From Rhodococcus maanshanensis NBRC 100610 (GTDB lineage Bacteria; Actinomycetota; Actinomycetes; Mycobacteriales; Mycobacteriaceae): a stretch of 46,915 nt of DNA. Below are positions 1 through 46,915 of this stretch, in pieces. The number at the start of each line of letters is the position of its first letter. Positions within the stretch are counted from its first letter, which is position 1. Under the pieces are notes generated by a model. That model had not been told where the DNA came from and made no database searches. It worked only from the letters and a program-made list of their open reading frames with translations. Both the position numbers and the translations under genes were made by a program. The stretch spans positions 1 to 46,915 of the forward strand of contig NZ_BCXA01000037.1 in the NCBI RefSeq assembly GCF_001894865.1, given 5' to 3'.

Positions 1-2
1 TT

Positions 3-785
3 GCCCGGTCGACGTTCTTCTATCACCAGGCCCGTCTGCAGGATCCGGACCCGCACGCCGAACTCAAGGCCGCGATCACGGAGGTGTTCGAGGCCAACCA
101 CGGTCGCTACGGGCATCGCCGCATCCACTGTGCGTTGGTCAAGGGCGGGCTGCGGGTGGCGAAGAAGACCGTGCTCAAGCTGATGCGTGCTCTCGGCCTC
201 GCCTGCCAGGTGCGGCGCAAGAAGAGGTACATCTCCTATCGGGGTGAGGCCGGCAAGGTCGCCCCGAACCTGCTCGAGCGCGATTTCGAAGCCAGCGCAC
301 CGAACCAGAAGTGGGTCACCGACGTGACCGAGTTCCGCGTCGGTGAGGACAAGCTCTACCTGTCGCCGGTGATGGACCTGTTCGACCGACAGATCATCGC
401 CTTCTCGGTCGGCACATCACCGAACCTGCAGTTGACCAACAGCTCCCTGCGTGCCGCGATCGCGACCCTCGGCGACGGGCAGACGCCGCTGGTGCACTCG
501 GATCAGGGATTCCAGTACCAGCACGAGTCCTGGCGACGCTTGCTCGCCGATGCCGGCGCGACCCAATCGATGTCCCGCAAGGGCAACTGCTTCGACAACG
601 CCGTGATCGAGAACTTCTTCGGCCACCTCAAAGAAGAACTCTTCCACCACGTGCGATACCTGAACAGCGACGCTTTGGCCACCGCGCTGGCGGACTACAT
701 CCACTGGTACAACACCGAACGCATCTCCACAAAGCTCAAGGGCCTGAGCCCGGTGCAATACCGGACCCAGGCCCTTGCCGCTTAG
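3..785 (+). CDS. IS3-family transposase OrfB, 5'-truncated by the window edge
   Basis: This is the integrase-type catalytic subunit that moves the insertion sequence. The reading frame is open from base 3 and has no start in the window. An HTH_21-like region (about residues 25-60 of the visible part, around YGHRRIH) precedes an rve integrase core. The catalytic triad is visible: Asp in VTDVTEF, Asp in VHSDQGF and Glu in DNAVIENFFGHLKEE. Exactly 35 residues separate the second Asp from the Glu, the DD35E spacing of the IS3 family. The C-terminus (YIHWYNTERI, then LSPVQYR) is also typical. The visible part is intact, so the element may be functional if orfA is intact. OrfB is normally made as an OrfAB fusion by -1 frameshifting, so an independent start codon is not expected. 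Confidence 0.92.
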   Translation, partial: ARSTFFYHQARLQDPDPHAELKAAITEVFEANHGRYGHRRIHCALVKGGLRVAKKTVLKLMRALGLACQVRRKKRYISYRGEAGKVAPNLLERDFEASAPNQKWVTDVTEFRVGEDKLYLSPVMDLFDRQIIAFSVGTSPNLQLTNSSLRAAIATLGDGQTPLVHSDQGFQYQHESWRRLLADAGATQSMSRKGNCFDNAVIENFFGHLKEELFHHVRYLNSDALATALADYIHWYNTERISTKLKGLSPVQYRTQALAA

Positions 786-800
786 GCTCCTACTTGGCCA

Positions 801-824
801 GTCCAACTTTCGGGGACCAGTTCA
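801..824 (+). repeat. Right terminal inverted repeat of the IS3-family element
   Basis: This 24-bp sequence reads inward on the minus strand as TGAACTGGTCCCCG and onward to GTTGGAC. It lies immediately downstream of the orfB stop codon and matches the usual form of IS3-group ends. The exact inner boundary is uncertain because the left repeat is not available for alignment. Confidence 0.7.
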
Positions 825-864
825 TCAGGTCGCGCCCCTTTTTCGTGCGCCGGGGCCGAGGAAC

Positions 865-1569
865 TCAGGCCACCCGCGACCCGGAACCCCTGGCCTGCCA
901 GCGGTATCCGGTCGCCTGCGCGCCGTGGTGCAGCGACAGGTCGACGGCATCGAGCAGGGCCTGCCGCGGGCCGGGTCGCCCGAGCTGCTTCGCGGAGATC
1001 GCGAGCCGCACCACCCCGCCGCGGCGGGCGGTCCGGCCCGCACCCAGCACCAGCGCCCGGCACCACCAGGGCTCGGCCCGGAATCCCTCGCCGACGCCGA
1101 GCACCCGGGCCCGCACCACGGTGCCGCGCTCGAGGTCGTGGATGCCAGCGGCCGCGGCGAGCAACCGGAACCCGGCGCGCGGCAGCGCGGACACCGCGCC
1201 GGGCGAGGCCAGCCAGCGGGGCGCGGCGAACACCCGCGTGCGCAGCCCGGTCTCCTCCATCACCCGGTCCGCGGCCAGCAACCGCAACGCGGCCTCGTGC
1301 TCGGGCAGCGCCGCGAACTCGGCGCGGCGCTTCTTGGTGGCGGCCTGGTCGTATCCGTGCAGCACGATGGCGTCGCCACCGGACTGCCGTCGCCGCAGCC
1401 AGTCCTGGGTGCCCTCGTCGCGGACCAGCCGGTACTTGTCCTTCAGGCGCGGGGCGACGAGCAACGAGAGCGGCACCCCGCGCCCGTCCATCTCCCGCGC
1501 GAAGTCGGCGGCGAGGTCCCTGGTCTCCGCCCGGATCCCCGAGAGCGACACGATCAGCTGTCCGGCCAT
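865..1569 (-). CDS. DUF2334 (polysaccharide-deacetylase-fold) protein
   Basis: A 234-residue protein starting MAGQLIVSLSGI. The start, two conserved-looking blocks (SLLVAPR about residues 35-42; VLHGYDQA about 68-76) and length resemble actinobacterial DUF2334 proteins, which adopt the NodB/polysaccharide-deacetylase fold. The His-Gly-Tyr-Asp block is probably part of the metal or active site. The substrate of this branch is unknown. No signal peptide is visible, so it is probably cytoplasmic. I chose the ATG at 1569 because the fold begins immediately after it; the frame stays open to 1707 but that extension is Arg-rich and looks non-coding. Its stop codon lies 40 bp from the IS end, so the IS inserted just beyond its 3' end. 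Confidence 0.65.
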   Translation of the reverse strand: MAGQLIVSLSGIRAETRDLAADFAREMDGRGVPLSLLVAPRLKDKYRLVRDEGTQDWLRRRQSGGDAIVLHGYDQAATKKRRAEFAALPEHEAALRLLAADRVMEETGLRTRVFAAPRWLASPGAVSALPRAGFRLLAAAAGIHDLERGTVVRARVLGVGEGFRAEPWWCRALVLGAGRTARRGGVVRLAISAKQLGRPGPRQALLDAVDLSLHHGAQATGYRWQARGSGSRVA

Positions 1570-1651
1570 GCGCCCAGGGTCGCACCCGAAGATGTACGGC
1601 CGCTGACGCCGACGTGAGCATTCGGCGAGAACCGGGGCCCGCCCGGACCGA

Positions 1652-2152
1652 CTACGGGCGGGTGCCCGACCCGTTCCGGTCCCGCCACCACTGCGGCGCG
1701 TCGACAAAGTGGTTGTCGTACTCCTCTTGGGCGGGCGCGAGCTCCTCCACCGACGCCTCCCCCGCCTGGATCCTCGCGAGCAGCCGGAAGTACTCGAACC
1801 GCTGCACCCCCGGGGTCAGCACGATCAGCACCCGGGCCCCGGAGTCCGGCGTCGCGCCGAACGCGTGCGGCATCAGCTTGGGCACCACGAGGGATCCGCC
1901 CGCGGCCACGGTCACTATCTCGTCGCCCGCCATGACGCGCAGTTCTCCGTCGAGAACGTAGAACAGCTCCGAGGATCTGGTGTGGAAGTGCGGGGCGGCG
2001 CCGTCGGCCCCGACCCCGAGCCGGACCTCGAGCGAGCTCAGCGCGCCCGCCGTGTCCGAGGCGTCGTACAGCAGGTGCATCGAGGCCCGGTCGTTCCCCA
2101 CGACCTCCGCCTGGTCCGCCCGGGCCGAGACCGCCCGCTCCTGCCCGGTCAT
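1652..2152 (-). CDS. Cupin-domain protein
   Basis: A 166-residue small beta-barrel protein. The metal-site pattern of cupins is complete: His55-x-His57 with Glu62 (in APHFHTRSSELFYVL) in motif 1 and His96 (VPKLMPHAFG) in motif 2. A mononuclear metal centre is therefore expected, but the substrate is not predictable; quercetinase-like, isomerase-like and regulatory cupins share this pattern. Its start codon overlaps the stop of the upstream DUF4267 gene by ATGA (2149-2152), so the two are translationally coupled and share a promoter next to a divergent TetR regulator. Confidence 0.8.
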   Translation of the reverse strand: MTGQERAVSARADQAEVVGNDRASMHLLYDASDTAGALSSLEVRLGVGADGAAPHFHTRSSELFYVLDGELRVMAGDEIVTVAAGGSLVVPKLMPHAFGATPDSGARVLIVLTPGVQRFEYFRLLARIQAGEASVEELAPAQEEYDNHFVDAPQWWRDRNGSGTRP

Positions 2153-2517
2153 GCGGCCAGCAACGCGGCGGCGGCGAGCATCGCGACAGCGGTGGCCCCG
2201 TGGATTCCATACGCGGCCTTGCGGTCACCGCCGTTGGACAGCACGACCCACATGTCGCCGAGGGGAACGACGGCGAGCAGCAGCATCAGGAGGGCGAGCT
2301 GGTCGCGCGCGGCGAAGCTGAAGACGATCACCAGCAGGCCCGAGGCGATGTCGCGGACGCCCTTGACCTGCCACCAGCCGCGCGCCTCCGGCGCCGGGCT
2401 GGTGGGCAGACCGAAGCCCGCCGCGTTCTTCGCATTCTTCCCCAGGTAGGCCACACCGATCGCGATGATCCCGAGCGCACCGATCCAGCTGATGACGAGT
2501 CCGATCCAGGTCAGCAT
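2149..2517 (-). CDS. DUF4267-type small integral membrane protein
   Basis: A 122-residue, four-helix membrane protein (hydrophobic segments near residues 3-22, 52-70, 72-88 and 99-120). The arrangement of a short hydrophilic loop with GFGLP after helix 1, then GVRDIASGLL, fits the DUF4267 family, whose function is unknown. I prefer the ATG at 2517 to the GTG at 2523: an AAAGG ribosome-binding site lies 7 nt before the ATG but only 1-2 nt before the GTG. It is the first gene of a two-gene unit with the cupin. A TetR gene diverges from it across an 80-bp gap containing two palindromes, suggesting local repression. Confidence 0.7.
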   Translation of the reverse strand: MLTWIGLVISWIGALGIIAIGVAYLGKNAKNAAGFGLPTSPAPEARGWWQVKGVRDIASGLLVIVFSFAARDQLALLMLLLAVVPLGDMWVVLSNGGDRKAAYGIHGATAVAMLAAAALLAA

Positions 2518-2534
2518 TGCCACGCCTTTCGTTT

Positions 2535-2547
2535 GTAGTATTTCTAC
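2535..2547. promoter_or_regulatory. Inverted repeat GTAG-N5-CTAC near the DUF4267 start
   Basis: The sequence GTAGTATTTCTAC lies 18 bp upstream of the DUF4267 start codon, in the gap shared with the divergent TetR gene. It could be an operator half of that regulator, but its arms are short and differ from the perfect palindrome at 2575-2589. Confidence 0.35.
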
Positions 2548-2574
2548 CGACGTTAACTTATTGATGGATGGAAG

Positions 2575-2589
2575 TCTATCGGTGATAGA
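2575..2589. promoter_or_regulatory. Perfect palindrome TCTATC-GGT-GATAGA, probable TetR operator
   Basis: Six-base arms with a 3-bp centre lie 9 bp before the TetR start codon. A TTGATG hexamer at 2561-2566 lies upstream, and the palindrome covers where the matching -10 would sit. Binding would block transcription of the regulator itself and probably of the divergent DUF4267-cupin unit. Confidence 0.55.
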
Positions 2590-2597
2590 GTTTTGGT

Positions 2598-3164
2598 ATG
2601 GGAGTTCGGGAACGCAAGGAAAGGGAGCGGCAGGATCGCGAGCGCAAGATCGTCGAGTGCGCTCGGAGGATCGCCGAGAACGAGGGATGGCCCGCCGTGA
2701 CCACGCGGCGCCTGGCCGATGAGATCGAGTACAGCCCCCCGGTGCTCTACGGGCACTTCCCGGAGGGCAGGGACGGCATCGTCAGCGCGGTCGCGCTGAC
2801 GGGGTTCCGGGACTTCACCCTGGCCATGGGCCGGGCGCTCGATGGCATCGACGATCAGGGAAGACTGACGGCCTTCATCCGCGCCTACCTGACATTCGCC
2901 TCGGACAACCCCGCGACATACGAGGCCATGTTCTCGATGCGGCTGGGGGTTCGGTTCGCGCACGAATCGACCCCACCGGAACTGCGTGCGGGATTCGAGG
3001 TGCTGTCCTCGGCGCTCGGAGGCGGATCGACCGGCGACGCCGGGACCAGGGCCGAGGTCTTCTGGAGCGCGTTGCACGGAATGTGCGTGCTCACGCGCGG
3101 GGAGCGCCTCGCCCCGGACAACGAGGCCGCGCGTATCGCCGAGCTCGCCGCACTGTTCGGATGA
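2598..3164 (+). CDS. TetR/AcrR-family transcriptional regulator
   Basis: A 188-residue regulator. The N-terminal helix-turn-helix spans about residues 18-62 (IVECARRIAENEGW, then TTRRLADEIEYSPPVLYGHFPEG), a standard TetR DNA-binding domain. The C-terminal ligand domain is Trp- and His-containing (VFWSALHGMCVL), like the WHG-type C-terminal family. It is divergent from the DUF4267-cupin unit and a perfect palindrome overlaps its own promoter, so it probably autoregulates and controls that pair. The ligand is unknown. A strong bidirectional terminator follows. Confidence 0.85.
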   Translation: MGVRERKERERQDRERKIVECARRIAENEGWPAVTTRRLADEIEYSPPVLYGHFPEGRDGIVSAVALTGFRDFTLAMGRALDGIDDQGRLTAFIRAYLTFASDNPATYEAMFSMRLGVRFAHESTPPELRAGFEVLSSALGGGSTGDAGTRAEVFWSALHGMCVLTRGERLAPDNEAARIAELAALFG

Positions 3165-3169
3165 ACGCG

Positions 3170-3204
3170 AAAGGCGGCCACGCACCAGGTGCGTGGCCGC
3201 CTTT
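3170..3204. terminator. Bidirectional hairpin terminator between TetR and gpx
   Basis: A perfect stem of at least 15 bp (AAAGGCGGCCACGCA pairing with its complement at 3190-3204) around a 5-nt loop ends in TTTG. With runs of A and T at the two ends it can work in both directions, and it sits between the convergent TetR and glutathione peroxidase genes. Confidence 0.85.
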
Positions 3205-3218
3205 GTTCGGTTGCGTTG

Positions 3219-3710
3219 CTACTTCGGCAGCACGGCCTCGATGGCCGCGACGACCTCGGGCGCATCCGGCACGGTCGTCGGGCGGAATCGGTTCGCCACG
3301 GTGCCGTCCGGCGCGAGCAGGAACTTCTCGAAGTTCCACTGCACGTCGCCCGCCGCCCCCTCGGCGTCGGCAGCCTTGGTGACCTCGGCGTACAGCGGGT
3401 GCCTGCCCTCGCCGTTGACCTCGATCTTCTCCAGCAGCGGGAACGAGACGCCGTAGGTCGTCGAGCAGAAGGTCTCGATCTCCTCGGCGGTCCCGGGCTC
3501 CTGCCCCATGAACTGGTTGCAGGGCACGCCGACCACGGTGAGGCCGCGGTCCGCGTAGTCCTTGGCCAGCTGCTCGAGCGCCGTGTACTGCGGCGTGAGC
3601 CCACACTTGGACGCGACATTGACCAGCAGGATCGCGTTTCCGTCGTAGGCGCCGAGCGAGGTCGGGGACCCGCCGAGGGTGTTGATCTCGATGTTCAGGG
3701 GGTTCGTCAT
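3219..3710 (-). CDS. Glutathione peroxidase-family thiol peroxidase
   Basis: A 163-residue cytoplasmic peroxidase reducing hydrogen peroxide and organic peroxides. The catalytic set is visible: Cys36 (NVASKCGLT), Gln66 (GVPCNQF), Trp125 and Asn126 (VQWNFEKF). Cysteine replaces selenocysteine, and Cys82 (ETFCSTTYG) fits the resolving cysteine, so thioredoxin rather than glutathione is the likely reductant; actinobacteria of this group use mycothiol and thioredoxin. The start overlaps the upstream dctA stop by ATGA (3707-3710), so it is translated with the transporter. Pairing with a dicarboxylate symporter is unusual and the biological reason is not evident. Confidence 0.92.
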   Translation of the reverse strand: MTNPLNIEINTLGGSPTSLGAYDGNAILLVNVASKCGLTPQYTALEQLAKDYADRGLTVVGVPCNQFMGQEPGTAEEIETFCSTTYGVSFPLLEKIEVNGEGRHPLYAEVTKAADAEGAAGDVQWNFEKFLLAPDGTVANRFRPTTVPDAPEVVAAIEAVLPK

Positions 3711-5128
3711 GAGGCCAACGGTACGGGAACTCGTGCGGCGCTGACCTTCTCGCTGCCATCCTGCGGGACGGCGATCGGCCCGTCCTCGGGCAAGTGGTCG
3801 TCCACCATCGTCGTCTCATCAAAGGGCAGCTTCCCGTCCAGCACCGTCCGCACCCTCGACGCGTCGACGGTGCGCGTCCAGGTCCCGATCAGCAGGGTCG
3901 CCACCGCGTTGCCGGAGAAGTTGGTGACCGCGCGGGCCTCGGACATGAACCGGTCGATGCCGACGATCAGCCCGACGCCGTCGAGCAGTTCCGGCCGATG
4001 GCTCTGCAGCCCACCGGCCAGGGTCGCAAGGCCGGCGCCGCTGACGCCCGCCGCGCCCTTCGACGCGATGATCATGAACACCAGCAGGGACAGCTGTTCG
4101 GGGAGCGCGAGCGGCTGCCCCATCGCGTCGGCGATGAAGATCGACGCCATCGTCAGGTAGATGGCGGTGCCGTCGAGGTTGAAGGAGTACCCGGTCGGCA
4201 CCACGATGCCAACGGTGGTGCGCTGCACCCCGACGTGCTCCATCTTGGCGATCAGCCGCGGCAGCGCCGACTCCGAGGAGGAGGTCGCGAAGATCAGCAG
4301 GTACTCACGGGCCAGGTACCGGACCAGCTTGAAGATCGAGAAACCGGACACCGCCCGCAGCATCAGGCCGAGCACACCGAAGACGAAGATCGCGCAGGTG
4401 ATGTAGAAGCCGACCATCAGGGTGCCCAGCTGCACGACGGCGCCGAGACCGGTCTGGCCGACCACGTTCGCGATGGCACCGAAGGCACCGATGGGCGCGA
4501 GCCACAGGATCATCGCCAGGATCCGGAAGACCAGCTTCTGCACGTGGCCGACCCCGCGCAGGATCGGCTCGCCCTGCTTGCCCATGGCCTGCAGCCCGAA
4601 TCCGACCAGCAGCGCCACGAACAGCGTCTGCAACACGCTGCCGACCGTGAGCGAGGACAGCAGCGACGTCGGGATGATCCCCGCGATGAAGTCCATGGTG
4701 CCGCCTGCGCCGTGCGCCTTCTCGGCGAGGTCGGCGCCCGCCGAGGAGGTCGCGGCGCTCAGATCCAGTCCGCTTCCCGGGTCGAGCAGGTTGCCGACGA
4801 GCAGGCCGATTCCGAGCGCGACCGTTGACATCCCCAGGAAGTAGGCCAGTGCCAGCCCACCGACCTTGCCGACGCTTGCCGCCGCCCTCACCGAGCCGAT
4901 GCCCAGCACGATCGTGCAGAAGATGACCGGGCTGATCATCATCTTGATCAGACTGATGAACAGGGTGCCGAGCACCCCGAGGGACTTGCCCAGCTCCGGC
5001 GCGAGCCAGCCGACGAGCACACCGGCGACGACGGCGACGATCACTCCCAGGTACAGCCAATGGGTCCGGTCACGCTTGCCCGCGGCCGGTGGTGGTGGCG
5101 TATCGTCCCGCTTCGAATCGATGGTCAT
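3707..5128 (-). CDS. dctA: DctA-type C4-dicarboxylate/H+(Na+) symporter
   Basis: A 473-residue secondary transporter of the dicarboxylate/amino acid:cation symporter (DAACS, glutamate-transporter fold) family, expected to import succinate, fumarate and malate. Diagnostic blocks: the serine-rich re-entrant loop ATSSSESALPR (281-291) and the NLDGTAIYLTMASIFIA motif (317-333). About eight hydrophobic segments are seen. I chose the ATG at 5128 because AGAGGA precedes it at good spacing; the open frame extends to 5182 without such a site. A sensor kinase/response regulator pair of the C4-dicarboxylate-sensing type diverges from it, supporting the substrate call, and a CRP-like palindrome lies just upstream. 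Confidence 0.88.
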   Translation of the reverse strand: MTIDSKRDDTPPPPAAGKRDRTHWLYLGVIVAVVAGVLVGWLAPELGKSLGVLGTLFISLIKMMISPVIFCTIVLGIGSVRAAASVGKVGGLALAYFLGMSTVALGIGLLVGNLLDPGSGLDLSAATSSAGADLAEKAHGAGGTMDFIAGIIPTSLLSSLTVGSVLQTLFVALLVGFGLQAMGKQGEPILRGVGHVQKLVFRILAMILWLAPIGAFGAIANVVGQTGLGAVVQLGTLMVGFYITCAIFVFGVLGLMLRAVSGFSIFKLVRYLAREYLLIFATSSSESALPRLIAKMEHVGVQRTTVGIVVPTGYSFNLDGTAIYLTMASIFIADAMGQPLALPEQLSLLVFMIIASKGAAGVSGAGLATLAGGLQSHRPELLDGVGLIVGIDRFMSEARAVTNFSGNAVATLLIGTWTRTVDASRVRTVLDGKLPFDETTMVDDHLPEDGPIAVPQDGSEKVSAARVPVPLAS

Positions 5129-5156
5129 GACTGGTCCTCTTGACTGCCTCTCAAGG

Positions 5157-5174
5157 AAGTGAGCTGCATCACTT
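5157..5174. promoter_or_regulatory. CRP/GlxR-like palindrome upstream of dctA
   Basis: AAGTGA-GCTGCA-TCACTT is a perfect palindrome with the GTGA-N6-TCAC core of CRP-family sites; the outermost positions differ from the TGTGA consensus. Its centre is 37 nt upstream of the dctA start codon, so it could make dicarboxylate uptake respond to cAMP. It could act either as an activator or as a roadblock site. Confidence 0.5.
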
Positions 5175-5177
5175 CGC

Positions 5178-5240
5178 CTCATGAAGAATGGTGGAGCGCG
5201 CCGCGACTGCAGTCACGGTTGCGTGCATTTCGTTCATGAG
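5178..5240. promoter_or_regulatory. Inverted repeat CTCATGAA ... TTCATGAG in the dctA/kinase divergent region
   Basis: Arms at 5178-5185 and 5233-5240 are exact inverted copies, and both are followed inward by similar AATG/CATT bases. They flank the centre of the 123-bp region between dctA and the kinase. Two copies of one site in opposite orientation fit a dimeric response regulator acting on both genes, most simply the CitB/DcuR-like regulator encoded next door. Confidence 0.45.
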
Positions 5241-5251
5241 AGGACGGACGA

Positions 5252-6820
5252 GTGATCAGGTCCCGACGGCGCGCGAGTCTCGCAGGCCAGGTATTGGTGC
5301 TCCAGCTGCTGGTGCTGGCCGTGGTGGTGCTGACCGGCACCGTGGTGACGGTTCTCGACGAGCGACGCGACGCCGACGCGGCCACCGAACGCGAGGTGGC
5401 GGCGGTCGCCGAGTCGGTCGCCTGGGCCGATTCGACGGCGGCGGGGCTGCTCTCCCCCGACCCGACCGCGGCGCTGCAGCCGCAGACCGAGCGGATCCGG
5501 CTGGCCACCGGAATCGACTTCATCGTCGTGATGGCGCCGGACCGAACCCGGTACACGCACACCAATCCCGCACTGATCGGGCAGCCGTTCAGCGGCCACA
5601 TCGACCGTGCGTTGGCGGGCGAGACCTTCACCGAGACCTACGCCGGATCGCTCGGCCCGTCGATTCGCGCGGTGACACCCGTGTACTCCGACGGCCGCAT
5701 CGTCGGCCTGGTCGCGGCGGGCGTCACCAGGGAGCGGATCATCGACCAGTTCCTGCGCGGGCTGCCACTGCTGCTCGCGGTGACGGCCGTCGCCCTCGTC
5801 CTCGCGGCCCTTGGCTCGGTCCTGCTCAGCAGGCGACTGCGCAGGCAGACGCTCGGCCTCGCTCCGGCCGAGCTGCGCACCCTCTACGAGCACCACGACG
5901 CGGTGCTGCACTCGATCGGCGAGGGGCTGCTCGTCTTCGACGCGGGCTCAGACGTCGCCGAGGTGGTCAACGACGAGGCGCGACGCCTGCTGACCCTGCC
6001 CGACGGCCCGATCACCCGCGCGCAGCTGCCGGAGTCGCTCCGAACCCTCGGCCCGGGCCAGGTGAAGGACGAGGTCCACCTGACGGGCGACCGCGTGCTC
6101 GTGGTGAACCAGGATCCGGTCTCCTTCGAGGGGCGGGTGATCGGCACCGTCACCACCCTGCGCGACCACACCGAACTGCAGAGCATCACAGGGGAACTGG
6201 ATTCCGTACGGGTGTTCACCGAGTCGCTCCGCTCCCAGGCGCACGAGTCGGCGAACCGGCTGCACACGGTCGTCACCATGGTCGAACTCGGCCGCACCGA
6301 GGAGGCCGTCGCGTTCGCGACCGCGGAGCTCGCGCTGTCGCAGCACCTCATCGACCGGTTGACCACGGCCATCGCGGAGCCGGCCCTTGCGGCCCTGCTG
6401 CTGGGAAAGGTGAACCAGGCCGCCGAGCGGGGGGTGGATCTCACGGTCACCGACGACACCGCGCTGCCGACCACCGGTCCGCTCACCGCCCGCGAATTGG
6501 TCACGCTCGTAGGCAATCTCGTCGACAATGCCATCGACGCGGCGGGCACGGGCGCCGGGGACGAGCGGCCGTGGGTGGAGGTCACGATGCGCTCCGACGG
6601 CGCCGAGCTCAGCGTCCGGGTCGCGGACAGCGGACCGGGGATGTCGGCCGAGGCACTGGAGCGGGCCACCGCGCGGGGGTATTCGACCAAGTCCGATCAA
6701 CGCGGACTCGGTCTGGCGCTGGTGATGCAGGTGATCACCCGGCACGGCGGCTCCATCACCGCCGAGATGACCTACGGTTCGGTGGTCCTCGTCCGTATCC
6801 CCCTCGGAGGCAACGAATGA
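5252..6820 (+). CDS. CitA/DcuS-family sensor histidine kinase
   Basis: A 522-residue membrane kinase. TM1 (about 12-34) and TM2 (about 170-193) enclose an extracytoplasmic PAS/Cache-like sensor of about 135 residues, the CitA/DcuS/DctS layout that binds citrate or C4-dicarboxylates. A cytoplasmic PAS region follows (about 205-305). The H-box is SQAHESANRLHTV with His331, typical of this family, then an N-box (LVGNLVDNAIDAA), DSGPGMS and a GLGLALV G-box. The GTG start at 5252 has an AGAGGA site upstream. It shares ATGA with the response regulator. Divergence from dctA makes C4-dicarboxylate the best ligand guess; citrate is the main alternative. Confidence 0.88.
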   Translation: MIRSRRRASLAGQVLVLQLLVLAVVVLTGTVVTVLDERRDADAATEREVAAVAESVAWADSTAAGLLSPDPTAALQPQTERIRLATGIDFIVVMAPDRTRYTHTNPALIGQPFSGHIDRALAGETFTETYAGSLGPSIRAVTPVYSDGRIVGLVAAGVTRERIIDQFLRGLPLLLAVTAVALVLAALGSVLLSRRLRRQTLGLAPAELRTLYEHHDAVLHSIGEGLLVFDAGSDVAEVVNDEARRLLTLPDGPITRAQLPESLRTLGPGQVKDEVHLTGDRVLVVNQDPVSFEGRVIGTVTTLRDHTELQSITGELDSVRVFTESLRSQAHESANRLHTVVTMVELGRTEEAVAFATAELALSQHLIDRLTTAIAEPALAALLLGKVNQAAERGVDLTVTDDTALPTTGPLTARELVTLVGNLVDNAIDAAGTGAGDERPWVEVTMRSDGAELSVRVADSGPGMSAEALERATARGYSTKSDQRGLGLALVMQVITRHGGSITAEMTYGSVVLVRIPLGGNE

Positions 6821-7506
6821 TCCGCGTGCTCGTCGTCGAGGACGAACCGCTCATCGCGGAGGCACACCGCACCTACGTCGGCCGGGTGCCAGGTTTCACC
6901 GTGCACTCGGTGGTGCACACCGGCAGCGCCGCGATCCGGGCGGTCGCCGCGGCGAACGCCACCGACGAGCCGATCGACCTGATCCTGCTCGACCTCGGGC
7001 TGCCGGACGGCAGCGGCCTCGACGTCGCCGCCGCTCTCGGCGGGGTGCGGCCAACCCCCGACATCATCGCGATCACCTCGGCCCGCGACCTGTCGATGGT
7101 CCGCGCGGCCGTGGCGCAGGGCATCGTGCTGTACCTGCTCAAGCCGTTCACGTTCGCCGCATTCCGGGACAAGCTCGAGCGGTACCTCGAGTTCCGCCGG
7201 GCGCTGCCGACCGGCGAGAAGGCGGTCAGCCAGCGGGACGTTGACCGCGCGATGGCCGTCCTCCGGAGCACCGACGAGCGCATCTCCGCCACGAAAGGCG
7301 TTGCGCCGCAGACCCTGCAGGAGATCTCCTCCGCCGTGCGTGCCTCGGAAGCCGGCCTGAACGCCTCGCAGGCGGCGGACGCCGCCGGCGTCTCCCGGGT
7401 CACCGCCTGGCGGTACCTCGAGCGGATGGCCGAGGACGGACTGGTGGACCGGCACACGGAGTACGGGCGCGCGGGGCGGCCGCAGGTGCGTTACGTCTGG
7501 CGCTGA
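6817..7506 (+). CDS. CitB/DcuR-type response regulator
   Basis: A 229-residue two-domain regulator. The receiver domain has acidic residues 8-10 (VVEDEP), phospho-acceptor Asp59 (LILLDLGLPDGSG), a Ser at 88 in place of the usual threonine region, and Lys109 (YLLKPFTF). The C-terminal part (about 165-229) carries a winged or IclR-like helix-turn-helix (LNASQAADAAGVSRVTAWRYLERM), as in the CitB/DcuR/DctR group. It overlaps the kinase by ATGA, so the two form one expressed pair. Probable targets are dctA and its own operon through the CTCATGAA repeats. Its stop is only 3 bp from the convergent epimerase gene and no terminator is visible between them. Confidence 0.88.
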   Translation: MIRVLVVEDEPLIAEAHRTYVGRVPGFTVHSVVHTGSAAIRAVAAANATDEPIDLILLDLGLPDGSGLDVAAALGGVRPTPDIIAITSARDLSMVRAAVAQGIVLYLLKPFTFAAFRDKLERYLEFRRALPTGEKAVSQRDVDRAMAVLRSTDERISATKGVAPQTLQEISSAVRASEAGLNASQAADAAGVSRVTAWRYLERMAEDGLVDRHTEYGRAGRPQVRYVWR

Positions 7507-7509
7507 CCC

Positions 7510-8475
7510 TCACCCCTGCGCGGCGGGCACCCGCGTCGAGCCCGCATACGGACTCATCCGCAGCATGGCCCGCCGCGCGAACGGCCTGGCGAGCGGCATC
7601 AGGTGCCGCCGCCACCCGAGGGTCGCGGCGATGTCCGAGACGATGTCGTCGAAGACGCGACGCTGGTAGCCCAGCAGTCGCTGACCGGCCGCCGTGTCCA
7701 CCCAGTCGGTGGCGTAGACCTTGCCGCTGAACGCATCGTCCGGCAGCATGTCCAGGCCCATCGCGCCCAGCATCTCGGTCAGGAACTGCCGATAGGTGAT
7801 CTGACAGCCCGCACCGCCGCCGAGGAACAACACCCGGCCCCACACCGCCGGGGTCTCGAGGGCGTTCGCGACCGCGACCGCGGCGTCGTCGGGGTGCAGC
7901 ACCTCGATCCGGTTCTCCAGGCCGATCTCGAACATGATCGGGTCCGGCTTGCGCAGGCCCAGGATCGGGACATCGGCGAAGCGCGGGATGAACCAGTCCA
8001 GGCCGGACTCCCGCACCATGTCCTCGCCCTCGATCTTGTGCGCCGTGTACGCATCGGTGGCGACCCGGGGGTCGTCCACCCGCCGCGGCGGGTCCCGATC
8101 CAGCGTGTGGCCGTGCACGTCGAAGGTGGAGGCGAACAACAGCTTCGGCGGCCGCGGCTGGGCCAGGCAGGCGTCGACGACATTGCGGGTGCCGTCCACG
8201 TTGATCTGCCTGGCCAGCTCCGGATCGGCGTCGCTCGCGGGCGGGATCATCGCCGCCAGATGCAGCACCGCCTCGACGCCGGCGACGGCCGCCGCGACCA
8301 CCTCGGCGTCCCGGATGTCCCCCCACACCGCGTCCACCCCCGCGAACCCGCGCGCCCGGCGGCGGTCCTCGGGGGTGTCCAGCGCCAGGCATCTGACCCG
8401 GTGACCGCGGCGAAGCAACTCGGCGAGCACGTGCGAGCCGATGTTGCCGAACGCGCCGGTCAGCAGGAGGTTCAT
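7510..8475 (-). CDS. NAD-dependent epimerase/dehydratase (extended SDR)
   Basis: A 321-residue extended short-chain dehydrogenase. The N-terminal Rossmann motif is GAFGNIG (residues 7-13) and the catalytic YxxxK is Tyr143/Lys147 (DAYTAHK), with Ser116/Thr117 nearby. The substrate cannot be read from sequence. It is the last gene of a minus-strand unit with the DapB-fold dehydrogenase (ATGA overlap 8472-8475) and the SDR, so it probably acts on an intermediate of the same pathway. The unit is regulated by the divergent TetR. Confidence 0.82.
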   Translation of the reverse strand: MNLLLTGAFGNIGSHVLAELLRRGHRVRCLALDTPEDRRRARGFAGVDAVWGDIRDAEVVAAAVAGVEAVLHLAAMIPPASDADPELARQINVDGTRNVVDACLAQPRPPKLLFASTFDVHGHTLDRDPPRRVDDPRVATDAYTAHKIEGEDMVRESGLDWFIPRFADVPILGLRKPDPIMFEIGLENRIEVLHPDDAAVAVANALETPAVWGRVLFLGGGAGCQITYRQFLTEMLGAMGLDMLPDDAFSGKVYATDWVDTAAGQRLLGYQRRVFDDIVSDIAATLGWRRHLMPLARPFARRAMLRMSPYAGSTRVPAAQG

Positions 8476-9539
8476 GACCGGATGGTGCCCCGGCCGGCGA
8501 TCAACGGCAGGTCGAGCGCGGAAAGCAGTCCGGGCTTGGCGTCGCTGAGGAACGGGATCGCGTTGATGGCACGCATCCCGGTCGCCAGGCAGCCGCCGGT
8601 GATCGGGTTGTCGTCCAGTTCGCCGCGGAACACGGTCTCCTGGGTGATGTTCGGGCTGCCCTTGATGATCACGCGGTACACGTCGTTGTCCACCGAGGTG
8701 GCCCGCGGCCAGTGCGTGGCCGCGTCGTTGGTGATCCGGTTGACGTGCTCGATGACGATCTTCGCCTCGTCGCCAACCCAGCCGCGGATCTCGAATCGCA
8801 CCGCGGCGCAGTGGCCGGGTTCGATGACGCCGAACTTGTACTCGATCGGCTCGGTGGCCGCCCACTTCTCGTAGACGGTGTCGATCCGGTCCAGTTTCAC
8901 CCCAACCGCATCGGCGATCATCGGGATGGTGTGGCCCCACGCGAAGATCAGCACCTCCGGGATCTCCAGCACCGCAGCCTGTTCGATCGGCGCGCCGATA
9001 CCCATGGTCGGACCGTAGTCACCCTCGTAGGTGGCGTAGTCCAGCAGTTCCTGCACCCGCACGCTGTCGACCCGCCCGCAGACGCCCATCAGGGTCATCG
9101 GGAACAGATCGTTGGCGAAGCCGGGGTCGATGCCGGTGGTGAAGCAGGACTTTCCGCTCTCCTGGCAGGCCTGCTCGAGCGCGACCTTCATCTCCGGCGG
9201 GCACGGCTCGGGGTAGACCAGCGGCGTCATCGAGGTGGACACCACGTGCTTGCCGGAGCGCAGCGCCGCGGTCATGTTGTCGATGTTCTGCACCGCGTAC
9301 TCGGCGGTCGGGCCGTAGTAGGCGACGGCGTCGGCGTCCAGCCGAAGGACCGCCTCCCAGTCCGTTGTGGCGGCGAGACCCACCGGGTCCACACCGATCA
9401 GGGTGCCGACATCGACGCCGTCCTTGGCGGGGTCGTGCACGATGACGCCGACCAGTTCGAAGGCCGGGTGGTCGATCAGCTCGCGGATGACCAGCTTGCC
9501 GACGACGCCCGTACCCCAGACGATGACCTTGTGCTTCAT
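8472..9539 (-). CDS. DapB-N-domain NAD(P)H-dependent dehydrogenase (amine dehydrogenase-like)
   Basis: A 355-residue protein with an N-terminal dihydrodipicolinate-reductase-like Rossmann domain (VIVWGTGVVGKLVIREL, about residues 5-21) and a long C-terminal catalytic domain. The overall form resembles the NAD(P)H-dependent amine dehydrogenase family that includes 2,4-diaminopentanoate dehydrogenase; actinobacteria carry many uncharacterised copies often annotated as dihydrodipicolinate reductase. It is too long and too different to be DapB of lysine synthesis. The ATG at 9539 is the natural start of the Rossmann fold. It is translationally coupled to the epimerase and follows the SDR by 47 bp. 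Substrate unknown. Confidence 0.75.
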   Translation of the reverse strand: MKHKVIVWGTGVVGKLVIRELIDHPAFELVGVIVHDPAKDGVDVGTLIGVDPVGLAATTDWEAVLRLDADAVAYYGPTAEYAVQNIDNMTAALRSGKHVVSTSMTPLVYPEPCPPEMKVALEQACQESGKSCFTTGIDPGFANDLFPMTLMGVCGRVDSVRVQELLDYATYEGDYGPTMGIGAPIEQAAVLEIPEVLIFAWGHTIPMIADAVGVKLDRIDTVYEKWAATEPIEYKFGVIEPGHCAAVRFEIRGWVGDEAKIVIEHVNRITNDAATHWPRATSVDNDVYRVIIKGSPNITQETVFRGELDDNPITGGCLATGMRAINAIPFLSDAKPGLLSALDLPLIAGRGTIRS

Positions 9540-9586
9540 GCCTTGCTGCCTCTCAGAGATTGATGTGCATCAACGGGTTTCGCCCG

Positions 9587-10369
9587 TCAGCGGAAGTACT
9601 CGCCCGCGTTCACGAAAAGCGTCTGACCCGTCAGCATCCGGGCCCGGTCGGAGGCGAAGAACACCACCGAGTTGGCCACGTCGCCGTCGGCGGGCATCTC
9701 GCCCAGCGGCATGTTCGCGGTGATCTCGCCGATCACGGTCTCCTCGGAGACATCGCGCTGCTTGGCGGACAGCGCGACGTACAGCTCGATCGGCGGGCCC
9801 CACATCCAGGTGGGCACGACGGTGTTCACCCGGATCTTGTACGGGCCGAGCTCCTTCGCCAGCGACCACATCGCGGCATGGAGCGCACCCTTCGACGTGG
9901 CGTAGGCGGACTGCGGGAGCTGCGGATGGAACATCGCCTGCGAACCGATCAGCACCACCGACCCGCCCCGCTTCTTCAGCTCCGGCAGTGCCGCCTGGGT
10001 CAGGGTGAGCGTACCGATCACGTTGGCGTCGAGCATGGACTTCCATGCGTCCAGGTCGGCGCCCTCCAGCCCGCCGAAGACGTCCTCCTTCGCGGCCACG
10101 TTCACCAGGGCGTCTACTCCCCCGAAACGGTCGGCGGCCGTGCGGATCAGCTCCCCGCAGGCCTCCTTCTCGAGGATGTCGGTGACCGCGTACGCCACCC
10201 GCTCCCCGGTGGGGTCGACCTCCTCGGCGACCGCCTTGAGGTTCGCCTCGGTCCGCGCGCCGAGCACCACGTTCGCGCCGTCGCGGTACGCGGCCAGCGC
10301 GATCTCCCGCCCGAGGCCGTTGCCCACCCCCGAGACCACGACCGTCTTGCCCTCCAACAGCTCCGCCAT
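9587..10369 (-). CDS. Short-chain dehydrogenase/reductase (SDR)
   Basis: A 260-residue classical SDR. The cofactor motif GVGNGLG (14-20) and catalytic Ser143, Tyr156 and Lys160 (SAYATSK) are present; the usual NNAG is NVAAK (90-94). The frame stays open far upstream, but the ATG at 10369 has a GGAGGA site 7 nt before it and begins the Rossmann fold. It is the first gene of the three-gene oxidoreductase unit. The start lies 33 bp from the first of two identical-type palindromes shared with the divergent TetR gene. An alcohol or ketone catabolic step is likely; the substrate is unknown. Confidence 0.87.
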   Translation of the reverse strand: MAELLEGKTVVVSGVGNGLGREIALAAYRDGANVVLGARTEANLKAVAEEVDPTGERVAYAVTDILEKEACGELIRTAADRFGGVDALVNVAAKEDVFGGLEGADLDAWKSMLDANVIGTLTLTQAALPELKKRGGSVVLIGSQAMFHPQLPQSAYATSKGALHAAMWSLAKELGPYKIRVNTVVPTWMWGPPIELYVALSAKQRDVSEETVIGEITANMPLGEMPADGDVANSVVFFASDRARMLTGQTLFVNAGEYFR

Positions 10370-10401
10370 GTCAGCTTCCTCCGGTGTGATCCAGGCCATT
10401 A

Positions 10402-10418
10402 CGTAACGTCGAGTTACG
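10402..10418. promoter_or_regulatory. TetR operator copy 1: CGTAACGTCGAGTTACG
   Basis: Perfect 6-bp arms (CGTAAC/GTTACG) with a 5-bp centre lie between the divergent SDR and TetR genes. The same palindrome recurs 27 bp away at 10429. The first bases also form TTACGTAA (10399-10406). Confidence 0.75.
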
Positions 10419-10428
10419 ATTTTTGCAA

Positions 10429-10445
10429 CGTAACACCGAGTTACC
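10429..10445. promoter_or_regulatory. TetR operator copy 2: CGTAACACCGAGTTACC
   Basis: The second copy has the same arms and spacer length, with one mismatch in the last position. It ends 9 bp before the TetR start codon, so occupancy would block the regulator's own transcription. Two operators 27 bp apart fit cooperative binding by two TetR dimers controlling both directions. Confidence 0.72.
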
Positions 10446-10454
10446 CTGTTGACA

Positions 10455-11096
10455 ATGACTTCTGGCGAAGAGACAGCGGAGACGGACGGCGAGCGCAGGC
10501 GCGGCCGGCCGCGGAATCCGGCGATCGATGACGCTGCGCTTGCCGCGGCCAGGGAGCTGCTGGCCGAGACCGGTTGGGACCAGACCACGATGGTGGCGAT
10601 CGCCGAGCGCGCGGGCGTGGGCAAGCCCGCTCTCTATCGCCGCTGGCCGTCCAAGACGCACCTGGTGTTCGAGGCGATCTTCGGCTGGGTGGACGACGCC
10701 CCGCCCGTCGCCGACGCCGCCGATCCGGCGGAGTGGATCCGCCGGTCCTGCGCCTACACCCTCGAACTCTTCGGCAGGCCGGAGGTGAAGGCCGCGCTGC
10801 CCGGCCTGTTGGCCGCGTTCCGCGACCGCGAGGACCTGCTGACGACGCTGTGGACCGACTTCGGCGGGCCCGGCGTCGGGATGCTGGCCGACACCATGCG
10901 CCAGGACGGCTCGGATGACAAGGGACCGGGCGAGCGCGATGCCGCGGCACTGGACGCGCAGGCCACCATGCTGTTCATCGTCGGCGGCAGCATGGTGCTG
11001 CGACTGCTGATGGCCGACGACGCGGCCGAGTCGATCGCCGACCGGATGCCGGACATCCTGCTCGGCGGCGTGGCCGGTCGCCCACCTGCGCGGTAG
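10455..11096 (+). CDS. TetR-family regulator of the SDR operon
   Basis: A 213-residue repressor-type protein. A basic N-terminus (GERRRGRPRNP) precedes the helix-turn-helix (about residues 23-68: TMVAIAERAGVGKPALYRRWPSKTHL). The C-terminal domain is the ligand/dimer part. The ATG at 10455 is preferred; an in-frame TTG at 10449 is possible, and no ribosome-binding site is evident for either, which suggests a leaderless or weakly translated mRNA. Two copies of CGTAAC-N5-GTTAC lie directly upstream, so autoregulation and control of the divergent oxidoreductase operon are very likely. The inducer is probably that pathway's substrate. Confidence 0.88.
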   Translation: MTSGEETAETDGERRRGRPRNPAIDDAALAAARELLAETGWDQTTMVAIAERAGVGKPALYRRWPSKTHLVFEAIFGWVDDAPPVADAADPAEWIRRSCAYTLELFGRPEVKAALPGLLAAFRDREDLLTTLWTDFGGPGVGMLADTMRQDGSDDKGPGERDAAALDAQATMLFIVGGSMVLRLLMADDAAESIADRMPDILLGGVAGRPPAR

Positions 11097-11112
11097 GCGC
11101 GACCCGACATCG

Positions 11113-12288
11113 TCAGCGCAGCCGGGCGACCTCGGATCGGGCGAAGTCGGTGGCGGGGGTCTCGCGCCCGCCGTCTTCCGCGATCTGTTCGGCGAGTTCG
11201 CCCGCCGCGGTCAGCACGTGCCGGGCGCGCCTGCGGGCGGCGTGGTCACCCGCGGCCTTGACGAAGGCCTTGCGCTCACGGCCGGTGCCGCTCGCCGCGG
11301 CCAGTTCGGGTTCGGTGAGGACCCCGCGGTCGACCTCGGGGGCCAGGATCGCGCGAACCCAGGCACGCTCGGGCACGGCGGCCCGGCGCAGCCCGATCAC
11401 CAGCAGGGTGAACATCACGACCGGCACCAGGATCCAGACGCCGATCACGCCGAGGAGCGTGCCGTGCGACAGCGCGGCCGCACAGTCCCAGGCGCCGTGC
11501 AGCACCATGGCCGCCACCATGAGCGCCAGGCCACGGCCGATGCGGCGGGGCTCGTCCGGCCGGCCGATCAGCCACACCAGGCCCATGCAGAAGATCGCGC
11601 TGAAGACCGTGTGCGAGGCGATGCCGGTGGCGGCGCGCATGACGATCACCTGCACGACGGCGGGCCCCTGCTCGGCGCCGAACGCCCCGGCGGCGGCGGA
11701 GACCGCGTAGAGCAGATCCTCGAAGACCTGGAAACCGAGCCCGATGAAGGCGCCGATGATGGCCCCCTCGAAGGCGGTCCGCACCACCCGCGGCGCGAGC
11801 AGCAGGATCAGGACGAACCCGGCCCCCTTCGCGATCTCCTCGGTGAACGGCGCGGTCAACGCGGCGCTCCAGTCCAGGGCGAAGGCCTGGCCGTAGACCT
11901 TGGTGTAAATGGCACGGATCGGGTCGTTGGCGGCGATCACCATGCCGAAGGTCGCGCCGATGCCGCCCCAGAGGAAGGCCAGCACGCGCACCTTGACGGG
12001 CACGCTCCTGAACCGGTCGACATGGCTGATGATCAGCCAGAACGGCACCGTGTAGAGGGAGAACACGATCACCCCCGAGACCAGCGCGGTGGTCAGCACG
12101 GGCGCTCCGGGGACCAGGTTCTGCAGCAGCCGGACCACACCTGCCGCCATGATCAGCCAGTACACCCAGAACGCGAGGTTGCGCGGCTGGTAGATCCGGT
12201 ACGGGCGGCCGTATCCGGACCGCGCGATCGCGGTCAGTTGGCGCTGCTTGTCCACATCCGGGGTGGCGTCACCTGTCAGTGCGGTCAT
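11113..12288 (-). CDS. PrsW-family intramembrane metalloprotease-like protein
   Basis: A 391-residue multi-pass membrane protein of the CPBP/PrsW group (in Bacillus, PrsW does site-1 cleavage of an anti-sigma factor). The hallmark motifs are visible: EE-x-x-K (Glu150-Glu151, Lys154, in PFTEEIAKG), F-x-x-x-E (GFQVFEDLLY, about 185-194), and two conserved His blocks (HTVFSAIF and HGAWD). A cytoplasmic C-terminal tail of about 70 residues is charged. GTG/ATGA-style coupling (12285-12288) to the upstream single-pass membrane protein suggests that neighbour is a partner or substrate. No anti-sigma factor is seen nearby. Confidence 0.8.
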   Translation of the reverse strand: MTALTGDATPDVDKQRQLTAIARSGYGRPYRIYQPRNLAFWVYWLIMAAGVVRLLQNLVPGAPVLTTALVSGVIVFSLYTVPFWLIISHVDRFRSVPVKVRVLAFLWGGIGATFGMVIAANDPIRAIYTKVYGQAFALDWSAALTAPFTEEIAKGAGFVLILLLAPRVVRTAFEGAIIGAFIGLGFQVFEDLLYAVSAAAGAFGAEQGPAVVQVIVMRAATGIASHTVFSAIFCMGLVWLIGRPDEPRRIGRGLALMVAAMVLHGAWDCAAALSHGTLLGVIGVWILVPVVMFTLLVIGLRRAAVPERAWVRAILAPEVDRGVLTEPELAAASGTGRERKAFVKAAGDHAARRRARHVLTAAGELAEQIAEDGGRETPATDFARSEVARLR

Positions 12289-12953
12289 TCGCCGGCCTCC
12301 TGGCGCTCGAACCGGATGCTGCCCAGCGTCGCCTCGACGTCGGCGTTGTCGGCGATGACATCGCCTGGCAGTCCCGCCGCGGTGATCGTGACGGCGGTCC
12401 CGTCGTCCACGAAGGCCGCCAGGAACCCCTCCCGGTTGGGCTCGGTGAACTTCTCGATCACGCCGCGCGTGCCCGCGGTCGAGTAGATCTCCCGCCGGTC
12501 CCCGGTGAGCCGCAGCCCCTCCGCGCGATTCATCCCCTCGCTGCGTCCGGCGGCCTCGTCGAGCAGCGCATCGACCGACCCGCTGAAGTCGGAGGCGTGC
12601 ATCGAGAGAACCATCGTCCCGCTGCCGAACACCGCGTCGGCGCCCTTGATGCCACTCGTGGTGGTGTCGGTCGTGCGCAGGCCGGACACGAGATTCCACC
12701 CGTCCGGCGGGTCCACGGTCACACCCTCCTTGAGCACCAGCACCTCCCCCGCCGCGACCGGGTCGTCGTAGGCGATCGACCGGTCGATCGCAGGGACGAC
12801 GGTGGCGTACAGGAACGCCAGCACGAGAATTCCCATGGCGGGCAACAGGGTTCGGCGATCGAGGCCGAGGATCCGGCGATCGACCGGTACCCAGTCGTCC
12901 CGTTCCTCTCGCGGCACCGGGTCGCGGTGGTGGCGGGTCGCTGCGTCGGTCAT
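12285..12953 (-). CDS. Membrane-anchored extracytoplasmic protein of unknown function
   Basis: A 222-residue protein not recognised by family. The cytoplasmic N-terminus (about 1-35) is charged, one transmembrane helix follows (about 36-56, LLPAMGILVLAFLYATVVPAI), and the remaining 165 residues are predicted extracytoplasmic with a mixed alpha/beta pattern. No lipobox or cysteine pair is seen. It overlaps the PrsW-like protease gene by 4 bp and follows ptrB by 29 bp. Type II membrane topology and coupling to an intramembrane protease make it a reasonable candidate substrate or adaptor, but this is inference. Confidence 0.6.
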   Translation of the reverse strand: MTDAATRHHRDPVPREERDDWVPVDRRILGLDRRTLLPAMGILVLAFLYATVVPAIDRSIAYDDPVAAGEVLVLKEGVTVDPPDGWNLVSGLRTTDTTTSGIKGADAVFGSGTMVLSMHASDFSGSVDALLDEAAGRSEGMNRAEGLRLTGDRREIYSTAGTRGVIEKFTEPNREGFLAAFVDDGTAVTITAAGLPGDVIADNADVEATLGSIRFERQEAGE

Positions 12954-12982
12954 GGGATGACGGTAGTCCTTACACCGGCGAA

Positions 12983-15124
12983 CTACCCCGCAGCACCAGC
13001 CGTGTCGAGCACCCAGGCGTACTCGAACGCGACCTCTTTCCACTTCTCGTACCGACCGCTGACGCCGCCGTGACCGGCACTCATCTCGGTCTTGAGCAGC
13101 AGCGGCGCGTCACCCGTCTTCGTCGCCCGCAGCGCGGCCACCCACTTGGCCGGCTCGACGTACAGCACCCGGGTGTCGTTGATGCTGGTGATCGCGAGGA
13201 TCGCCGGGTAGTCCTTGGCCGCGACGTTCTCGTAGGGGCTGTAGGACCTCATGTACTCGTAGACGTCCTTGTCCGCCAACGGGTTCCCCCACTCGTCCCA
13301 TTCGATCACCGTCAGCGGCAGCGAGGGGTCGAGGATCGAGGTGAGCGGGTCGACGAACGGCACGTTCGCCAGGATGCCCGCGAACAACTCCGGTGCCAGG
13401 TTCGCGACCGCACCCATCAGCAGTCCGCCTGCGCTGCCGCCGTCCGCGACCAGCTGCGCAGGCGTGGTGCGGCCGGCGTCGATGAGGTGGCGTGCGCAGT
13501 CGACGAAGTCGGTGAAGGTGTTCTTCTTCGTCAGCATCTTGCCGTTGTCGTACCAGTGCCTGCCCATCTCACCGCCGCCGCGCACGTGCGCGACCACGAA
13601 CACCACGCCGCGGTCGAGCAGCGAGAGCCGGGCCACCGAGAAGCCCGGGTCCATGCTGGACTCGTAGGACCCGTAGCCGTAGAGCAGCATCGACGCGGGC
13701 GCCGTCACACCCTTGCGCTGCACGATCGAGATCGGGATCTTGGTCCCGTCCGCCGCGGTGGCCCAATCCCGGTGCTGCTCATAGTCGTCGGGGTCGTAAC
13801 CGCCGAGCACCGGCTGCGACTTGCGCAGCATCAGCTCGCCGGTCGCCACGTCGTAGTCGTACACCCGGCTGGGCGTGATGAACGAGGTGAAGCCGAGCCG
13901 CAGCAGCGGGCCCGTCCACTCCGGGTTGGACCCGGCGCCGACCGAGTACAGCTCCTCGGCGAACTCGAGCTCGCGCAGCTCGCCGTAGCCGTCTGCGGTC
14001 AACGGCCACACCGCGAGCCGGGTCAGCGCCTCGCGCCGGTAGCTCAGCACCAGGTGACCGGCGAACGCCTCGGCATCCTCGAGCCGGACATCCTCGCGCG
14101 GCGCGAGCAGGGTGCGCTGGTCGGTCGGGTCGGCCACCGGGGCGTCGACCAGGGTGAAGTTCTCCGCCTTCACCCCGTCCACGTCGCCGTTGTGCAGGAT
14201 CAGGAACCGGTCCTCGCCCGCGACGACCGCGTGCTCGACGCTGTACTCGACGCCGTCGACGCGGGGCAGCACCACCCGGAACTCGCCCTCGGGGTCGTCC
14301 GACTCGAGACAGCGGATCTCCGAGGTGATCTTGGAGCCGATCCAGATCATCAGGTACTTCTCGCTCCGGGTGGACCCGAAGCCGACCCAGAACCGCTCGT
14401 CGGGCTCGTGGAAGACCTTGACGTCCTCGGACTGCGCGGTGCCCAGCTTGTGCCGCCAGACGGTGTCGGGCCGCCAGGCTTCGTCCACCGTCATGTAGAA
14501 GACGTGCTCGTTGTCCACGGACCAGGTGGCGCCGGGCGCGGTGCCGGGGATCTCGTCGGCGAGCAACTCTCCGGTGCGCAGGTCCTTGAACCGCAGGGTG
14601 TACCGCTCGTCGCCCTCGGTGTCCACGGAGTACGCCAGCAGATCGCCGTCGAGGGTGACCGAGAACGCACCGAGCGAGAAGAAGTCGTGCCCCTCCGCGA
14701 GCAGGTTGCTGTCGAGCAGCACCTGCTCACCCTCGATCTCGGTGTCGGTGGAGAGCACCGGCGGGGTCCAGTCGTCCGGGCCGGAGATCGGGCACCGGCA
14801 CTGCACGCCGTACTGCTTGCCCTCGAAGCTGCGGGAGTAGTACCACCACTGGCCCATCCGGGACGGCACCGACAGATCGGTCTCCTGGGTGCGGGCCTTG
14901 ATCTCCTGGAAGATCTTTTCCCGCAACGGCGCGAGGTGCTCGGTCTGCTGCTCCGTGTAGGCGTTCTCCGCCTCGAGGTACGCGCGCACCTCGGGGTCGT
15001 CCTTCTCGCGCAGCCACTCGTAGTTGTCGACGAAGGTGTCGCCGTGGTGGGTGCGCTCGAGGGGGACCTTCTTGGCGACCGGGGCTGCGATGGGGCTGCT
15101 GACCGGGGTGACGGACGAAGTCAT
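12983..15124 (-). CDS. ptrB: Oligopeptidase B (protease II, S9A family)
   Basis: A 713-residue cytoplasmic serine peptidase cutting short peptides after Arg or Lys. An N-terminal beta-propeller (about 70-420) gates the active site and an alpha/beta-hydrolase domain follows. The triad can be assigned: Ser564 in GGSAGGLLMG, Asp650 in INDTRVLY and His685 in SAGHGGVSGR. Unlike M. tuberculosis, where the gene is split (ptrBa/ptrBb), it is one intact frame. It follows purC by 37 bp on the same strand, the same order as Rv0780-Rv0782, so co-transcription is likely. Confidence 0.93.
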   Translation of the reverse strand: MTSSVTPVSSPIAAPVAKKVPLERTHHGDTFVDNYEWLREKDDPEVRAYLEAENAYTEQQTEHLAPLREKIFQEIKARTQETDLSVPSRMGQWWYYSRSFEGKQYGVQCRCPISGPDDWTPPVLSTDTEIEGEQVLLDSNLLAEGHDFFSLGAFSVTLDGDLLAYSVDTEGDERYTLRFKDLRTGELLADEIPGTAPGATWSVDNEHVFYMTVDEAWRPDTVWRHKLGTAQSEDVKVFHEPDERFWVGFGSTRSEKYLMIWIGSKITSEIRCLESDDPEGEFRVVLPRVDGVEYSVEHAVVAGEDRFLILHNGDVDGVKAENFTLVDAPVADPTDQRTLLAPREDVRLEDAEAFAGHLVLSYRREALTRLAVWPLTADGYGELRELEFAEELYSVGAGSNPEWTGPLLRLGFTSFITPSRVYDYDVATGELMLRKSQPVLGGYDPDDYEQHRDWATAADGTKIPISIVQRKGVTAPASMLLYGYGSYESSMDPGFSVARLSLLDRGVVFVVAHVRGGGEMGRHWYDNGKMLTKKNTFTDFVDCARHLIDAGRTTPAQLVADGGSAGGLLMGAVANLAPELFAGILANVPFVDPLTSILDPSLPLTVIEWDEWGNPLADKDVYEYMRSYSPYENVAAKDYPAILAITSINDTRVLYVEPAKWVAALRATKTGDAPLLLKTEMSAGHGGVSGRYEKWKEVAFEYAWVLDTAGAAG

Positions 15125-15161
15125 GCGCCCAGCCTAGGCGGTGCGTGCCGCGCCGTGACGG

Positions 15162-16055
15162 CTACACCGGGGTCTGGACCCAGTCGTCGAAGGACAGCCC
15201 GGAGATGCGCTCGTAGGCCTCGATGTACCGGGCCCGGGTCGCGTCGACGATCTCCTGGGGCAGCGGCGGCGGGGGCGTGTCGCCCGCGCGGTCCCAGCCG
15301 GACTCGGGGCCGGTGAGCCAGTTGCGGACGAACTGCTTGTCGAAGCTCGGCTGCACCCGGCCCGGCTCGTAGCCGTCGGCGGGCCAGTACCGGGAGGAGT
15401 CGGGGGTGAGCACCTCGTCGGCGAGGACCAGGTTGCCGTCGGAGTCGAGGCCGAACTCGAACTTGGTGTCGGCCAGGATGATGCCCCGGTCCGCGGCGAA
15501 GCTGGCCGCACGGAAGTAGATGTCGAGGGTGTCCTCGCGAAGCTTGACCGCCAGCTCCTGACCGATCTGGTCGACCACGGTCGCGAAGTCGACGTTCTCG
15601 TCGTGCTCGCCGAGCACCGCCTTGGTGGCCGGGGTGAAGATCGGCTCGGGCAGCTTGCTGGCCTCGACGAGACCCTCGGGCAGCTCGACGCCGCAGACGG
15701 CGCCGGTGCGCTGGTAGTCGGCGAGCCCGGACCCGGTGAGGTAGCCACGGGCCACGCACTCGACAGGCACCATGTTCAGCTTGCGCACCACGAGGGCGCG
15801 ACCGAGCACCTCGGCCGGGATCCGCTCGTCGTCGGGCGCACCGGCCAGGTGGTTGCTGCCGCCGAGTTCCTCGAAGAAGAACACGCTCATCGCGGTGAGC
15901 ACGCGACCCTTGTCGGGGATCGGGGTGCTCAGCACATGGTCGTAGGCGGAGATCCGGTCGCTCGCGACCAGCAGCAGGTGCTCGTCGTCGATCGTGTAGA
16001 GGTCGCGGACCTTGCCGCCGGCCAGGTGGGCGTAGTCGGAGAGTGAGGGGCGCAC
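15162..16055 (-). CDS. purC: Phosphoribosylaminoimidazole-succinocarboxamide synthase (SAICAR synthase)
   Basis: A 297-residue enzyme joining CAIR and aspartate with ATP in de novo purine synthesis. Family blocks visible include [26 protein letters not shown] near the N-terminus (nucleotide-binding loop), then [15 protein letters not shown] (about 97-111) and the C-terminal DTKFEFG. Length is standard. It heads a minus-strand run with ptrB, and a cobalamin riboswitch starts about 80 bp upstream in the opposite direction, so the two promoters must lie in that short gap. Confidence 0.96.
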
Positions 16056-16134
16056 ACCGGCACCCTATCGGGTCACTCCCGGGGCGATTCGGGGGCGATC
16101 GCCGACCACGGGCATTGGTCTATCCTTCAACCGT

Positions 16135-16291
16135 TGTCGCGGTGTTCGGGAAGTCCGGTGCAAAGCCGGCGCGGTACTCGCCACTGTGAGCAGGTACGTC
16201 GGCTACTCGGGGTCAATCCCAGCCACTGGATGCGCATGCGTCCGGGAAGGCGTAGCCGGCGGCCATCCCTGCCGAGCCAGGAGACCGGCCG
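16135..16291 (+). ncRNA. Cobalamin (B12, AdoCbl-type) riboswitch
   Basis: Conserved aptamer blocks occur in the right order: GGGAAGTCCGGTGCAAAGCC early (from about 16148), then GCCACTGTGA (16190-16199), AGCCACTGGATGCG (16221-16234), GGGAAGGCG (16244-16252), and the B12 box GCCGAGCCAGGAGACC (16271-16286). The RNA lies in the leader of the transporter operon. A ribosome-binding sequence sits about 35 nt beyond the B12 box, so control is probably at translation initiation, with high B12 shutting the operon. Exact 5' and 3' edges are approximate. Confidence 0.95.
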
Positions 16292-16338
16292 TGACACATA
16301 CCTGCACGTTTTCCACGAGTCATGGAAGGCGGGTCGCT

Positions 16339-17346
16339 TTGCGCACCCCTGTTGATCTTCGAGTTCACGCGCGGGTGTCACCGCGCGTCCTCGCCACGGC
16401 CGCGGCGTCCGTCGCCGCCGCCCTCGCCCTTGCCGCCTGCACCACCGGTTCCGCGGAGTCGGGAACCGCGACCATCTCCCTCGCGAACTGCGGCCGCACC
16501 GTGACCCTCGACGGGCCTGCCGAACGCGGTGTCACCCTCAACCAGGGCGCCACCGAGACCGCGCTGTCGATCGGCGCGCAGGATCGGATGGCGGGCACGG
16601 CCTATCTGGACGACGCCATCGCACCGCAGTGGGCCGCCGCCTACGCGCAGGTCCCTGCGCTCGACGAGAAGGACTACCCCAGCCGCGAGGCCCTCCTCGA
16701 GGCCAAGCCCGACCTCGTGACGGCGTCGTACTCGGGCGCGTTCGACGACAAGGCCGTCGGCTCGCACGAGTCGTTCGACGAGCTCGGTGTCGCCACCTAC
16801 GTCTCCCCCTTCGGCTGCAAGGACAAGTCGACGCGACCCGCGGTCGCCTGGGATTCGATCGGCTCCGAGATCACCGACTACGGGACCATGTTCGGACGCG
16901 AGGACGAGGCCGCGGCGGTGGTCGCGCAGATGCGCGAGACGCTGGCGGGCATCGAGTCCGCCGCGCCCGCGAAGGGCAAGAGCATCTTCTGGTACGACAG
17001 CAACACCACGACGCCGTACGTCGGAGCGAACGCAGGCGGGCCGCAGCTGATCATCGACGCGGTCGGCGGCACCAACATCTTCGCCGGCACCGCCGGGTCA
17101 TGGGCGGACGGCAGCTGGGAGACGGTGCTGGCCGCGAACCCGGACGTCATCGTCCTCGCCGACGCCTCGTGGGACACGGCCGAGGAAAAGAAGGCCTACC
17201 TGCGCGGCGACCCGGCGCTCAAGGACCTGAAGGCGGTGCGCGACGACGCGTTCGTCGTGGTCCCGTTCTCGACGACCACCCCGGGTCCGCGCACGATCGA
17301 GGGCGCGAGCCTGGTCGCCGGGCAGCTGGGCGGCGACGGGGCGTGA
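16339..17346 (+). CDS. BtuF-like ABC transporter substrate-binding lipoprotein
   Basis: A 335-residue class III periplasmic-binding-type protein. The signal peptide ends in a lipobox (LALAAC, Cys34), so the mature protein is anchored outside the membrane. A TTG start at 16339 with GGAAGG upstream is preferred; GTG at 16375 is an alternative giving a shorter signal with Cys22. The fold follows the BtuF/FhuD pattern (helical linker around 180-200). The cobalamin riboswitch upstream points to B12, cobinamide or another corrinoid. Related actinobacterial cassettes have been annotated as putative F420-0 transporters, but the riboswitch argues against that here. It is coupled to the permease by GTGA. 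Confidence 0.82.
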   Translation: MRTPVDLRVHARVSPRVLATAAASVAAALALAACTTGSAESGTATISLANCGRTVTLDGPAERGVTLNQGATETALSIGAQDRMAGTAYLDDAIAPQWAAAYAQVPALDEKDYPSREALLEAKPDLVTASYSGAFDDKAVGSHESFDELGVATYVSPFGCKDKSTRPAVAWDSIGSEITDYGTMFGREDEAAAVVAQMRETLAGIESAAPAKGKSIFWYDSNTTTPYVGANAGGPQLIIDAVGGTNIFAGTAGSWADGSWETVLAANPDVIVLADASWDTAEEKKAYLRGDPALKDLKAVRDDAFVVVPFSTTTPGPRTIEGASLVAGQLGGDGA

Positions 17347-18401
17347 CCGCGTCCACCCGGGCACCGATCCGGGCAGCCGCGACGACCGGCACCGCCTGGT
17401 CGGCGATCCTGATCGCGCTGCTCGCGGTGAGCTGCGCGGCCGGGGTCGCGATCGGCGCGGCCGACCTGTCGATCGGCACGGTCGTCGAGTCGATCGCCGG
17501 ACGGCTCGGTATCGGACCCGGCACCGACCTGCTCACCACGCACATCGTCGTCGACCTGCGGATGCCGCGGGTGCTGGCGGCCGCCGCGATCGGCGCGGGC
17601 CTCGCCCTGTGCGGCGCCGTGCTGCAGTCGCTGACCGGCAACCCGCTGGCCGACCCCTACCTGCTCGGCATGTCGGGGGGCGCGTCGTTGGGCGCGGTCC
17701 TGGTGCTCACCACCGGTGCGAGTGCGGTGGGCGCCTTCGGATTCGGTGCCGTCTCGTCGGCGGCGTTCCTCGGCGCCCTCGGGAGCCTGCTGCTGGTGTT
17801 CGTCATCGCGACGTCCCGGTCCGGGGCACTGATGCCCGGCCGGCTCGTCCTCGCCGGGATAGCGGTTGGGCAGCTGGCCGCGGCGCTCACGTCGGCGTTG
17901 GTGCTGTTCGGCGACCGCGACGCCGCCCACCGGGTGCTGAGCTGGACCCTCGGCTCGGTGGCGGGGGTGCGCTGGTCGGGTCTGGTCGGCATCCTGATCG
18001 TCGTCGCGGTGACGATGACGATCGTCCTTGCCTACAGCCGGGTGCTGGACTCGTTCGCGTTCGGTGAGCGCGCCGCCGCGAGCCTCGGCACCAACGTCGA
18101 GCGCACCCGCTGGGTGCTGTACGCGGTGGCGTCGCTCTGCACGGCGGCATTGGTCGCGCAGGCGGGCATCATCGGGTTCGTCGGCCTCGTGGTGCCGCAC
18201 GCGGCCCGCATGCTCGTCGGGCCACTGCACGCGCGACTGCTCCCGGTGGTGGCCCTGATGGGAGCGCTGCTGCTGGTGTGGGCCGACATCGCCGCCCGCA
18301 CCGTCATGCCGGGGCGCGAGCTGCCGATCAGCATCGTCACCGCCATCGTCGGGGTCCCGGTGTTCGTGTGGCTGCTCCGACGACGGGGAGTTCGCGCATG
18401 A
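17343..18401 (+). CDS. BtuC/FecCD-family ABC transporter permease
   Basis: A 352-residue inner-membrane permease with about ten hydrophobic segments. Family blocks include LRMPRVLAAAAIGAGLALCGAVLQ (about 65-88), NPLADPYLLGMSGGASLGA (about 98-116) and a C-terminal GIIGFVGLVVPHAAR, which contacts the ATPase. It starts at the GTG at 17343, overlapping the lipoprotein stop, and ends overlapping the ATPase start by ATGA. With its neighbours it forms a type II importer probably for cobalamin or a precursor. Confidence 0.9.
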   Translation: MTASTRAPIRAAATTGTAWSAILIALLAVSCAAGVAIGAADLSIGTVVESIAGRLGIGPGTDLLTTHIVVDLRMPRVLAAAAIGAGLALCGAVLQSLTGNPLADPYLLGMSGGASLGAVLVLTTGASAVGAFGFGAVSSAAFLGALGSLLLVFVIATSRSGALMPGRLVLAGIAVGQLAAALTSALVLFGDRDAAHRVLSWTLGSVAGVRWSGLVGILIVVAVTMTIVLAYSRVLDSFAFGERAAASLGTNVERTRWVLYAVASLCTAALVAQAGIIGFVGLVVPHAARMLVGPLHARLLPVVALMGALLLVWADIAARTVMPGRELPISIVTAIVGVPVFVWLLRRRGVRA

Positions 18402-19210
18402 CGCACCACTCTCCCGACATCCGGGTCGAGGACGTCTCCTGGTCCGCGGGGGGCAGGCGGATCCTCGACCAAGTGTCGTGCACGGCCCCGGCCGGGCGGG
18501 TCACCGGGTTGATCGGACCGAACGGGTCGGGCAAGACATCGCTGCTGTCGACCATCGCCCGGCTCGAGAGTCCCGACAGCGGACGCGTGCTGCTCGGCGA
18601 CATCGCATCGACCGCGATGCACCGGCGCGAGTTCGCGCGCACCGTCGCGCTGGTGGAACAGCACTCGGCGACCGAACTGGACCTGACGGTGGAACAGATC
18701 GTCGAGCTCGGCGCCATCCCGCACCGCGGCGGCTGGGCACGCCCCGCCGCGCTCGGCACGGGCGAGCTGGTCACCGACTGCCTCGAGACGGCGGGGATCA
18801 CCGATCTGCGACACCGGTTGTGGCAGAGCCTGTCCGGCGGCGAGAAGCAGAAGACCCAGCTGGCCAGGGCGTTCGCGCAGCGGCCCTGCGTGCTGCTGCT
18901 GGACGAGCCGACCAACCACCTAGACGTCTCGGCCTCGCTCGAGCTCCTGGAACTGATCCGGGCGAGGGGGCTGACCACGGTGGCCGCGATGCACGACCTG
19001 AACCTGGCCGCGATGTACTGCGATCACCTGGTGGTGCTGTGCGACGGCCGGGTGACCGCCGAGGGCCCGACGGAGTCGGTGCTGACCGCCGATCTGCTCG
19101 CGGAGGTGTACGGGCTCGACGCCCTGGTGCAGCCTCATCCACGGACGGGACGACCGCTGGTGGTGCTGTGCGGCACCGCCACCGAGACCGCCGAAAGGGC
19201 CGCGCCATGA
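18398..19210 (+). CDS. BtuD/FecE-like ABC transporter ATP-binding protein
   Basis: A 270-residue ATPase of the corrinoid/siderophore importer class. Walker A is GPNGSGKTS (about residues 38-46), signature LSGGEKQKTQ (about 146-155), Walker B VLLLDEPTNHLD (about 166-177), and the switch His lies in AAMHDLNLA. It starts at the ATG overlapping the permease stop and ends in an ATGA shared with the next gene. It powers the upstream permease; the riboswitch implies a corrinoid substrate. Confidence 0.92.
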   Translation: MTHHSPDIRVEDVSWSAGGRRILDQVSCTAPAGRVTGLIGPNGSGKTSLLSTIARLESPDSGRVLLGDIASTAMHRREFARTVALVEQHSATELDLTVEQIVELGAIPHRGGWARPAALGTGELVTDCLETAGITDLRHRLWQSLSGGEKQKTQLARAFAQRPCVLLLDEPTNHLDVSASLELLELIRARGLTTVAAMHDLNLAAMYCDHLVVLCDGRVTAEGPTESVLTADLLAEVYGLDALVQPHPRTGRPLVVLCGTATETAERAAP

Positions 19211-19959
19211 CCATGGTTCAGCAGTCCCGCTGGGTGATCGTGACCGCACCAACCGACCGCGGGGACGATCCCCGCGATCAGGTGCTCGGGGCGCTGCGGG
19301 TGCTGCGGGACCGGCACCCGGACACCGCCTTCGTGACGGCGGTGCTCGGCGGCTCGGGGACATCGGTCACGGTCGCGCTCGACGAGGCGGCCGCGTCCGG
19401 CGCGACCGAGGTGGTGGTCGTGAGCGCCCAGACGGTGCTCGACCGCAAGATCGACGCGTGGTTCCGCCGCGTCATCGGACACTGGTTGCGCGAGCGCGGA
19501 TCCGATGGGCCCGACGTCCGCCTCGCCGGTCCGCTGAGCGGCACCGACACGTACGCCGATCTGCTCGACGCCGCGATCTCCGGCCCCACCGCCGCGGCCC
19601 GCACGACCACCGCGCCCCTGACCTCCCCCGCGTGGGACGAGGTCCCAGGCTTCGCCCGGCACGTCCTGGTGTGCCGTGGCCCGCGGTGTTCGGCCCGCGG
19701 CGGTCCGGAGACCGCGCAGACACTGGACAACGCGCTCGAGGCCCGCGGCCTTGGCGACGACGACGTCCTCGTCACCCAGACCGGCTGCATGTTCCCGTGC
19801 TCGCAGGCCCCGGTCGTGGCGGTGTATCCCGACAACTCCTGGTACGCCGAACTGCGAGCCGACCGGGTCCAACGGTTCGTCGACGAACACCTCGTCGAGG
19901 GCAGGCCCGTCACCGAGTGGAGCGGGGCGCGGCGGCCATCTGACACCCTGGAGGCATGA
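19207..19959 (+). CDS. CbiX-like domain fused to a thioredoxin-like [2Fe-2S] ferredoxin domain
   Basis: A 250-residue two-domain protein. The N-terminal part (about 1-125) has the alternating alpha/beta pattern of CbiX/sirohydrochlorin chelatases, but the usual HGS metal-binding histidine motif is absent (IVTAPTDRGDDPR), as is the second conserved His after the central strand, so it may not chelate cobalt. The C-terminal part (about 150-235) resembles thioredoxin-like [2Fe-2S] proteins, with Cys156, Cys161, Cys194 and Cys198 (CRGPRC and CMFPC) as cluster ligands. It lies fourth in the B12 riboswitch operon, coupled on both sides by ATGA. A redox role in handling an imported corrinoid or cobalt is plausible but unproven. 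Confidence 0.72.
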   Translation: MTMVQQSRWVIVTAPTDRGDDPRDQVLGALRVLRDRHPDTAFVTAVLGGSGTSVTVALDEAAASGATEVVVVSAQTVLDRKIDAWFRRVIGHWLRERGSDGPDVRLAGPLSGTDTYADLLDAAISGPTAAARTTTAPLTSPAWDEVPGFARHVLVCRGPRCSARGGPETAQTLDNALEARGLGDDDVLVTQTGCMFPCSQAPVVAVYPDNSWYAELRADRVQRFVDEHLVEGRPVTEWSGARRPSDTLEA

Positions 19960-20249
19960 CCCCAGCCGCACCCCGCGTCACCGTCACCTACTGCACGCAG
20001 TGCAACTGGCTGCTCCGGGCCGGCTGGATGGCGCAGGAACTGCTGAACACATTCGGCACCGATCTCGGCGAGGTGGCCCTGATCCCGGGCACCGGCGGCG
20101 TCTTCCGGATCGAGATCGCCGACGAGCTGCTGTGGGACCGCGCCAGGGACAACGGTTTCCCCGACATCGCGGCCCTCAAGCAGTTGGTGCGCGACGTGGT
20201 GGCGCCGGATCGCGACCTGGGCCACACCGACCGCAAGCGCGACCGCTGA
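19956..20249 (+). CDS. SelW/Rdx-family CxxC thioredoxin-like protein
   Basis: A 97-residue protein of the SelT/SelW/SelH (Rdx) family. The redox motif Cys13-Thr-Gln-Cys16 (VTYCTQCNWLLRAGWMAQEL) sits at the end of the first strand; both positions are cysteine, not selenocysteine. GTGGVFRIEI and FPDIAALKQLVRD match the rest of the fold. It closes the five-gene B12 operon, overlapping the upstream gene by ATGA. The redox partner is unknown; the adjacent [2Fe-2S] protein is the obvious candidate. Its stop is 4 bp from the convergent PLP-enzyme gene. Confidence 0.85.
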   Translation: MTPAAPRVTVTYCTQCNWLLRAGWMAQELLNTFGTDLGEVALIPGTGGVFRIEIADELLWDRARDNGFPDIAALKQLVRDVVAPDRDLGHTDRKRDR

Positions 20250-20253
20250 TCGC

Positions 20254-21264
20254 TCAGTCCCCGCGCGGGCCGTAGGTGTCGACCACGAGCACGGGCCCGT
20301 CGCCAAGGGTGCCGTCCGCGTCCATCGCCAGCGCGCCCGCGAGCGCCTTCGCGGTGTAGACGGGGTCGAGGGTCAGCCCGTGGTCGGCGCCGACCCGCAG
20401 CGCGGCCGATCCCTCCGGCGTGCCGAACCCGTATCCGGGCCCGAGCCAATCGCGGGTCACGGTGATCGCTCCCGGCTCGAACTCGACAGGGCCGAGCGCG
20501 GCCCCGCGCCGGGTGAGGAGCCGCGCGGTCTTGCCTGCCAGCCCGACGAGGTCCCGCTCGGCCAGCGGCAAGGTGTCGTTGACGACCACCCCGACCACCC
20601 GGGTACGCAGGCCGGCCAGGTGCAGTCCCAGCAGCAGCCCGGCCGCGGTCCCGCCCGAACCCACCGGCGTCACCACGTGCGTCGGTTCCGGCATCGCGCC
20701 CGCCTCGACCTGCGCGGCCAGCTCCAGCGCGGCCTCCACGTAGCCGAGCGTCCCGAGGCGCGAGGATCCGCCCGCGGGCAGGAAGTAGGGCAGGTGCCCG
20801 CCGCGCGCGTGCCGCACCATCAGCCACGGCGCCGCCGCGATCGTGCGGGCCTTCGTCCTGGTGAAATGCAGTGCGGCACCGGAGCGCCGCAGGCGTTCGA
20901 GCTGTTCGTGCACGTGCTCGTCCATCGGCTGATCGATCAGGGCCAGGGCCGTGTCGATGCCGAACTCGCGGGCGTACAGGGCCGTCGCCAGCCCCCAGTT
21001 GGTGCCCTGTCCGCCGACAGTGAAGATCTGCCGGGAACCACGGGCGAGGACGTCCGGGATGATCCACTCCAGCTTGCGCACCTTGTTGCCGCCCCAGCCG
21101 CCCGCGCCGTAGACGCCCTCGTCCTTGCACCACAGCCGGTTCGCCCGGCCAAGCCCCTCCAGGTGGGCGATCGGGGTCGGGCCGGAGCCGAGCCTGCGGT
21201 ACGGGAGGGTCGCCTCGAGCTCCGGGAAGAGCCGATGCAGCGCGGGGCCGGTCGTCTGGTCCAT
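20254..21264 (-). CDS. PLP-dependent ACC deaminase/D-cysteine desulfhydrase-family enzyme
   Basis: A 336-residue fold-type II PLP enzyme. The lysine for the Schiff base is Lys61 in GGNKVRKLEW, a block specific to the ACC deaminase/D-cysteine desulfhydrase group; the phosphate-binding GSGGTAAGLLLG follows at about 202-213. Which reaction it does (ammonia release from D-cysteine or D-serine, or from 1-aminocyclopropane-carboxylate) cannot be decided from sequence. It lies 8 bp after the HIT gene on the same strand, so the two are probably co-transcribed. Confidence 0.82.
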   Translation of the reverse strand: MDQTTGPALHRLFPELEATLPYRRLGSGPTPIAHLEGLGRANRLWCKDEGVYGAGGWGGNKVRKLEWIIPDVLARGSRQIFTVGGQGTNWGLATALYAREFGIDTALALIDQPMDEHVHEQLERLRRSGAALHFTRTKARTIAAAPWLMVRHARGGHLPYFLPAGGSSRLGTLGYVEAALELAAQVEAGAMPEPTHVVTPVGSGGTAAGLLLGLHLAGLRTRVVGVVVNDTLPLAERDLVGLAGKTARLLTRRGAALGPVEFEPGAITVTRDWLGPGYGFGTPEGSAALRVGADHGLTLDPVYTAKALAGALAMDADGTLGDGPVLVVDTYGPRGD

Positions 21265-21272
21265 GCGGGCGC

Positions 21273-21725
21273 CTAGACCGAGTCGAGCCGGCGGCGGAGC
21301 GCGCCGGCCAGGTAGTCGAGATCCGGCCGACGCGCGGCCACGGGCCGGCCGCGGAGACCGAAACCGTCGCCGGGGGTGCGCGGGATGACGTGCAGGTGCA
21401 CGTGGAAGACCTCCTGGCCGGCGACGGCGCCGTCGGCGAGGAAGAGGTTCACCCCGTCGGCGCGCGGACCGTCGGCGGGCAGGCCCGCCGCGTCGGTGCC
21501 GTTGTCACGCAATGCGGCCGCCAATCGCTGGCCCACGGCGAAGATCCGGCCGCCGTCCTCCTGGTCGAGCTGCGCGAGCCCCGACGCGTGCCGCTTCGGG
21601 ACCACCAGCAGGTGGCCGGGGGTGAACGGGCGGATGTCCATGAACGCCACGGTGTGCTCGTCCTCGTACACGAGGCTCGCCTCCGCCTCGCGCGCGATGA
21701 TGGCACAGAATATGCAGTGGCTCAT
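21273..21725 (-). CDS. HIT-family nucleotide hydrolase/transferase
   Basis: A 150-residue histidine triad protein. The N-terminus (CIFCAIIAREAEAS) carries the CxxC zinc half-site of HINT-like members and the catalytic triad motif is HVHLHVIPR (about 111-119). Such proteins hydrolyse adenylated or dinucleoside-polyphosphate substrates. The ATG at 21725 starts the domain; the longer frame adds unrelated residues. Upstream of the PLP enzyme gene by 8 bp. Confidence 0.87.
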   Translation of the reverse strand: MSHCIFCAIIAREAEASLVYEDEHTVAFMDIRPFTPGHLLVVPKRHASGLAQLDQEDGGRIFAVGQRLAAALRDNGTDAAGLPADGPRADGVNLFLADGAVAGQEVFHVHLHVIPRTPGDGFGLRGRPVAARRPDLDYLAGALRRRLDSV

Positions 21726-21834
21726 GGGGATTGATGATAGGCCCCATCGACATCCCGGTGGACGGGCAATCCCCTTCTCGCGCCGCCGCGACGGTCCTAG
21801 CGTGTGCCCACCGACAGTGGATGGGAGTTGCGAC

Positions 21835-23310
21835 ATGAGCGCACGCAATCCGGTGGCGCCCCTCGAAGCGGGCGACGTCGAACATTTCGATCACGGGACC
21901 GATGTCCTGATCGTCGGCTACGGCTGCGCGGGCGCGGCCGCGGCCCTGGAGGCAACGGCCGCGGGCGCCGAGGTCGTCATCCTGGAGAAGGCGAGCGGCG
22001 GCGGCGGATCGTCGGCGCTGTCCGGCGGCGAGATGTACCTCGGCGGCGGTACCGAGATCCAACGGGCCTGCGGATTCGAGGACACCGCGCAGGACATGGA
22101 GGCGTTCCTGCTGGCCGCCCTCGGGCCCGACGCCGACAAGGAGAAGGTCGGCCTCTACAGCCGCGCCAGCGTGGATCACCACCGATGGCTGGTCGACCAC
22201 GGCGTGCCGTTCAAGCCGTCGCTGTGGAGCTCCCCCACCTGGGTGCCGCCGACCGACGACGGCCTGATGTGGATGGGCGAGAACTCCTATCCCTTTGCGG
22301 AACTCGCCAAGCCCGCGCCCCGCGGGCACCGCGTCACCTCGGACGGGTTCGGCGGCAAGGTCCTGATGCAGAAGCTGACCGAGGCCGTCGCGGCCACCGA
22401 CGCGGCGGTGCACACCGATACCTACGCGACCCGGCTGATCGTCGAGGGCGGCCGGGTGGTCGGCGTCGTCGCCCGCCAGTACGGCAAGACGTACGCCTAC
22501 CGCGCGCGCCGCGGCGTGGTGCTCACCACCGGCGGGTTCGCCGACAACGCGGAGATGGTCGCGCAGCACGCCCCGCAGCTGGTCGGGCTCGGCGTCAACA
22601 GCGACGGCGGCGACGACGGCCGCGGCATCGTGATGGCCCAGGCCGTCGGCGCCGCCGTCAAGCACATGTCCGCCGGGCAGGTCGGCATCTCGCTGATCCC
22701 CGGGATGATGGTGCGCGGCATGATCGTCAACAGCGTCGGCCAGCGCTTCATCAACGAGGACGTCTACCCCGGCCTGGTTGGGCAGGCGGCGCTGTACAGG
22801 CACGGGCTGAAGGTGTGGGTGATCCTCGACGAGCAGGCCTACGAGGAGGTGCCGGTCGACGAACGCTGGGGCGTCCAACCGCATTTCGTGGCCGAGACGC
22901 TCGAGGACCTGGAACAGCAGATCGGCATGCCGCCTGGCGCGCTGGTCACCACCGTCGGCGAGTACAACCGGCACGCCGCCGAGGGCGAGGACCCGTACTT
23001 CCACAAGTCCGCGACGTGGCTGCGTCCGCTGCAGTCGCCGTTCGCCGCGATCGACGTCCAGCGCGGCATCGCCCCGCCGGAGTACGGCGAGGCGGGCCGC
23101 GGCGGCGCGGAGGTGTTCACCATCGGCGGTCTGTGCACCACCGTCGACGGCCACGTTCTCGACCTCGACGGCGACCCGATCCCCGGCCTGTACGGGGCCG
23201 GGCGGGCCACCTCCGGTCTGCACTCGTGGGGCTACATCAGCGGGACCTCGCTCGGCGACGGCACCTTCTTCGGCCGCCGGGCCGGGGTCGCCGCCGCCGG
23301 GGCCGACTGA
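21835..23310 (+). CDS. FAD-dependent 3-ketosteroid dehydrogenase-like flavoprotein (probable delta4-(5alpha) type)
   Basis: A 491-residue flavoprotein of the succinate dehydrogenase/3-ketosteroid dehydrogenase superfamily. The FAD-binding loop is VGYGCAGAAAALEA (27-40), and GGFADNAEM and GLYGAGRATSG (451-461) complete the FAD domain. Tyr321, Tyr467 and Ser469 lie almost exactly where the Rhodococcus jostii delta4-(5alpha)-3-ketosteroid dehydrogenase has Tyr319, Tyr466 and Ser468 (numbers from memory), favouring steroid A-ring desaturation over fumarate reduction. A GGGAG site precedes the ATG. No KstR box was found upstream. Alternatives are a related ketosteroid delta1-dehydrogenase or an uncharacterised flavoprotein. 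It ends 9 bp from the convergent exporter. Confidence 0.65.
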   Translation: MSARNPVAPLEAGDVEHFDHGTDVLIVGYGCAGAAAALEATAAGAEVVILEKASGGGGSSALSGGEMYLGGGTEIQRACGFEDTAQDMEAFLLAALGPDADKEKVGLYSRASVDHHRWLVDHGVPFKPSLWSSPTWVPPTDDGLMWMGENSYPFAELAKPAPRGHRVTSDGFGGKVLMQKLTEAVAATDAAVHTDTYATRLIVEGGRVVGVVARQYGKTYAYRARRGVVLTTGGFADNAEMVAQHAPQLVGLGVNSDGGDDGRGIVMAQAVGAAVKHMSAGQVGISLIPGMMVRGMIVNSVGQRFINEDVYPGLVGQAALYRHGLKVWVILDEQAYEEVPVDERWGVQPHFVAETLEDLEQQIGMPPGALVTTVGEYNRHAAEGEDPYFHKSATWLRPLQSPFAAIDVQRGIAPPEYGEAGRGGAEVFTIGGLCTTVDGHVLDLDGDPIPGLYGAGRATSGLHSWGYISGTSLGDGTFFGRRAGVAAAGAD

Positions 23311-23319
23311 GGCGATCGG

Positions 23320-25167
23320 TCAGCGCGCGAGGGCCAGCGCGTCGGACGGCACGGCCGCCCGCGCCAGCAACCGCGCGTACCGACCGCCGAGCTCGACCAG
23401 CTCCGCGTGGGTGCCGCGTTCGGCGACGCGCCCGCGATCGAGCACGACGATCTGGTCCGCGTCGCGGATCGTGGACAGCCGGTGCGCGATGGTGATGGTG
23501 GTGCGTCCCCGGCTCACGGTGTCGAGCGCGGCCTGCACGGCCCGCTCGGTCTCGTTGTCCAGCGCGCTGGTCGCCTCGTCGAGGATCAGCACCCGCGGGT
23601 CGCGCAGCAGGGTGCGGGCGATCGCGATGCGCTGCTTCTCGCCGCCCGAGAACCGGTGACCTCGCGCGCCGACGACGGTGTCGTAGCCGTCGGGCAGGGA
23701 GGCGATCAGCTCGTGCACCTGGGCGTCGCGCGCCGCCGCCTCGATGTCGGCGTCGGTGGCGTCGGGCCTGGCGTGCCGCAGGTTCTCGCGGATGGTGGCG
23801 TGCAGCAGGTACGTCTCCTGGGACACGACGCCGACCAGTTCGGACAGTTCCGCGAGCGGGATCGACCGCAGGTCGACCCCGTCGATGCTCACCGAACCGG
23901 AGCTCGGGTCGTGGAGCCGGGCCACCAGGGACGCGAGAGTGGTCTTGCCCGAACCGGTTTCGCCGACGAGCGCGAGCGAGGAACCGGCGGGCACCTCGAT
24001 GCTGACGGAGTCGAGGGCGTTCCGGTCCGCCCCCTCGTAGCGGAAGCCGATGTCGGCCAGCCGAACCGCGCCCGCCACGTCCTCGCGGCACAGGTGCACG
24101 GGGTGCTCGGGGTCGTCGATCTCGACGGGGAGGTCGAGGTACTCGAAGATGCGGCTGAACAGGGCGAGCGAACTGGTCACCGAGACGCCGACGTCGAGCA
24201 GGCTCATCAGCGGCCGGAACAGCGCCGCCTGCAGCCCGGTGAACGCCACCAGGGTGCCGATGGTCATGCCGCCGGAGGTGGCAGGCAGTCCCGCCGCGAG
24301 GTAGAGCAGCGCCGGGATGGCGGCGAAGACGATATTCATCGTGGCCATCCGCCAGCGGCCGGAGAGCTGCGACCTGACCTCGAGATCGGCCAGGCGGTGC
24401 GAGGTGTCCGCGAAGCGCTCCGACATCGCCGGACCCGCCCCCAGCGTCTTGCCGAGCTGGATTCCGCTGATGGACAGGGACTCCTCGATCTGGGTCTGCA
24501 TGTCGGCGAGGGTGCGCTGGCGCTGCGCCGTGATCTCCCGTCGCATCCGGGCGACCTTGCGGGTCAACCAGATCGCGGGTGGGAGCACGATCAGGGAGAG
24601 CAGCGAGAGCCGCCAGCTCAGCACGGCCATCGCGATGGACGTGCCGACGACGGTGGTGACGTTGGAGGCGATCGAGGTGGCGGTCGAGGTGACCACGGTC
24701 TGCATGCCGCCGATGTCGTTGGTGAGGCGGGACTGGATCTCCCCTCCCCTGGTGCGGGTGAAGAAGCCGAGCGACTGCCGCTGCAGGTGGGCGAACACCC
24801 GGGTCCGGAGTCCGTGCATGATGCGCTGGCCGACCGTGGTGGAGATCCAGGTCTGCACGACGCCGAGCACCGAGCCGACGACGGTCACCGCGAGCATGCC
24901 GATCACCGCCCACACCAGCAGCGTGACGTCCTGGTCGGGAATGGCCTTGTCGATGACGGCGCGGACCAGGAACGGATTGGCCAGCGAGACGGCGGATGCC
25001 GCGATGATCAGCACGGTGACCACCGCGATCTGCGGGCGGTAGGGCGAGAACAGGGCGCCGATCCGGCGCAGGCTCACCGGCGACTCCGCCAGCTGGGCGC
25101 GGTCGGCGGGATCGATCTTGCGTGAGCGGGGACCCGGTCCGGGCTCGCCGCTTCGGGGGCTTGTCAT
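23320..25167 (-). CDS. ABC-type multidrug/lipid exporter (fused permease-ATPase)
   Basis: A 615-residue type IV half-transporter. The N-terminal six-helix domain spans about 35-320 and the nucleotide-binding domain follows: Walker A GETGSGKTT (about 397-405), signature FSGGEKQRIAIARTL (about 500-514), Walker B VLILDEATSALD (about 522-533) and switch His in IAHRLSTI. A full exporter requires dimerisation, and no second half-transporter adjoins, so it is probably a homodimer. A MarR regulator is divergent across an 87-bp gap with two long inverted repeats, the usual layout of substrate-inducible efflux. Confidence 0.92.
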   Translation of the reverse strand: MTSPRSGEPGPGPRSRKIDPADRAQLAESPVSLRRIGALFSPYRPQIAVVTVLIIAASAVSLANPFLVRAVIDKAIPDQDVTLLVWAVIGMLAVTVVGSVLGVVQTWISTTVGQRIMHGLRTRVFAHLQRQSLGFFTRTRGGEIQSRLTNDIGGMQTVVTSTATSIASNVTTVVGTSIAMAVLSWRLSLLSLIVLPPAIWLTRKVARMRREITAQRQRTLADMQTQIEESLSISGIQLGKTLGAGPAMSERFADTSHRLADLEVRSQLSGRWRMATMNIVFAAIPALLYLAAGLPATSGGMTIGTLVAFTGLQAALFRPLMSLLDVGVSVTSSLALFSRIFEYLDLPVEIDDPEHPVHLCREDVAGAVRLADIGFRYEGADRNALDSVSIEVPAGSSLALVGETGSGKTTLASLVARLHDPSSGSVSIDGVDLRSIPLAELSELVGVVSQETYLLHATIRENLRHARPDATDADIEAAARDAQVHELIASLPDGYDTVVGARGHRFSGGEKQRIAIARTLLRDPRVLILDEATSALDNETERAVQAALDTVSRGRTTITIAHRLSTIRDADQIVVLDRGRVAERGTHAELVELGGRYARLLARAAVPSDALALAR

Positions 25168-25182
25168 ACAACCACCCCTCTC

Positions 25183-25203
25183 GTATGTCGGGGTCAGACA
25201 TAC
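25183..25203. promoter_or_regulatory. Inverted repeat GTATGTC-N7-GACATAC, probable MarR operator
   Basis: Perfect 7-bp arms lie 16 bp upstream of the exporter start codon. The 14-bp centre-to-centre arm spacing fits a winged-helix dimer such as MarR. It would repress the exporter. Confidence 0.65.
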
Positions 25204-25211
25204 TGAGGCTC

Positions 25212-25240
25212 CCTCACTATGAGGTTACTGTCAAGTGAGG
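25212..25240. promoter_or_regulatory. Inverted repeat CCTCACT-N15-AGTGAGG near the MarR start
   Basis: Perfect 7-bp arms lie 15 bp before the MarR start codon. The arm sequence differs from the first repeat, so it may be a separate site or a promoter-overlapping structure. It brackets the likely marR promoter. Confidence 0.5.
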
Positions 25241-25254
25241 TAGCCTAAGTCACC

Positions 25255-25674
25255 ATGGACCAGCGCCACCCCGACACCCTCCGGGACCTCGTGATGTCCA
25301 GCGCCCGCGCCCTGCGCCGACGCTGGTTCGTCGCGCTCGAGCCGTGGCAGCTGTCCCCGCACGAGTACCGCGCGCTGCACGTGATCGGCCGCGACACGGA
25401 CCGGCAACCTCGGCTCGGCGACGTCGCGAAGGCGCTGCGCATCGCGCCGCGGTCCGCCACCGAGGTGGTCGACAGGCTCGAGCAACGCGGGCTCAGTGAA
25501 CGGGTCCCGGACGCCGCCGACCGGCGCGCCACGTGCGTGCGCCTGACCGAGGCCGGTCGCCGCATCATCGGCGAACTCGAGACCGCGCGCGCCGCCGACG
25601 CCGAGGACTTCTTCGCGCCGTTGGACGAGCACGATCGCGCCGAGCTGCGCCGCATCCTCGACAAATTGCGCTGA
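25255..25674 (+). CDS. MarR-family transcriptional regulator
   Basis: A 139-residue winged-helix regulator. The DNA-recognition part is RLGDVAKALRIAPRSATEVVDRLEQRGL (about 51-78) followed by the wing (RVPDAADRRATCVRLTEAG, about 82-100), with dimerisation helices at both ends. It diverges from the ABC exporter; two inverted repeats occupy the gap. It most likely represses the exporter and itself until a toxic ligand binds. A long hairpin follows its stop codon. Confidence 0.9.
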   Translation: MDQRHPDTLRDLVMSSARALRRRWFVALEPWQLSPHEYRALHVIGRDTDRQPRLGDVAKALRIAPRSATEVVDRLEQRGLSERVPDAADRRATCVRLTEAGRRIIGELETARAADAEDFFAPLDEHDRAELRRILDKLR

Positions 25675-25681
25675 CGCGCCT

Positions 25682-25721
25682 GTGCGCGGTTGACGAGTGT
25701 CTGGACTCGTCAACCGCGCAC
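25682..25721. terminator. Hairpin with 17-bp stem between marR and purB
   Basis: Perfect arms at 25682-25698 and 25705-25721 enclose a 6-nt loop (GTCTGG). It has no T-tract but lies exactly between convergent genes, where high-GC actinobacterial terminators are often I-shaped hairpins. It could alternatively be a dispersed palindromic repeat. Confidence 0.7.
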
Positions 25722-25736
25722 GGGCGGCGCAGCCGC

Positions 25737-27158
25737 CTAGAGGATCGGCGAGGGCTTGTAGCCCGCCGCCTCGGGGTTCTGCTCCACCAGAAGGCCGACC
25801 CGGCGCACCACCGTGGCCACCTGGGACTCGGCAGCGCCGATGAAGGCGGACTTGTCCTCCAGCGCGGCGTCCAGCTGCGCGCGGTCCAGCGGGAAGCGGT
25901 CGTCGGCGGCCAGGCGGTCGAGCAGGTCGGGCTCGCGGCCGTCCTCACGCATCGCCAGCGCGACGGCGACGGCGTGCTCCTTGATGACCTCGTGCGCGGT
26001 CTCGCGGCCGGTGCCCGCGCGCACGGCGGCCATCAGCATCCGGGTGGTGGCCAGGAACGGCAGGTAGCGGGTGAGCTCCTTCTCGATCACCGCCGGGTAC
26101 GCACCGAACTCGTCGAGCACGGTCAGGAAGGTCTCGATCTGTCCGTCGATCGCGAAGAACGCGTCCGGCAGCGCCACCCGGCGGACCACCGAGCAGAACA
26201 CGTCGCCCTCGTTCCACTGCGCGCCGGCCAGCTCCGCGGCCATCGACGCGTAGCCGCGCAGCACGACCTGCAGGCCGTTGACGCGCTCGCACGAACGGGT
26301 GTTCATCTTGTGCGGCATCGCGGACGAGCCGACCTGGCCGGGCTGGAAGCCCTCGGTGACCAGCTCGTGGCCCGCCATCAGGCGGATGGTGTGCGCGAAC
26401 GAGGACGGGCCCGCACCCACCTGCACCAGCGCGGACAGCACGTCGTGGTCGAGCGAGCGCGGGTACACCTGCCCGACGCTGGTCAGCACGTGCGCGAAGC
26501 CGAGGTGCTCGGCGACCTTCGCCTCGAGGAAGTCCAGCTTCTCGGTGTCGCCGCCGAGCAGGTCGAGCATGTCCTGGGCGGTGCCCATCGGGCCCTTGAT
26601 GCCGCGCAGCGGGTACCGGTCGATCAGCTCGCGCAGGCGGGTCAGCGCGACCAGCATCTCGTCGGCTGCGGAGGCGAAGCGCTTGCCGAGGGTGGTGGCC
26701 TGCGCGGCGACGTTGTGGCTGCGGCCCGCCATCACCAGCGAGGAATACTCGGCGGCCTTCTCCGCGAGCCGCGCCGCGACCGCGACGCCGTGCGCGTACA
26801 CGTGCTCGAGCGAACGGAAGACCTGCAGCTGCTCGACGTTCTCGGTGAGGTCGCGACTGGTCAGGCCCTTGTGCACGTGCTCGTGTCCGGCGAGGGCGTT
26901 GAACTCCTCGATCCGCGCCTTGACGTCGTGCCGGGTCACCCGCTCCCGGTCCGCGATGGAGTCGAGGTCCACCTGCTCGAGGACCCGCTCGTAGTCGGCG
27001 AGCGCGTCCTCGGGCACGTCGATGCCGAGCGAGGCCTGCGCCCGCAGCACCGCCAGCCACAGCTGACGCTCCAGCACGATCTTGTGCTCGGGCGACCACA
27101 GCTCCCTCAGGTCGGGGCTGGCGTATCGGTTGGCAAGGACGTTGGGGATGCGGCTCAC
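25737..27158 (-). CDS. purB: Adenylosuccinate lyase
   Basis: A 473-residue enzyme of the fumarase/aspartase superfamily that removes fumarate from SAICAR and from adenylosuccinate in purine synthesis. The signature GSSAMPHKMNT lies at about 280-290, with THD-equivalent TSRDLTENVEQ near 86-96 and AGRSHNVAAQATTLG near 140-154. The GTG at 27158 is chosen (SRIPNVLANRYASPDLR begins the conserved part); the frame extends 16 codons further without a clear start signal. Same size as mycobacterial PurB (about 472). Confidence 0.95.
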   Translation of the reverse strand: MSRIPNVLANRYASPDLRELWSPEHKIVLERQLWLAVLRAQASLGIDVPEDALADYERVLEQVDLDSIADRERVTRHDVKARIEEFNALAGHEHVHKGLTSRDLTENVEQLQVFRSLEHVYAHGVAVAARLAEKAAEYSSLVMAGRSHNVAAQATTLGKRFASAADEMLVALTRLRELIDRYPLRGIKGPMGTAQDMLDLLGGDTEKLDFLEAKVAEHLGFAHVLTSVGQVYPRSLDHDVLSALVQVGAGPSSFAHTIRLMAGHELVTEGFQPGQVGSSAMPHKMNTRSCERVNGLQVVLRGYASMAAELAGAQWNEGDVFCSVVRRVALPDAFFAIDGQIETFLTVLDEFGAYPAVIEKELTRYLPFLATTRMLMAAVRAGTGRETAHEVIKEHAVAVALAMREDGREPDLLDRLAADDRFPLDRAQLDAALEDKSAFIGAAESQVATVVRRVGLLVEQNPEAAGYKPSPIL

Positions 27159-27219
27159 GAGCGCCCAGTTTACGGCCGCCGCCCGCCGGACCGGCAGCCG
27201 CGCCACCCGGGGCGGGCGG

Positions 27220-27936
27220 CTACGGCTCCGGTTCCTCCTGCGGGAGCGGCGGCGCGGCCACGTCGATGACCTCCGACAGCATCTCCCTTGCCAACTGCTC
27301 GGGGTCGGGATCGGACTCGCTCAGCGCCCCGACGACGGCCCCGTCCACCACGCAGATCAGCCTGCGCAGCCCCTCCTGCCGGACCTGCCGCCCTGATCGG
27401 CGCAGCACCTCACCGAGGGCATCGTCGAACTGGATCCGTAACCGCCGCTGCACCTCCTGCAACTGGGGGTGCCGGGCGGAGGCGATGAAGCACTCGTACC
27501 GGGCGATGAGGTGTTCCCGCGCCGCGCCCTCGATCGGGCCGACCAGCAGCTCGATGATCAGTTCGACGACGGCCGCCGCGTCGCGGTCGGCCTGCGTGAT
27601 CTCGTCGATCCGGGCGCGCATGGCGTCCATCTCCCGGCTGCCGCTCAGCTCCACAGCCCGCGCGATCAGGTCGTCGAGGGACTCGAAGTAGTAGGTCGTC
27701 GACGCCAGCGGCAGGCCGGCGCGCTGGGCCACCGCCCGATGGCGGACCGCCTCGAACCCGCCCTCGAGCATCAGATCCGCCGCGGCCTCGACGAGCGCCA
27801 TCCGGCGTCGTTCGCCTTTGGGAGTCGCCGCGGAAGACACCCGGCCCATCGTGCCAGCGGAAGCGCTGCGCCGAGTCGATTTCGCTGGAGCGGGTGCGGG
27901 CGAGGCCGCCGTCCCGTCAGTGTCCGAGTGCAGCAC
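27220..27936 (-). CDS. TetR-family regulator with long basic/Ala-rich N-terminus
   Basis: A 238-residue regulator if started at GTG 27936, or 209 residues from ATG 27849. The helix-turn-helix is ALVEAAADLMLEGGFEAVRHRAVAQRAGLPLASTTYYFESLDDLI (about 47-92 in the long form). The C-terminal domain belongs to a TetR subgroup with a conserved YECFI..ARHPQL region. The long form overlaps the end of the aminotransferase gene by 20 bp, implying coupling. A 12-bp palindrome upstream of that gene (29137-29148) is a possible operator. It lies near purB, as TetR gene Rv0775 does in M. tuberculosis, but orthology is not tested. Confidence 0.82.
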   Translation of the reverse strand: MLHSDTDGTAASPAPAPAKSTRRSASAGTMGRVSSAATPKGERRRMALVEAAADLMLEGGFEAVRHRAVAQRAGLPLASTTYYFESLDDLIARAVELSGSREMDAMRARIDEITQADRDAAAVVELIIELLVGPIEGAAREHLIARYECFIASARHPQLQEVQRRLRIQFDDALGEVLRRSGRQVRQEGLRRLICVVDGAVVGALSESDPDPEQLAREMLSEVIDVAAPPLPQEEPEP

Positions 27937-29086
27937 TGCGTCCCAATCTCTCCAGCGCCTCTTCGACGTCGGCCGTCGCGCCCGCGAACGAGATCCGCAC
28001 GGTCCGGTCGCCGCGGACCGTGTCGAAGTCGACGCCCGGCGCCAGCGCCACCCCGGTCTCCCGGAGCAGTTCCGCGCACCACGACGTCGAATCGTCTGTG
28101 AGGTGTCCGATGTCGGCGTAGGCGTAGAACGCGCCGTCGGCAGGGGCCAGGTCCGTGATGCCCAGCCGCGGCAGCGCGGCCAGCACCAGGTCGCGGTTGG
28201 CCGCGTACCGCCGCACGTGCCCGTCCAGCTCGGTCATGGACTCGTCGGTGAAGGCCGCGACCGCCGCGTACTGCGAGATCGCGGGCGGGCACACCGTCAT
28301 GTTCGACGCGAGCCGCTGCAACGCCCGGCGCAGCCCGGCGGGCACCAGCATCCAGCCCAGCCGCCAACCGGTCATCGAGAAGTACTTGGAGACCGAGCCG
28401 ATCACGACCGCCTCGCGCGAGGTCTCCCATGCCGACGCGGTCGCCGAGGTACCGGAACCGAACTCGATCCCGTGGTAGATCTCGTCGGAGATCAGCAGGG
28501 TGCCGTGGTCCTCGCACCAGCGCGCGAGGGCGGCGAGTTCGGCCGGGTCGATGACGGTGCCGGTCGGGTTCGCCGGGCTGGCGACGACCAGGCCTGCCGG
28601 CGGCTCGTCCAGCGCCTCGAGCATCGCGACGGTCGGCTGGAAGCGGGTGTCCGGTCCGCAGTCGAGCTCGATCACGCGACAGCCGAGCGCGGTGAGCGTG
28701 TTGCGGTACGCCGGGTAGCCGGGCCGCGCCACGACCACTGTGTCGCCTGCGTCGAAGGCCGCGAGGAAGATCAGCGTGAAGGCGCCGGAGGAGCCCGTGG
28801 TCACCACGACGTCGTCGGGATCGACCGCGATCGACGACTTCTCGCTGTGGTAGCCGGCGATCGCCTCCCGCAGCGGCAGGATCCCGAACGTCTCGGTGTA
28901 GCCGAGTAATTGGGTGTCGAGGGCCTCGCGCGCCGCACGCAGCACCGGACCGGGCGCCTGGGTGGACGGCTGCCCCGCGGCCAGCGTCAGGACGTCGCCG
29001 TGGGTTCGGGCCCGCTCGGTGGCGGCCTTCCAGACGTCCATGACATGGAAGGTGGGGACCTGGGATCGCTCGGACTCTGCTCGCAC
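27917..29086 (-). CDS. PLP-dependent class I/II aminotransferase
   Basis: A 389-residue fold-type I aminotransferase. Key residues: Asn173 (PANPTG), Asp201 and Tyr204 (SDEIYHGIEF), and the cofactor lysine Lys234 (SVSKYFSMTGWRLGW); a C-terminal Arg (VRISFAG) should bind the substrate carboxylate. Substrate preference, aspartate or aromatic-type, cannot be set from sequence. The GTG at 29086 is chosen because homologous-looking sequence begins shortly after; ATG at residue 16 (MDVWKAA) is possible. The 3' end overlaps the TetR start, so the two are one unit. Its leader contains interlaced inverted repeats. Confidence 0.85.
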   Translation of the reverse strand: MRAESERSQVPTFHVMDVWKAATERARTHGDVLTLAAGQPSTQAPGPVLRAAREALDTQLLGYTETFGILPLREAIAGYHSEKSSIAVDPDDVVVTTGSSGAFTLIFLAAFDAGDTVVVARPGYPAYRNTLTALGCRVIELDCGPDTRFQPTVAMLEALDEPPAGLVVASPANPTGTVIDPAELAALARWCEDHGTLLISDEIYHGIEFGSGTSATASAWETSREAVVIGSVSKYFSMTGWRLGWMLVPAGLRRALQRLASNMTVCPPAISQYAAVAAFTDESMTELDGHVRRYAANRDLVLAALPRLGITDLAPADGAFYAYADIGHLTDDSTSWCAELLRETGVALAPGVDFDTVRGDRTVRISFAGATADVEEALERLGRSAALGH

Positions 29087-29101
29087 CGGGACGAGGCTAG
29101 T

Positions 29102-29197
29102 GCCTTGCGCTCGAAGTCCATTGATGATTGCCGGGGATCCACGTGGATGCATCGCAAGGCGACAACGCCGCGAGGCGCCGCGTCGGCCCCGGCAATC
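29102..29197. other. Interlaced inverted repeats upstream of the aminotransferase
   Basis: GCCTTGCG (29102-29109) pairs with 29153-29160, and GATTGCCGGGG (29126-29136) pairs with CCCCGGCAATC (29187-29197). The pairs interlock (A-B-A'-B'), a pattern that as RNA would be a pseudoknot. The minus-strand copy would be the aminotransferase 5' leader. No known riboswitch class was recognised. Confidence 0.3.
29137..29148. promoter_or_regulatory. 12-bp palindrome ATCCACGTGGAT, possible operator
   Basis: A perfect palindrome 51 bp upstream of the aminotransferase start. It could serve the TetR regulator encoded downstream in the same unit; no second copy was found. Confidence 0.35.
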
Positions 29198-29264
29198 GCA
29201 AGAAGAGTTCGGGCGCGGGGCACTGGCGCGCCCGGGCGATCTGCCCGAGCGATACCGCAACGAC

Positions 29265-29297
29265 AGCGGCCCCGAGGACCGGATCCTCGGGGCCGCT
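29265..29297 (-). terminator. Hairpin terminator after cholesterol oxidase 1
   Basis: A perfect 14-bp GC-rich stem (29265-29278 with 29284-29297) around a 5-nt loop, 43 bp beyond the stop codon of the minus-strand cholesterol oxidase gene. There is no clear T-tract, as is common in high-GC actinobacteria. Confidence 0.65.
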
Positions 29298-29339
29298 GCC
29301 GGCAGGGGGTACTGCTATTCGGTACCGATCGTGCGCATG

Positions 29340-31036
<1,697 letters not shown>

Positions 31037-31063
31037 CAGCCGTAACAGCATCGAGATTCGCAA

Positions 31064-31075
31064 TACCGGCCGGTA
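31064..31075. promoter_or_regulatory. Palindrome TACCGGCCGGTA upstream of the KstR box (copy 1)
   Basis: A perfect 12-bp palindrome 27 bp upstream of the KstR box. The second cholesterol oxidase promoter holds the matching form TACCG-TT-CGGTA, so it is probably the operator of a second, unidentified regulator. Confidence 0.5.
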
Positions 31076-31167
31076 ATAAACCGAGAACCCACAGCCCATA
31101 TCCGATTATTCGAAATTCCTGTGCTGCAGCGTTTTCACCAGTACTGTTCAACGGTTTGTCGCGCACA

Positions 31168-31209
31168 GGAGGCGCCCCGCGCAGGCCGAGGCCACAGCGG
31201 GACGCCTCC
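31168..31209 (-). terminator. Hairpin terminator after cholesterol oxidase 2
   Basis: GGAGGCG-C-CCCGC pairs with GCGGG-A-CGCCTCC, a 12-bp stem with one mismatch and a 16-nt loop, 36 bp past the stop codon of the upstream gene copy (minus strand). It separates the two tandem genes, so each copy has its own promoter and terminator. Confidence 0.65.
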
Positions 31210-31245
31210 GTTCTCACGAGAACGCGTTCACCGATTCGGATGGAT

Positions 31246-33051
<1,806 letters not shown>

Positions 33052-33082
33052 TTACGCTACAGCGACCTGGACCAGCGTCCAC

Positions 33083-34336
33083 CTAGATGCTGATGCGGCC
33101 CTCGACGGCGGCGAGCCCGATGTCGCGGCGGAAGTGCCCACCGGGCAGCCGCACCTCGGCGAGCTTGGCGTAGGCGTCCTCGCGGGCGCTCGTCAGGTCG
33201 GCCCCGACCCCGACGACGCTGAGCACCCGGCCGCCGGAGGACACCACGGCGCCGTCCTCACGCAGGCCGGTGCCCGCGTGCAGCACACCGTCCGCATCCG
33301 AGCCGCTGATCACGTCGCCCGTGCGGGGGCGTCCCGGGTAGTTCTCGGCGGCCAGCACCACGGTCACCGCTGCACCGTCGCGCCAGCGCAGCGGGGCCGC
33401 CTCGGCGAGGGTGCCGGTGGCAGTGGCGTTCAGCAACTCACCGAGCGGGGACTCCAGCAGCGCCAGCACGGCCTGGGTCTCCGGGTCGCCGAAGCGGCAG
33501 TTGAACTCGACGACGGCGGGGCCGTCCTTGCCGATCGCGAGCCCGGCATACAGCAGCCCCGAGAAGCCGCTGCCGCGCTTGACCAGCTCCGCGGCCACCG
33601 GGACGACGACCTCGTCGACGATCTGGGTCACCGTCTCCTCGGGCAGCCACGGCAGCGGGGTGTACGCACCCATACCGCCGGTGTTCGGCCCGGTGTCGCC
33701 GTCGCCGACCCGCTTGTGGTCCTGCGCGGGCAGCAGCGGGACCACCGTCTCGCCATCGACCAGGCAGAACAGCGACACCTCCGGCCCGTCGAGGTACGAC
33801 TCCAGCAGGACCGGGTGCCCGGTCTCGAGCAGCTCGGCGGCATGATCGCGGGCTGCGCCGCGGTCGGTGGTGACGACGACGCCCTTGCCCGCCGCCAGCC
33901 CGTCGTCCTTGACCACCCAGTGCGGACCGAAGCGGTCGAGGGCCTCGTCCAGGTTGGCCGGGCTGTCGACGATCTCGCTGTGCGCGGTCCGCACAACCGC
34001 CGCCGCCATCACGTCCTTCGCGAACGCCTTGGAGCCCTCGATCCGGGCGGCGTCGGCGGACGGCCCGAAGCACGCGATCCCGGCCGCGCGGACGGCGTCG
34101 GCGACACCGACCACCAGCGGCACCTCGGGACCGATCACGACCAGGTCCGCGGCGACCTTCTGTGCCAGTGCCACCACGGCCTCCCCGGACGCGACGTCCA
34201 CGGGATGCTGCTCGGCGATCTTCGCGATCCCGGCGTTGCCGGGTGCGGCGAACAGGGCCGTCACACCCGGGTCGCGCCCGAGGGCGAGAAGAAGGGCATG
34301 TTCACGGGCTCCGGAGCCGATAACGAGTACGCGCAC
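33083..34336 (-). CDS. purD: Phosphoribosylamine-glycine ligase (GAR synthetase)
   Basis: A 417-residue ATP-grasp enzyme of purine synthesis. N-terminal block [15 protein letters not shown] (4-18), the [19 protein letters not shown]-lid (about 137-152) and the metal-site [17 protein letters not shown] (about 272-288) are clear. GTG start at 34336. It follows the GT39 gene by 10 bp on the same strand, so it may be read from the upstream glycosyltransferase promoter as well as its own. Confidence 0.96.
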
Positions 34337-34346
34337 GGGCCTCAGA

Positions 34347-36410
34347 CTACGGCCCGGCCTCCACCCGCGGCGCGGTCAGGTCGTACATAGTTGCGCCATC
34401 GACCGTGGTTGCGGCGAAGTTCTGTGCGACCCATTCGGAAATCTCCGCACCGCTGCCGCCCGCGCCACCGGGGCCCATGCCGCCGCCCCCGATGAAGTAG
34501 TGGATCCTCCCCTCGGCCACGTACTGCTGGAACTGCGCCAGGCTCGGCGAGGGGTCGCTGCCGTTGAAGCCGCCGATCGGCATCACCGGATCCCCTGTGG
34601 CCAGCTGGTACCCGGAGGCGCTGTTGGACCCGACGGCGGCCGCGACCCAGGTGTAGCGGTCGGCGTCGGCCTCGAGCAGCGCGATCGACTCCGCGCTCGG
34701 CTCGCTGCCGCGCAACAGCCCGCCCGGCGAGCCCGGCCCCGCCGCCCCGCCCTCGCCGATGCGGCCGGGTGGGACCATCCCGTCGGGCACGGCGACCCCA
34801 CCGGGCAGCATGACGCCGGTCGGCGGCATCCCGCCGCGTCCGCCCGCGAACCCCCCTGGACCCTGCCCCTCCCCCCGGAACATGAATCCGCCAGGGCCGC
34901 CCACTCCGCCCGTGTTCGGGCCCGCGGAGACGATCGACCCGACGTGCGGGGAGACGATCGTGTCAAGCGCGTACGCGGCAGGCCCGGCGAGGCCCGCGAA
35001 CAGGGCGGCGCCCGCCGACACCGCGGCCACCCGCCCGGTCAGACGGGGCGCGAGCAGCGCGGCCGCGGACGCGATCCCGGCAACCAGCACCACCCAGCGC
35101 AGCCATGCCGCGAACTCCGGGCTGCGCCCGAGCAGCTCCCACGACCAGGCCGCGGTCATCGCGACCGTGACGGCGAGAACGATCCGCACCCACAGGGCAT
35201 CGCGTCGACGCCAGCCGAGCACCGCGCCCGCCCCGACCAGCGCCGCGATCGGCGGGGCCAGCGCGACCGTGTAATAGGCGTGGAAGATGCCGGCCATGAA
35301 GCTGAACACCAGCCCGGTGACGAGCAGCCAGACACCGAAGAGGACCAGGGCGGCCCGCTGGGTGTCGGGCCGGGATGCCCGACCGCGCAGCACGATCCCG
35401 AGCACCCCGAGGGCCAGCGCCGCCGGGATCAGCCACGCGATCTGACCGCCCTGGGCCGCGTCGAACACGCGGGTGATGCCGGTGCTCCCCCACATCCCGC
35501 CGCCCCCGCCGGGGGGACCGCCTGCCATCGCCTCGGCTCCGCCCCTGCCACCCGGCACGACACTGCCCCGCTCGTTGCCGTTGAGTCGGCCGAGCCCGTT
35601 GTACCCGAGGGTGAGTTCGAGGATCGAGTTGTCCTGCGAGCCGCCGATCCACGGCCGGGAGTCGGCGGGCCACAGCTCGACGGTCAGCAGCCACCAGCCG
35701 GCGGCGACGACCATCGCGGCCAGCGCGGCGAACAGCTGCAGCACGCGCCTGCCCAGCTTCGGCGGGCCGAACAGCAGGTAGGTCAGCGCCAGCGGCGGCA
35801 CCACCAGCATCACCTGCAGTTGCTTGGTGAGGAAGCCCAGCCCGACGAACGTGCCGGTGAGGAACAGCCACCGAGTACGGCCGTCGGACACGCCTCGCAG
35901 CAGCGCCCAGGCGGCGGCCACCATGAACAGCACCAGCAGCGCGTCCGGGTTGTTGAACCGGAACATCAGCGCGGCGACCGGCGTGAGCGCCAGTACGAGG
36001 CCGGCGAGCAACCCGGCCGCGGCGCCGAAGTACCGCCGCACCGTCGCCCACAGCAGGGCGACCGTGGCCACCCCCATCAGCGCCTGCGGCACCAGGATGC
36101 TCCACGAACTGAGGCCGAACGCGCGCACCGACAGCGCCATCACCCACAACGAGGCGGGCGGCTTGTCCACGGTGATCGAGTTCGCCGCATCCGAGGAGCC
36201 GAAGAAGAAGGCCTTCCAGGACACCGAACCCGCCTGCACCGCGGCTGAGTAGAACGAGTTGGCCCAGCCGGAGGCGCCCAGTCCCCAGAGGTAGGCGACG
36301 GCGGTCCCGATCAGCAGCGCCGCCAGCAGCCACGGCTCCGGCACGCGGCGCGGCGGCGCGGGATCGGGGGACGCCGCCACGGTCGTCGGCGCGTCGGTTG
36401 TGGTGGTCAC
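34347..36410 (-). CDS. GT39/ArnT-like membrane glycosyltransferase (YkcB-type)
   Basis: A 687-residue multi-pass enzyme moving sugars from a polyprenyl-phosphate donor to an extracytoplasmic acceptor. The GT39 catalytic loop is visible: [12 protein letters not shown] (51-62) and the acidic motif [10 protein letters not shown] with Asp82. About twelve hydrophobic segments follow. Two Gly/Pro-rich low-complexity stretches interrupt it: one near 290-300 ([12 protein letters not shown]) and a longer one near 510-580. The C-terminal extracytoplasmic domain resembles that of YkcB-type proteins. It starts at a GTG overlapping the GT2-GtrA stop (36407-36410), as in ykcB/ykcC-type pairs where the GT2 makes the lipid-linked sugar. 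The sugar is unknown. Confidence 0.8.
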
Positions 36411-37639
36411 TGCGTGACTCCTTCGTGGTGATTGCGGAACACCCAGCGCAGCGCGACGAACCGGGTGACGGTGGCGACGAGGTTCGCGGCGACGAGCACC
36501 GCCAGTTCGAGATGTTTGGAGGCGTCGGGCAGCCAACGGTGCAGCGCGAACAGGGATCCGCTGGTGAGCAGCAATCCGAACGCGAACACCGCGAGGCCCT
36601 GGGCCTGATGCTTGGCGGCACCCGCCGTGCCGCGCACCCCGAAGGTGAACGCGCGGTTGGCGGCGGTGTTGAGCACGGCGGTGATCAGCAGCGCCGTCAG
36701 GTTCGCCGCCTGTGCCCCGATCGCGGGATGCAGTGCCAGGTAGAGCAGGGCATAGGCGACGGTGGAGGCGACCCCGACGACGGCGAACCGCATCAGCTGC
36801 CCGACCATTCCGTGTGGGACGCCCTGGACGAGGGGTTCGCGACCGATGCTCGAGCGCAGCGCGGCGACGGGCAACTTTCCGGTGGCCAGTGCACGACCGA
36901 CCCGGACCACCCCCTTGAGGTCCGCGATCGCGGTGGCGACGATGTCGACCTTGCTGTCCGGGTCGTCGACCCAGTCCACCGGCACCTCGTGGATCCGCAG
37001 GCCCACCCGCTCGGCGAGGACCAGCAACTCCGTGTCGAAGAACCAGCCGGTGTCCTCCACCAGCGGCAGCAGCCTGCGGGCCACGTCGGTGCGGATCGCC
37101 TTGAATCCGCACTGGGCATCGGAGAACTTGGTGCGCAGCGCCCCGCGCAGGATCAGGTTGTAGCCGCGGGAGATCAACTCCCGTTTGGGCCCACGGACCA
37201 CCCGCGCCGAGCGGGTAAGGCGGGAACCGATCGCCACGTCGGAGTGCCCGGAGACCAGCGGCGCCACCAGAGGCATCAGCGCGTTCAGGTCGGTTGACAG
37301 GTCCACGTCCATGTACGCGACGACCTCGGCGTCGGAGGAGCCCCACACCGCGCGCAACGCCCGGCCACGGCCCTTCTCGTCGAGGTGCACCACGCGGACC
37401 CCGTCGAACTCGGCGGCGAGCCGCGCCGCGACGGCGAGGGTCGCGTCGGTGCTCGCGTTGTCCGCGACGGTGATCCGGCTCGGGTACGGAACCGACGCGT
37501 CGAGGTGCGCACGCAGCCGCCGCACGCACCGCTCGAGGTCGCGTTCCTCGTTGTACACCGGGATCACCACGTCCAGCGCAACGGTCTTCGTGCCCGGCGG
37601 TTCCGGCGCCGTCGCGCCCCGGACCAGTGAGTTCGTCAT
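36407..37639 (-). CDS. GT2 glycosyltransferase fused to a GtrA-like membrane domain
   Basis: A 410-residue fusion. The N-terminal GT-A domain (about 20-255) has VVIPVYNEERDLERCV and the nucleotide-sugar metal motif MDVDLSTD; ADNASTDAT is typical of polyprenyl-phosphate glycosyltransferases such as DolP-glucose/mannose synthases. The C-terminal part (about 278-405) is a four-helix GtrA domain (LMRFAVVGVASTVAYALLYL) thought to flip the lipid-linked sugar. Making and flipping in one chain, then use by the coupled GT39 partner, is a coherent pathway. A GlxR/CRP consensus site lies about 100 bp upstream. Confidence 0.87.
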   Translation of the reverse strand: MTNSLVRGATAPEPPGTKTVALDVVIPVYNEERDLERCVRRLRAHLDASVPYPSRITVADNASTDATLAVAARLAAEFDGVRVVHLDEKGRGRALRAVWGSSDAEVVAYMDVDLSTDLNALMPLVAPLVSGHSDVAIGSRLTRSARVVRGPKRELISRGYNLILRGALRTKFSDAQCGFKAIRTDVARRLLPLVEDTGWFFDTELLVLAERVGLRIHEVPVDWVDDPDSKVDIVATAIADLKGVVRVGRALATGKLPVAALRSSIGREPLVQGVPHGMVGQLMRFAVVGVASTVAYALLYLALHPAIGAQAANLTALLITAVLNTAANRAFTFGVRGTAGAAKHQAQGLAVFAFGLLLTSGSLFALHRWLPDASKHLELAVLVAANLVATVTRFVALRWVFRNHHEGVTQ

Positions 37640-37731
37640 GCGGCCAACCCTCGTGGCCGAACCTGTGGTGTCCCTGGACCGAAGCTGGCAACTTTCTGCG
37701 AGCGCCGAGGGATCGCCCGGACCTCGACAAA

Positions 37732-37747
37732 TGTGAGCTACATCACA
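37732..37747. promoter_or_regulatory. Perfect CRP/GlxR site TGTGAGCTACATCACA
   Basis: This matches the GlxR consensus TGTGAnnTAnnTCACA at every fixed base, including the central TA. It lies midway between the divergent GT2-GtrA and hydrolase genes, its centre about 100 bp from each start codon. Such a site probably makes one or both respond to cAMP. Confidence 0.78.
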
Positions 37748-37840
37748 CTCGCCGAACCGATGAATACGGGCGCCGACCGCCGTCTCCATTGCTGAACCCA
37801 CCGCACGGTGCCGACAGAATTTGACGAAAGGTCTCGGATC

Positions 37841-38677
37841 ATGGAATCCATCACCACCCCAGCCGGTATCACGCTCGCGTTCGACCGATATGTCGGCGGC
37901 GATGCCGGAACCGTGATTCTCGTCGGTGGCGCATTCAGCTACCGCAAGTTCCCCAAGATGGTGGAGCTGGCCCAGAAGCTGGCCGATGAATACCACCTCA
38001 CCGTGATCAACTACGACCGTCGCGGCCGGGGCGACAGCAGCGATTCGCCGGGCGTGTACGACGTCGAGAACGAGATCGACGACATCGCCGCGCTGGTCGA
38101 GGCGACCGGCGGGTCCGCCGCACTGTTCGGCTGGTCCTCCGGAGCGGGACTCGCCCTGCTGGCCGCCGCCTCGGGCCGGGCGCCCGGCATCACCAAGGTG
38201 ATCGCCTTCGAGCCGCCGTTCGTCGTGAACCACGAGAACTTCGTTCCCTCCGCGAATCTCGATGTGACGCTGCACAAGCTGATTGCCGAGGACCGCCGCG
38301 GCGAGGTCGTGAAGTTCTACATGACCCACGCCATGGGCATGCCACGCCCCTTCGTCGCCGTCATGCGATTCACGCCGTTCTGGAAGAACCTGAAGGCAAC
38401 AGCTCCTGCGGCAGCCCACGACTGGGCCGTCATGAGCGACTACATGCGCGGCGAACCGCTGCGCGCGGCGGACTGGTCCGGCATCACCGTGCCGACCCTG
38501 GTCATCTCCGGAGGAAAGAGCGGCGATCTGCTGCGCACCGCCGCACGCGCGATCACCGCCGTGCTGCCCAACGCTCAGCACGTGAAACTGGCCAAGCTGA
38601 GCCACAACCCGAACATTGCACTGCTCACCCCGCCGGCCGGTGAATTCCTCACCGGTACAGACCAGTACGTCGCCTGA
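37841..38677 (+). CDS. Alpha/beta-hydrolase fold protein
   Basis: A 278-residue cytoplasmic alpha/beta hydrolase. The nucleophile elbow is GWSSGAG (Ser about 101), preceded by YDRRGRGDS (oxyanion/HGG-equivalent region near 67-75), and a C-terminal His in LSHNPN is the likely catalytic base. No signal peptide. GAAAGG precedes the ATG at 37841. The substrate (ester, epoxide or C-C bond) is not predictable. It leads a short run with a DHFR-like gene (32 bp gap) and the HIT gene, and is close to a GlxR/CRP site. Confidence 0.82.
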   Translation: MESITTPAGITLAFDRYVGGDAGTVILVGGAFSYRKFPKMVELAQKLADEYHLTVINYDRRGRGDSSDSPGVYDVENEIDDIAALVEATGGSAALFGWSSGAGLALLAAASGRAPGITKVIAFEPPFVVNHENFVPSANLDVTLHKLIAEDRRGEVVKFYMTHAMGMPRPFVAVMRFTPFWKNLKATAPAAAHDWAVMSDYMRGEPLRAADWSGITVPTLVISGGKSGDLLRTAARAITAVLPNAQHVKLAKLSHNPNIALLTPPAGEFLTGTDQYVA

Positions 38678-38709
38678 AGCCACCCCACAACACCTATCGG
38701 GAGCACCCC

Positions 38710-39333
38710 ATGCGCCAGATCACCGCAGGCCTGTTCATCTCGCTCGACGGCGTCGTCGGAGAACCTCAGGACTGGCACTTCCCCTACTTCAACGACGAGA
38801 TGGGCGCGGCCGTCGGCGCACAGCTCGCGTCGGCCGACACCCTGCTGCTCGGCCGCGAGACCTACGACAGCTTCGCCGGGGCCTGGCCGGAGCGGGAAGC
38901 CGCGGGCGGCGAGGACGCCGGCATGGCCAAGGCCCTCGGCGACGCCCGCAAGATCGTCGTCTCCCGGCAGGATCTCGAATTCACCTGGCGCAATTCCGAA
39001 CAGCTCGAGGGCGATCTGGTGGAAGCCGTCACCGAGCTCAAGCGGCGACCGGGCGCGACGAGTATCGCCATGAGCGGCTCCCCCTCTGTCGTCCAGCAGC
39101 TGCTGGCAGCGGGGCTGATCGACGAACTGCATCTGCTCGTGCACCCCATCGCGCTGCGCAGCGGCAAGCGGCTGTTCGAGGAGGGCACGCCGATCCCCCT
39201 GCGCCTCGTTTCGGCCCAGACGTTCACCACCGGGGTGCTGCACCTGATCTACGCCTCCGCCGATGCCACGGGCTCCGCAAGCTACGACGACGCCAAAGTG
39301 CATCTCGCCGCCGAAACGGCTCACCCGGCATAA
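38710..39333 (+). CDS. Dihydrofolate reductase-like (RibD C-terminal-type) protein
   Basis: A 207-residue protein of the RibD-C/YyaP group. [15 protein letters not shown] (8-22) corresponds to the substrate/nucleotide region, [11 protein letters not shown] (about 45-55) is the strand-loop motif, and [11 protein letters not shown] is the NADPH-phosphate loop. Members of this group often have no known substrate and are not the cell's folA. GGGAG precedes the ATG at good spacing, 32 bp after the hydrolase. Confidence 0.85.
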
Positions 39334-39340
39334 TCGCGGC

Positions 39341-39766
39341 ATGGCATCCGTCTTCAGCATGATCATCGCCGGCGACCTCCCCGGCCGGTTCGTCTGGGAG
39401 GACGACGAGGTCGTCGCGTTCCTCACCATCAACCCGATCACCAAGGGCCACACGCTGGTGGTCCCGCGCGCCGAGATCGACCAGTGGCAGGACCTCGACG
39501 GCGAGGTGCTCGCCAAATGCACGAAGGTCGCGCAGATCATCGGGCAGGCGGTCCGCAAGGGCTTCGACGCCCCGCGCGCCGGACTGCTGATCGCCGGGCT
39601 GGAGGTGCCGCATCTGCACCTGCACGTCTTCCCCGCGTTCAGCCTCGGCGACTTCAACATCTCGGGCGCCGACCCGAACCCGTCGCCGGAGTCCCTCGAC
39701 GAGGCCCAGGCCACCATCAAGGAGACGCTGCGCGAGCTCGGCCACGGGGCGAACGTCCCGGACTGA
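39341..39766 (+). CDS. HIT-family protein (Rv0759c-like)
   Basis: A 141-residue histidine triad nucleotide hydrolase/transferase. Start [28 protein letters not shown] and the triad HLHLHVFPA (about 89-97) are typical. The ATG at 39341 follows the DHFR-like gene by 7 bp. It is convergent with phoR; in M. tuberculosis Rv0759c (a HIT-like protein) also lies convergent beside phoR, which supports calling the next two genes phoR and phoP by synteny. Confidence 0.9.
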
Positions 39767-39780
39767 CGCCGCCGCGGGTT

Positions 39781-39845
39781 CCGCCGAGTGTGCACCTGTG
39801 CGCGCGCCCACTCGACGTTTGCGCCGGCAGGTGCACACTCGGCGG
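39781..39845. terminator. Long palindrome/terminator between hit and phoR
   Basis: 18-bp arms (CCGCCGAGTGTGCACCTG at 39781-39798 and its complement at 39828-39845) enclose a 29-nt GC-rich loop. Its place between convergent genes fits a bidirectional terminator. The long arms and distinctive sequence also fit a dispersed palindromic element, which a genome search could decide. Confidence 0.7.
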
Positions 39846-39876
39846 GGCCGCACCCGGCCGCCGTCGGACGGGTGGG

Positions 39877-41286
39877 CTAGTCGGGTCGCTCGACCCGGGG
39901 CAGCAGCACCCGGAACACCGCGCCGCCGCCCTCCGGCGACTCCACCGTGACCGTGCCGCCGTGCGCGGCGACCAGCGCCGACACGATGGACAGGCCGAGT
40001 CCGCTGCCGCCGGACTCGCGGGTGCGCGAGGTGTCCGCGCGGTAGAACCGCTCGAAGACCCGCTCTTTCGCCTCCGCGTCCAGTCCTGGCCCGGTGTCGG
40101 CGACCTCCAGCACGGCATCCGGCCCCTCGGTCCCGACCCGGACGGTGACCGCGGCGTCGGCCGGGGTGTGGCTGAGCGCGTTGCCCACCAGGTTGCCTAG
40201 CACCTGGCGCAACCGCGCCTCGTCCCCGAGCACCTCGGCCTGCCCGGGCCCGCCGAGCACCTCGAGCCCGATCTCGCGTTGCGGGGCAACGGCTCTGGCG
40301 TCGTGGACCGCGTCCGATGCGACCGTGAGCAGGTCCACCGGCGCGCGCTCGAGCGGGCGCTGCGCGTCGAGCCGGGCCAGCATCAGCAGGTCCTCGACCA
40401 GCAGACCCATCCGGGCGGCCTCGCCCTCGATCCGCGACATCAGCAGCCCGGTGTCGGTCATCGCGCCCTGCCGGTACAGCTCGGCGAACCCGCGGATGGT
40501 GGTCAGCGGGGTCCGCAGCTCGTGGCTGGCGTCGGCGACGAAGCGGCGCATCTTCTGCTCGGACCGGCGGGCCGATTCCTCGGAGGCCTCGGTGGCGGCG
40601 AACGCGGTCTGGATCTGGGCGAGCATCCCGTTGAGGGCCGCCGACAGCCGGCCGACCTCGGTCCTGCCACCGTATTCGGGGACCCGGCTGTGCAGGTCGC
40701 CCGCCGCGATGGCCGCGGCCGTGTGCTCCACCTCGACCAGCGGGCGCAGGCTGCGCCGCACCACGACGTAGCCCGCGACCCCGAGGGCGATCAGCACCGC
40801 GGCGCCGATGCCGAGCTGCAGGATGACGAGCCGGTCGACGATCGCGTCGACATCGGAGAGGCTGACGGCCACGGTGACGGTGCCGCCTGGGCCGGTGGTG
40901 GTCAGCGCACGCCAGTGCTCGTCGGGGTCGCCGATCGAGCCGACGGTGATCGGGCCCGGTCCCGGGTCCGCGGGCAGGTCCGGTGCGCCGGGCCCGTCGT
41001 TGATCACCACCCGGGGCTCCCCTCCTGGGGGCTGTGCCCGGACATAGAACTGCGTCGGCGGGCGGGACGGACCCGGCTCGGTCGGGGGCGGGGGCAGCGG
41101 ACGGTCCGCCCGCGGCCGGGCCCAGCCGTGCGCCGCGTCGTGCAGCATGGCATCGGTGCGGTCCATCAGCGTGTTCTCCAGCGCCGAGGTCACCGCAACA
41201 CCCGACGCCAGCAGTCCGACCGCGGACAGCACGAGCACCGCGGCCACCAGGGTGAACCGCAGTGGTATCCGGTGTATCCGGGGCAT
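39877..41286 (-). CDS. phoR: PhoR sensor histidine kinase
   Basis: A 469-residue membrane kinase. TM1 (about 10-32), an extracytoplasmic Pro-rich sensor (about 35-150), TM2 (LGIGAAVLIALGVAGYVVV, about 158-176), HAMP (about 178-230), and the H-box RFVADASHELRTPLTTIRGFAELYRQGA with His255; N-, G1- and G2-boxes follow (ADTGPGLD, GSGLGLSI). Long segments match my memory of M. tuberculosis PhoR, including LRPLVEVEHTAAAIAAG and GLLVEDLLMLARLDAQRPLE. ATG 41286 is used; GTG 41292 is possible. Gap to phoP is 8 bp. The ligand is unknown. Confidence 0.9.
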   Translation of the reverse strand: MPRIHRIPLRFTLVAAVLVLSAVGLLASGVAVTSALENTLMDRTDAMLHDAAHGWARPRADRPLPPPPTEPGPSRPPTQFYVRAQPPGGEPRVVINDGPGAPDLPADPGPGPITVGSIGDPDEHWRALTTTGPGGTVTVAVSLSDVDAIVDRLVILQLGIGAAVLIALGVAGYVVVRRSLRPLVEVEHTAAAIAAGDLHSRVPEYGGRTEVGRLSAALNGMLAQIQTAFAATEASEESARRSEQKMRRFVADASHELRTPLTTIRGFAELYRQGAMTDTGLLMSRIEGEAARMGLLVEDLLMLARLDAQRPLERAPVDLLTVASDAVHDARAVAPQREIGLEVLGGPGQAEVLGDEARLRQVLGNLVGNALSHTPADAAVTVRVGTEGPDAVLEVADTGPGLDAEAKERVFERFYRADTSRTRESGGSGLGLSIVSALVAAHGGTVTVESPEGGGAVFRVLLPRVERPD

Positions 41287-41294
41287 CGGCACGG

Positions 41295-41999
41295 CTATCT
41301 GGGCTCGCGCATCACGTAGCCGACCCCACGCAGCGTGTGGATCAGCCGCCGGTCCCCGGTATCGACCTTGCGCCGCAGATACGACACGTACGACTCGACC
41401 ACCCCGACCTCGCCGCCGAAGTCGTAGTGCCACACATGGTCGAGGATCCGCGGCTTGCTCAGCACCACCCCGGCATTGACCATGAAGTAGCGCAGCAGCG
41501 TGAACTCGGTCGGCGACAACGAGACCGGCTCGCCCGCCTTCCACACCTCATGGGTGTCGTCGTCGAGCTCGAGGTCCGCGAACCGGATTCGTGCGGACTC
41601 CGCGGACGGCCCGCCGCCCGCCGCCCGCCGCAGGATCACCCGCAGCCGGGCCACCACCTCCTCCAGGCTGAACGGTTTGGTGACGTAGTCGTCGGCGCCG
41701 AGGGTGAGCCCGGCGACCTTGTCCTCCACCGCGTCCCGCGCGGTGAGGAACAGCACCGGCGCGTCGACGCCGTCGGCCCGCAGCCTGCGCAGCAGCCCGA
41801 AGCCGTCCATGCCGGGCATCATCACGTCCAGGATCACCGCGTCCGGGCGGAAACCGCGCGCTCTGTCGAGGGCCTCCGGCCCGGTGGCGGCGGTCTCCAC
41901 CTCGAAGCCCTGGAACCGTAGGCTCACCGACAGCAGTTCGACGATGGTGGGTTCGTCGTCGACGACCAACACCCTGGCCTCGGTTCTGGTGGCGCTCAC
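41295..41999 (-). CDS. phoP: PhoP response regulator
   Basis: A 234-residue OmpR-type regulator. Receiver domain: acidic residues 14-16 (VVDDEP), phospho-Asp58 (VILDVMMPGMDGFG), then LTARDAVEDK and DYVTKPF. Winged-helix DNA-binding domain about 130-234, with VVESYVSYLRRKVDTG as recognition region. It matches my memory of M. tuberculosis PhoP over most of its length (VELLSVSLRFQGFEV, VSLSPTEFTLLRYF). The start is a GTG at 41999. A direct repeat of the PhoP-box type lies 44 bp upstream, supporting autoregulation. Downstream phoR and the HIT gene follow the mycobacterial order. Confidence 0.92.
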   Translation of the reverse strand: MSATRTEARVLVVDDEPTIVELLSVSLRFQGFEVETAATGPEALDRARGFRPDAVILDVMMPGMDGFGLLRRLRADGVDAPVLFLTARDAVEDKVAGLTLGADDYVTKPFSLEEVVARLRVILRRAAGGGPSAESARIRFADLELDDDTHEVWKAGEPVSLSPTEFTLLRYFMVNAGVVLSKPRILDHVWHYDFGGEVGVVESYVSYLRRKVDTGDRRLIHTLRGVGYVMREPR

Positions 42000-42388
42000 T
42001 CCCCCATCATGTTCGTGATCGCTGCCAGGAGTCTGACCATCGGCTGTGAACTTCCTGTGAGTCGCTCGGGTACCCGTGCGCTAGAGTTCTCCTGCGCCCC
42101 TCCGGGGGTTCCCCGGTTCCTGTCGACGTCGGAACCGGATGCAGCACTCACGGTGTGGCTCACCTGATCCTCAGGGGCCATGCCGACCTCGACGGTCACA
42201 GCACCGGACGCACGCCGTCCGGCGTCCCCTTCGTGCCGTCCTCCGACTCGATCCGGAAATCGGATGCTTCACGCATTCTCGAGGGGTCCGGATCGCGAGG
42301 CGCCCGCCGGGCGGTCCCACATGGGATTCGCCCGGCGGACGACCCACCCGCGCGCACCCGCCGACACCGCGGATCGGCGCGCCAGGCG
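42000..42388. other. Intergenic region between phoP and the P450 gene
   Basis: This 389-bp divergent region contains the PhoP box at 42043-42060 near phoP. The P450 frame is open from 42155, but that extension is basic and low-complexity and not P450-like, so it is treated as untranslated leader. I see no RNA gene, other repeat or convincing terminator. A short frame on the minus strand (ATG at about 42010, four codons, ending just into the phoP start) overlaps the phoP ribosome-binding region. Confidence 0.5.
42043..42060 (-). promoter_or_regulatory. PhoP box: direct repeat TCACAGG-N4-TCACAGC
   Basis: On the minus strand the sequence TCACAGGAAGTTCACAGC has two 7-bp direct repeats 11 bp apart, equal to the published PhoP dimer site TCACAGC-N4-TCACAGC apart from one base. 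It is 44 bp upstream of the phoP start codon, so phoPR is probably autoregulated. Confidence 0.8.
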
Positions 42389-43918
42389 ATGCGGCAGACT
42401 CTGGGTGTGACCGCAGACAAGTGCCCGCACGCCATCGCCGGGCCGTCGCCTGCGACCGATCCGGCGCCGACCACGCCTGCGGGACCTGCAGCCGTCATCC
42501 CGACGCCCCGCCACCGGCTACCGGTGCTGGGCGATCTGCTGAGCGTCGACCCGGCCAAGCCCGTGCAGAAGGAAATGCGGATGGCCGCCGAACTGGGCCC
42601 GATCTTCGAGCGCAAGATCGTCGGCCAGCGCCTCGTGGTCGTCTCGGGGGTCGAGCTGGTGTCGGAGGTCAACGACGAATCGACCTGGGCGAAGTCTCTC
42701 GGCCAGCCGATCCGCAAACTCCGCGGCATCGCGGAAGACGGACTGTTCACCGCATTCAACAACGAGCCGAACTGGGCCAAGGCACACAACATCCTGGCCC
42801 CAGGCTTCAGCCAGTCCGCTCTGCGGAGCTATCACGGTTCGATGCTCCGAGCCCTCGACGGCCTCCGGTCGGCCTGGGATAGCGCCGCGGCCACCGGCGA
42901 CCCGGTCGATGTCTCCCGGGACATGAACCGGCTCACCCTCGACGTGATCGGACTGGCCGGGTTCGGATACGACTTCGGCTCGTTCACGAAATCGGCAGGA
43001 GCGGAGCCCGCGGAGCGACCAGAAGACACAGGAGCGGAGCCCGCGGAGCGACCAGTGTCAGAGGACCCGTTCGTGACGGCCATGTCACGGGCACTGGCCC
43101 ACATCAACCGTACCTCGAACGACCTGCCGTTCGTCCGAAAGCTGTTCGGCAGGAAGGCCGCCGCGCAGCACGAGGCCGACATCGCCCTGATGCGCTCGGT
43201 CGTCGACGACGTGATCGCGGAGCGAAGCCGTCAGCCGGGTGGCCACGACGACCTCCTCGACCTGATGCTGGGCACCGTCGACCCGGCCAGCGGGGAATCC
43301 CTCGACCCGGTGAACATCCGCAACCAGGTACTCACCTTCCTGGTCGCGGGCAACGAGACCACGGCGGGGACACTCGGATTCGCCCTCTATTACCTGGCGC
43401 AGCACCCGGAGATCGCCGCCGCCGCCCGTGCGGAGATCGATGCCGTTGCCCCCGGCGACGGCCCGCTCTCCTTCGATCAGATCGGGAAGCTGCGATACCT
43501 GCGCCGGGTGGTCGACGAGACCCTTCGCCTGTGGCCCGCCGCGCCGGGCTACTTCCGCAAGGTCCGAAAGGACACGATGCTCGGCGGCCGGTACCCGATG
43601 CCGCTGGGGTCCTGGGTGTTCGTGCTGCTGCCACAGCTGCATCGGGACCCGGTGTGGGGCAACGACACCGAGAGCTTCGACCCTGACCGGTTCCTACCGG
43701 ACCAGGTCCGCAAGCGGCCCCGCGACGCGTACCGGCCGTTCGGGACCGGCCCCCGTTCCTGTATCGGACGCCAGTTCGCGCTCCACGAAGCCGTGCTGAC
43801 GCTGGCGGAACTGCTGCGGCGGTACGAATTCACCGGCGATCCTACGTACACGCTCGACATCCAGGAGGCGGTCACCCTCAAGCCACGCGGCTTCACCCTC
43901 CTGGTCCGATCGAGATGA
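42389..43918 (+). CDS. Cytochrome P450, CYP102 (BM3)-like heme domain without fused reductase
   Basis: A 509-residue (from ATG 42389) or 503-residue (GTG 42407) monooxygenase. Heme Cys458 lies in FGTGPRSCIGRQFALHEA, the I-helix is VAGNETTAGT and the ExxR motif is VVDETLRLWP. The N-terminal half (PVLGDLLSVDPAKPVQ, then DGLFTAFNNEPNWAKAHNILAPGFSQ) resembles the Bacillus CYP102A1 heme domain, but no FMN/FAD reductase follows, so it needs a separate redox partner; none is adjacent. An insertion near 203-223 carries a tandem repeat (GAEPAERP twice). A PAS-like gene follows 19 bp later. Confidence 0.9.
   Translation: MRQTLGVTADKCPHAIAGPSPATDPAPTTPAGPAAVIPTPRHRLPVLGDLLSVDPAKPVQKEMRMAAELGPIFERKIVGQRLVVVSGVELVSEVNDESTWAKSLGQPIRKLRGIAEDGLFTAFNNEPNWAKAHNILAPGFSQSALRSYHGSMLRALDGLRSAWDSAAATGDPVDVSRDMNRLTLDVIGLAGFGYDFGSFTKSAGAEPAERPEDTGAEPAERPVSEDPFVTAMSRALAHINRTSNDLPFVRKLFGRKAAAQHEADIALMRSVVDDVIAERSRQPGGHDDLLDLMLGTVDPASGESLDPVNIRNQVLTFLVAGNETTAGTLGFALYYLAQHPEIAAAARAEIDAVAPGDGPLSFDQIGKLRYLRRVVDETLRLWPAAPGYFRKVRKDTMLGGRYPMPLGSWVFVLLPQLHRDPVWGNDTESFDPDRFLPDQVRKRPRDAYRPFGTGPRSCIGRQFALHEAVLTLAELLRRYEFTGDPTYTLDIQEAVTLKPRGFTLLVRSR
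42996..43055 (+). repeat. 27-bp direct repeat inside the P450 gene
   Basis: The same 27 bases occur at 42996-43022 and 43029-43055 (33-bp period), keeping the frame and duplicating GAEPAERP in a variable loop. The core GGAGCGGAGCCCGCGGAGCG is purine-rich and resembles short repeats that occur in many Nocardiaceae genes (memory, not checked). Confidence 0.85.
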
Positions 43919-43937
43919 CCGGGAGCGTCGACACACC

Positions 43938-44930
43938 GTGAACGAATGGCACCTGATCGAGACGTTGGCCGAGGACTCGCCGACCGTGGTCAGCACCGGC
44001 GGAACCGTGCGCGCGTGGACCTCCACCGGCCGGCTGTCGCCCCGCCCCGACGTCCGGGTCGAGCCGCTCGTCGAGGCCGTGCGGTCCGGCCGACGTCGAG
44101 AAGTCCTCGAGGCACAGAGCCAGCGGGGCGAACGCAGGCGGTATCACCTCGAGGCCTTCCCGGTCCTCGGTCCGTCCGGCGACACCCACGGCGTCCAGCT
44201 GTGGATCGGGGACGCCGACGTCGAGCCGTCCCCGCCGCGGATCGCCTCCGGGATCTCCTGGTTGCTCGAGCGCCTGATGATCGCGCAGACGCTCGAGGCC
44301 TCGATGATGTCCGGGGTCCGGCCGGAGGATCACGTGACCGAGCGGACGCCTGCCGAGTATTACGCCAAGGCGGTCAAGTTCGACGAGTCGGAATCGCTGT
44401 TCGCACTGGCCTTCAACCCGCAGCCGGGCGGCAGATGGGACGCCGACATGAGCGTGCTGCACGTCGACGGCCGGATCATGCGGTGGCACTGCTGGGCGCG
44501 GGCCAGGACCGAGCCGGGGCAGGCGGGCCTGCGCCTGCTCTGGCACGACGTCACCGACACGGTCGAGCCGCGCAGGCCGACGCTCGCCGAGCTCGGCATG
44601 CAAGAGGTGATGCGGGGGGCCGGGATCTACACCGCGCTGTTCGAGACCGAACTGGGGGTGCTGACCATGTGGTTGGCGGAGGCCGCCCCGTGGGTGCACT
44701 GGCGCGGCATCGAGGGCGGCGACAGGATCATCCACCCGGACGATCAGGGCGTACTGGAACTGGCCCGCAGGCGGTTCGATGCCGGGTCCGTCGAGCCCGT
44801 CGAGGCGGTGGCCCGGCTTCGGACCGGGGAGGACGAGTGGGCGCTGTCCAGCCTGCGCATCTCCCCGTATCCGGGCGGCCTGGGCAATCGCCTTGCGATC
44901 GTTCAGATCTCGCGGGTGCCGCCGAGCTAG
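43938..44930 (+). CDS. PAS/GAF-like (DUF5593-type) protein of unknown function
   Basis: A 330-residue soluble protein. Two PAS-like segments are suggested: an N-terminal one (about 1-90, ending GDTHGVQLWIGDAD) and a C-terminal one (about 215-325) ending with IHPDDQGVLELARRRF, a typical PAS C-cap region. A middle region (about 100-200, SWLLERLMIAQTLEASMMSG) is helical. No kinase, cyclase or HTH output domain is visible. I recall related Nocardia and Mycobacterium proteins as DUF5593. It starts 19 bp after the P450 stop, so both are probably co-expressed; the P450 substrate may be what it senses, but this is speculation. Confidence 0.6.
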   Translation: MNEWHLIETLAEDSPTVVSTGGTVRAWTSTGRLSPRPDVRVEPLVEAVRSGRRREVLEAQSQRGERRRYHLEAFPVLGPSGDTHGVQLWIGDADVEPSPPRIASGISWLLERLMIAQTLEASMMSGVRPEDHVTERTPAEYYAKAVKFDESESLFALAFNPQPGGRWDADMSVLHVDGRIMRWHCWARARTEPGQAGLRLLWHDVTDTVEPRRPTLAELGMQEVMRGAGIYTALFETELGVLTMWLAEAAPWVHWRGIEGGDRIIHPDDQGVLELARRRFDAGSVEPVEAVARLRTGEDEWALSSLRISPYPGGLGNRLAIVQISRVPPS

Positions 44931-45011
44931 CGCTTGCGAACTGCGGGCCGAGGGTGACCGAACACACCCGCGACCGGGGCGCTTCGTTTGCTACGGTAAA
45001 GACGTCAACAT

Positions 45012-45060
45012 GACACCCGGACGAGCAGCACCGTACCCGGCCAGCGACAAGACGGTGCCT
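45012..45060 (+). ncRNA. Guanidine-III riboswitch (ykkC-III)
   Basis: The core CCGGACGAG (45017-45025), CACCGTACCCGG (45029-45040) and CAAGACGGTGC (45048-45058) matches the class III guanidine aptamer in order and spacing. The pairing GCACCGT/ACGGTGC is kept with a base-pair change (G-C to A-T) relative to the Thermobifida fusca sequence I recall, i.e. covariation. It precedes a guanidinium exporter gene by 16 nt, and a GGGAG site is immediately after the aptamer, fitting translational switch-on by guanidine. Confidence 0.93.
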
Positions 45061-45075
45061 TGGGAGAATCACACC

Positions 45076-45390
45076 ATGGCATGGATTGTGCTCGTCATTT
45101 CCGGCATCTTCGAGGCCGTCTGGGCCACCGCCCTCGGCAAGTCCGAGGGTTTCTCGAAGCTCAACCCGTCGATCATCTTCGGCGTCGCCCTCGTGATCAG
45201 CATGGGCGGACTCGCCTACGCGATGCGCACCCTCCCCATCGGCACCTCGTATGCGGTGTGGGTCGGTATCGGCGCGTCCCTCACGGTCGCCTACGCGATG
45301 CTCACCGGCTCCGAGTCGTCGTCGATCGTGAAGATCCTGCTGATCCTCGGCATCGTCGGCTGCGTGATCGGACTCAAGGTCCTGCACTGA
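45076..45390 (+). CDS. gdx: SMR-family guanidinium exporter (Gdx/SugE)
   Basis: A 104-residue four-helix protein of the small multidrug resistance family, acting as an antiparallel dimer in H+/guanidinium exchange. The essential Glu13 is in GIFEAVWATALGKSEGF, the sequence typical of Gdx (SugE) rather than EmrE-like pumps, and the fourth helix is ILLILGIVGCVIGLKVLH. The guanidine-III riboswitch directly upstream decides the substrate. A GGGAG site is 9-10 nt before the ATG. A weak hairpin (45401-45415) follows the stop codon. Confidence 0.93.
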   Translation: MAWIVLVISGIFEAVWATALGKSEGFSKLNPSIIFGVALVISMGGLAYAMRTLPIGTSYAVWVGIGASLTVAYAMLTGSESSSIVKILLILGIVGCVIGLKVLH

Positions 45391-45448
45391 CGGCCCGCCG
45401 CGCCCGGACCGGGCGTGTTGCCCGTCACCTCAGGGTTACAGTAATCCC

Positions 45449-46261
45449 ATGAACCTGGTGGCGATGGTCACACTTCCGGTGCGGGCCAGCCTCGCGATCA
45501 CCGACTCGGCGCTGGGAGTTGCCGAAACCGCGCTCGGGGCCGCCCGCGTCATGCTCGCAGCCTCGACCTCCCCCGGGGCGGCGGCGAGCCTGGGCGGGTT
45601 CGCCGCGGCCAACCCCTCCGGACCGCTGAAACTGCTGCAACAGGTAGCCGAACTCGCCTCGGACCAGAGGCCACTCGGCCAGGCGATGCGCCCCGGCGGA
45701 CCGCTGGACCGACTCCTCGAACCGGGCGGCGTGGTCGACCGGCTCACCGCACCCGGCGGCACCCTGGAACGGATCATCGAACCGGGCGGGCCCCTCGAGC
45801 GGGTGCTCGCGACCGGCGGCCCCGTCGACCGACTGCTCGACGTGGACGGACCGGTGGAACGCCTGCTCGCCCCCGGCGGGCTGCTCGACCGGCTCACCGC
45901 TGAGGAGGGACCGCTCGAACGCCTCACCGCCACCGCCGGACCACTCGAAACCCTCACCCGTGAAGGCGGACTCATCGACCGCGCGATCGAGGAAGGCGGC
46001 ATCCTCGAGACGCTGCTGGCCAAGGACGGCGCGCTCGAGCGGATCATCGCGGACGGCGGCCCGCTCGACCAGATCGTCAGCCTCTCCGAGACGCTGGCGT
46101 CCCTGGCACCCAACCTCGAGAAGATGGGCGACAGCATCGAACTGCTCCGCGAGACGGTCGGTGTCCTCAGCGCAGCGGTCGGCCCGCTCGGCGACCTCGC
46201 AGGCCGACTGCCCGGGCGCTGGCTCAAGGGCGGCAAGGGCAACGGCACCGAATACAGCTAG
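45449..46261 (+). CDS. Protein with thirteen tandem decapeptide repeats, function unknown
   Basis: A 270-residue protein not recognised by family. Layout: an N-terminal hydrophobic/amphipathic segment (about 1-60, Ala-rich), then thirteen 10-residue repeats (residues 82-211) with consensus xxGGPLERLLx, where a Gly-Gly or Gly-x turn alternates with an amphipathic Leu/Ile pattern, then a helical C-terminus (about 212-257, LSETLASLAPNLEKMGDS) and a basic tail. No signal peptide or clear TM helix is present, although the N-terminus could insert in a membrane or bind lipid. It is alone between the exporter and an APC permease. A surface- or lipid-binding structural role is guesswork. Confidence 0.7.
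   Translation: MNLVAMVTLPVRASLAITDSALGVAETALGAARVMLAASTSPGAAASLGGFAAANPSGPLKLLQQVAELASDQRPLGQAMRPGGPLDRLLEPGGVVDRLTAPGGTLERIIEPGGPLERVLATGGPVDRLLDVDGPVERLLAPGGLLDRLTAEEGPLERLTATAGPLETLTREGGLIDRAIEEGGILETLLAKDGALERIIADGGPLDQIVSLSETLASLAPNLEKMGDSIELLRETVGVLSAAVGPLGDLAGRLPGRWLKGGKGNGTEYS
45692..46081 (+). repeat. 13 x 30-bp coding tandem repeat (decapeptide array)
   Basis: The array encodes thirteen successive units (for example PGGPLDRLLE, PGGVVDRLTA, PGGTLERIIE, TGGPVDRLLD and DGGPLDQIVS) with no spacer. DNA copies have diverged while Gly3, Leu/Val/Ile5, Asp/Glu6 and Leu/Ile8 persist, so the array is maintained by protein-level selection rather than recent slippage. Confidence 0.9.
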
Positions 46262-46315
46262 CCGCCGCGCGGCAACCGGTTTCCGGTGGCACCGCGCCGA
46301 ATCCGCCCATACGGT

Positions 46316-46915
46316 GTGACGGTGCCCGAACTCGCCCGCACGCTCGGGGTCCGCGACAGCGTGCTGATCGGCCTCGGCTCGATGATCGGGGCCGGGATCT
46401 TCGCCACCCTCGCCCCGGCCGCGCAGGCCGCCGGGACGGCGCTGCCCCTCGCGCTGGCCGTCGCCGGGGTCGTCGCCTACTGCAACGCCACCTCCTCTGC
46501 CCGCCTCGCGGCCCGGTACCCGAGCTCGGGCGGGACCTATGTGTACGGCCGCGAGCGGCTCGGCGAGTTCTGGGGATACCTGGCCGGCTGGGGATTCGTG
46601 ATCGGCAAGACGGCGTCCTGCGCCGCCATCGCCCTGACCGTCGGGGCCTATGCCTGGCCCGAGCACGCGCATGCCGTCGCGGTGGCCTCGGTCCTCGCGC
46701 TGACCGCGGTCAACTATGTGGGAGTGCAGAAGTCGGCGCTGCTGACCCGGGCCCTGGTCGCGGTGGTGCTCACCGTGCTGGCGGTCGTTGTCGTCGTCGG
46801 CCTGGGTTCCGCGGAGCCGAGCCGCTGGGCGGACGGCGGCGCGGGCGGCGCCCTTGGCGTACTGCAGGCCGCGGGGCTGCTGTTCTTCGCGTTCGCCGGG
46901 TACGCCCGGATCGCC
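46316..46915 (+). CDS. APC-family amino acid permease, 3'-truncated by the window edge
   Basis: 200 codons are visible with no stop. GLGSMIGAGIFATL (about residues 19-32) is the GSxxGxGIF motif of helix 1 in amino acid-polyamine-organocation transporters, and LFFAFAGYARIA at the window edge is the helix 6 motif. Other hydrophobic segments fit the first half of a twelve-helix permease, so it is probably an amino acid importer or exchanger; substrate unknown. The start is a GTG at 46316; GTG 46322 is also in frame. It follows the repeat protein by 54 bp. Confidence 0.9.
   Translation, partial: MTVPELARTLGVRDSVLIGLGSMIGAGIFATLAPAAQAAGTALPLALAVAGVVAYCNATSSARLAARYPSSGGTYVYGRERLGEFWGYLAGWGFVIGKTASCAAIALTVGAYAWPEHAHAVAVASVLALTAVNYVGVQKSALLTRALVAVVLTVLAVVVVVGLGSAEPSRWADGGAGGALGVLQAAGLLFFAFAGYARIA

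Follow-up and report, generated by a model that had tools for sequence, protein, structure and literature searches.

A cobalamin riboswitch-led operon of Rhodococcus maanshanensis joins a BtuFCD-like importer to a candidate corrinoid reductase combining a degenerate CbiX-like domain with a [2Fe-2S] ferredoxin

The window analyzed here, the whole stretch of 46,915 nucleotides that makes up contig NZ_BCXA01000037.1 of Rhodococcus maanshanensis NBRC 100610, carries a run of five genes headed by a cobalamin riboswitch (Table 1), as the original prediction had proposed: the aptamer scores 86 bits against an RF00174 gathering score of 31.5 (E 6.2e-20) and begins 12 bases upstream of the start first assigned to it (16135). 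All four junctions are indeed 4-bp overlaps, GTGA at one and ATGA at three; such overlaps suggest coupling but give no ratio, so that the accompanying claim of proteins made in fixed ratio exceeds the evidence. Between the aptamer and the first gene, RNAfold predicts a hairpin in which TTTTCC (16309-16314) pairs with the Shine-Dalgarno sequence GGAAGG (16324-16329) and masks it, and this hairpin is probably a translational expression platform. The Shine-Dalgarno sequence and the start codon (TTG or GTG) are both kept in 12/12 aligned leaders, with GTG found in L029-L031 at the site equivalent to the TTG of the window.

Table 1. Coordinates and supporting matches of the features of the cbxF operon
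Feature	Position	Strand	Evidence
Cobalamin riboswitch aptamer RF00174	16123..16307	+	86 bits, model 1-189 complete
Predicted hairpin	16308..16330	+	RNAfold; sequence kept in 12/12 aligned leaders
btuF-like gene, substrate-binding protein	16339..17346	+	PF01497 Peripla_BP_2, 99.2 bits; TTG start
btuC-like gene, permease of the FecCD family	17343..18401	+	PF01032, 287.6 bits
btuD-like gene, ATPase	18398..19210	+	PF00005 ABC_tran, 108.6 bits
cbxF, fusion of a degenerate CbiX-like domain and a thioredoxin-like [2Fe-2S] ferredoxin, 250 aa	19207..19959	+
CbiX-like N-domain of CbxF, about residues 1-140, both chelatase histidines lost	19207..19626	+	hhalign 98.2%
W85-x2-R88-x3-H92-W93 signature	19459..19485	+	alignment of 48 sequences
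Thioredoxin-like [2Fe-2S] ferredoxin domain of CbxF	19654..19926	+	Cys 156, 161, 194, 198
selW-like gene, Rdx family, CxxC = CTQC	19956..20249	+	PF10262, 107.1 bits

The first three genes were correctly recognized as encoding a BtuFCD-like importer, since the Peripla_BP_2, FecCD and ABC_tran families of Pfam were all matched, and the BtuF-like protein has a lipoprotein-type leader as judged by eye. All three subunits score below the NCBIfam equivalog cut-offs (BtuF, 30.5 of 234; BtuC, 227.6 of 461 and 210 of 334; BtuD, 109.3 of 281). The riboswitch and the regulon nevertheless suggest that this importer carries corrinoids: host riboswitches also lead metE and cbtA, a sub-threshold site (26.2 bits) lies ahead of cobN, and the host B12 regulon is thus of a familiar type. 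Since the host has cobN, it probably makes B12 itself.

The fourth gene, for which we coined the label cbxF, encodes a protein whose C-terminal part contains the four-cysteine [2Fe-2S] domain that had been predicted: the cysteine codons (C156 at 19672, C161 at 19687, C194 at 19786 and C198 at 19798) show NuoE-like spacing, and the Pfam 2Fe-2S_thioredx family is matched at 25.6 bits (cut-off 24.8). All four cysteines are found in 46/47 relatives, and L019 has lost cluster cysteines while retaining the N-domain signature described below. The C-x4-C...C-x3-C domain is common to CbxF, thioredoxin-like [2Fe-2S] ferredoxins, NuoE and the HydB N-domain, and the best PDB sequence matches of the CbxF domain are 7t2r_B and 1f37_A. 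Whereas such ferredoxins otherwise stand alone or form part of a dehydrogenase, the one of CbxF is fused to a chelatase-like domain.

That N-terminal half had been called a CbiX-like domain, an assignment that is invisible to Pfam searches up to E 1 but is supported by profile-profile comparison with hhalign (probability 98.2%, E 4.8e-14; 20 column-shuffled controls reached no more than 0.36%, and the ferredoxin half 0.2%). The reported loss of both metal-binding histidines was also confirmed in the window protein. At the first site, where 22/28 CbiX domains have HG at their start, CbxF has PTD (15-17) aligned with RGS in the relative L043; at the second, the profile alignment places I82. Two relatives, L070 and L044, have a histidine near the second site, and an ungapped alignment puts a serine at the site itself in L070. 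As the window CbxF has neither histidine, we rejected chelatase activity for this protein. The domain has instead a signature of its own, W-x2-R-x3-H-W, which is absent from all 28 CbiX domains: among 48 sequences, both tryptophans are found in 48/48, R or K in 48/48 and the histidine (His92 in the window) in 43/48, and no other histidine or cysteine of the N-domain reaches half of the sequences. A derivation from the RGS-type half of long CbiX, which is non-catalytic, was not supported either: 3/4 sequence groups are closer to HGS-type profiles, a preference that held in size-matched subsets; in the fourth group (L070, L043 and L044), the RGS profile scored within the spread of the HGS subsets of matched size.

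CbxF is therefore kin, by profile comparison, to the class II sirohydrochlorin chelatases, but differs from CbiX in its thioredoxin-like [2Fe-2S] tail and in being encoded with an importer. Its architecture is reminiscent of that of CbiXL, a CbiX chelatase with an attached Fe-S center, which however has a 4Fe-4S center and a histidine-rich region according to passages of PMC7689651. Altogether, CbxF appears to be an iron-sulfur protein not described before, with a metal-inserting enzyme, now disabled, as its scaffold.

The distribution of cbxF is sparse but recurrent across several families of Actinomycetota: it was found in 8/200 genomes of the order (host included) and in 33/394 genomes of the class. 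A riboswitch adjoins cbxF in 44 of the 50 other loci and points towards cbxF or its gene run in 42; six loci have none adjacent (G188, G346, G325, G565, G749 and G818), with a weak site 7.6 kb upstream in G818. The gene order btuFCD-cbxF is found in 16/20 class-level loci, and btuFCD and a riboswitch are present at 16/16 named loci; since these named loci were collected through a CbxF search, they show only that cbxF accompanies the importer and not the reverse. In L244, where it adjoins bluB, and in L250, a stand-alone riboswitch-cbxF unit has no importer in the examined stretch, and in L016 a stand-alone cbxF has a weak riboswitch site of its own, which lies opposite a ribonucleotide reductase gene headed by a riboswitch. 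A CobW-type GTPase gene adjoins cbxF in two related genomes, one of which also has cbtA close by. The proposed co-conservation of the five genes, followed from BtuF in the 200 genomes of the order, held for cbxF in the four closest matches (the host, G136, G074 and G191; identity at least 44%) but not beyond, the next 20 operons examined by BtuF being all without cbxF. When mapped on a BtuC tree, cbxF requires at least four gains or losses, some of which rest on long branches, and these changes may include losses as well as gains.

The 20 operons without cbxF revealed another protein in the same slot: six of them encode an FhuF-type [2Fe-2S] protein after btuD, and all six are among the 12 led by a riboswitch (6/12, vs 0/8 without one). 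The other six riboswitch-led operons have neither gene in the examined stretch, so that importers can do without both. In L200 and L203, a riboswitch near recA also leads a stand-alone FhuF-type gene. The FhuF protein of E. coli, a [2Fe-2S] reductase of ferric siderophores, thus acts on an imported metal complex; it folds as a helix bundle and has the motif C-C-x10-C-x2-C (as given in passages of PMC8068687). No sequence kinship with CbxF was found: Pfam detected no FhuF_C motif in CbxF up to E 1, and no chelatase domain in the replacement FhuF-type proteins.

The last gene does encode the predicted SelW-like CxxC protein (PF10262, 107.1 bits vs a cut-off of 22.6; TIGR02174, 63.9 vs 34.2). It is present in 9/11 Rhodococcus/Prescottella loci, 0/5 Gordonia loci and 0/20 class-level loci, and none of seven other SelW homologues in the 200 genomes lies within 1.5 kb of cbxF operon genes. 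This distribution rules out SelW as a core part of the system; the selW-like gene is a local, lineage-specific addition.

On balance, and judging from sequence comparisons, we consider it somewhat probable that the operon serves to scavenge corrinoids under B12 control and that CbxF acts in it as a cytoplasmic corrinoid reductase and upper-ligand remover. The earlier idea that these genes handle an imported corrinoid by redox chemistry suits CbxF well, which keeps company with riboswitches and importers, also occurs as a stand-alone riboswitch-cbxF unit and is replaced elsewhere by an FhuF-type protein, and falls for SelW as a core component. When coenzyme B12 is scarce, the Shine-Dalgarno site would be freed and the importer and CbxF would be made together. 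BtuFCD would then import a Co(III) corrinoid (hydroxo-, cyano- or alkyl-cobalamin, or cobinamide), which the former chelatase fold, no longer inserting metal, would hold, perhaps base-off with His92 as an axial ligand, while the tethered [2Fe-2S] domain would deliver one electron to the cobalt, which would become Co(II) and shed its upper ligand. The reduced corrinoid would be passed on for adenosylation. In part of Rhodococcus/Prescottella, the SelW-like thiol-redox protein may have been added as a reductant or thiol partner, and in related operons the FhuF-type protein would fill the part of CbxF. Several observations argue against this proposal: the rarity of cbxF, the six riboswitch-led operons that lack both genes, the six cbxF loci without an adjacent riboswitch, the probable B12 synthesis of a host with cobN, and the closest named matches of the importer subunits, discussed below. 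In addition, work cited in a passage of PMC8088520 holds that no dedicated enzyme is required either for decyanation or for reducing corrinoids.

The loss of cluster cysteines in L019 also counts against a reductase and would better fit a corrinoid chaperone, whose chelatase fold would take up the imported corrinoid and deliver it to an adenosyltransferase or methionine synthase, with the cluster being structural or a redox sensor. The N-domain signature persists in all 48 sequences (H92 in 43), L019 with its lost cluster ligands included, and the Fe-S center of the CbiXL chelatase is dispensable for catalysis, as stated in part of PMC7689651. We nonetheless regard a chaperone as unlikely, given the cluster cysteines in 46/47 relatives and given that the slot is taken elsewhere by another [2Fe-2S] protein without a Pfam chelatase domain, a replacement that speaks for electron transfer more than for a carrier role.

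It is less likely again that the cargo, reduced or otherwise handled by CbxF, is no corrinoid but a cobalt chelate or an F420-0-like ligand. Among named families, those of a putative F420-0 ABC transporter (TIGR03868/03869/03873) do score best for each importer subunit, but all three scores miss the curated cut-offs (264.9 vs 392.4; 309.5 vs 437.35; 303.7 vs 372.4), on which ground F420-0 transport was rejected. Moreover, a cobalamin riboswitch leads the operon here as well as 12/20 related importers, and bluB lies near three relatives tested.

Slightly more doubtful still is a reverse chelatase that would strip cobalt from unusable corrinoids and feed the host's own CobN pathway. The cobalt release included in the original prediction draws on the CbiX kinship and on the cobalt-related neighbors, CobW-type GTPase gene and cbtA, of some relatives; in the host, RF00174-family sites also precede cobN and cbtA, a cobalt transporter gene. 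Yet the window protein lacks both CbiX histidines, His92 is the sole N-domain histidine or cysteine shared by at least half of the 48 sequences, and the extraction of cobalt from a corrin is a very difficult reaction. That CbxF is an Fe-S regulator switching the importer by redox state or iron supply agrees with the overlap of cbxF and btuD but seems very improbable in view of the riboswitch-cbxF units with no importer in the examined stretch (L244, L250 and L016). A chance neighborhood, with cbxF and selW as mere passengers lacking a B12 role, is scarcely credible: it may hold for the lineage-specific selW, but for cbxF a riboswitch adjoins 44/50 loci against about 1% expected (hand arithmetic from about 5 sites in 5 Mb and 5 kb either side, the loci being partly non-independent).

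Removal of the upper ligand from an imported corrinoid, the task proposed for CbxF, is known from BtuM and CblC/MMACHC, to which CbxF is likened by its proposed task; CblC probably has a different fold. BtuM acts through a cysteine ligand within a membrane protein (PMC6072759). For M. tuberculosis, decyanation of imported B12 is marked as not determined in a part of the review PMC12713380, and for M. smegmatis the relevant passages of PMC8088520 name no dedicated decyanation or reduction enzyme. Among the matches listed from the open-licence PMC literature, the text retrieved describes neither CbxF nor an FhuF-type protein as a B12 gene.

More broadly, we tentatively propose, with somewhat less confidence than for the operon itself, that Actinobacteria may possess riboswitch-controlled, dedicated [2Fe-2S] corrinoid reductases of at least two origins, one from a dead CbiX that became a corrinoid-holding domain joined to a ferredoxin, with His92 as a new axial ligand, and the other from a recruited FhuF-type ferric-siderophore reductase. 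CbxF and the FhuF-type protein are two concrete decyanase candidates tied to B12 riboswitches. If this proposal is true, they would account for the decyanases still missing from B12 salvage in Actinobacteria, and CbxF would be a case in which the fold of a metal chelatase has come to serve electron transfer to a tetrapyrrole that is already complete.

A cobalamin riboswitch followed by five genes with four-base overlaps had been predicted in the window, and this arrangement was confirmed, with all junctions overlapping by four bases. A predicted hairpin over the Shine-Dalgarno GGAAGG is retained in 12/12 aligned leaders (the window and 11 relatives), which also place the btuF start codon, TTG or GTG, at a single position. 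The best NCBIfam relatives of the neighboring PLP enzyme are XcbE and the D-cysteate sulfo-lyase CuyA, far under their cut-offs. Elsewhere in the window, a guanidine-III riboswitch directly precedes a SugE-like gene, which is a known kind of pair.

Features of the operon and of the guanidine riboswitch locus in the window
Feature	Position	Strand	Remark
Cobalamin riboswitch RF00174	16123-16307	+	86 bits
btuF-like	16339-17346	+	Pfam names importer part
btuC-like	17343-18401	+	Pfam names importer part
btuD-like	18398-19210	+	Pfam names importer part
cbxF (250 aa)	19207-19959	+	Pfam: thioredoxin-like [2Fe-2S] domain
SelW/Rdx protein gene	19956-20249	+	Pfam Rdx
PLP enzyme	20254-21264	-	Pfam; converges on selW, beyond operon end
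Guanidine-III riboswitch RF01763	44999-45061	+	63.7 bits
SugE-like small multidrug resistance gene	45076-45390	+	93.8 bits, under NCBIfam cut-off (126), over Pfam's

Pfam did not detect CbiX in CbxF, the CbiX-like/[2Fe-2S] fusion, and a PDB profile search returned one weak match, the sirohydrochlorin ferrochelatase 6jv6 (E 0.04). A profile-profile comparison of 21 CbxF N-terminal domains with 28 actinobacterial CbiX domains gave 98.2% (E 4.8e-14), against at most 0.36% for 20 column-shuffled profiles and 0.2% for the ferredoxin half. As originally predicted, both chelatase histidines are missing from this domain in the window protein, which has PTD where its relative L043 has RGS, and I82 at the second site. 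An alignment of 48 CbxF sequences has W85 and W93 in every row, R or K at position 88 and H92 in 43 rows, while the signature W85-x2-R88-x3-H92-W93 occurs in 0/28 CbiX domains. All four cluster cysteines (C156, C161, C194 and C198) are present in 46/47 CbxF relatives; the sole exception is L019, where the N-domain signature persists and where the gene without the cluster cysteines, at 6310-6798 (+), is the last of an operon that contains two copies each of btuF and btuC. These comparisons indicate that CbxF derives from CbiX but lacks its chelatase site. Three CbiX-family matches were found elsewhere in the host genome, at two places. RF00174 sites also precede the host metE and cbtA, and a sub-threshold site (26.2 bits) lies immediately before cobN; the host therefore has the B12-synthesis gene for cobalt insertion, along with a familiar B12 regulon.

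Searching genome contigs with CbxF gave 16 loci (11 Rhodococcus/Prescottella and 5 Gordonia), a count that may omit records very near the window, and btuF-btuC-btuD-cbxF with an upstream riboswitch was found in 16/16. At the order level, cbxF was detected in 8/200 genomes, host included, and a riboswitch adjoins it in 6 of the 7 others, G188 having none. Two of these (G074 and G136) carry whole operons, G191 has cbxF with btuF only next to the riboswitch, and in G150 cbxF stands alone, with a weak site (33.6 bits) of its own. In G014, a riboswitch leads a btuCDF set, and cbxF is placed ahead of that riboswitch; in G031, a cbxF that lost its cysteines follows two btuF, two btuC and one btuD, in a run headed by a riboswitch 5.2 kb upstream.

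At the class level, 33 of 394 genomes matched the N-domain profile, 28 of them new: 20 were fetched, 3 more were checked for riboswitches only, and 5 weak matches (E 5e-10 to 9e-9), which may be ordinary CbiX, were left out. The btuFCD-cbxF order was found at 16/20 fetched loci and a riboswitch at 18/20, 14 inside the fetched stretch and 4 just beyond it, ~4 kb upstream of cbxF (G726, G663, G741 and G595). The L253 riboswitch is on the opposite strand, directed away from cbxF; G749 has none within 20 kb, and the weak site of G818 (33.8 bits, 7.6 kb upstream), the only one there, was excluded from the count. The three extra genomes (G764, G617 and G804) have a riboswitch ~3 kb upstream. Among the matches listed for 396 genomes of the phylum, 4 further relatives cover the N-domain, one with riboswitch and importer (G237), one with the importer only (G346) and two adjoining a CobW-type GTPase gene (G325 and G565; GTPase scanned in G325 only); the remaining listed matches start at model position 105 or later, thus covering the ferredoxin half and some linker. 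Altogether, a riboswitch was found at 44/50 cbxF loci, 42 oriented towards cbxF or the gene run that holds it (the exceptions being G014 and L253), which counts loci rather than independent events, as species may repeat between sets and relatives share ancestry. Mapped onto a BtuC tree with 57 rows, the distribution of cbxF requires at least 4 gains or losses, the exact number being unsure because some changes sit on long branches (L019, L017 and L069).

Several loci had other neighbors. In L070 and L072, a CobW-type GTPase gene, confirmed by Pfam in L072, adjoins the CbxF relative; L072 also has cbtA nearby. Neither locus has a riboswitch over the cut-off, and these relatives possibly have an older cobalt-related role. 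L016 has two divergent cobalamin riboswitches, at 7142-7213 (-) before cbxF and at 7436-7655 (+) in front of the gene for the alpha subunit of a ribonucleotide reductase. In L250, a tRNA gene at 3006-3077 (+) ends ~120 bases before the riboswitch at 3201-3391 (+) leading a stand-alone cbxF.

Co-conservation of the five genes across Mycobacteriales, proposed as a check of the operon, held only in part. BtuF matched in 64 of 200 order-level genomes, and the four closest matches (host, G136, G074 and G191) all have cbxF, but it was found in 0/20 of the next operons (34 to 43% identity; a second BtuF copy in G036 was skipped), 12 of which have a cobalamin riboswitch. Thus, cbxF is tied to some importer lineages, not most. 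The selW-like gene follows cbxF in 9/11 Rhodococcus/Prescottella loci, but in 0/5 Gordonia loci (within 8 kb) and 0/20 class-level loci; close SelW relatives occur in 8/200 order-level genomes, host included, and the 7 non-host ones are not beside cbxF or importer genes within 1.5 kb. The SelW-like gene is a local addition to the operon.

In 6 of the 12 riboswitch operons lacking cbxF, the product of the gene after btuD ends with a CC-x2-Y...C-x2-C motif, which was found in this slot in 0/8 operons without riboswitch. All five slot proteins scanned passed the FhuF_C cut-off, and L165, the sixth, shares 87% identity with one of these; the other 6 riboswitch operons showed neither CbxF nor an FhuF-type protein in the fetched stretch. 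Relatives of the slot protein occur in 51/200 genomes, and btuC/btuD lies within 1.5 kb at 9 of the 30 loci examined; longer stretches of four FhuF-type operons (L197, L205, L206 and L208) all had a riboswitch upstream. Among the FhuF relatives that are more distant, many probably function as siderophore reductases. Six importer-less loci of close relatives belong to one genus of the window's family, probably mycobacteria, with recA near 5 (read from sequence; RecA confirmed for L200). Two have their own over-threshold cobalamin riboswitch directly before the FhuF-type gene, at 2204-2334 (-) in L200 and 2160-2281 (-) in L203, which suggests a B12 role outside any importer operon; the other 4 had none over the cut-off. 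Near two FhuF-bearing operons (L156 and L161) and the stand-alone cbxF of L244, bluB was also found.

Our searches of open-licence literature found no CbxF biochemistry. Decyanation in M. tuberculosis is described as not determined in one report (PMC12713380), and the relevant part of another names BtuFCD genes but no decyanase in M. smegmatis, citing work that says none is needed (PMC8088520). For E. coli FhuF, the potential was measured as -0.36 V at pH 7.4 (PMC8068687). From sequence conservation, we would guess that the CbxF N-domain carries the corrinoid and that His92 serves as axial ligand. Altogether, the gene arrangements indicate that the B12 riboswitch links B12 import alternately to two unrelated [2Fe-2S] proteins, CbxF with its chelatase-derived domain and one of the ferric-siderophore reductase type. 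The simplest common task for both would be to reduce the imported Co(III) corrinoid, with release of its upper ligand.
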